This document shows positions 1 through 32,432 of a stretch of 32,432 nt of DNA, piece after piece; within the stretch, counting starts at the first letter, position 1; each line of letters begins with the position of its first letter. The notes under the pieces were generated by a model, which was given only the letters and a program-made list of their open reading frames with translations, ran no database searches and had not been told where the DNA came from. Location of the stretch: IMG/VR virus record IMGVR_UViG_3300045999_007603, positions 1-32,432 of that record; one strand, written 5' to 3'. This stretch comes from a virus. A program made the translations under genes and the position numbers.

Positions 1-573
1 TGCCGGCACGCCAAGCTGCTGCAGAAACAAGCGCAGCGGCGCGAGAGACTGCGCGATTTTGAGCCCAAACGCCGCGAAACCGAATTGGCTCGCACGCGCT
101 CCGCAATTTTAGAAGCGCGCGGCCGCACCGACGAAGCGGCGCGGATTGCCGGCGTCTGCACGTCCGCGCTGCGGTACCGGATTCGCGAATGGAATCTGCG
201 CTACGTCGTCGACATGGCTCGCGCGGTGTATGACGATGCCGATCGCCTGTTGGATCTGATGAAAGAGTGCGATTACGACGCCGGCCGGCTGTGCCGGGAA
301 CTCGGGCGCGGGCGTAAATGGCTGAACGACAAGGTCGCTGAGCTTGGAGCGCCGCACATCCTGGCCGAGGCGCCGTGCCTTGAGTGCGGGCGCATGTGCT
401 CGCGGCCCAACGGGAAACGCGGCATGTGCTCGATCGATTGCCGCCGCGCGCGCGACAGGCGCTTGAAAACGGAGCGCTATTACGCCGACGCCCAGCATCG
501 GGCGAAGGTTTTGGCGCGCACGCGCCGACGCTATGAGGCGAGCACGCAGTGCGTTGCAACAAAAGCCGCTTAG
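1..573 (+). CDS. HTH and zinc-finger DNA-binding protein, 5'-partial
   Basis: The reading frame is open from base 1, so the gene begins before the window; a TTG at 85 is an internal possibility but I see no reason to prefer it. The protein has two helix-turn-helix-like segments (one near GRTDEAARIAGV..SALRYRI and one near YDAGRLCRELGRG) followed by a CxxC...C...C cluster (CLECGRMC and CSIDCRR) and a very basic tail. Such zinc-finger/HTH proteins are common in phage early regions and are usually unannotated regulators. A further CRH at the very start hints at another metal site upstream. It lies 16 nt upstream of ssb. A role in transcription control is inference; the combination of HTH and zinc finger makes it one candidate for a late antiterminator (see findings). 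Confidence 0.7.
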   Translation, partial: CRHAKLLQKQAQRRERLRDFEPKRRETELARTRSAILEARGRTDEAARIAGVCTSALRYRIREWNLRYVVDMARAVYDDADRLLDLMKECDYDAGRLCRELGRGRKWLNDKVAELGAPHILAEAPCLECGRMCSRPNGKRGMCSIDCRRARDRRLKTERYYADAQHRAKVLARTRRRYEASTQCVATKAA

Positions 574-589
574 CGCGGCAAGGAGAAAC

Positions 590-1033
590 ATGTATCAGAC
601 CATCACCATCATCGGGCGCGCCGGGCGAGACCCGGAGCTCAAATACACGGCCGGGGGCGATCCTGTGTGTTCTTTTTCGCTCGCCACGGATCGCTCGTGG
701 ACGGGCAAGGACGGCCAGAAGCAGACCGAGACGACGTGGTTTCGTGTGTCGGTGTTCGGCAAGCAGGCGGAGATCGTGAATCAGTATCTGCGCAAGGGCA
801 GGCTGGCGCTGGTCGAGGGCCGCCTTGTCGTCGACCCGCAGACCGGCGGCCCGCGTGTGTTCCAGGGAAAGGACGGCACGCACAAGGCGTCGCTCGAGAT
901 TGCCGCAAACACCGTGCGCTTCCTTTCGTCGCCGGCGGAGGAGCAGACGGCGCCGGCTGCAGCGCCGCAGCCGCCCGCGAAACCGGCGGCAAAGCGGCCG
1001 GCTGGGGGAAACGATGACGACGTCCCGTTCTGA
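590..1033 (+). CDS. ssb: Single-stranded DNA-binding protein
   Basis: 147-residue SSB with an OB fold: the N-terminus MYQTITIIGRAGRDPELKYT and the segments ETTWFRVSVFGKQAE and LRKGRLALVEGRL are hallmark SSB sequence. The Ala/Pro-rich linker is followed by the acidic tip DDDVPF that recruits replication and repair proteins. It coats single-stranded DNA during phage replication and recombination. The ATG is preceded by AAGGAG at good spacing. The last codons, including the acidic tip, overlap the start of the downstream nuclease by 20 nt, so the two are translationally linked. Confidence 0.95.
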   Translation: MYQTITIIGRAGRDPELKYTAGGDPVCSFSLATDRSWTGKDGQKQTETTWFRVSVFGKQAEIVNQYLRKGRLALVEGRLVVDPQTGGPRVFQGKDGTHKASLEIAANTVRFLSSPAEEQTAPAAAPQPPAKPAAKRPAGGNDDDVPF

Positions 1034-1391
1034 TCGCGCCGCTGCCGAGCGCGCCGTCACCGAGCGCAGCGTGCAAAGCGCGATCGTCGATCTGCTGCGG
1101 TGGCACGGGTGGATGGTGCGTGAGCTGAGCCAGCCGGCGGCCGTGCGCGGCGATCTCGTCGGCGTGCCAGACGTCGTCGCGTTCAAGGCGGGCGTGACCG
1201 TGCTCGTGGAATGTAAACGCTCGTACTGCAGCGTCGTGCGTCCGTCGCAGCGCGCGTTTGAGCGCGAGCTGTCGCCGCATCAGCGCTTCACGCTGCGGTA
1301 CATCCTCACCTCCGACATCGACATATTCCGCGGCTGGCTGATCGAGGTCGAGCGCAGCGCCGGCGTGGTCACCGTGGAGGAGCAGCGGTGA
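1014..1391 (+). CDS. VRR-NUC domain nuclease
   Basis: 125-residue stand-alone VRR-NUC protein of the PD-(D/E)xK nuclease superfamily. The catalytic signature is visible: GVPDVVAFKAG, then VLVECKR (E and K of the E-x-K pair), then RPSQRAFERELS carrying the conserved Gln. Members of this family are structure-specific nucleases, often acting on Holliday junctions or flaps. The start chosen is ATG 1014, with GGGGGAAA just upstream, inside the 3' end of ssb. Pairing with SSB points to recombination or replication intermediates as substrate. The 3' end overlaps the end of the leftward gene by 23 nt, a tail-to-tail arrangement. Confidence 0.88.
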   Translation: MTTSRSDRAAAERAVTERSVQSAIVDLLRWHGWMVRELSQPAAVRGDLVGVPDVVAFKAGVTVLVECKRSYCSVVRPSQRAFERELSPHQRFTLRYILTSDIDIFRGWLIEVERSAGVVTVEEQR

Positions 1392-2103
1392 CGGCGGCGG
1401 CGGTCTTGCGTTTCCTGCGCGGCGGGGGTGCGACCGGCGCCGACACTGCCATGCGCATGATGCGCCCGTCGTCGAGCCGCAGGCTGATCCACCCGTCGCG
1501 CGCGATCTCGACGACCGACGCGCGCTGCTCGTCGTCGTCTCCGATGGCGACAATCAGCCCCTCGCCGATGCGCGTCATCCACCGCTGCGGCGCCGGCCCT
1601 TGCGGGTTGTTTGGCCCGCCGGGCCCGCGCCTCGGCGTTTTCGGCTCGACCTGGCGTTGCGCCGTTGCCCGCGCTGCGCGATCCGCCTCGCGCTGTGCTG
1701 CGCGCTGCTGCCGTCCCGCTCGCCGCGCTGCGCGTGCGACCTCGAGCTCGGCCCGCGCCTGCGCCCGGATCGCACGCGCTTCACGCGCGACCAGCTCCTC
1801 GTCGCGGATGCGCTGGCGTTCTGCGGCGCGCTCAAGCACGGCGATCCGGGCTTCCAGCGCCTCGGTGAGCGCGCGAGCCTTTTCCTCGGCGCGCCGCACG
1901 TTGGACACCGGATACGCCAGCGCCACGACGCACTCGCGCACGGTTGCCGCGTCGTCCTCGGCCTGGCGCATCATGATGCGCGCTGCCTCGATGGTTTTCA
2001 CAACGTCACGCACGCGCGCCGGCTTCACGCGCTGCAGCCCGGAAAATGCGTCGTTTAGCCGCGCCTGCCAGCGCGACGCTTCGTCTGCGGTCATGTTGGT
2101 CAT
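1369..2103 (-). CDS. Coiled-coil protein of unknown function
   Basis: 244 residues. Residues about 50-150 are Ala/Arg/Glu-rich and strongly predicted to be a long helical coiled coil (runs such as EEKARALTEALEARIAVLERAAERQ broken only by Arg-rich stretches). After a Pro/Gly-rich hinge a compact C-terminal part (RWMTRIGEGLIVAIGDDDEQRASVVEI) looks like a small beta domain, then a basic tail. I do not recognise a family. The start is odd: there is no Shine-Dalgarno sequence, and the ATG sits 4 nt after the U-tract of an intrinsic terminator, so expression requires read-through or an unseen promoter. A second ATG three codons later is possible. The 3' end overlaps the VRR-NUC gene. Confidence 0.7.
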   Translation of the reverse strand: MTNMTADEASRWQARLNDAFSGLQRVKPARVRDVVKTIEAARIMMRQAEDDAATVRECVVALAYPVSNVRRAEEKARALTEALEARIAVLERAAERQRIRDEELVAREARAIRAQARAELEVARAARRAGRQQRAAQREADRAARATAQRQVEPKTPRRGPGGPNNPQGPAPQRWMTRIGEGLIVAIGDDDEQRASVVEIARDGWISLRLDDGRIMRMAVSAPVAPPPRRKRKTAAAVTAAPPR

Positions 2104-2106
2104 GGC

Positions 2107-2142
2107 AAAAAAAGACGCCGGATGCGCTGGGCACCCGGCGTC
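2107..2142 (-). terminator. Intrinsic terminator between the two leftward accessory genes
   Basis: Read on the minus strand: GACGCCGG (2142-2135), a loop with an additional TGC/GCA pairing, CCGGCGTC (2121-2114), then seven Ts (2113-2107). The T tract ends 4 nt before the ATG at 2103. It therefore terminates transcripts of the 2635-2156 gene, but also shields the next gene. Confidence 0.85.
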
Positions 2143-2155
2143 GATGACGTGTGGA

Positions 2156-2635
2156 TCAGGCCGCCAGCAAAACGGCGATGTCGTCGGCGAACTCCCACGC
2201 GCTGACGCGCTCGCCGGCGCTGTCGATCAGGCGGATGCCGTTGTCGCCGTCGGCCCAATCGCAGACGTCGCTGGCGCACGCGCTGCTGTCGGCGCCGGCC
2301 AACTCGATGATTTTGCGCGCCGTGTCGCGCCATCCCTCGATCTGCACCACGCCCTCGGGGTCGCTGTCCTGCCCCTGCGAGCGGCGGACGGCGCGGCGGG
2401 CGATCTCGATCGCGTACGCGCCGGCGACCAGGCTGTAGCGCTCATCCTCGTCGTCGTTTTCTGCCTGGTCGCGGTCGTCCATCGCCGCCTCGAGCGCGCG
2501 TTCCAGCTCTCCGTCGGCCATGCGCTCTGCCTGCTCGAGCAACGCCTCGTCGTAGGCGATGTAGCCGTCGCGGTTGGCCAGCTGGCGCAGGGTGGTGGTC
2601 GCGTCGCCGAAGTTGCTGATGTGAGTCGTGGTCAT
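2156..2635 (-). CDS. Small acidic phage protein, unknown function
   Basis: 159 residues, acidic (DDRDQAENDDEDE near residue 75). The start is ATG 2635, with AGGAG 10 nt upstream; the longer frame to 2725 would begin inside the promoter. The N-terminus (MTTTHISNFGDATTTLRQLANRDGY) and the Ile/Ala-rich end without any membrane segment suggest a soluble protein. No family is recognised. It is the first gene after a near-consensus leftward promoter and is followed by an intrinsic terminator, so it is likely made strongly and on its own, as expected for an early or accessory protein. Confidence 0.7.
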   Translation of the reverse strand: MTTTHISNFGDATTTLRQLANRDGYIAYDEALLEQAERMADGELERALEAAMDDRDQAENDDEDERYSLVAGAYAIEIARRAVRRSQGQDSDPEGVVQIEGWRDTARKIIELAGADSSACASDVCDWADGDNGIRLIDSAGERVSAWEFADDIAVLLAA

Positions 2636-2708
2636 GGTTATGGTCTCCTGTCTGATGATCTCCGCCCGGCCGCTTGGCTGACCGTTCGGAGCGCTGATTA
2701 CGCTATTG

Positions 2709-2736
2709 ATTGTAGCTACGGTCAATCCGTTGTCAA
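2709..2736 (-). promoter_or_regulatory. Near-consensus sigma70 promoter, leftward
   Basis: On the minus strand TTGACA (2736-2731) is followed by a 16-nt spacer and TACAAT (2714-2709). Transcription would begin near 2702, giving a leader of about 65 nt to the ATG at 2635. The spacer repeats part of the -35 (ATTGAC again 11 nt on), which could be an operator. This is the best-looking promoter in the window. Confidence 0.8.
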
Positions 2737-2796
2737 TACCGATTTTCCAAAAATGGCAAACTCTACGAATGTTCGGAGCCTTGCCGGGGGCAGATC

Positions 2797-3744
2797 GTGA
2801 CGCGCTACGCCCGCTCGCCCGTGGTGGTGGTGCCCGTCGGCGATCTGCACGTCGGCAGCAGCGTCGCGCTGTGCCCGGCGCATGGCGTCGTCCTCGAGGA
2901 CGGCGGGCGATACATGCCCAACGAAGCGCAGCGCTGGCTGTGGGAGCGGTGGCTCGACCTGGTGGCCCGCGTCCGCGAGCTTCGGCGGCGCCGGTATCAC
3001 GTGGTGCTGGTGTCGCTGGGTGAATTCATCGACGGGCGGCATCACGAATCGACCCAATTGCTCTCGCAGGCGCCCGAGATACAGGCATCCGCCGCGCTCG
3101 ACGTTCTGCAGCCGATGGTGGCGCTCGCGCATGAGATTTACGTCGTGCGCGGGACGGAGGCGCACAGTGGGAAAGGCGCGGCGTCGGACTATTCCATCGG
3201 CCGCGAAATCGGCGCACGCCGCGATCCGTCTACCGGCATGGCGGCCTGGTATCACCTCCTCCTTGACGTGGCCGGCGTCCATTTCGATATCGCTCACCAC
3301 GTCGGCGGCGGCGGCGACGATCCCAGGCTGTACGGCGGCGCGATCCGCCGCGAAACCGCCGCCATGCTCATGGAGCGCCCGGACACGCACATCGTGCTGC
3401 GTGGGCACGTGCACCGTTTCGCCGACACCGGCGATGCGTTTCCCACCGCGTGGGGAGCGGTTGTGCCAGCGTGGCAACTCAAAACCGCGTTCACCCACCG
3501 CGTCACGCGGCGGGAATATTTCAGCGTCGGCACATGGCTGATCGAGCTGCATAGGGAGGGACAGTGGGAAAAGACAAGGCTGATGTGGAGCGTGCCCGAG
3601 GCTCCGCGCATCGTGTCGAGCGCTTCGACGTTGCGCGGCTCCTCGCAATCGCTGACGAGTACGCCAACGACCGGCCGCGAGAAAACGAATTCGCCACGAC
3701 GTGGTTCGCCAAAGCGAAAGGCTGGACCTACGAAAGGGCAATGA
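2797..3744 (+). CDS. Calcineurin-like metallophosphoesterase
   Basis: 315 residues. The metallophosphoesterase motifs appear in order: GDLHVG (D16, H18), GEFIDGRHH, VRGTEAH, IAHHVGG and RGHVHRF. Two positions deviate from the textbook family: the second motif has Glu where GD is usual, and the GNHD motif reads GTEAH. The DxH, HH and GHVH metal ligands are kept, so a hydrolase acting on phosphoesters (nucleic acid or nucleotide) is plausible. The GTG start follows a purine-rich GGGGGCAG. The final 60 residues lie in the overlap with the next gene and are low-complexity Ser/Thr/Arg, looking like read-through of the other gene's frame rather than a folded domain. First gene of a short rightward run. 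Confidence 0.85.
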   Translation: MTRYARSPVVVVPVGDLHVGSSVALCPAHGVVLEDGGRYMPNEAQRWLWERWLDLVARVRELRRRRYHVVLVSLGEFIDGRHHESTQLLSQAPEIQASAALDVLQPMVALAHEIYVVRGTEAHSGKGAASDYSIGREIGARRDPSTGMAAWYHLLLDVAGVHFDIAHHVGGGGDDPRLYGGAIRRETAAMLMERPDTHIVLRGHVHRFADTGDAFPTAWGAVVPAWQLKTAFTHRVTRREYFSVGTWLIELHREGQWEKTRLMWSVPEAPRIVSSASTLRGSSQSLTSTPTTGREKTNSPRRGSPKRKAGPTKGQ

Positions 3745-3833
3745 AAACGCTGCGCCGCATGGAATCCGACGGCGTCGTGACGTCGCGTCGCGCCGGGCAC
3801 ATCACGCTGTGGCGCATGTCAGAGGGCGAGTGA
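3564..3833 (+). CDS. Small winged-helix-like protein
   Basis: 89 residues. The second half (FAKAKGWTYERAMKTLRRMESDGVVTSRRAGHITLWR) has the length and hydrophobic pattern of a winged helix: a recognition helix followed by a two-strand wing, similar to small MarR/GntR-type or replication-associated wHTH proteins. The start is GTG 3564, five nt after AGGGAGGG, which fixes it inside the metallophosphoesterase gene. It overlaps that gene by 181 nt in another frame. Its stop overlaps the GTG of the next gene (GTGA). DNA binding is inferred from pattern only. Confidence 0.75.
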   Translation: MGKDKADVERARGSAHRVERFDVARLLAIADEYANDRPRENEFATTWFAKAKGWTYERAMKTLRRMESDGVVTSRRAGHITLWRMSEGE

Positions 3834-4210
3834 CGCACGCCATCATCCTGACGCTCACGCTGTCGATCAGCGCTTACACGCCGCAGGCCAACCGCATATC
3901 GGGCGGCGCCGTCATGGCCAACGGGCGTGCGCCGCACGTCGGCGCGTTCGCGTGCCCGGCGCGCATTCCGCTTGGATCGCGCGTGACCATCATCGGCGCA
4001 GCCCGTGAGCGTGCGCAGCGCCTCGGCCTGCCCGTCGACGGCGTGTGCGCGGATCGATTCCACACGCGATACAGCGCCGGCCACCTCGATATATGCATCC
4101 CGCGCGGATTCGAGTCGATGACCGACGCCCAGCGCCTGCAGCGCGCCTTTGCGTGGGGACGCATGCGCGGCGATGTTGTATTCACGCTCCCGGAGGACAT
4201 CCATGACTGA
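3830..4210 (+). CDS. 3D-domain (double-psi beta-barrel) protein, probably exported
   Basis: 126 residues from a GTG that overlaps the previous stop. The sequence AYTPQANRISGG...MANGRAPHVGAFACPARIPLGSRVTI...GVCADRF...HLDICIP follows the 3D (Asp-Asp-Asp) fold seen in MltA C-termini and in cell-wall-active phage and spore proteins, which share the IPLGSRV strand and an Asp at the pseudo-active site. The hydrophobic beginning (HAIILTLTLSISAY) may be a weak signal or simply the first strand. A role in peptidoglycan binding or cleavage fits its position upstream of the lysis genes but is inference. Confidence 0.75.
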   Translation: MTHAIILTLTLSISAYTPQANRISGGAVMANGRAPHVGAFACPARIPLGSRVTIIGAARERAQRLGLPVDGVCADRFHTRYSAGHLDICIPRGFESMTDAQRLQRAFAWGRMRGDVVFTLPEDIHD

Positions 4211-4400
4211 ACGACTGCCGCACGAGGACAGGATCATCGAGGCGCTGCGCGCGCAGTGGAGTCGCGTGCAGGCAACCGCAGCTTACCGATCCGGAGCGCT
4301 GGTCGAGGCGCGGATCATCCTGACGCTGAACGGAATCAAAATCGAGGTGAGCGCGCGCGCAACCCGCAGCGTTGACGCCGTTGAGCCCGGTGCGCGATAG
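4203..4400 (+). CDS. Small protein of unknown function
   Basis: 65 residues, ATG 4203 with GGAGGACATCC immediately upstream; it overlaps the end of the 3D-domain gene by 8 nt. The sequence has a short amphipathic helix (DRIIEALRAQWSRVQATAA) followed by two beta-like strands (LVEARIILTLNGIKIEVSARA). No family is recognised. It closes the gene run that begins at 2797; a promoter lies across its stop codon. Confidence 0.65.
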   Translation: MTERLPHEDRIIEALRAQWSRVQATAAYRSGALVEARIILTLNGIKIEVSARATRSVDAVEPGAR

Positions 4401-4407
4401 GTATACT
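4381..4407 (+). promoter_or_regulatory. Candidate promoter of the lysis cassette and leader RNA
   Basis: TATACT (4402-4407) is a good -10. The best -35 is TTGAGC (4381-4386) with a short 15-nt spacer; TTGACG at 4372 is too far from TATACT. The segment GCGATA..CTTTGC..AGC around it resembles the sequence around the -10 of the tail cassette promoter at 15645-15660, which supports a shared function. Predicted start is near 4414. Confidence 0.5.
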
Positions 4408-4413
4408 TTGCGC

Positions 4414-4594
4414 AGCGGGCGCGCCCAAACGCCGACGTCATGCGTCGGAATGCTGTAGGGGCGCCGGCTTATATCCGCCCGGACTCGGGGTACGCATCCT
4501 GTCGAGGGCAGCTCGGCGTCGGAAACGGCGCCGAGACAACTACATACCAACCGCTTGTGCGGCACTCAATTGTGAGTGCCGCTTTTTTGTTTTC
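4414..4594 (+). ncRNA. Candidate structured RNA or long structured leader
   Basis: About 180 nt without a convincing ORF between a promoter and an intrinsic terminator. Elements seen: a GGGCGCGCCC palindrome (4417-4426); hairpin CCGACG/CGTCGG (4432-4437 with 4443-4448, loop TCATG); possible GGGCG/CGCCC stem (4459-4463 with 4476-4480); a perfect 10-bp hairpin at 4512-4535 (one G-T pair) closed by a GAAA tetraloop; then the terminator hairpin at 4559-4582. ATGCGT (4440-4445) could also pair with ACGCAT (4492-4497), an alternative fold. It could be a stand-alone phage sRNA, or a regulated leader of the lysis genes. I do not recognise a known RNA family. Confidence 0.45.
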
Positions 4595-4596
4595 CC
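4544..4596 (+). terminator. Repeated terminator element, copy A (upstream of lysis genes)
   Basis: Conserved flank ATACCAACCGCTTG, then stem GCGGCACTCA (4559-4568), loop ATTG, TGAGTGCCGC (4573-4582), T6, then GTTTTCCC. The same element occurs at 8727-8779 and 15664-15714. The flank CCGC (4551-4554) can pair with GCGG (4559-4562), the first bases of the terminator stem, though this 4-bp alternative is weak. A good ribosome site (GTGGAGGTGAC) for the next gene follows at once. Confidence 0.85.
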
Positions 4597-4607
4597 GTGG
4601 AGGTGAC

Positions 4608-4913
4608 ATGGATCTGATCTCGATACTCACATGGCTCGCAGGGGCCGGCGTCGCTGCGGTGAGCAGCTTTGTGCTTGACCGGCTGCAGGGTTTCGCGCAG
4701 CTGTCGGCATCCGGCAAGCAGCTGGTCGCCGTCGCCGTCGCCGTCATTCTCGGCGCGCTGTCGATGGCCGCGCGCGACTGGCTGAGCGCGAATCCGACGG
4801 CTGCGCAGGGCATCGAGCCGTACGCCCAGCTCATCGTCACCGGCGTGATGCTCATCGTGCAGCAGGTCACGCACGGCGCACGGCGCGCCGCAGCGGAGGC
4901 GGGCAATGGCTGA
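4608..4913 (+). CDS. Holin-like membrane protein
   Basis: 101 residues with GGAGGTGAC before ATG 4608. Three hydrophobic segments are visible: residues about 3-23 (LISILTWLAGAGVAAVSSFV), about 37-54 (GKQLVAVAVAVILGALSMAA) and about 72-88 (YAQLIVTGVMLIVQQ), and the C-terminus is basic (HGARRAAAEAG). Size, membrane segments, charged tail and position before the lysin fit a holin that permeabilises the inner membrane at lysis. Family assignment is not certain. Confidence 0.7.
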   Translation: MDLISILTWLAGAGVAAVSSFVLDRLQGFAQLSASGKQLVAVAVAVILGALSMAARDWLSANPTAAQGIEPYAQLIVTGVMLIVQQVTHGARRAAAEAGNG

Positions 4914-4995
4914 CCTGTTCTGGATTCCGCTGCTGCTGATCGCCATCTACGCCATCGTCATCTGCATCGAACCGGGAGGGCCTCGCCATGGCTGA
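4906..4995 (+). CDS. 29-residue single-pass membrane peptide
   Basis: ATG 4906, eight nt after GGAGG; reads MADLFWIPLLLIAIYAIVIC followed by IEPGGPRHG and TGA. One hydrophobic helix (residues about 5-21) makes up most of it. It overlaps the end of the upstream holin-like gene by 8 nt and the start of the BhlA-like gene by 8 nt, so the three are tightly coupled. It begins with the same MAD as the downstream gene. The ribosome site, position and composition favour a real gene; a holin accessory, pinholin or holin inhibitor would fit. Confidence 0.6.
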   Translation: MADLFWIPLLLIAIYAIVICIEPGGPRHG

Positions 4996-5251
4996 CGTGT
5001 CGCTGCTGCAGCTGCTGACCAGTGGCGGCGTGCCGGCGATGTTCGCGGCGCTCCTGATCTGGACGCTGAAAACCTCCGCCGACCGCGAAGAGCGCAATTT
5101 GAAAGTGTCAGCCGATCGCGAGGAGCGCCTCATGCGTCGGGAGGAAATGGTCCTGGCCAAGCTCGACGAGATGTCCAAAACCATTCTTCGCATCAGCACG
5201 CAGCTGGACAGCCTCGCGCGCGAAATCGACCGCATGCGCGGGGAGGATTAA
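4988..5251 (+). CDS. BhlA/UviB-type holin-like protein
   Basis: 87 residues. An N-terminal membrane segment (LLTSGGVPAMFAALLIWTL, residues about 9-27) is followed by KTSADREERNLKVSADREER and an amphipathic charged helix (LAKLDEMSKTILRISTQLDSL). The order, one TM then TLKTS.REE then a coiled coil, is the signature layout of the BhlA bacteriocin/holin family. The ATG follows GGGAGGG; the stop codon TAA overlaps the ATG of the lysin gene by one base. Confidence 0.8.
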   Translation: MADVSLLQLLTSGGVPAMFAALLIWTLKTSADREERNLKVSADREERLMRREEMVLAKLDEMSKTILRISTQLDSLAREIDRMRGED

Positions 5252-6894
5252 TGGGCGTCCCTTACGTCAATCAGATCGACAACGCGCCGCGCCGCAACGA
5301 CTGCGGGCCGGCATGCGTAGCCATGCTCGCCGGCGCCGTCAAGCCCGGCCTCGCCACATCGGCCACGGTCACCGACTTGTCGACGCACTTCGACGCCTCG
5401 CAGGACGGCACCACGCAGGCCGACCTGCTGCGCATGGGCGACCACGTCGGCGTGTCGCTGCGCGCTACCACCACGGCCGAATACCCCTACATCGCCCTTG
5501 TCGACTACCGCATGCTGCCGTTGCGCTACCAGGCTGGCGGCGATTTCGCTCACTGGATCGTGCGCCTGTCGGCCACGTCGTACCACGACCCGCTTTGGCG
5601 CGGCGCCGACGGCGCATCTCTCCCCGCGGCTGCCGGCGTGCTCGACGCCGCCGAATCAGGCGCGCGCCGCTGGTCGTCGATCGTCCCCAATCGCGTCACT
5701 CTCAAAAACCCTATGACTACACCCGCACCAACCTCGGGCAAGGCCCGCATCAAATCGACCCCGTACAGCACGTGGAAGCTGCGCAAAGCGCCTTCGACGT
5801 CTTCCTCCTCGGAAACCGGTTACTGGCTGTCGGCCGGGCAGGAGATCGACGTCCTCGATGTCGCCAGCGGCGACGGCTGGCAATGGGCGCGTGTGCGCAA
5901 CACGAGCGGCGGCGCCGTCGTCCAGGACGGCTACGTGCGCCGTGACGCGTGGGAGTGGGTGTCGACTCCGCCGCCGCCGCCGCCGCCACCAACGACTCGC
6001 CCGCCGCTGCTGCTGGGTGTCCACTTTCACGATTCGCGCGGCCACCATTACGCGCAGGGGTTTCTCTCTGCAGGCGGCATGGGCGCGACGATCATGGAAG
6101 GCTACACGTTCGCTTCGCAGCTCAAGATCGGCTGGCCAAAGGCCGCGATCTTTGTCCGGCGCTGGTGGCCGGGAAACTACCTCCCTCCGGTTGATCTCAA
6201 CCTGCTGTGGGGAGCGGAAGACCCGAAGCTGATTTACCTGTCGCCCATCAACGAGGCGGACTGCATCGGGCAGGACATGCAGGACATCCGGCCGCGAGCA
6301 GAATACGACGCGGCAATGGCGCGTCTTGTCAAGGAGCGCACGGGCGGGCGCTTCAATGCATCGACCGGCCGATGGGAGGGCGGCGCGATCTATGTCGCCA
6401 GCCCGTACAGCATGGGCACGCCCGACTTCACGCGGCAGGACGTGCGCGACCAGCTGCGGCAGCATCTCGCGCCGCACTACAACAGCAACCTGCTTGCCTA
6501 CGGCTATCACAGCTACAGCCCGGACCCGGCGCACATCGATCGCCCGAGCGAGTGGCCGTGGTACGAGCGCCGCTGCGACTTCCTGTTTCAGAAGTGCGGC
6601 TTCAACCCGGACCCGTCGCTTGCCGGCGTGTACATGGACGAAACCGGCGTCGACACCATGGGACGCGGCGGGTATCTCGCGTGGAACATGGACGGCGCTG
6701 CGGTCGCCGCGCATCTGCGCAAGCTGTGCGACGCGCTGCGCAGCCCGCTCGTCGTCAACGGCAAGTCGTACCCGTCGCCCTACCGTGCGGCGACGGTGTT
6801 CGCCGCCACCGACGACGTGCAGCGCTGGGGCGGATACCGCGTGCAGGGGTTCCTCGGCGAGATCGCCCAGGTCGCGCAGGAGGCGCTGCGGTGA
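5251..6894 (+). CDS. Modular lysin: C39-like peptidase, SH3b, TIM-barrel glycosidase
   Basis: 547 residues. Residues 1-120 look like a papain-fold C39-type peptidase: Gln8, NDCGPACVAML with Cys18, AHWIV with His101, and HDP with Asp113. Residues about 163-236 match a bacterial SH3 wall-binding domain (LRKAPS..., IDVLDVASGDGWQWARV, DGYVRRD). A run of eight prolines (about 240-247) links to a 300-residue domain that looks like a clan GH-A TIM barrel, with the Asn-Glu pair in LSPINEAD (Glu335) as likely acid/base and GVYMDETG (Glu464) as likely nucleophile. No signal peptide is visible, consistent with holin-dependent release. It would cut both peptide and glycan parts of the wall. Catalytic assignments are inferred from motifs. 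Confidence 0.8.
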   Translation: MGVPYVNQIDNAPRRNDCGPACVAMLAGAVKPGLATSATVTDLSTHFDASQDGTTQADLLRMGDHVGVSLRATTTAEYPYIALVDYRMLPLRYQAGGDFAHWIVRLSATSYHDPLWRGADGASLPAAAGVLDAAESGARRWSSIVPNRVTLKNPMTTPAPTSGKARIKSTPYSTWKLRKAPSTSSSSETGYWLSAGQEIDVLDVASGDGWQWARVRNTSGGAVVQDGYVRRDAWEWVSTPPPPPPPPTTRPPLLLGVHFHDSRGHHYAQGFLSAGGMGATIMEGYTFASQLKIGWPKAAIFVRRWWPGNYLPPVDLNLLWGAEDPKLIYLSPINEADCIGQDMQDIRPRAEYDAAMARLVKERTGGRFNASTGRWEGGAIYVASPYSMGTPDFTRQDVRDQLRQHLAPHYNSNLLAYGYHSYSPDPAHIDRPSEWPWYERRCDFLFQKCGFNPDPSLAGVYMDETGVDTMGRGGYLAWNMDGAAVAAHLRKLCDALRSPLVVNGKSYPSPYRAATVFAATDDVQRWGGYRVQGFLGEIAQVAQEALR

Positions 6895-7109
6895 TCTCGT
6901 TCGATGCCGTCGTCTACAAGGTGCAGACGCTCGTGGACGGCGGCATCCGCGTGACGCTCGATCTGCCAGAGCACGCGATCGGCGCCGCGGCCGAACTGAT
7001 GCGCTACAAGCGCGACGAAGTGCCGCTGCGTGTGGCGTGCAGTGGAGGTTTCGATGAAACAAAACGTAACGTACCACGGTCTCAAAGCGAAGCAGATTCG
7101 TCTGCTTGA
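6891..7109 (+). CDS. Small protein of unknown function upstream of terS
   Basis: 72 residues from GTG 6891, which overlaps the lysin stop (GGTGA) and has GGAGGCG upstream. The first 50 residues (FDAVVYKVQTLVDGGIRVTLDLPEHAIGAAAELMRYKRDE) look like a small alpha/beta protein, and this kind of short protein is common next to phage terminase genes. The last 19 residues overlap the start of terS and look less native. Function unknown. Confidence 0.65.
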   Translation: MISFDAVVYKVQTLVDGGIRVTLDLPEHAIGAAAELMRYKRDEVPLRVACSGGFDETKRNVPRSQSEADSSA

Positions 7110-7485
7110 AACCGCACTGGAGGCCGGGTTTCATCGCAATATCACCGCGATCTGTTCGGAGGCAGGTGTTTCACGCGTGACCTTCTACCGCTGGATGGAC
7201 GACCCGCAGTTCCGCGATGCGTGGGAGGGGCTGTGGAAGCGCATGGCCGCTCGGCATCTGCCCAGCGCCGTGTCGGCCATCGTGGCGAAAGCTCAGAAGG
7301 GCGACGTGTCTGCGTCGCGCTTGCTCGCCGAAATGGCCGGCGTGCTGAAGCAGCAGGTCGAACAAACCGGCACGCAACGCATCGAGATCGAATACACCAA
7401 CAATTGGCGCAACATCTATGAAGCTGACACTCCCGCTGCCGCATCCGGGGCAGGCGCACGTGATGCGGAGGGCGAAGCGATTTAA
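7054..7485 (+). CDS. terS: Terminase small subunit
   Basis: 143 residues, ATG 7054 preceded by GGAGGTTTCG. The N-terminal half carries a helix-turn-helix (ITAICSEAGVSRVTFYRWMDD), as in phage terminase small subunits that recognise the packaging site. The middle (ASRLLAEMAGVLKQQVEQTG) is the helical oligomerisation part. Directly followed, with a 68-nt overlap, by the large subunit, which settles the call. The C-terminal tail, which overlaps terL, is Ala-rich and probably flexible. Confidence 0.85.
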   Translation: MKQNVTYHGLKAKQIRLLETALEAGFHRNITAICSEAGVSRVTFYRWMDDPQFRDAWEGLWKRMAARHLPSAVSAIVAKAQKGDVSASRLLAEMAGVLKQQVEQTGTQRIEIEYTNNWRNIYEADTPAAASGAGARDAEGEAI

Positions 7486-8659
7486 CTGGCTCAGTGCCGG
7501 TCGCCGCTGGCGCAAAACGACGATGGTCATGTCCATCGCCGTTGAGCATGCCGTGCAGGGCGCGCAGATCATGTGGTGTGCGCCGACGTATGAGCAGGCG
7601 CGCGTGGCGATGGAGGAGACGGCCTACGCTGCGCGGGACATTGCCGTGTTCAACGAGTCGCGCATGATCGCGACATTTCCGAGCGGCGGCCGCATCGCGT
7701 ATCGATCGCTGCAGAAGCCCGACAACGTGCGCAGCTTTACCGCACACGGCATCGTCATCGACGAAGTAGCCGATGTGCCAGAGCAGGCATGGACGGCCGT
7801 GCTGCGGCCGACGCTCATCAGCACGCGCGGCTGGATGTGGGGCATAGGCACACCGAAAGGACGAAACTGGTTTTACGCGCAGTGGCATCGCGCAGCAGAG
7901 CGCGGTGATGCGGCTGCGTTTCGCGCGCCCACCCTCGGCGCCGAAATTGTCGGCGGCCGTTTGGTGCGCCGGCCGCACGCGCTCGAGAATCCGACGGTCG
8001 ACTGGGACGAGATTGAGCAGCTCCACCGCACGATGCCGGAGTATGAATTCCGCCAGGAGATTCTGGCGGAGTTTGTCGAGGTCGGCGGCGGCGTGTTTCG
8101 CGGGGTGCGCGACGCTGTGCGTGCGGCGCCGATGATCGACCACCGCCACACGCACGTCGCCGGCCTCGACTGGGCGCTCAACTACGACTACACAGTGCTC
8201 ACGATCATCGACGCCACGACCGGCGCGGTCGTGCACGTGGATCGCTTCAACGGCGCCGAATACGCCATGCAGCGCGCGCGCATCGCTGCCGCGTGCCAGC
8301 GCTTCCGCGTCGACGTGCTGCTGGCCGAGGCAAACGCAATGGGGAAGCCCAACAACGACATGCTGCGCGACGAGGGCATCCCCGTGCGCGATTTCACCAC
8401 CACGTCATCGACGAAAAGCGAAATCATCCGCCGTCTCGCTGCTGCGTTCGAGCAGCGGCGGCTGACGCTGCCGCCTGACGACGTGATGATCGCCGAGCTC
8501 GAGGCCTACGAGGCCAAGCGCCTCGAGTCCGGAGCGATCCGATACAGCGCTCCCGACGGCATGCACGACGACACCGTGATGTCTCTGGCGCTGGCGTGGT
8601 ACGCCGCGGACACGACGACGGCGGCCGTGGCGCCGATGATCGCGCGGTCGCCGTTTTGA
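7418..8659 (+). CDS. terL: Terminase large subunit
   Basis: 413 residues. ATPase part: Walker A variant GRRWRKTT (28-35), adenine-contacting Gln12, Walker B IVIDE (Asp115, Glu116) and the coupling region GTPKGRNWFY. RNase H-like nuclease part: GLDWALNYD (Asp251), LLAEANAMG (Glu304) and MHDDTVMSLALA (Asp384, Asp385). It drives DNA into the prohead and cuts the concatemer. The ATG at 7418 has a poor ribosome site but begins the conserved LPLPHPGQ..V segment, so initiation is probably coupled to terS. Somewhat short for the family but complete in motifs. Confidence 0.95.
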   Translation: MKLTLPLPHPGQAHVMRRAKRFNWLSAGRRWRKTTMVMSIAVEHAVQGAQIMWCAPTYEQARVAMEETAYAARDIAVFNESRMIATFPSGGRIAYRSLQKPDNVRSFTAHGIVIDEVADVPEQAWTAVLRPTLISTRGWMWGIGTPKGRNWFYAQWHRAAERGDAAAFRAPTLGAEIVGGRLVRRPHALENPTVDWDEIEQLHRTMPEYEFRQEILAEFVEVGGGVFRGVRDAVRAAPMIDHRHTHVAGLDWALNYDYTVLTIIDATTGAVVHVDRFNGAEYAMQRARIAAACQRFRVDVLLAEANAMGKPNNDMLRDEGIPVRDFTTTSSTKSEIIRRLAAAFEQRRLTLPPDDVMIAELEAYEAKRLESGAIRYSAPDGMHDDTVMSLALAWYAADTTTAAVAPMIARSPF

Positions 8660-8661
8660 CG

Positions 8662-8713
8662 GCTATGCACGCGTGTATGGTGCGTGTATATGCGCGTGCA
8701 TAGCTGTTACAAT
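8662..8713 (+). promoter_or_regulatory. Extended -10 promoter with operator-like repeats, capsid cassette
   Basis: TGT TACAAT (8705-8713) is an extended -10; no -35 is seen. Directly upstream is a 12-bp perfect inverted repeat, GCTATGCACGCG (8662-8673) with CGCGTGCATAGC (8693-8704), and inside it a direct repeat of GCGTGTAT (8671-8678 and 8682-8689) with an 11-bp period. An activator or antiterminator-loading factor binding here is likely. The predicted start is near 8720. Confidence 0.6.
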
Positions 8714-8726
8714 CACGCGCAACCAA

Positions 8727-8779
8727 ATACCAACCGCTTGGGCGGCACTCACACAGAGTGCCGCCTTTTTTGTTTTCCC
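8727..8779 (+). terminator. Repeated terminator element, copy B (upstream of capsid gene)
   Basis: ATACCAACCGCTTGG, then GGCGGCACTC (8741-8750), loop ACACA, GAGTGCCGCC (8756-8765), T6, GTTTTCCC. Compared with copies A and C the stem has gained a G-C pair at its base and the loop has changed while the stem stays perfect, which argues that the RNA structure is what is kept. It starts only about 7 nt after the predicted transcription start. Confidence 0.85.
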
Positions 8780-8787
8780 TACACCAC

Positions 8788-11076
8788 ATGGACAAGCGCA
8801 AGCATCCCACCGACCAGCGCCAGCGCGTGCGCATCCGCGAGGCCGTCGACGTGATCCGAGGCGAGATCGTCGAGGCTTCCGACGGACAGCGCAGCCGGCG
8901 CATCGTGATTCGCGAAGCGCTCACGGCCGGCGTGGTCAACCGGAACGGACGGCGGTACACCGAGCAGGCGGTTCGCGCCGCGGTGCAGGAGCTGCAGCCG
9001 AAACTCCGCGAAAGCGCGGGGCAAGGGCGGGCGATCCTCCACACCGCAGACGGCGACCCGCTCGTCGGCGAAGCAGACCATCCGAGCGACAAGGGCGGGC
9101 GCCCTGCGCTGCTGGAAACGGTCGTCGTATGGACGGACGTCGCATATGACGAGGCGTCGCGCGCGGTTTCCCTCACGGGCACCATCGCGGACACCCAGCG
9201 CGGACGGGACATCCAGGCACTTGCCGATATCGGGCTGCTGCCCGGCGGAAGCCTGCGCGGGAATGGCATCTCGCAGGTCGTCGACTTCGGCGAAGGCCAA
9301 GTTGAGGAGGTCGTGGAGCTTCATCTCACCGGCTACGACCTGGTGCTCACGCCGTCGTTCCAGAACACGGCCGTGATCGAGAGCAAGCAGGACGCACTGA
9401 TTCAGCCCGCGATTCAGCGGGAGGAGAAACCACAGATGGACATCGAGACCGTTCGCAAGGCGTTGGGCCTTGCCGAGTCCGCCACCGAGGCGGACATTCT
9501 GTCGGCTGCGGCGCGCGCGCGTGAGGCCGCCGTGCAGCTGGAAGAGACCAAGAAGCGCGATGCGCTGACGCGCGCCATCGACGAGGCCTGCAAGGGCCTG
9601 CCGTACGACGCCGCGCTCAACGCGCAGTTCCGCGATGAGCTCGCCGAGGACGCAGCCGATGCGTCGGCCGTCGCCGCTCGCGCGAACAAGCTCCGCAAGC
9701 GCTACGATCAGCTGGCCGCCGCGTCGGCGCTGAAGTCGCAGGGCTACAGCGGCCCGCTCGCGGGCATCCAGGTGGCGCCGGTGTTCGAGAAGGAAACCGG
9801 GCAGCCGGCCTACGCGCGCTTGTCGCATGACCTCGCCGAGAGCGTGATGCAGCATCGCGGCGGCCAGCTGTTTAACGCTGCTTCGCCGCGCACCGCCAAC
9901 GAGCGCGTCGCCGCGGCCGTGCTGAAGCGCTTCGATGAGCTGCACGGGGCGCAGCTGCAGCGCGAGGCGCAGCTGTACGCCGAAGCACACACGGCCACCG
10001 ATCTCACGCTGCCGTACACGATCAGCCGCACGATCAACAGCGCGGTTTTCCCGTCTCTCGTCGCAACGAGCGTCTTTGACACGGCGCTGATGCAGAACAG
10101 CCCGGAGTACCTGTACTACGAGTCGTACGCCGAGGAGACGGGCCTCACGGCTACGGTGACCGATGAGGTTGTCGCGGCGCCGGCCACGCTCGGCAACACG
10201 AGCGCGCTCGCCGCGCAGCGCGTGATCCCGGGCACGGTCGTCGTGACCAACAGCGCCGGAAGCACGACCTACACCGAGGGCACTGACTACACCGTCGATT
10301 ACGCCAACGGCCTGGTGTTCTTTCCGGCGTCGGGCGGCGCCATCACGGCGTCGCAGTCGCTCAAGATTGACTACCAGTACAAGGCGATCCGCAAGGGCGA
10401 GAACGCCGCGATCGAGCGCTCGAAGAACACGCTGTCGCGCATCTCGATCGAGGCGAAGGCCGACCGCCTCGCCGTCGAGATCACCAACGAGGCCGTGGTG
10501 TTCGGCCGCTCGCAGCTGGGCTATGACGTGGCGGCTCGCGCCGTTGCGAACATGACCAACGAAATCAACCGGATCATTGATCAGGGCCTGATTCGTCTGG
10601 CCATTCAGGCCGTCAAGGCGATTGCCTCGAACAGCGGCGGCACGTGGACCGTCGGCAGCACGCCCGACTACAGCGTCGGCGTGAGCACGATCGGCAAGGC
10701 CAAGGTCAAGGTGCTCAATCGCAACTATCAGCCGACGTTCGCGCTGATGAGTGCGACCAACAGTGATTTGATCGCCAACTGGACGGGCTTCTCGGCGTCG
10801 GGCCTGCGCCCGGACGGCGCGATCAACCCGGCGGGCTTCGTCGGCCGCGTCAAGGGCCTCGATGTGTTCGAGACCACGCAGATGACGGACACCGAGATCA
10901 TCGTGGGCAACCGCGAGCTGGTGATGTTCCGCATCTTCCAGCCGCTGCTGGTCAAGGGGCCGTTCCCGTCCTACGACTCGAACAAGCTCAAGGCCAACGA
11001 CCAGTGGTACATCGAGGGCTTCAACGCCAGCGCCGCGCCTGTCCCGCAGAAGGGCGCCTACATGGTCGTGGCGTAG
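8788..11076 (+). CDS. Prohead protease-scaffold-major capsid fusion protein
   Basis: 762 residues. Residues about 25-205 match a T4 gp21-type prohead serine protease: TAGVVNRNGRRY, VGEADHP (His98), GGSLRGNGIS (Ser155) and YDLVLTPSF. Residues about 217-320 are charged and helical (ARAREAAVQLEETKKRDALTRA), as in a scaffold or delta domain. From about 330 an HK97-like capsid protein follows (ALMQNSPEYLYYESY..., SRISIEAKADRLAVEITNEA, IRLAIQAVKAIA). A beta-rich insert at about 470-532 (VVVTNSAGSTTYTEGTDY...GGAITASQSLKIDYQY) resembles Ig-like add-on domains. No Shine-Dalgarno precedes ATG 8788. The protease would cut itself and the scaffold away during maturation. There is an internal start candidate at 9436. 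Confidence 0.88.
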   Translation: MDKRKHPTDQRQRVRIREAVDVIRGEIVEASDGQRSRRIVIREALTAGVVNRNGRRYTEQAVRAAVQELQPKLRESAGQGRAILHTADGDPLVGEADHPSDKGGRPALLETVVVWTDVAYDEASRAVSLTGTIADTQRGRDIQALADIGLLPGGSLRGNGISQVVDFGEGQVEEVVELHLTGYDLVLTPSFQNTAVIESKQDALIQPAIQREEKPQMDIETVRKALGLAESATEADILSAAARAREAAVQLEETKKRDALTRAIDEACKGLPYDAALNAQFRDELAEDAADASAVAARANKLRKRYDQLAAASALKSQGYSGPLAGIQVAPVFEKETGQPAYARLSHDLAESVMQHRGGQLFNAASPRTANERVAAAVLKRFDELHGAQLQREAQLYAEAHTATDLTLPYTISRTINSAVFPSLVATSVFDTALMQNSPEYLYYESYAEETGLTATVTDEVVAAPATLGNTSALAAQRVIPGTVVVTNSAGSTTYTEGTDYTVDYANGLVFFPASGGAITASQSLKIDYQYKAIRKGENAAIERSKNTLSRISIEAKADRLAVEITNEAVVFGRSQLGYDVAARAVANMTNEINRIIDQGLIRLAIQAVKAIASNSGGTWTVGSTPDYSVGVSTIGKAKVKVLNRNYQPTFALMSATNSDLIANWTGFSASGLRPDGAINPAGFVGRVKGLDVFETTQMTDTEIIVGNRELVMFRIFQPLLVKGPFPSYDSNKLKANDQWYIEGFNASAAPVPQKGAYMVVA
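9417..9438 (+). promoter_or_regulatory. Candidate internal ribosome site and start inside the capsid fusion gene
   Basis: GGGAGGAG followed by AAACCACAG and ATG at 9436, in frame, exactly at the boundary between the protease and scaffold parts. Initiation here would give a 546-residue scaffold-capsid protein without protease, with a much better ribosome site than the annotated ATG 8788. This matches the known logic of nested protease/scaffold genes (lambda C/Nu3). Confidence 0.55.
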
Positions 11077-11088
11077 ACATCACTGCAA

Positions 11089-11118
11089 CAGGGAGGGATT
11101 CGCGCGAATCTCTCCCTG
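11089..11118 (+). other. Strong RNA hairpin after the capsid gene
   Basis: CAGGGAGGGATTC (11089-11101) pairs with GAATCTCTCCCTG (11106-11118), 13 pairs with one G-T, closed by GCGC. There is no U-tract, so it is not a standard terminator. It may protect the upstream capsid mRNA end or mark a processing site that sets capsid expression above the genes downstream. Confidence 0.65.
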
Positions 11119-11131
11119 ACACAATGACTAC

Positions 11132-11407
11132 ATGAAGCGATTCGTCCGAATCACCGCAATTGCCGAGCGCGTGCTTGTCGCCGAGAACTGGCTGTACGCA
11201 GGGGAGTCCCGCGTGGTGCATCGTCGCTACGCCAACATCGTAGCGGCGGCCAATCCCGGCGCGATCGTGGTGTCCGAGCTCGGCGACGGAGAGACGACCG
11301 AACCGCAGCCCGCCGTCCTGGAGGAGGTGATCCCGCATGCCCATCACGCGCCAGTCGCTGATCGACAGTCTGACCGCGGCGCTGTTCGCAAAGGACGGCG
11401 TCCCTAG
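11132..11407 (+). CDS. Small head-region protein, unknown function
   Basis: 91 residues beginning MKRFVRITAIAERVLV. The first 68 residues form a compact beta-rich segment (VRITAIAERVLVAENWLYAGESRVVHRRYANIVAAANPGAIVVSE) of the kind seen in short proteins between capsid and connector genes. The ribosome site is weak. The last 23 residues overlap the next gene and look like non-selected sequence, so the functional part probably ends near residue 70. Family not recognised. Confidence 0.6.
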   Translation: MKRFVRITAIAERVLVAENWLYAGESRVVHRRYANIVAAANPGAIVVSELGDGETTEPQPAVLEEVIPHAHHAPVADRQSDRGAVRKGRRP

Positions 11408-12005
11408 CTCGACGCAGTACGCCGACGCCATCGACGCGGCGGTGCTGGCCTATTCGCAGCGCGTGCCGCTGGTGCGCACGATCACGCTCGCCATCACGGC
11501 GGGCGTTGCCACGTACGCACTGCCTGCGGATTTCCTCGCGCTGCTCTCGCTGGAAACGGGCACGGTGCTCGGCCAGCAGATCGCAATCACGACGGCGGGA
11601 ATCGTGCCCCTCGGCGACGAGCCGGAAGAGGCCTACGAGATCATCGGCAAGAACCTGGTGTTCGACGAGGCGCCGAGCTACACCGCCGATCGCCTGCTCA
11701 AATACGCCGCTGCGCACGTCGTGGCATCTGGCAGCTATGCAGACCTGCAGGCGCAGGAGACGCGCCCGATCCTCTGGCGCGCCCAGGCCGACCTGCTGCG
11801 CATGCTGGCGATGCGCGAGGCCGGCAACGCGTGGTCGTATCGCATCGGCGACGAGGCTGTCGACAAGAAGGGCCTCGGCGACGCGCTGTTCAAGGCCTCG
11901 GACGCAATCGAGCGGCAGTACGAGAATGCGGTCGAGGCGCTGGGCGGCGGCGCCGGAACCGGCGGCGTCGTCGGCGTCCGATCCGATTACAGCGCCTGGA
12001 GGTGA
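11337..12005 (+). CDS. Head-tail connector/adaptor protein
   Basis: 222 residues with an excellent ribosome site, GGAGGAGG, before ATG 11337. The N-terminus TRQSLIDSLTAALFAKDGVPSSTQYADAIDAAVLAYSQR..., the strand-rich middle (TLAITAGVATYALPADFLALLSLE) and a C-terminal helical stretch (AIERQYENAVEAL) correspond to the common phage proteins that fit between portal and tail (gp6/gp15-type adaptors or DUF-type head proteins). Exact family is not certain. It ends 1 nt before the next start. Confidence 0.6.
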   Translation: MPITRQSLIDSLTAALFAKDGVPSSTQYADAIDAAVLAYSQRVPLVRTITLAITAGVATYALPADFLALLSLETGTVLGQQIAITTAGIVPLGDEPEEAYEIIGKNLVFDEAPSYTADRLLKYAAAHVVASGSYADLQAQETRPILWRAQADLLRMLAMREAGNAWSYRIGDEAVDKKGLGDALFKASDAIERQYENAVEALGGGAGTGGVVGVRSDYSAWR

Positions 12006-12006
12006 G

Positions 12007-12342
12007 ATGCTGAGCAGCGGCGACATGGCCAACATCCGAGCGGCGTTCGGCGAGATGCGCACCGACAACGCGGTCAGCATCGCGCTTCGGCGCGGCAGCA
12101 CGACGCTCGCTGCGCAGTCGTTTCGTTTTGCGCTGACGGGCGGCGCGACGCGCAATGTGGCGACGACGCGCCCGGCGCAGGGCGCCAGCGAATCCACGGC
12201 GCAGGGGACGCTGGTCGGCGCGATCACGGCCGACGTCCAGATCGGCGATCGATTCACCAGCGGCGGCGTCGTGTGGCGCGTGATCTACGTGCGCCCGGAT
12301 CGACGCGCGGCGACGCTGTGCGATGTGGAGGCAACGGCATGA
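12007..12342 (+). CDS. Putative head-completion (stopper) protein
   Basis: 111 residues from ATG 12007, preceded by GGAGGTGAG formed by the end of the upstream gene. After a helical start (SGDMANIRAAFGEMRTDNAVSIAL) the protein is beta-rich, ending in IGDRFTSGGVVWRVIYVRPDRRAATLCDVEA, the pattern of phage head-closure proteins that carry a small barrel. The position between the adaptor and the gp10-like protein fits. It overlaps the next gene by ATGA. Confidence 0.6.
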   Translation: MLSSGDMANIRAAFGEMRTDNAVSIALRRGSTTLAAQSFRFALTGGATRNVATTRPAQGASESTAQGTLVGAITADVQIGDRFTSGGVVWRVIYVRPDRRAATLCDVEATA

Positions 12343-12701
12343 GTGCGATCGGCTACACCTTTTCGTTTGACGACTTGCAAGAAAGCTTCCGGCGCCTCGG
12401 CGACAAAATGGTTCTCGATCTGGCCATTGAAACGGGCAAGTGGGCCAAGGAGACGGAAAACAAAATGCGTCACGAGGCGCACTGGACAGACCGATCGGGC
12501 GCAGCGCGCCGCGGCTTGTTTAGCGATCACGCGCGCGAAGGGAACGCAATCGTGGCGCGCTTCGGGCACACAATGGAATACGGAAGATTTCTCGAGCTCA
12601 GCCACGGCGGCAAATACGCGATTGTGATGCCGACCATTCAGGCAAAAATGCCAGACCTTGAAGCGCGAATGGCCAAATTGCTTGACCGGAGCGGAGGCTG
12701 A
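12339..12701 (+). CDS. HK97 gp10-like tail-completion protein
   Basis: 120 residues. The sequence WTDRSGAARRGLFSDH...IVARFGHTMEYGRFLELSHGGKYAIVMPTIQ is the familiar core of HK97 gp10-family neck/tail-completion proteins, where the hydrophobic strand and Tyr-Gly...E.. motif (here MEYGRFLEL) recur. ATG 12339 overlaps the previous stop, indicating translational coupling. It would join head and tail at the neck. Confidence 0.75.
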   Translation: MSAIGYTFSFDDLQESFRRLGDKMVLDLAIETGKWAKETENKMRHEAHWTDRSGAARRGLFSDHAREGNAIVARFGHTMEYGRFLELSHGGKYAIVMPTIQAKMPDLEARMAKLLDRSGG

Positions 12702-12702
12702 C

Positions 12703-14022
12703 ATGGCACTGACCGACACCATCAGCGCGCTGTTCCGGCGCCTCTCCCGCAGTGGGCAGACCGCAGATACAGCGGTCGCTGCCTCGCCCGTGACTACGCT
12801 GGACGACACGCCGCAGCCGTTGCGCATCGGGTGGACGCAGAGCAGCCCGTTCCGCGTGGATCGCAGTCGCAAGGCCATCGTCGAGGAGTGCCGGCGTCTC
12901 TACGAGCACGACCCGCGCATCCGGCGCATTCTGAAGAGCGTGTCGGCCGATGTCGTCAAAGGCGGCTACACGGTGACGGTGCGCAACGACCGCCGCGCCG
13001 AGGAGATCGCCGCGGCGCAGGAGCAGCGCCTGAAACTGACGTCGCGCCTCGACGACTGGACGCGGCTGTGCTTCATCGATGGTGATCTCTTCCTCGAAAT
13101 CGGCGTCAGCCAGGTCGGACAGATCGCGGCCATCACGCGAAAGCCGACGCTCGAGATGGTGCGCAACAGCAACCACATTGACATGTTCGACGATCCGGAA
13201 CGCGCGTTCTACTGGGTCGGCGATGCCGGCGAGTTCGCGTACGGCAACGAGCCGCCGCGCGGCGCCGTCCCGCTGCGGCAGTGGCAGATCATCCATGCGC
13301 GATGGGATCACGACGACGGCCGGCGCTACGGCACGCCGATGTTCCAGACGGCCGTGCAGACGGCAAAGTACGTCAGCGACGGCGAAAAGAACATGGCGAT
13401 CCGCCGCCTCGTGCGCAGCGGGCTGCGCTACGCCCATCGCGTGGAAGGTTCGCAGCAGGAAGTCGAGCGCTACCGCAAGGCCAATCAGGACGCGTTGCTC
13501 GACCCATACGCCGCCGTCACCGACTTCTTTGGCAACAGCACCATCACTCGGCTGGACGGCGACGCCAACCTTGCGCAGTACGACGACGTCATGCACCACG
13601 TGCGCACGCTCGGCCTGGCGTCGCCGATCGCGCTCGGCCTGCTCGGCTACGGGCAGGACTTGAACCGCGACGTGCTCGATGAGCAGCAGCAGCAGTACGA
13701 GCGCACCCTGGAATCGATGACGGAGTGGCTGCAGGCGCAGATCGTCGAGCCGCTGCTTCATCTGGAGTGGATGCTGCACGGCATCTACCCCGACGGGATC
13801 GACTACGAGATCGTGTGGAAAGCGAAGCAGCCGTTCACGGCTGCAAACCTCAAGCTCGCCGCCGAGGCCGGCCTTGCGCTGCAGACGCTCGGCTACGACC
13901 CGGAGACGGTGCATGCCATGCTCACGCGTTTCATGCCCGGGCTGGCCGCGATTGCCCCGGCGCCGCCGACGCCGATGGAGACGTCGCCGGCTTCGATCGC
14001 CGCTGCGCTGGGGGCGCCGTGA
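12703..14022 (+). CDS. Portal protein
   Basis: 439 residues, ATG 12703 after GGAGGCTGAC. Portal features: early segment EECRRLYEHDPRIRRILKSVSADVV, wing strands (FIDGDLFLEIGVSQVGQIAAITRKPTLEMV), REWQIIHARWDHDDGRRYGTPMF-type sequence around residue 195, and the clip/stem helix region with QQQQYERTLESMTEWLQAQIVEPLLH. It forms the dodecameric ring through which DNA is packaged. Unusually it is encoded after, not before, the capsid gene. The stop overlaps the GTG of the MuF-like gene. Confidence 0.85.
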   Translation: MALTDTISALFRRLSRSGQTADTAVAASPVTTLDDTPQPLRIGWTQSSPFRVDRSRKAIVEECRRLYEHDPRIRRILKSVSADVVKGGYTVTVRNDRRAEEIAAAQEQRLKLTSRLDDWTRLCFIDGDLFLEIGVSQVGQIAAITRKPTLEMVRNSNHIDMFDDPERAFYWVGDAGEFAYGNEPPRGAVPLRQWQIIHARWDHDDGRRYGTPMFQTAVQTAKYVSDGEKNMAIRRLVRSGLRYAHRVEGSQQEVERYRKANQDALLDPYAAVTDFFGNSTITRLDGDANLAQYDDVMHHVRTLGLASPIALGLLGYGQDLNRDVLDEQQQQYERTLESMTEWLQAQIVEPLLHLEWMLHGIYPDGIDYEIVWKAKQPFTAANLKLAAEAGLALQTLGYDPETVHAMLTRFMPGLAAIAPAPPTPMETSPASIAAALGAP

Positions 14023-15230
14023 TTCAGGCCGCAGTGCAGTACCGCATCCAGTACGGCGCGCAGCTGCGGCTGCAGCTCTACACGGTGATGCGGACCACCG
14101 AGGCTTTCCAGCGCGCCGCAGACACGGCGCGCGCGCTGCTGGGCAAGGCGGCCGACGCCAACGGCATGGTGTCCGACCTCGCCGTCGGCGCGATCCGGCC
14201 GAAGATCGCCGCGGCCGTCGACGAGGCACTGGCCGAGTGGCAGCGCCTGCTCATCGCCGCGCGGCGCGAATCGGCATCGATCCCGTTCGGCACCATGCGC
14301 GTGATGCATCGGCTCGCCATGCGCGGGCGATCACGGCAGCGCTTCGGCGAGGCCGTGCGCGGCACGCTCGACGACCCCGAGGAGGACGAGTCGATCGACT
14401 ATGTGTTTCAGCCGCAGATCGCCGTCGTGCTGAACGCGGCGACGCGCAACTATCGCGGGGGCTTCTCGGACGCGATCTGGCGCACGAGCCAGCATGCGCG
14501 CGCGGGCGTCAACGGAATGCTCTATCAGGGGATCAGCCAGGGCAAGAGCGCGTGGGACATCGCCAGGATGATCGAGGGATTCCTCGGACCCGGCGGAGAC
14601 TGCCCGCGATGGACGCGCACGCGGTTGTTCAGCCTGACCAAGAAGGATATTGCCGGCGGCAACATGACCGGACTACTCAGCGCGTCGCCGATCACGCAGG
14701 CGATGGGCGCGCAGCCGTGCCAGCCGAAAGGCGTAAGCTACAGCGCGCTTCGGGCGGCACGCAGCGAGATCGCGCGCGTGCAGCACGCCGCTTCGCAGCA
14801 GACCTACCGCGACCAGCCGTGGGTGCAGAAAGAGCAGATCAACCTCAACCCGCAGCACCCGGAGGAGGACATCTGCGACGAGATCATTGCCGCAGGAGAG
14901 GGCGGCAAGGGCGTCTATCCGATCGGCGAGATCAGCCTGCCGATCCATCCCAATTGTCTGTGCTACTCGACGGCCGTGATGATGGACGACGAAGAGTTCG
15001 AGGCGCGCATGGCTGAATGGGAGCGCGGCGGATCGTGGCCGGACATGGACGCGTACGCCGCACGCTACGGCGCCGGCATGGAGCCGCCAATCGCGCCACT
15101 GACGGGCGGCAGCGCGCCGACGGGACCGGCGCTTGATCTGCCGGAGGGCGTGCGCGCCATCGATGCGCTGTCGGCATGGACCGAGGGCGGCGAGGATGAG
15201 CTCGACACGCGCATGGGGTACAACGGATGA
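14019..15230 (+). CDS. MuF-like minor head protein
   Basis: 403 residues from GTG 14019, which overlaps the portal stop (GTGA). The helical first half includes YQGISQGKSAWDIARMIEGFLG, and the C-terminal half carries the MuF/SPP1 gp7 signature LPIHPNCLCYSTAV near residue 310, just after DICDEIIAAGEGGKGVY. Members are minor capsid or injected proteins that sit next to the portal gene, as here. The tail beyond residue 340 is Gly/Pro-rich and probably disordered. Confidence 0.85.
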   Translation: MIQAAVQYRIQYGAQLRLQLYTVMRTTEAFQRAADTARALLGKAADANGMVSDLAVGAIRPKIAAAVDEALAEWQRLLIAARRESASIPFGTMRVMHRLAMRGRSRQRFGEAVRGTLDDPEEDESIDYVFQPQIAVVLNAATRNYRGGFSDAIWRTSQHARAGVNGMLYQGISQGKSAWDIARMIEGFLGPGGDCPRWTRTRLFSLTKKDIAGGNMTGLLSASPITQAMGAQPCQPKGVSYSALRAARSEIARVQHAASQQTYRDQPWVQKEQINLNPQHPEEDICDEIIAAGEGGKGVYPIGEISLPIHPNCLCYSTAVMMDDEEFEARMAEWERGGSWPDMDAYAARYGAGMEPPIAPLTGGSAPTGPALDLPEGVRAIDALSAWTEGGEDELDTRMGYNG

Positions 15231-15640
15231 CGATACGCGAGGACATCGCCGCCGCGATCAGCGGCAACGCGGCCATCATGGCGCTGCTCACCGGCGGGGT
15301 GCACACCGACATCATCGGCCGTCAGACGACGCCTTCGGCGTTCGATGCAACCACGCTCGAGCTCAAGCCGTGCGCCCTGGTGCGCATCGAGACCGAGACG
15401 CCAGTCGGGCCGATCATCCACGGCGTGCGCACGCCCGTCGTGGTGTATCTGTATCAACAGTCCGGCGTGTCCGTGATCGACGCCGCCAAGGACCTGATCT
15501 ACGCGCTGCTGCACCGGCAGAAGGCCGGCGCCCGCACGTGGGAGGTCACGTTTGCCGACGAAGTCAACGACACAACAGACGACGCGCTGCAGTGCAGCAT
15601 GTGCATGCAGCGCTACTACGTCACGCGGCTGCGGCTGTGA
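15227..15640 (+). CDS. Tail terminator/tail-completion protein
   Basis: 137 residues, ATG overlapping the previous stop (ATGA). An N-terminal helical part (REDIAAAISGNAAIMALLTGG) is followed by alternating strands (CALVRIETETPVGPIIHGVRTPVVVYLYQ) and a helix (VIDAAKDLIYALLHR), the alpha/beta layout of gpU/HK97 gp11-like tail terminators that cap the tail tube. It is the last gene before the tail cassette promoter. Confidence 0.7.
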   Translation: MTIREDIAAAISGNAAIMALLTGGVHTDIIGRQTTPSAFDATTLELKPCALVRIETETPVGPIIHGVRTPVVVYLYQQSGVSVIDAAKDLIYALLHRQKAGARTWEVTFADEVNDTTDDALQCSMCMQRYYVTRLRL

Positions 15641-15651
15641 CGTGCGATAAT
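15618..15651 (+). promoter_or_regulatory. Extended -10 promoter with inverted repeat, tail cassette
   Basis: TGC GATAAT (15643-15651) is an extended -10 overlapping the end of the tail-terminator gene. Just upstream lies an inverted repeat ACGTCAC (15618-15624) with GTGACGT (15637-15643), whose 12-nt loop is a direct repeat of GCGGCT. The right arm ends at the TG of the -10, the same geometry as at the capsid promoter. Predicted start near 15658, about 6 nt before the repeated terminator. Confidence 0.55.
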
Positions 15652-15663
15652 CTTTGCAGCTGA

Positions 15664-15714
15664 ATACCAACCGCTTGTGCGGCACTCAATTGCGAGTGCC
15701 GCTTTTTGTTTTCC
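15664..15714 (+). terminator. Repeated terminator element, copy C (upstream of major tail gene)
   Basis: ATACCAACCGCTTGT, GCGGCACTC (15679-15687), loop AATTGC, GAGTGCCGC (15694-15702), T5, GTTTTCC. Nearly identical to copy A over its full length. A strong ribosome site, GAAGGAGGACCACAC, for the major tail protein follows immediately. Confidence 0.85.
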
Positions 15715-15729
15715 GAAGGAGGACCACAC

Positions 15730-16251
15730 ATGCCGAGCTGGGGCAACTACCCGTATGGATGCCGCGAGGTGCGCGTGAAGAACGGCGCTGCGGCAAGCGT
15801 GGCCAACAAAGCCGCGCAGACGCTCAAATTCAAGGAGACGATCGCGTCGGCCAACTTGATGGGCAACGACCGCGTCGTCGCGACGAAGACGTACCTGACG
15901 CATATGGAGCTCGAGTTCGAGGCCGGCGGAATGGACCTCGACTTCTACGCGGCGGTGACCGGGCGCACGGTGACGACCTCGGGCACCGGCGCCGCCGAGG
16001 TGGCGACGATGCCGATCACCGGCGGGGACTCTTTCCCGTATGTGGCGCTGTATGGAAAGATCCTCGGCGAGGGGTCTGATGACCTGCACGTGAAATTCTT
16101 CAAGTGCAAGGTCACCGAGATCGACGGCGAGTTCAAGGAGGGCGGCTTTTCTGTGAACAAGTGCAAGCTGGTCGCCATCCCGGACAGCAGCTCGTCGGAC
16201 AAGGTCGCCGAAATCGTCGCCAACGAAACGGCAGCGGCGCTCCCGGCGTAG
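15730..16251 (+). CDS. Major tail protein
   Basis: 173 residues; ATG 15730 has the best Shine-Dalgarno in the window (GAAGGAGG), fitting a highly expressed tube protein. The beta-rich pattern (VVATKTYLTHMELEFEAGGMDLDFYAAVTGRTVT... DLHVKFFKCKVTEIDGEFKEGGF) matches siphovirus tube subunits such as those of the lambda gpV/HK97 type, which stack in hexameric rings. The own promoter and position before the tail chaperone and tape measure support this. Confidence 0.85.
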   Translation: MPSWGNYPYGCREVRVKNGAAASVANKAAQTLKFKETIASANLMGNDRVVATKTYLTHMELEFEAGGMDLDFYAAVTGRTVTTSGTGAAEVATMPITGGDSFPYVALYGKILGEGSDDLHVKFFKCKVTEIDGEFKEGGFSVNKCKLVAIPDSSSSDKVAEIVANETAAALPA

Positions 16252-16254
16252 CCT

Positions 16255-16668
16255 ATGAGTGAGCCAGACATCGAGGCGCAGGCCGCCGAAAAGCGCAAGG
16301 CGTGGCGCCGCGAGCGCAGGGCCGGAAAGCTGCTCACCACAGCGTCCGGCCTTGTGCTGCGCGTGAAGCGCGCGACGCTGATCGACCTGGTGCGCGCCGG
16401 GCATGTGCCGCAGCCGCTGCTGGGCGCTGTGGATGAACTTTTCAACGCCGGCAGGCTGACGCTGTCGGATGCCGTGCGCTACATGGACGCGGTGGACGCG
16501 ATCGTGCGCGTAGTGGTCGTCGAGCCGCGCATCGTCGACGGCGAGAGCGACAAGGACGACGAGCTCGGTCTGGCGGAAATGACCGCCGACGAAAAGCTGT
16601 CGGTCATCAACTACATCAACTCGACGCCGGTGGGGCTGTTCGCTTTTTTAGGCGACGCGACCAGGTGA
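16255..16668 (+). CDS. Tail assembly chaperone, G-like (shift-site upstream frame)
   Basis: 137 residues starting MSEPDIEAQAAEKRKAW. Helical and charged, with a C-terminal acidic segment and the ending INYINSTPVGLFAFLGDATR. It sits between the major tail protein and the tape measure gene, where lambda has G. Near its 3' end is a T TTT TTA heptamer in the reading register needed for -1 slippage into the 16665 frame, producing a longer G-T-like fusion of about 211 residues. The unshifted product is the abundant form. These chaperones hold the tape measure protein during tail assembly. Confidence 0.85.
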   Translation: MSEPDIEAQAAEKRKAWRRERRAGKLLTTASGLVLRVKRATLIDLVRAGHVPQPLLGAVDELFNAGRLTLSDAVRYMDAVDAIVRVVVVEPRIVDGESDKDDELGLAEMTADEKLSVINYINSTPVGLFAFLGDATR

Positions 16669-16688
16669 CGACGCTGCACATGGTCGCG
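16644..16688 (+). promoter_or_regulatory. -1 ribosomal frameshift signal: slippery heptamer and stem-loop
   Basis: T TTT TTA at 16644-16650 with the zero-frame codons TTT and TTA, the same heptamer used by HIV-1 gag-pol. After a 5-nt spacer comes a stem CGCGACC (16656-16662) with GGTCGCG (16682-16688), 7 bp, 19-nt loop. The -1 frame is open from the heptamer to 16889, while the zero frame stops at 16668. Confidence 0.8.
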
Positions 16689-16889
16689 CAGACGTACGGG
16701 CGGAGGCCGAGCGAGATCGTCGGCATTCGGCAGAGCGCGGCGGCGTATCAATTCGACGTGGCCGTGCTGGCGGCAGTGAGCACGCCGACTGAGGTCGCGC
16801 CGGACAAGCCGGCGCACAAAGACAAATACGTGGTGCCGGCGAATCTTCCGGTGCGACGCATGGCGATCCCCGCCGATGGAGTTTGGTAA
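16665..16889 (+). CDS. Tail assembly chaperone, T-like extension read by -1 frameshift
   Basis: The open frame begins just after the slippery site at 16650 and ends at the TAA overlapping the tape measure ATG. The 74-codon part from the GTG at 16665 (MTTLHMVAQTYGRRPSEIVG...) carries a motif reminiscent of the T part of G-T fusions, helical with a YGRRPSEI turn. There is no ribosome site before this GTG, so I think it is normally made only as the C-terminal domain of the frameshift fusion with the 16255 product. In lambda the T domain binds the tape measure and tube. Confidence 0.75.
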   Translation: MTTLHMVAQTYGRRPSEIVGIRQSAAAYQFDVAVLAAVSTPTEVAPDKPAHKDKYVVPANLPVRRMAIPADGVW

Positions 16890-19066
16890 TGGCGCTACAG
16901 ATCGGATCGGTGCAGGCCGATGTGCGGATCGAGGTCGATCAGGCTGTCGGCAGCCTGCGCGCGGTGCAGGACGCGCTGCGCGCCACCGGGCAGGCCAGCA
17001 CGGCAGCCGGCACGTCCATTCAAGGCGCGGCCGACCGCATCAATCAATCCTTCAAGGGCGCGGGTGTGGGCATCCGCGAAAGCCTCGGCGCCGGGCTGTC
17101 GCAGGCGTCGGCTTTCGCGCGCGGCCAGGCTGATGAGTTCGTCGGTTCGTTTCGCGGCGCGCTTGCTCCAACGATCGGCGCCACAATCGGCGCGGCGTTT
17201 GGCGGTGCCATCGCAGGCGCGGCCGGCGCAGCAATTCAGGCGCTTTCGGCGCAGGTCAACAAATTCATCGACACGGGCGTGGCCATCGGCAAGCTGCAGC
17301 AGGCTACGGGCATGGCGGCGCGCGACCTGTCCGCGCTGTCGCAGATCGCCGCCGAGGGCGAAGTGTCGTTCGACACGTTCCGCGGCGCGATGACGCGGTT
17401 TTCGCGCGTCATCGCCGAAACGAAAGGCCCGAGCGCCAACATGCGCATGGAGCTCATGCAGCTTGCCGATCGATTCGCGGCGATGCCAGACGGGCCGGAG
17501 AAAGCCGCGCTTGCCATGGAGGTGTTCGGCCGACAGGGCGAGGCGCTGATCCCAATTTTGTCGCAAGGGTCGGCCGCGCTGCAGGACTACGCGTCGGAGC
17601 TCGAGGGCACCGGCGCCGTCATGGACGACTCAATGGTCGCGGCCGCCAATCGCGCAGACGACGCGATGGACAAACTGAATCGAACGGGCGAGCGTCTCGG
17701 AATTCAGTTCGCCGACAAAGTCGTCCCGGCAATTACCGTTTTTGGCGAAGCCGCTGCTCTTACAATGCAGCAGACGGAACGCATGGGCGTCGCGGCGTTG
17801 AATGCCGGGAATTTTGGCTCAAACATGGCGCGCGCCATGTCGGGCGCAGCCCAGAGCATGGATGCGGCATCGGCATCGGCGCAGCGGCTTGCGGGGTCGC
17901 TTACCGTCATGTCGGCAGCAGCAAGGCAGGCCGTGGCCGACTACACGGCGCTGCGCGCCGCCGAAGCAGGGCGAGCCGCTGGCATGAACAATGTGCTCAG
18001 CGCCGGTGCGGCTCTCGGCAACGACCTCCAAAAGCAGGCCGATCGCGAGGAGGTGCTGCGCGGGAAAATCCAGCTGGGAAACGAGGCCTACTACGATCGC
18101 TACCGCGCAACGCAGCGCGCCGACATCGAGCAGCGGCGCCTCGAGCGCGGCACGCAGGCGCTGACCGAGGCCGACAAGGAGCTGGACGCATGGCTCGAGC
18201 AGGTCAACGCCTCCCTCGATGGACAGACCGGCGGCGCCGGCCGCGCAGCAAAGGCCACCAAGGACCTCACGACAGAGACGGAGCGCCTAGCCGATGCGAA
18301 CAAGCGGCTCGAAGAGCGCACGAAGGGAATCGGATCGGCGATGGGCATGTCGCTGGAGCCGATGAGCGCGAGCCAGCGCTTCCAGGAGGCATGGAAGATC
18401 GCCACGGGCGAAACGACGCTCGCGCAGCTGCAGCAGGAAGCGGCGGTCAAGGGCGTGATGAAGGCGCTCGAGGCCGGCAGCATCTCGCAGGAGGACGCGC
18501 TTGCCACGCTGCTCAGCCTGCGCGCCGGGCTGCTGGACAACAAGGGCGCAATGGAGCAGGCCGGCGACTACGCCGGGCAGTTCAGCGCCGATGTCGAGGC
18601 GATCCGCGCCGTGGCCGAAAAATCCATCGAAAAGGTCAAAGACTTGTCGCAGGGAATCAACACGCTGCCCAACAGCAAGACGGTGTCGCTGGGCATGCAG
18701 ATCATCGGCAAGGATGATCTCCTCGATGCGCACACGCGGTGGCAGGCGATACAGGACCGCAACGTCAGGCTGAACGTGGAAATCCTCGGCATGGAGCGAT
18801 TGACCGAAATCTGGCGCGGGCTGTTCGGCGGCGCTCCGCCGATCGGCACGCCGAGCGGGACGACGACGACGACGAACCCGCCGGGCGGGACGACCACAAC
18901 GACGACCGACACCGACTACGGCGGCGACGGCGGCGGCGGCGATCGCGTCCGAGGCAGCCGGCAGGCTGTGAACGTCGTGTTCAACGGCCGCGTGTTGGCA
19001 AGCGCCATGACCGACGACACCACGGTGCGCGGCGTGCGCGGCAACGCCCGCAGGAGCTATCGCTGA
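16889..19066 (+). CDS. Tape measure protein
   Basis: 725 residues; ATG 16889 overlaps the previous TAA and has GGAG upstream (an in-frame TTG at 16883 is less likely). Long helical regions, a glycine/alanine-rich hydrophobic stretch at residues about 85-115 (APTIGATIGAAFGGAIAGAA), the typical tape-measure phrase SALSQIAAEGEVSFDTFRGAM and QIAAEG-like repeats, and DAMDKLNRTGERLGIQFADKVVPAI identify it. The C-terminus has a low-complexity Thr/Gly segment (about residues 657-690) before a short conserved end. By the usual scaling of about 0.15 nm per residue it implies a tail near 110 nm. Confidence 0.92.
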   Translation: MALQIGSVQADVRIEVDQAVGSLRAVQDALRATGQASTAAGTSIQGAADRINQSFKGAGVGIRESLGAGLSQASAFARGQADEFVGSFRGALAPTIGATIGAAFGGAIAGAAGAAIQALSAQVNKFIDTGVAIGKLQQATGMAARDLSALSQIAAEGEVSFDTFRGAMTRFSRVIAETKGPSANMRMELMQLADRFAAMPDGPEKAALAMEVFGRQGEALIPILSQGSAALQDYASELEGTGAVMDDSMVAAANRADDAMDKLNRTGERLGIQFADKVVPAITVFGEAAALTMQQTERMGVAALNAGNFGSNMARAMSGAAQSMDAASASAQRLAGSLTVMSAAARQAVADYTALRAAEAGRAAGMNNVLSAGAALGNDLQKQADREEVLRGKIQLGNEAYYDRYRATQRADIEQRRLERGTQALTEADKELDAWLEQVNASLDGQTGGAGRAAKATKDLTTETERLADANKRLEERTKGIGSAMGMSLEPMSASQRFQEAWKIATGETTLAQLQQEAAVKGVMKALEAGSISQEDALATLLSLRAGLLDNKGAMEQAGDYAGQFSADVEAIRAVAEKSIEKVKDLSQGINTLPNSKTVSLGMQIIGKDDLLDAHTRWQAIQDRNVRLNVEILGMERLTEIWRGLFGGAPPIGTPSGTTTTTNPPGGTTTTTTDTDYGGDGGGGDRVRGSRQAVNVVFNGRVLASAMTDDTTVRGVRGNARRSYR

Positions 19067-19476
19067 TGGCGACCGACTACATCATCCTGAGCAGCACCGG
19101 CGCGATCGGCGGCGGCAAGCGCGTGCGCATTTACGCGGCGACCTACCGCGCGTCAAGCGGCGGCGACATCCCAACCGAAATCACGCTCAACGCCAAACGA
19201 TACGGGCCGATCGACGTTGATCTTCCGACCTACACGCTGGATGTGCTCGTGCGGCACACCGAGAGCGACAGTAACTATTTCTCGCTGTCGACGCTGCGGG
19301 CCGTGCGCTTCGGCAGCACGGCCGCCACGCGCAAGCTGAAATACCAGGACCCCTTTGGCACGGCGCATGACGTGCTGTGGACGTCGGCCTGGTCGCCGGC
19401 GCCGGCGCTGGCCAACAATCTCGACGGTAGCGACGGGTGGTACACCATGACCATCCGGCTGGAGGAATACCAGTGA
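19066..19476 (+). CDS. Putative distal tail-type small protein
   Basis: 136 residues; ATG 19066 overlaps the tape measure stop. Beta-rich throughout (YIILSSTGAIGGGKRVRIYAATY..., PIDVDLPTYTLDVLVRHTES, YTMTIRLEEYQ). The position immediately after the tape measure and before the giant tail protein is where distal tail or tail-tip adaptor proteins are encoded. I cannot name a family from sequence alone. Confidence 0.6.
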   Translation: MATDYIILSSTGAIGGGKRVRIYAATYRASSGGDIPTEITLNAKRYGPIDVDLPTYTLDVLVRHTESDSNYFSLSTLRAVRFGSTAATRKLKYQDPFGTAHDVLWTSAWSPAPALANNLDGSDGWYTMTIRLEEYQ

Positions 19477-22400
19477 GCCGCAGTGTAGGCGCCACGATCT
19501 TCAATGCGGAGCGGCAGCCGGCGGTGCGCTGGTCGCACGACGTCACCGCGCGGCGCGAGGTCTGGTCGTTCGCGCCACTGGCCAGCAACGCCAACGCTTC
19601 GCTTGACGTCAACGTGCCGCAGACGTTCTGCATGCGGCCGACCGGCGCGCTTGCCTACGCCGCGTATCGGTTCACAAACGGCAACAGCTACGTGCGCGTG
19701 ATCGACACGACGGCGGCTGCCGATTACACGCTGAGCAGCACGAATGCCACTGCCGTCTCGTCGCAGACGATGCGCCACGGCATCATCAATGAGGGCGGCA
19801 CGGTGCGTCTCTACACGGCCGACATGGACGCGCTCGGCGTGCAGATGAAGCGCGCGACGCTGAGCGGCACAACCAACCCCCTCACGGTGACGTTCGCAAG
19901 CTGGGGGCCGCGCTTTGGGCCGTCGTGGTTCAACACCTCCGGCCTGGTGCAGCGCGTCGAGGCCGTGTGCCCGACGGGGCGCGGCGTCATCGTGTGCGTA
20001 GGGTCGCATGATTTCACCGGCGGCCTGTCCACGCTGTCGTTCTACTGGGTGGATTCTGACGAGACGGCGTATTCGCTGACAAACATCATCCAGATGCCGC
20101 TCGCGACGGCCTACGCGGCTGACTGGGGAAGCGCATGGTATGGCGGGGCAAAGCACGCCACGCACGTGTGCGCGTCCTACATCGCCGCCGATGATCGGCA
20201 CGTGATTGTCGCGTCCGATCAGGCACGCGGGCGCGCGGTGTCGTGGACGATGCAGGCCGGCGTCGAATCGATGATGCAGCCGGTGGCGCCGATTGACCCC
20301 GAGGCAGAGCTGCTCAGCCTCACGCCCTACAGCATCACGACGATGAACGGCGTGCTGCATTTGACCGCGCGGTTCGCACGTCGCGCGCGCCTGTCGCCGT
20401 CGACGACGACCGAGGCGGCGGCGTGGGACCTGGCGCTGCTGTCGTCCGACGGCGATGCATGGTCGTTCGCGGAACTGTCGTCGTGGCTCACGTCGTCCGA
20501 TCTCGGCGGTACGCTGCTCATTCGCGGCGACAGCCCGACGACGATGGTCTACGCGGGAAACGGCGGTGCGGCGTCCTCTCCCGTCACCGAGCTGCAGGCG
20601 CCGGCGGCCGGGCTGTCGGCCAGCCTCAACGATTGCATGCGCGCGTGGGAGCTGCACCAGGTGTCCGACTCTGCCGATGCGCTGCGCGTGACGCTGGCCG
20701 ATGAACAGGCCAGCGGCGGCGGATCGGCGCTCGACGCGATCACGCAGCTGGCGGACGGTTCTGTGCTCACGCTGCGCAGCGGGCTCGAGGGGACGCTGAC
20801 GGACGTCGGCCGCTACGTCATCGACGCGATGACGCACGACATCACGCCGTCCGGACACAGCGCGCGCGAGGTCACGGCGATCGACACGGGCAGCGCGGCG
20901 ATCATCGATTACCAGAGCCCCATCGACGCCGACCTGCGCGGTCGTGCGTTGTTCTCGTCCGGCCTGTCAGATCCGGAAGACATCGAGGTGCTCACGCCAT
21001 CGTTCGGCGAGGAAGGCGCCGAAGAGGCGCGCGGCACAACGTCCGGTCTGCTGTTCTCCGGCCTCAACAACCCGTTGTTCGCGTTCGTCGGCGATGCCGA
21101 GGACAGCGGCGACGTGTTCATGACGGCGACTGTCAAATTCACGGGCAGCAACGCCTACGCCCTGTCGTCGCTGGGCTTCGTGTTCGGCGCATCGGCTGAC
21201 GGCACCGGCAACGTGATGCTGCTGCCGAAGACCAACGGGTGGACGGGCCACACCAAAACTCAGGCGGCGGTGCGCGCGCTGAGGCTCAATGCCATCGATC
21301 AGGCCAACCCCAACAAAGAGGACACCGGCTGGAACTTCGCCGAGCGGCGCAACGCGCTGTGGGAAGCGCTCGACGCCGCTGCGGTGCGCACGGAGTCGAT
21401 CAGCGGCACGTACGTCACGCGCGCGACGTGGACGGCATCGGCCGACACGGAATACGATCTGGCATTCCGCGTGTTCGGCAAGCGCGTGCAGGCATACGCC
21501 AAGGTGCGCGACGTTGCAGCCGCTACGATCGCCGCGAACTCGGCCTACACGCTGGTAGCCGAGTTCGTGTTCGACTACCGTGCCCGCCGCAGTCAGCCGG
21601 GCCGCGACTCGGTGGGCATTGCGCTGTCCACCGACGTGGCCGGATCGACCGACTGGTTCCCGCAGGGCGAATACGGCGACATCCGTACGCAGCTGACCAA
21701 CGCCAGCAATGACGCGGTGTTCACGCGCTTGATCCGCGCCGGCCAGCGCGACAGCAGCACGGTGATCGGCAGCCTCGCCAGCACAACCGAATTTGCCGTT
21801 GGCATGCGCATCCGCATTACGTCTGTGGCGTTCGACACAGTTGTGGCCATCACGGCGCTGACGGCTTCGCAGATCACGATCGACGGCAACATGTTGCCGT
21901 GGGACAGCGGCAGCGGCCTCGTGACCAACTACGCGGTGGACGTGTATCTGCAAGCGCTGGCGGCGAGGTTCGGCGACGCCGACAGCGGCGGCACGCGCGA
22001 AGCCGTCACGGGCGGCACGGTCACCACCGATCCCGGAGCCGTGAAGCTGCCGACGCAGGCCGGCGGCCGTGCCATTTTCATCAGCGACGACAACACGGCC
22101 GCGTCTGTGCGACTCGTGCTTACCGACGGACAGGTGCACACGCTGTACTCGGGAAACACCGGATCGGGCGGCACGTTCCAGGGATGGGACGGCACGAATC
22201 CGCTGCCGTCGACCGCGTCAGGCAACAGTGGCAGCGCGCCGAGCGCGTGGCGCATAGTGCTCCACCAGGGACGCTTCTTCGACGGCGCCGCGTCGCAGTA
22301 CGGTTTGCCCGATGGCACGTCTTCTGCGGAATACATGCTGGTGGGCAGCGAGCGCATCCGTTACCGGCAGGTCGAGACGATCCAGCGCGGCGTGTACACC

Positions 22401-24128
22401 GGCGACACGCAGGCGAAAACGACCTGGGTGATTGTGCCGACCTATTACGCGCCGCTGCCGAACATTGCGGCCGGATCGTCGACCCTGCGCAACTGGCGCA
22501 GCGCGTCCGGCCAGCAGCCCGGCGATAACCTCGGCACGATTCCCGACGCCGCCGGGCTTCTCGCCGAGGTCGTCAGCCGCAGCGGAAGCAGCAACGCCGA
22601 CCCGACGACGGCAACGTATCGCGTGACGTCGGTGACCAATGTCACGTCTCCCACCGAGAGCAACACGTCGTATGTCACGCTTGACAAGCCGTACGCGCCG
22701 GAGGTACGCGGCGTCGCCACGAGCGGCAGCAACGTCACGCGCCAGGGGGATATGCTCGTCGTGTCCGGCCGCGCGCAGGACGGCACGGCGAAAGACCGGC
22801 ACAGCAGCGGGGATCCGGTGCTTTACTTTCCGCGCAACGCCGATGCCAGCGTCAACGGCATCACCCTGTCGCACGTCGCGGCCTACAGCGGACGCGTGCT
22901 CACGGTGGAGCGTGCGGTGAAGCGGCTGGCCGCTCTGGCCGGCATGCGCGCCGCCCGCTTCCGAAACGATCACACGACGCCGACGACGGACGCCACGCTC
23001 ACGCTCACCACCACGGCGCAGTCACTCCCGCTGCGCGCCGATGTCGCAGACTTCGCGCTGCATGGGCGCGTGCACATCGGCGGCAATTCGACCAACGCCA
23101 CGGGCGAGGCGGGCGTCACCGGCACGAAGCGCCTGCGCATCGCGTTTCGCGGCTACTACACGCTGCACATTGAGCAGATCGCCACGGCAGCCGACTACGC
23201 CGCCGGCCGCGCGGGCAACATCCGCCTCGGCTTGTCGACGTCAAGCACGACGGTGACGGCGGCAGCGGACGGCATCCGCTGGCTGCTGCGGACGCCGCCG
23301 ATTCCCGTGACCGAGGCCAACCTGGCAGGGACGATCTCCGGCACGTCGCCCAGCTACACGCTCACCGAGGACGTGACGCGGCTGGTCGATCTGTTCGTCG
23401 CCGTGCAGGGCGATCGTGTGACGGTCGAGCTGGCGGGGCAGCCGCTGTGGGTGTTTGATCTGTCGCGCATCCCTTTCCGCGGCTACGATGTCGGGCCGAT
23501 CCAGATCAGCTACTCGACGTCGCCCGGCAGCTACACGTCGACGTGGCGCGTGATTGAGCTGTCGGACGAAATCACCACGCGCTACACGCTGCGAGAGGGC
23601 GACAGCGCGTCGTCGGCGATTGCGTCGCTCACGCAGTCGCGCCACATCCGCAGCCGTGCCACGACAAACGGCGGCGTGGAATGGTCGCGGTTCTGGGCGC
23701 GCGACGACGCCGGCGATTTGTCCGACAACGTCACCGTCTACACCGACGCGCTGGCCGTCAAGGCAAAGCGCGGGCACGTGAAAGTCAACGGCACCGTTGC
23801 GGGTGAATATGTCGACGAGGCATTCATCCGCACGAGCGGCTATCGGTTCTCGGCAAGCGACAACGAGACAGCGACGTCCTACGCACTGGCCAAGGCCGAC
23901 GCCGAACTTCTCGCGCGCGAGGCCGAGGAGTACCGCCGGCCGCGCACGGTGACAGGCGGCGGTTTCCTCGAGCTGCAGCCCGAGGATGAATTCGACGTCT
24001 TGACAGACGCCGGCGGCGATCGGCCGGGGATCGACGAGCGCCTCGTGCTGACGACGGCGCGGCTGTACACGACGGACGATATGCGCATGGTGCGCGGGTC
24101 TTACGAGGCACGGAGGAAGAGCGAATGA
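19473..24128 (+). CDS. Very large tail tip/hub protein
   Basis: 1551 residues from GTG 19473 (overlapping the previous stop, with GGAGGAATACCA upstream). The N-terminal 450 residues are beta-propeller or jelly-roll-like with many Trp/Tyr strands. Two regions near residues 680-760 (VRTESISGTYVTRATWTASADTEYDLAFRVFGKRVQAYAKV) and 1280-1360 (VTVELAGQPLWVFDLSRIPFRGYDVGPIQISYS) have the look of concanavalin/LamG-type lectin sandwiches. The C-terminal 120 residues (YALAKADAELLAREAEEYRRPRTVTGGGFLELQPEDEFDV) resemble tail-hub domains. It probably forms the tail tip and contacts the cell surface. Domain calls are pattern-based. Confidence 0.7.
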   Translation: MSRSVGATIFNAERQPAVRWSHDVTARREVWSFAPLASNANASLDVNVPQTFCMRPTGALAYAAYRFTNGNSYVRVIDTTAAADYTLSSTNATAVSSQTMRHGIINEGGTVRLYTADMDALGVQMKRATLSGTTNPLTVTFASWGPRFGPSWFNTSGLVQRVEAVCPTGRGVIVCVGSHDFTGGLSTLSFYWVDSDETAYSLTNIIQMPLATAYAADWGSAWYGGAKHATHVCASYIAADDRHVIVASDQARGRAVSWTMQAGVESMMQPVAPIDPEAELLSLTPYSITTMNGVLHLTARFARRARLSPSTTTEAAAWDLALLSSDGDAWSFAELSSWLTSSDLGGTLLIRGDSPTTMVYAGNGGAASSPVTELQAPAAGLSASLNDCMRAWELHQVSDSADALRVTLADEQASGGGSALDAITQLADGSVLTLRSGLEGTLTDVGRYVIDAMTHDITPSGHSAREVTAIDTGSAAIIDYQSPIDADLRGRALFSSGLSDPEDIEVLTPSFGEEGAEEARGTTSGLLFSGLNNPLFAFVGDAEDSGDVFMTATVKFTGSNAYALSSLGFVFGASADGTGNVMLLPKTNGWTGHTKTQAAVRALRLNAIDQANPNKEDTGWNFAERRNALWEALDAAAVRTESISGTYVTRATWTASADTEYDLAFRVFGKRVQAYAKVRDVAAATIAANSAYTLVAEFVFDYRARRSQPGRDSVGIALSTDVAGSTDWFPQGEYGDIRTQLTNASNDAVFTRLIRAGQRDSSTVIGSLASTTEFAVGMRIRITSVAFDTVVAITALTASQITIDGNMLPWDSGSGLVTNYAVDVYLQALAARFGDADSGGTREAVTGGTVTTDPGAVKLPTQAGGRAIFISDDNTAASVRLVLTDGQVHTLYSGNTGSGGTFQGWDGTNPLPSTASGNSGSAPSAWRIVLHQGRFFDGAASQYGLPDGTSSAEYMLVGSERIRYRQVETIQRGVYTGDTQAKTTWVIVPTYYAPLPNIAAGSSTLRNWRSASGQQPGDNLGTIPDAAGLLAEVVSRSGSSNADPTTATYRVTSVTNVTSPTESNTSYVTLDKPYAPEVRGVATSGSNVTRQGDMLVVSGRAQDGTAKDRHSSGDPVLYFPRNADASVNGITLSHVAAYSGRVLTVERAVKRLAALAGMRAARFRNDHTTPTTDATLTLTTTAQSLPLRADVADFALHGRVHIGGNSTNATGEAGVTGTKRLRIAFRGYYTLHIEQIATAADYAAGRAGNIRLGLSTSSTTVTAAADGIRWLLRTPPIPVTEANLAGTISGTSPSYTLTEDVTRLVDLFVAVQGDRVTVELAGQPLWVFDLSRIPFRGYDVGPIQISYSTSPGSYTSTWRVIELSDEITTRYTLREGDSASSAIASLTQSRHIRSRATTNGGVEWSRFWARDDAGDLSDNVTVYTDALAVKAKRGHVKVNGTVAGEYVDEAFIRTSGYRFSASDNETATSYALAKADAELLAREAEEYRRPRTVTGGGFLELQPEDEFDVLTDAGGDRPGIDERLVLTTARLYTTDDMRMVRGSYEARRKSE

Positions 24129-26926
24129 GTGACATGCTGACCAACATCGGGCGCAGCGATTCCGAGGCGCTGCGCACGGCGACGGTACTGTCTGTGCGCG
24201 GCGGACGGGCCAAGATCGAGCTCGCCACCGGCGCCGTGATTCCCGATGCGCTGCTTGTGGGCGGCACTGCGGCAGGCGCTGTTGTGCGCGTCGCCTACCA
24301 GGGCGGCCAGTACGTGGTGTACGGCAGCGGATCTGACGCAGTGCCATCGGTCAGCCTGGCGGGGACCAGCGTCGGTGGGGTAAGTGCGGGCGGAGCGCCG
24401 TCCCCGCACGACTGGCTCGGCATCCATCACACGCTGCCGTCCGGCGCTGCTGGGCTTTTTGCCGCGACGCCCTCGGGCTCGAGCGGCACGGTGTCGATGC
24501 GCGGCATCATGCTCAGCGACTTTTCAGCCGCGGCCGACACGCGCTATGCGCTGCGCACGCGCGCGATCACGGCCGGCGCCGGGCTGACCGGCAACGGGGA
24601 TCTGACGGCGGATTTCACGATCGCGGTCGGCGCTGGAAACGGCATTGCGGCCGATGCCGACAGCGTGCGCGTCGTGCCGAAGGCCAGCGGCGGCCTCAGT
24701 GTCGACAGCGGCGGCGTGTTTGTCTCCGCTGGCAACGGCATCGCCGTTGGTGCGAGCGTCGCCGTAAACCAAAGCTACGCGTTCACGTGGGGCGCAGCGC
24801 ACACGTTTAATGCGAGGCCGACGTTTGCCGCCGGCGCGACGGTGAGCGCCGGACAGACGCTGCGCTTCGGTGCAGACGTGGACCTGCAGCGCGGCGGCGC
24901 CAACGTGCTCACGCTCGGCACCGGCGACGCGATGCGCTCGTCGTCGTATCAGAGCGGCGTGAGCGGATGGGGCATCAGCGACGCGGGCGACGCCGAGTTC
25001 AACAACGTGCGCGTGCGCGGAGAGCTTGCTGCCGCCGTGTTTCGCATCAACGAGATTTCGGCAACGGCCGGCACTCTTGGCGTCTATCTGTCGGCATCGA
25101 CGGTTCACGCGGATTTCACGACGCCGGCGAGTGTCGGCAGCAGCGTCAACGGCGTGCAAATCAAGAACAGCACGCCCAGCAGCGCCGTAGCTTTGTTCGC
25201 GGCTGGCGACCGGCTCCAGTTGAAAGCCTGGAACGGCACGGCGCTGGTCAACGCGTGGTTCACGGTCAACCCTTCGCCAGTGACATCGACCGGTTACACG
25301 ACGTATTCGCTGAAATTGGAGTCTGGCAGCACGAATGCCGACATCGGCGCGGGCACGGCAATCGTCGATCACGGCACGGCATCGGGCGGCGGGGCGCTGA
25401 CGCTCAGCGCCGACGGAGCAATTGGCGCTGCGCCGAACATGTCGGTCACGACAAACGCCGGCAGCCCGTGGAGCGCGACGACGCTTCGGGCGCGACTGGG
25501 CAACCTGAACGGAGCGTATGGATACACCACTGACGTCTACGGCTTCGCGGCCGGCGACAGCAGCGCTACGTTTGTCAGCGTCGATTCTACGAACGGCTTC
25601 CGCGTGGTGCGCGGATCGACGCCGCGGTTCGTGGTGGACACGTCGGGCAACTTGTCGCTCAACAACAGCGCGGGCGCTGCCGTTGTCAGCATGGACACGT
25701 CGGGAAACGCCAGCATTGCCGGCGTGTTGACGGTGCCGGCGGGCGGCGAAATCCGCCAGGGCAGTGGATCGCTGACGTCGTCTCCGGCAACATTCACGGG
25801 CTTGCGAATCTGGTCGGAAACGGCCAGCGGAAACACGCTTGGCCGCATCGCTGGCTACAACAGCGGCACGCAGCAGTGGTACGCCGATTCAGACGGCAAG
25901 CTCAAAGCCGGAGGAGGAGACGTGACTCTTGATAGCGACGGAGTCTCGCTTGTCAGCTGGGTTTCCAGCCGTGGCTCCATCGGCTCTGTCAACGGGTATC
26001 GTTTCAGCGCATCAAGCACAACGTTTTGCGGAATGTACGCGCAGACAAATAGCACGGTTCAAACAACCGTTTCTGTTTTGAATCACGGAGACGCTCAACC
26101 ATCTATCGTTATTGATGCGTATGACACGTCGACTGTGGGCGGAAGCGATTCGGATGTTTCGATTGTTGCCCGCGGGCCTTCTTACACAACCGCTTTCTTT
26201 GTAGGAAAAAGCCTGATCAACGCGTACGGCGCTGGAGTCCGGATAACGTCAGGTGTAGATTTAACAAGCGCCGCTGCTGGAACCCTGTACGTGTCTGGCA
26301 GCACATCGCTTGCTTCCGGTCTCAACGTCGGCAGCGCGACAGGCGCGGCGACGGGTGAAATCAAGGCCAGCGCAAGCATCAGCGGGACAACAGGCACATT
26401 CACCGGCGGCTTGAACGTTGGCAGCGCGACCGGCGCAGGGACGGGAGAAATCGCCACGAGCGGCAACGTAACGATCACCAAAGCGGCCAACCCGACTCTT
26501 AAACTCAGCAGCACGAACAGCGGAGGCGGCTCACGTCCGATCATGGAGTGGAACGCGCAAAACAACCCTGATTCGTTTTATGCGGTTTACATGGCAGACG
26601 GATCGCCGCGACGCCTGAGTTTTATTTACAATCAGTCGACGGAAGGAAACGGCGTCGCAATTTCGATCACGTCGACAAACCGTCTCGGCGTCAATACCGC
26701 GTCTCCGGGCTACACGCTCGACGCCGCGGGCGACGTCAACAGCACTGGCGTCTATCGCGTGTCCGGCACGCAGGTCGTTCGCGCGCGCGTCACCGGCTGG
26801 GCCGCAGCCACCGGCACGGCGACGCGCACGACGTTTGCGACCGGCACGGTGACGACGGCGCAGCTGGCCGAGCGCGTCAAAGCTCTCATCGACGATCTGA
26901 CGACGCACGGCCTCATCGGCGCGTAA
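24125..26926 (+). CDS. Tail fibre protein
   Basis: 933 residues; ATG overlaps the previous stop (ATGA). The first 75 residues (GRAKIELATGAVIPDALLVGG...VRVAYQGGQYVVYGSG) look like an OB-type attachment domain; after a Gly/Ser hinge the rest is repetitive Ser/Thr/Gly/Ala beta-structure (AGAGLTGNGDLTADFTI, VDTSGNLSLNNSAGAAVVSMDTSGNAS) typical of trimeric fibres, ending in a helical segment (TTAQLAERVKALIDDLTTHGLIGA) that could trimerise. Residues about 600-730 are encoded by DNA with much lower GC than the flanks. It likely binds the host receptor. Confidence 0.85.
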   Translation: MSDMLTNIGRSDSEALRTATVLSVRGGRAKIELATGAVIPDALLVGGTAAGAVVRVAYQGGQYVVYGSGSDAVPSVSLAGTSVGGVSAGGAPSPHDWLGIHHTLPSGAAGLFAATPSGSSGTVSMRGIMLSDFSAAADTRYALRTRAITAGAGLTGNGDLTADFTIAVGAGNGIAADADSVRVVPKASGGLSVDSGGVFVSAGNGIAVGASVAVNQSYAFTWGAAHTFNARPTFAAGATVSAGQTLRFGADVDLQRGGANVLTLGTGDAMRSSSYQSGVSGWGISDAGDAEFNNVRVRGELAAAVFRINEISATAGTLGVYLSASTVHADFTTPASVGSSVNGVQIKNSTPSSAVALFAAGDRLQLKAWNGTALVNAWFTVNPSPVTSTGYTTYSLKLESGSTNADIGAGTAIVDHGTASGGGALTLSADGAIGAAPNMSVTTNAGSPWSATTLRARLGNLNGAYGYTTDVYGFAAGDSSATFVSVDSTNGFRVVRGSTPRFVVDTSGNLSLNNSAGAAVVSMDTSGNASIAGVLTVPAGGEIRQGSGSLTSSPATFTGLRIWSETASGNTLGRIAGYNSGTQQWYADSDGKLKAGGGDVTLDSDGVSLVSWVSSRGSIGSVNGYRFSASSTTFCGMYAQTNSTVQTTVSVLNHGDAQPSIVIDAYDTSTVGGSDSDVSIVARGPSYTTAFFVGKSLINAYGAGVRITSGVDLTSAAAGTLYVSGSTSLASGLNVGSATGAATGEIKASASISGTTGTFTGGLNVGSATGAGTGEIATSGNVTITKAANPTLKLSSTNSGGGSRPIMEWNAQNNPDSFYAVYMADGSPRRLSFIYNQSTEGNGVAISITSTNRLGVNTASPGYTLDAAGDVNSTGVYRVSGTQVVRARVTGWAAATGTATRTTFATGTVTTAQLAERVKALIDDLTTHGLIGA
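26318..26452 (+). repeat. Direct repeat inside the tail fibre gene
   Basis: Two 45-nt copies, 26318-26362 and 26408-26452, 90 nt apart, encode GLNVGSATGAxTGEI twice. Third-base differences (for example CTC AAC GTC against TTG AAC GTT) show that the protein repeat is older than a recent DNA slip. Probably a beta-strand repeat of the fibre shaft. Confidence 0.75.
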
Positions 26927-26934
26927 TCAGGTCG

Positions 26935-28053
26935 TCAGCGCTGCGCTGCTCGGTAGCCTGCTGCTTCTGCATCGGCAGGCGTGGCAAAGCACGCCTCCGG
27001 CTTTGTTTTGTTGTACGCGGACTGCCCGCGCTGGTGATATATCCACTCCTCGCCCTGATTGCCTTTGATCGGATGAGTGTCCGGACAATCCGACTCTGAT
27101 ATCGGGGCCACGGCGCCCGCTCCCCCGGCCGCAGGCGGAGGCGCGCCCGCTGCGGGAGCCGTCGGCGCTGCCTGCTCGACCGGATTTGTTTTGCCGTTTG
27201 CGACAGTGCATGCGCCCCACAAGCCGACGCCGGCCGCACGTGCGGCTTGCTCTGCCGCTTCCAGCCGCGCGGCATGCTTTACGTCGGGCTTGTACTGTTT
27301 GGCGAAAGCGACGCCCGCACGCACAAGCTCCTCGTTCACCATGCGCCCATCCGGCAGGTACACGTAGCGCAGCAGCCGTTTGTAGATATCCATGTCTGTG
27401 CGGTCGCGCTCAAGAATCAGTGTCTGCCCTGCCACAAGCTGCTGATTCAGCGCCGTCGCTTCCGCGGCAAAACATTGCACTGGCTCTCCAGGGTCTTTCG
27501 ACTCTGGCGTGTCGATGCCGATATAGCGCATTGCCACTTCCGCGCCGTTGTAGATGACACGGATCGTGTCGCCGTCAACCACGCGCACCAACGTGGCGGT
27601 TTCTCCCGCCGGCGGCGCAGCAGCTGGCGCGGCTGGCACGACGGCAACAGGAGCCGCGGCAATCACTTCGGCAGTTGGCGCTGGCGCGAGCTCGACCAGC
27701 GGCGGCTCTGTCGGCGCGACGGCTGGCGCTTCTGTGGGCAGCGGTGGTTCGGTCGGCGCAATTGTCGGCAACGGCGCTTCCGTTGGGGGCGCAGTTGTGG
27801 GAAGTGGCGCTTCCGTCGGCGGAGGGATCGGCGTCGGCATGACCGTCGCGGTGGCTGGGGACGGGAATGTCGGTGCGACGAAGACGCTGCCACCCGGCGT
27901 CGGTGTGAGTCGTGGCCGTGCCGCTCGATTGGGCGACAGCACTACGGCCAGAAACGCCAACATGCAACATGCGACGATGCCGACGCCGCCGATCATTAGT
28001 TTGCCCAGTAAACCAGAATCCCATCTTCGACGCACGTTATTTATCATCCTCAT
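26935..28053 (-). CDS. Membrane-anchored thermonuclease (SNase) with C-terminal Cys domain
   Basis: 372 residues from ATG 28053 (a TTG at 28092 extends the frame but the short basic start fits better). Residues about 15-38 are a hydrophobic anchor (LMIGGVGIVACCMLAFLAVVL); IVAC could also serve as a lipobox. A Pro/Thr/Ala-rich stalk (about 45-145) leads to a staphylococcal-nuclease domain with VDGDT, MRYIGIDTPE and RLLRYVYLPDG, carrying the expected Asp, Arg and Arg ligands. The last 55 residues (DCPDTHPIKGN...WIYHQRG...PEACFATPADAEAAGYR) match the small domain found at the end of many secreted nucleases. It would degrade DNA outside the membrane. It converges on the tail fibre with 8 nt between stops, a typical place for a lysogenic-conversion gene. 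Confidence 0.88.
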   Translation of the reverse strand: MRMINNVRRRWDSGLLGKLMIGGVGIVACCMLAFLAVVLSPNRAARPRLTPTPGGSVFVAPTFPSPATATVMPTPIPPPTEAPLPTTAPPTEAPLPTIAPTEPPLPTEAPAVAPTEPPLVELAPAPTAEVIAAAPVAVVPAAPAAAPPAGETATLVRVVDGDTIRVIYNGAEVAMRYIGIDTPESKDPGEPVQCFAAEATALNQQLVAGQTLILERDRTDMDIYKRLLRYVYLPDGRMVNEELVRAGVAFAKQYKPDVKHAARLEAAEQAARAAGVGLWGACTVANGKTNPVEQAAPTAPAAGAPPPAAGGAGAVAPISESDCPDTHPIKGNQGEEWIYHQRGQSAYNKTKPEACFATPADAEAAGYRAAQR

Positions 28054-28141
28054 AGTTGCGTCTACTCTATGGCTAATTCCGGTTTGGCGCAACGAACAAA
28101 CCTGTGAGTTTGCAGACTAGAAACTGACATCGAAGCCGCCG

Positions 28142-28184
28142 AAAAAGCAAAAGCCCGAACTGCGGCGGGGGATGCAGTTCGGGC
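28142..28184 (-). terminator. Intrinsic terminator of the leftward operon
   Basis: On the minus strand GCCCGAACTGC (28184-28174) pairs perfectly with GCAGTTCGGGC (28163-28153), an 11-bp stem with a 10-nt loop, followed by TTTTGCTTTTT (28152-28142). It ends transcripts of the operon whose last gene is 28674-28309. Confidence 0.88.
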
Positions 28185-28308
28185 GGAGGAAGGCGGACAG
28201 CGCAGCGCGCGGATGGAGCCGGATGTCCGGCGGAGCCACGTCCCCGGCCATCACCGTTGGATGGGACGTAGAGCGCGCGCTGCGATCGAGACTCTACGAC
28301 GGCGCCGC
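28185..28308 (-). other. Structured 3' untranslated region of the leftward operon
   Basis: No gene is seen in this stretch. It contains several inverted repeats: ACGTCCC (28238-28244) with GGGACGT (28263-28269), and GCCGGA with TCCGGC around 28218-28231. As the transcript end before a strong terminator it could yield a stable 3' RNA fragment, but nothing shows that it is functional. Confidence 0.35.
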
Positions 28309-28674
28309 CTAAATGTCAAGCGGAATCGACCACGTCGAATACACGATGCGTTGATAGGCCGCATCGCTGCGCGCTTTTGTCTCGCCGTAGATTTGCTGCA
28401 TCTGCGTATCGAGACGCGAGAACATGCGGAAGCTCTCACGCATGTTGTGCACCTTACGCGTCAGGCCCTCGGCTCGCAGCCTGCGGTAGATCGTCGAGCG
28501 CGACACGCCGTGGGCCCGCGCCATGTCGTCGACATTCCCGCCGTGCTGTTTCGCCAGCGCAAGCAGCACGGCGGCTTCTGGCGTGCGCTGCTTGCGCTCG
28601 GCTTCCTGCGCGGCGCGAAACTCAGCCCGCAGCGCGGCGAAGCGTTCGGCGTCATGAGGCGGTTGCGTCGGCAT
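28309..28674 (-). CDS. Helix-turn-helix protein
   Basis: 121 residues from ATG 28674, which lies 1 nt after the previous stop. A charged N-terminal helix (RFAALRAEFRAAQEAERKQR) is followed at about residues 45-70 by a Fis/resolvase-type HTH, GGNVDDMARAHGVSRSTIYRRLRAEGL. The C-terminal helical part contains many Met/Gln residues. It is the last gene of the operon containing the recombinase, so a regulator or recombination partner is possible. Similar HTHs occur in terminase small subunits, but a separate one is present at 7054. Confidence 0.75.
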   Translation of the reverse strand: MPTQPPHDAERFAALRAEFRAAQEAERKQRTPEAAVLLALAKQHGGNVDDMARAHGVSRSTIYRRLRAEGLTRKVHNMRESFRMFSRLDTQMQQIYGETKARSDAAYQRIVYSTWSIPLDI

Positions 28675-28675
28675 G

Positions 28676-29068
28676 TCAGGCCACCACCGGATCAATGACC
28701 GCGCGCTCGGCCGCGCTGAGCGGCAGCACCAGGTCCGCTTCGGTCAGCATCGGCGCATCGATGGCCACGCTCTGCTCGAGCACGGCCCGCCGCGCCGCGA
28801 CGTAGGCCGCGTGCTTGGTCACGTCCGCGAACGTGTAGCGCCCGCTTTTCTCTTCCAGCTCGCCGTATTCCTTCGCCGCCTTGGTCGTGACCGGCTCCAG
28901 CCCGGCGTCGTCGCGCGCGCGCTCGATCGCGCGCTGAAGCCGGATCAGCCTGGACGCTGCGGACACGCTCTCGCGCCCGGTGTAGGGCGCGGCGAGCAGG
29001 CGGTCGACGACGCCGGTCATCATCAGCCAGCTTTCAAGGGGGAGGGTAATTTTCTGGGTGGTTGTCAT
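28676..29068 (-). CDS. Hypothetical phage protein
   Basis: 130 residues, ATG 29068 with GGAG upstream; it starts 9 nt after the recombinase stop. Mostly helical with several Arg/Ala-rich stretches (SAASRLIRLQRAIERARDDAGLE, AAKEYGELEEKSGRYTFADVTKHAAYVAARR). No membrane segment, no cysteines, no known motif. Phages often carry such a small helical protein between recombination genes. Function unknown. Confidence 0.65.
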   Translation of the reverse strand: MTTTQKITLPLESWLMMTGVVDRLLAAPYTGRESVSAASRLIRLQRAIERARDDAGLEPVTTKAAKEYGELEEKSGRYTFADVTKHAAYVAARRAVLEQSVAIDAPMLTEADLVLPLSAAERAVIDPVVA

Positions 29069-29077
29069 GGGACTCCG

Positions 29078-30790
29078 TTAGGCCGACGTGGTTTCGTCGG
29101 TTTTCAGCCGAATGCGAGAGAAAAGCCACTCGGCAGCATCTGCAGCCGACACGCCGTCTGTTACCAGACTCGGCGTTAACAGCTGTTTCTTTGCTGCTTG
29201 GTAATTGGCGCCATAGTATCCGCGCAGCACGCCGCCGAACGCTTCGCGCGCCCATTGCCGCGGCACCAGATCGACGATGTCGCCGTTCTGGTCGAGGTTC
29301 ACGCGCTCAAACATTGCGGACAGCAGCATGTTTTTCTGCCGAGGCGCGCTGACAGCAAACGCGACGCCGATTTGATTCAGCGCTTCAATGGCTCGGTCGA
29401 CGCGATCGCGCGGGACCGATTCGACAATCGCGTACTCGCCGATCCCCGCGTGGAATTCAGCGGACAGCGTGCGGTACATCGATTCAGACAAGTCTCCCAG
29501 CGCGTAGCGGCGCTCGATGTGCAGCAGGCCTTGCTCGAGCTTGCGCCGCTGCTTTTCCGCGGCGGCGCGCTTTTGCGGGGACGGCTGCATCGCTTGCAGC
29601 TCGTTGTGGATTCCGGCAATGACGCTTGGCGGGAACCGCAGCGCACTCATCCATCGATCGAGCTTGGCGTCGACCTCGACGCATGACCACGACATTGACG
29701 GCGCTTTGCGCGTGCGATAGCGCCGTATGCCTGCATGTGTCTGCGCGCGGATTTTTTCGCCTTTGTAATAAGCGAGTCCAGACAGCGAAGTCGTAAATGC
29801 TTTTCCGCTGCTGTAGTCTTGCCGCGAAGCCCACGACGCGCGCGCCGAAATCACGCGCTCGGCAAGTTCGTCGTCGACGATCGGCTCGATGTTGGGCGAA
29901 CGAACGTAGTGATACTGCTCAGCGTGCAGCTCCAACGCGCTGCCGCGTGGGGCGGGCTTCATCGGCCGCCTTTTGACGTTGCCGGGGTCGACGCACAAAA
30001 ATCCCGCGTATTGCATGACGCGCCGCACAATTGCCTCACATCGCGATTGATCCCATGCCTCGGGATGCCGCGTCGTCTGGCCGCCGGCGAAGCGCGAGCG
30101 ATGGTAGTGCTCGCCGGTGGCGTTGAAGCGCATCCACACGCTGCTCAGCGCTTCGCCGTCCGCGTATGCGCGCAGCACGATGCGCGCCTGCTCGGCAAAC
30201 GGCGCTGGCACCAGCCGCGCTTTCATGCCGCGACCGACGCGCTGATAGCCGTACGCGGGTCGCCCCCACGGAATGAGGTGGCGCCGCAGCGTCTGCGCCG
30301 TAGCCGACATCCGCTCGGACGCTTTATCGGATTCAAACTGCGCGATGACTGCGTCATCGAGCAGCGACTTGATTTCGCGCGCTCCCCATCCATCGCGTGC
30401 GCTGTCGTAGCGGTTCATGACCAGCACCAGGCGGAATCGATCCGGCTGCGCACGGATCGATTCGATCAGCTGTGCCATGGCCATGACGTTGCGATTCGAC
30501 CGATCAAGCTCGTAAGCGACCAGCACAGCTTTGTCCGCCATGAGATATCGGCGCTTGACCGTGCGCCAGCCCGGGCGCGTGTGTTCGTAGCGGCCGCTTC
30601 GGTGACCGTCGACGTCCGCGTGCCACTCCGGCTCCTGCAGATGCAGGCGCGCGCATTCGGCCGCGATGGCGTCACGCTGCTTGACCTCGGAGATGCGGTC
30701 CTCTTCGCCAAGCACGAGCGACTTGCGCACGTAGCCGTATACGCGGGCGTCACTCCAATGCTGAATGATTTTCTGTTCCTCTTTGCTCAT
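29078..30790 (-). CDS. Large serine recombinase (integrase-type)
   Basis: 570 residues from ATG 30790 (GGAG 7 nt upstream; the ATG at 30796 is only 1-2 nt from it). Catalytic domain: YGYVRKSLV with Ser24 as probable nucleophile and Arg22, DGHRSGRYEHTRPGW, and YELDRSNRNVMAMAQLI. Recombinase domain: IPWGRPAYGYQRV and the long C-terminal coiled coil (AEKQRRKLEQGLLHIERRYALGDLSES). The zinc-ribbon cysteines usual after LSGL in large serine integrases are absent here: the segment reads LSGLAYYKGEKIRAQTH. It would join phage and host attachment sites. A 16-bp perfect inverted repeat lies about 50 nt upstream. Confidence 0.9.
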   Translation of the reverse strand: MSKEEQKIIQHWSDARVYGYVRKSLVLGEEDRISEVKQRDAIAAECARLHLQEPEWHADVDGHRSGRYEHTRPGWRTVKRRYLMADKAVLVAYELDRSNRNVMAMAQLIESIRAQPDRFRLVLVMNRYDSARDGWGAREIKSLLDDAVIAQFESDKASERMSATAQTLRRHLIPWGRPAYGYQRVGRGMKARLVPAPFAEQARIVLRAYADGEALSSVWMRFNATGEHYHRSRFAGGQTTRHPEAWDQSRCEAIVRRVMQYAGFLCVDPGNVKRRPMKPAPRGSALELHAEQYHYVRSPNIEPIVDDELAERVISARASWASRQDYSSGKAFTTSLSGLAYYKGEKIRAQTHAGIRRYRTRKAPSMSWSCVEVDAKLDRWMSALRFPPSVIAGIHNELQAMQPSPQKRAAAEKQRRKLEQGLLHIERRYALGDLSESMYRTLSAEFHAGIGEYAIVESVPRDRVDRAIEALNQIGVAFAVSAPRQKNMLLSAMFERVNLDQNGDIVDLVPRQWAREAFGGVLRGYYGANYQAAKKQLLTPSLVTDGVSAADAAEWLFSRIRLKTDETTSA

Positions 30791-30932
30791 CGACATACTC
30801 CATCATGATCTCGGCCGCGACGCGGCAGAAACGCGCAAACCATGGATCGTCGGCAAACGACGGCTTTGGTATGCCGACGATCCATGGCAGCGAATCGATC
30901 ACGTCATGCGGCGCAGGCTTTTCAGCGTCCAT
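30750..30932 (-). CDS. Small protein overlapping the recombinase start
   Basis: 60 residues from ATG 30932, eight nt after GGAGG, overlapping the recombinase start by 41 nt. The sequence DSLPWIVGIPKPSFADDPWFARFCRVAAEIMMEYVDEQRG has aromatic turns and a short amphipathic helix. Residues 16-31 are encoded by the inverted repeat at 30840-30887. Coupled to the recombinase it could be a recombination directionality factor, since these are small and often adjacent, but there is no sequence signature for that. Confidence 0.6.
   Translation of the reverse strand: MDAEKPAPHDVIDSLPWIVGIPKPSFADDPWFARFCRVAAEIMMEYVDEQRGTENHSALE
30840..30887. repeat. 16-bp perfect inverted repeat just upstream of the recombinase
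   Basis: CCATGGATCGTCGGCA (30840-30855) and its exact reverse complement TGCCGACGATCCATGG (30872-30887), separated by 16 nt. Two more pairs (30857-30858 with 30869-30870) follow one mismatch. The total span of 48 bp equals the usual size of an attP for large serine integrases, but the central dinucleotide is GC, a self-complementary pair. A strong mRNA hairpin acting on recombinase translation is the main alternative. Confidence 0.75.
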
Positions 30933-30959
30933 TATGAGTTCCTCCGATGATGAGGTCAA

Positions 30960-31334
30960 TCACTGCCGGCGCCCCCACTGCTGAAACCGGCGCACGGCGT
31001 ACAGCCTTTCGTCGGCGTCGAAAATCGGGTAGTGTTTCGTGTCAGGGCTGATGCAGTCCTCGCGCGCAGCCTCGCGGCCGACCATCGACGAGACGATGTA
31101 GACGATCCCTGCCTGCGGCGCCGGCAGACCGACAATTTCACCGATGACCCAGCGCGTGAGCGGCGCGCCGTGCATGAAGCGCCGATGGTCGGCGGCCAGG
31201 TCGACGCCGGCTACGCTGCCGGACATCGGGTACACCAGCCACGCATACGGATTCCCGGCATCGTCCATCGGGTGACGCGAGGTGCCGATGTAGACACGCA
31301 CGACGTGCGGGGTGAGGTTTACAAAGCGTGTCAC
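30960..31334 (-). CDS. Phage protein, NLTPH family, unknown function
   Basis: 124 residues from GTG 31334, which overlaps the previous stop (GTGA). The N-terminus FVNLTPHVVRVYIG is typical of a set of small phage and plasmid proteins beginning with NLTPH. The rest is a compact alpha/beta domain ending YPIFDADERLYAVRRFQQWG. Function unknown; a nucleotide-binding or modifying role has not been shown as far as I know. Confidence 0.7.
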   Translation of the reverse strand: MTRFVNLTPHVVRVYIGTSRHPMDDAGNPYAWLVYPMSGSVAGVDLAADHRRFMHGAPLTRWVIGEIVGLPAPQAGIVYIVSSMVGREAAREDCISPDTKHYPIFDADERLYAVRRFQQWGRRQ

Positions 31335-31588
31335 ACCCGTGCTCCGATCTCGCGCAGGATTTCGACGCGGATGCGCTTGCGCAGATTGGCGATCAGCTGC
31401 TCGGCTGAATAGCGCGCGCGCATGACGGCGTCGGCGCCGAACGGGCGGGCTTCGAACGCGAGCAGGCGCACGCGAGCGGCGCGCTGCCGCAGCTGATCGA
31501 CGGGCTCGCTGTCGAGCGGGTGCGCTTCGATGCGCATCATGCGCAGCACGTCGTCCAGGTTTCTCGGTTTTTCGTGGGTCGTGTTCAT
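31331..31588 (-). CDS. Small hypothetical protein
   Basis: 85 residues from ATG 31588, overlapping the stop of the previous gene (ATGA). Almost entirely helical and Arg-rich (EPVDQLRQRAARVRLLAFEARPFGADAVMRARYSAEQLIANLRKRIRVEILREIGARV), perhaps nucleic-acid binding. It is part of a run of translationally coupled small genes. No family recognised. Confidence 0.65.
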   Translation of the reverse strand: MNTTHEKPRNLDDVLRMMRIEAHPLDSEPVDQLRQRAARVRLLAFEARPFGADAVMRARYSAEQLIANLRKRIRVEILREIGARV

Positions 31589-31821
31589 CGGTGCTTCAGT
31601 CCTTTCACCGCGGCGGCGGCCTCGATGATGGCGGTGCCGGCGTCGGCGATGGCGGCTCGCTGTTCGCCGCTGAGCTTGCGGTAGTGCTCGCTGGCGATGA
31701 CGGTCGCGTCAAGCGCGCGCGCCGTCGCCATGTATTGCGACTCGACGTGCCCGAGCGCGATGCGCAGCGCGAGCGTCGTCGCCTTGAGCTGCTCAAGGAG
31801 GAGTGATTCTGTGGTGATCAT
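31585..31821 (-). CDS. Small helical protein
   Basis: 78 residues from ATG 31821, which forms an ATGA overlap with the HNH-like gene; the longer frame to 31971 would run deep inside that gene. Helical (TESLLLEQLKATTLALRIALGHVESQYMATARALDATVIASEHYRKLSGEQRAAIADAG). No domain is recognised. Confidence 0.65.
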   Translation of the reverse strand: MITTESLLLEQLKATTLALRIALGHVESQYMATARALDATVIASEHYRKLSGEQRAAIADAGTAIIEAAAAVKGLKHR

Positions 31822-32072
31822 GTCCAAAACTTCTCCGTGACTTTCAAAAACAAAAGCCGCGCGCCGGTCGGAATAAGTTCCTGGCTTAGCAACGAAAGGC
31901 TTTCTGTCCAAAAGCTGTCCGGCCAGTCCCGAAGCAGCCGGCGAGAAACCAAATCGTGGCACGTGCCGCACAGTGCAATCGTGGCTTTGCCCCCGTAAAT
32001 TTTCGGAGTTGGGAAGTGATGCATCTCGCAGTCAACTTCGGACCCGCATGCCCAGCATTCTTTGACCGTCAT
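31818..32072 (-). CDS. HNH-type nuclease-like zinc protein
   Basis: 84 residues from ATG 32072 (ATGA overlap with the previous gene). The layout CWACGSEVDCEMHHFP...TIALCGTCHDLVSRRL contains two CxxC pairs and the HH and CH-x-LV positions of small HNH nucleases (beta-beta-alpha-metal). After this the last 40 residues are helical. Small HNH proteins can nick DNA during packaging or act as homing endonucleases; here it is far from the terminase genes. Activity is inferred from residues. Confidence 0.75.
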   Translation of the reverse strand: MTVKECWACGSEVDCEMHHFPTPKIYGGKATIALCGTCHDLVSRRLLRDWPDSFWTESLSLLSQELIPTGARLLFLKVTEKFWT

Positions 32073-32311
32073 GCGATGTACGCCTTCCCATCGTGGTAAA
32101 CGATGGTCTCGCCTTTGCCAAACGGCACGCCGGTCGCGGCGCAGATGCCGACGCGGCGCGACTTGAGCGACTGCCCACGCGCATTGGCGGTCTGCAGCCT
32201 GGCTGCGGTGTTGCGCGCCCACAGGGCGCCGTCGTAGCCGAGGCGCTCACGCTGCGCGCGGTGCTCCTCGACGACCTGCTGCTGCCGGGGCGTGAGAGCG
32301 GCGCGATTCAC
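32069..32311 (-). CDS. Small basic protein of unknown function
   Basis: 80 residues from GTG 32311, with GAGGTGAAGCC upstream; its start overlaps the stop of the edge gene (GTGA). The first half is helical and basic (LTPRQQQVVEEHRAQRERLGYDGALWARNTAARLQ), the second has a beta-like segment (GICAATGVPFGKGETIVYHDGKAYIA) with GVPFGKGE, which looks like a small DNA-contact or nucleotide-binding loop. Unknown function. Confidence 0.6.
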   Translation of the reverse strand: MNRAALTPRQQQVVEEHRAQRERLGYDGALWARNTAARLQTANARGQSLKSRRVGICAATGVPFGKGETIVYHDGKAYIA

Positions 32312-32432
32312 GGCTTCACCTCGGCCGTGGCGCCGACGCCAGGAATCGGCATCGTGTAGCTGCCATCGTGTGCAACCATGCCGGCCGGCCACGTGTAGTC
32401 GTAGTCGGTGAGCGGGTTGTAGGTCACATGAG
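32308..32432 (-). CDS. C-terminal end of a gene running off the window
   Basis: The frame is open from 32432 to the TGA at 32310-32308 and reads HVTYNPLTDYDYTWPAGMVA, then HDGSYTMPIPGVGATAEVKP. The gene continues beyond the right edge. It overlaps the GTG of the next gene in the usual GTGA manner, so it belongs to the same leftward operon. Too short to name. Confidence 0.65.
   Translation of the reverse strand, partial: HVTYNPLTDYDYTWPAGMVAHDGSYTMPIPGVGATAEVKP

Follow-up and report, generated by a model that had tools for sequence, protein, structure and literature searches.

The locus examined here raises the question of what a structured RNA does between a promoter and a terminator-like element in front of a group of putative lysis genes. 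The material was the IMG/VR record IMGVR_UViG_3300045999_007603 of an uncultured virus, whose complete stretch of 32,432 bases is referred to as the window. A first-pass annotation, made from sequence alone, had reported a structured RNA at 4414-4594, placed between promoter and repeated terminator of a lysis cassette, and had suggested a phage small RNA or a timing device for lysis. In well-studied phages lysis timing is mostly ascribed to holin proteins and late-promoter control; with a conserved RNA located solely before a holin-like gene, the lysis decision would gain a layer of control by RNA.

Putative lysis genes and repeated late units

The gene downstream of the leader (4608..4913, plus strand) codes for a holin-like protein of 101 aa in which two hydrophobic stretches were recognised by eye; its product matched no PHROG and no Pfam family, and a holin search of viral contigs yielded relatives at 21 viral loci. 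On the same strand follow the gene of a second small membrane/coiled-coil protein (4988..5251; phrog_2429, bacteriocin production or immunity, E 1.5e-7) and a putative endolysin gene (5251..6894) with a C39-peptidase-like N-terminus (PF03412, E 2e-5). The label of lysis cassette is plausible but weak, given a holin-like product without a family, phrog_2429 and only a C39-peptidase-like domain.

Three copies of CAACCGCTTGNGCGGCACTCA, each followed by a terminator-like hairpin and a T tract (together the T element), are located at 4548, 8731 and 15668, where 0.02 would be expected by chance, and precede the holin-like, protease-capsid and major tail protein genes. Copy A of the element, CAACTACATACCAACCGCTTGTGCGGC..., covers 4537..4595 on the plus strand with its terminator-like hairpin at 4559-4582. 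Copies B and C, likewise on the plus strand, consist of a -10 hexamer and the T element with no insert: copy B (8709..8778, -10 TACAAT at 8709-8714) lies 5′ of the protease-capsid gene (8788-11076, one 762-aa ORF matching a head maturation protease PHROG) and copy C (15646..15714, -10 GATAAT at 15646-15651) 5′ of the major tail protein gene (15730-16251, phrog_4971). For copy A, TATACT at 4402..4407 (plus strand) was assigned as the -10 of the holin promoter, with a poor -35, and every relative that has a T element or core shows a TATAMT-type hexamer at the corresponding position. Since a strict sigma-70 scan returned no promoter, the promoter calls are based on this corresponding position in relatives and not on consensus. 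The distance from the -10 to the T element is about 125-130 nt in copy A (4408-4536) versus 6-11 nt in copies B and C, in agreement with the approximately 130 nt of extra leader described earlier.

Two further observations concern the surroundings of copy B. The 762-aa ORF carries protease and capsid domains and an Ig-like-domain match; among named relatives the closest is Virus Rctr41k (46%), and the others are found in MAGs of Anaerolineales/Chloroflexi, where capsid relatives at 35-45% give only a hint of such a host. Moreover, an imperfect inverted repeat of 25 nt (80%, 9-nt spacer) at 8654-8712 adjoins the -10 of copy B and spans the -35 region; it looks operator- or terminator-like, and like repeats precede copy B in the related contigs L010 and L011, not in L012.

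Within the T element, a small hairpin CCGC-TTGT-GCGG (4551..4562, plus strand) shares its 3′ arm with the 5′ arm of the terminator. Its arms are invariant in 12/12 T-element copies from five phages, with TTGT, TTGG or ACTG as loop, and because the 3′ arm of CCGC-N4-GCGG is part of the terminator stem, small hairpin and terminator are mutually exclusive. Pairing of the terminator hairpin is kept in 11/11 compared sequences, with A-U, G-C and G-U at one pair; covariation in this hairpin was not above that of shuffles (61/500). All three T elements of L010 (5140-5220, 9286-9362 and 16155-16237) have the ACTG loop, with TTGT/TTGG elsewhere, and this concerted change suggests either gene conversion or a partner acting in trans. 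With its repetition and the hairpin arm shared by two stems, the T element represents a second candidate switch for late genes, in phages that have no close cultured relative by DNA sequence.

Structure and conservation of the leader RNA

The predicted fold of the copy A leader comprises three domains, all on the plus strand. The 5′ hairpin domain (4414..4469), which includes the GC palindrome GGGCGCGCCC at 4417-4426, is not conserved and is represented by other hairpins in relatives. The second domain (4477..4509), GCCCGGACUCGGGGUACGCAUCCUGUCGAGGGC, is a core hairpin of 33 nt whose internal loops are invariant and in which two phage lineages differ at two positions at most; it was scored by model R1. 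The third (4512..4535), assigned from sequence and predicted fold, is a 24-nt stem-loop of 10 bp with a GAAA (GNRA) loop. The palindrome and the second hairpin listed in the first-pass annotation are both present, and the stem called perfect does have ten pairs and a GAAA loop, but one pair is U.G. Compared with dinucleotide shuffles, the folding energy reached z -3.1 for 4414-4536, z -2.4 for 4408-4540 and z -4.1 for leader plus terminator; the 33-nt core alone folded no better than shuffles (z about -1). The same leader is carried by L005 and L006, two further assembled contigs of this phage (at least 99.9% identical), and is therefore no assembly artefact. As had been anticipated, no known RNA family was recognised: Rfam 15 gave 0 matches at gathering threshold in the whole window, and the best permissive hits were far below.

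Relatives were gathered by searching viral contigs for terminase and holin. The unit 4477-4536, consisting of the core hairpin and the GNRA-capped hairpin, recurs in six other IMG/VR contigs (L091-L095 and L099), in all six between the -10 and the start codon of the holin-like gene, as GCCCGGACTCGGGGTACGYATCCTGTCRAGGGC, 1-2 nt and then CYCGGCGTCGGMAACGRCGCCGRG. An 18-letter core pattern matched in IMG/VR only these contigs and the present phage, and the unit is absent from both other T-element leaders (copies B and C) of the same genome. Several of the L091-type contigs come from the same metagenomes, are near-identical and were counted as one lineage, so that the comparison is based on two lineages and four distinct sequences including the window. 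The first-pass observation is confirmed: a structured RNA is inserted between promoter and terminator and is conserved before the same gene in other phages; of the interval originally given, 4477-4536 is conserved within the insert, but the 5′ part is freely replaced between phages.

Between the window and the L091 lineage the RNA unit is identical at 54-55/59 positions, the adjoining holin gene at 193-201/288-291 (201/288 alongside 55/59 for the RNA), and the holins of the six contigs are 54% identical to the window holin; the leader upstream of the unit could not be aligned and is at the level of unrelated sequence. The chance of at least 55/59 identities is about 7e-6 at the identity rate of the holin gene and 0.003 at that of the best-conserved neighbouring gene (2802-3787), in which 15/934 windows of 59 nt were as conserved as the RNA unit. 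The unit is far more conserved than the holin gene and, though it codes for no protein, equals the best-conserved protein-coding stretches in conservation. Between L091 and L093 the 5′ hairpin has been swapped (53/69), while the flanks are 94-98% and the holins 98% identical. The pattern in these sequences has three tiers, with an invariant core, a GNRA hairpin that conserves structure, and a replaceable 5′ hairpin.

The substitutions in the homologues suit an RNA. In the GNRA hairpin one U-A pair is replaced by C-G, a compensatory change, U.G is replaced by U-A, and the loop GAAA becomes GCAA; the core differs at one position in its loop and at one beside its stem. A shared coding frame or peptide is excluded by a 1-nt indel in the gap between the hairpins together with the use of a different frame. 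The leader had been considered as coding because 4440-4913 is open in the holin frame, and was rejected as such on the same grounds; this 157-aa ORF is an accident of GC-rich sequence, and gene callers may annotate a long holin from it. Three G.U pairs assign the RNA to the plus strand, and a DNA element on the other strand is less likely, as the G.U pairs would become A.C mismatches. The covariation check of homologous intervals proposed earlier revealed one double change, but the signal was weak (128/500 shuffles as good), because only two lineages are available; the core helix is invariant in all four sequences, with no covariation behind the core fold. Two more specific proposals were not supported. 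The segments ATGCGT (4440-4445) and ACGCAT (4492-4497) match by complementarity, but homologues in which the remainder is retained do not have the partner, and the long-range switch was rejected. Docking of the tetraloop finds no support, given the GCAA loop of the homologues and a leader free of the 11-nt receptor motif (CCUAAG...UAUGG).

Downstream of the unit the two lineages differ. In the present phage a transcript running from promoter to T element would measure about 175 nt, as expected for a free small RNA that acts in trans and is arranged like the 6S RNA of phage lambda. In the L091 lineage there is no terminator after the RNA, and the Shine-Dalgarno sequence and start codon follow directly, so that the same RNA runs into the ribosome-binding site. 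An arrangement of promoter plus terminator is therefore not conserved around the RNA, only the middle 60 nt of the presumed transcript is conserved, and a free RNA, suggested at first with a length of 180 nt, is very improbable. The second lineage without a terminator is the reason why a cis-acting leader was preferred.

A proposed cis-acting leader of the lysis operon

According to the preferred reading, which we hold with somewhat better than even confidence, the lysis-operon mRNA carries in its 5′ untranslated leader a conserved RNA acting in cis, 4477-4536, which would set holin output and lysis time. The unit would be transcribed from the copy A promoter; the 33-nt core with its invariant internal loops would serve as the recognition surface, with a protein, a ligand or RNA polymerase as partner, the conserved internal-loop letters being what makes it a candidate binding site. 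The GNRA hairpin would act as a rigid scaffold, and the mRNA would be capped by the interchangeable 5′ hairpin. Binding of the partner would set the amount of holin mRNA made or translated, and with it lysis time. In the present phage, in which the RNA is stacked on the T element of three late operons, the output could include terminator read-through. Of the proposed timing device, a role in lysis control fits the position of the unit solely at the holin-like gene.

The unit is missing in near relatives. The contigs L010, L011 and L012, whose capsids are 81-82% and terminases 84-95% identical to those of the window, have different holin leaders: that of L010 carries the T element with no insert, and those of L011 and L012 about 45 nt with another hairpin. 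In L027, which is more distant, the leader measures about 85 nt and contains another hairpin. As L010-L012, the nearest phages by capsid and terminase, do without it, the RNA is dispensable; since the holin tree has no resolved branching, gain and loss of the RNA cannot be polarised. The unrelated hairpins lie between -10 and start codon at approximately 1466-1530 in L011, 4813-4870 in L012 and 2135-2257 in L027, and further unrelated holin-leader hairpins were seen at approximately 2150-2240 in L104, 4930-4985 in L106 and 3815-3870 in L032. The more distant phages L036 (500-605 and 2572-2640) and L045 (3343-3420) also have terminator-like hairpins, their stems differing in sequence, with a T-rich tract that ends in GTTTTC a few bases before a gene start. 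Searches for additional homologues yielded nothing convincing by blastn against INPHARED, no further members with model R1 in 0.75 Mb of collected loci, and none with the same model in 400 genomes of the phylum of G011, an empty answer that is weak evidence.

That almost every relative has a strong hairpin of unrelated sequence at this place (L011/L012, L027, L104, L106/L032), and that close relatives swap or lack the unit, would be expected of a generic structured leader, in which hairpins only shield the 5′ end of the mRNA and insulate the ribosome-binding site, and the sequence is conserved by recent common descent or recombination of the lysis module. Recombination of short blocks could indeed mimic conservation of the unit. 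Against this, the internal-loop letters of the core are kept while the holin gene drifts to 69%, whereas a generic hairpin would be expected to drift or to be exchanged like the 5′ hairpin, and we regard the generic leader as unlikely.

The two stem-loops of the unit, 1-2 nt apart and about 60 nt in total, are promoter-proximal and have a terminator at most 25 nt downstream, as would suit a put-like antiterminator, in which the nascent two-hairpin RNA binds RNA polymerase in cis and reads through the T element and later terminators. HK022 put, with about 70 nt and two stem-loops, needs no phage protein (PMC9378689), and searches of the window turned up no known Q family that could take this role. 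In the L091 lineage, however, there is no terminator between RNA and holin gene, and the T element occurs in L010, L011, L012 and L027 unaccompanied by the unit; the put-like mechanism is accordingly judged a little less probable still than the generic leader.

Within the preferred cis-acting reading, the conserved segment is probably a new control element for the time of host killing. We propose more tentatively, and with clearly less than even confidence, that it belongs to an undescribed class of phage regulatory RNAs whose core binds a specific partner and gates holin synthesis, an RNA-based lysis timer; the partner may be a small molecule, a host or phage protein, or RNA polymerase. As a conserved RNA it would offer a small, testable element.

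Comparison with known regulatory systems

Riboswitches and other cis-regulatory RNAs of Rfam share with the unit a conserved 5′ leader and kept internal-loop letters, but no Rfam family matched. The T element resembles the dual-hairpin antiterminators of ANTAR proteins in that a small hairpin shares bases with the terminator stem (PMC3369931). ANTAR targets, however, consist of two small hairpins with hexanucleotide loops, A being first and G fourth (PMC3369931), whereas the T element has one tetraloop hairpin, and no match to PF03861 reached E 1 in the window.

HK022 putL lies just downstream of PL (PMC9378689), and the 60-nt unit starts about 60 nt after the inferred transcription start site. 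Both put and the unit are two adjacent stem-loops near a phage promoter, a likeness of layout. HK022 put precedes early genes and acts on the polymerase of E. coli, whereas the unit precedes lysis genes and is terminator-free in one lineage; read-through at put involves a triplex formed within stem I of the RNA, which contacts the zinc-binding domain of beta′. Antitermination, whether put- or Q-like, is possible but unproven.

In the systems of lambda Q, phage 21 Q and AlpA, a late or lysis promoter is followed by an intrinsic terminator and the lysis genes (PMC7171158, PMC9371919), and the arrangement of promoter, terminator and lysis genes described here resembles this layout. The order of promoter and terminator is found in all three units of -10 and T element, with promoters inferred from sequence. 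PF06530, PF03589 and PF06323 gave no match in the window, where the record may be incomplete and PF06323 matched no control genome either. The known systems need a Q-type protein and a DNA element in the promoter region (PMC7171158, PMC9371919). The present phage differs from lambda Q and AlpA in having three such units per genome and, in addition, the conserved RNA.
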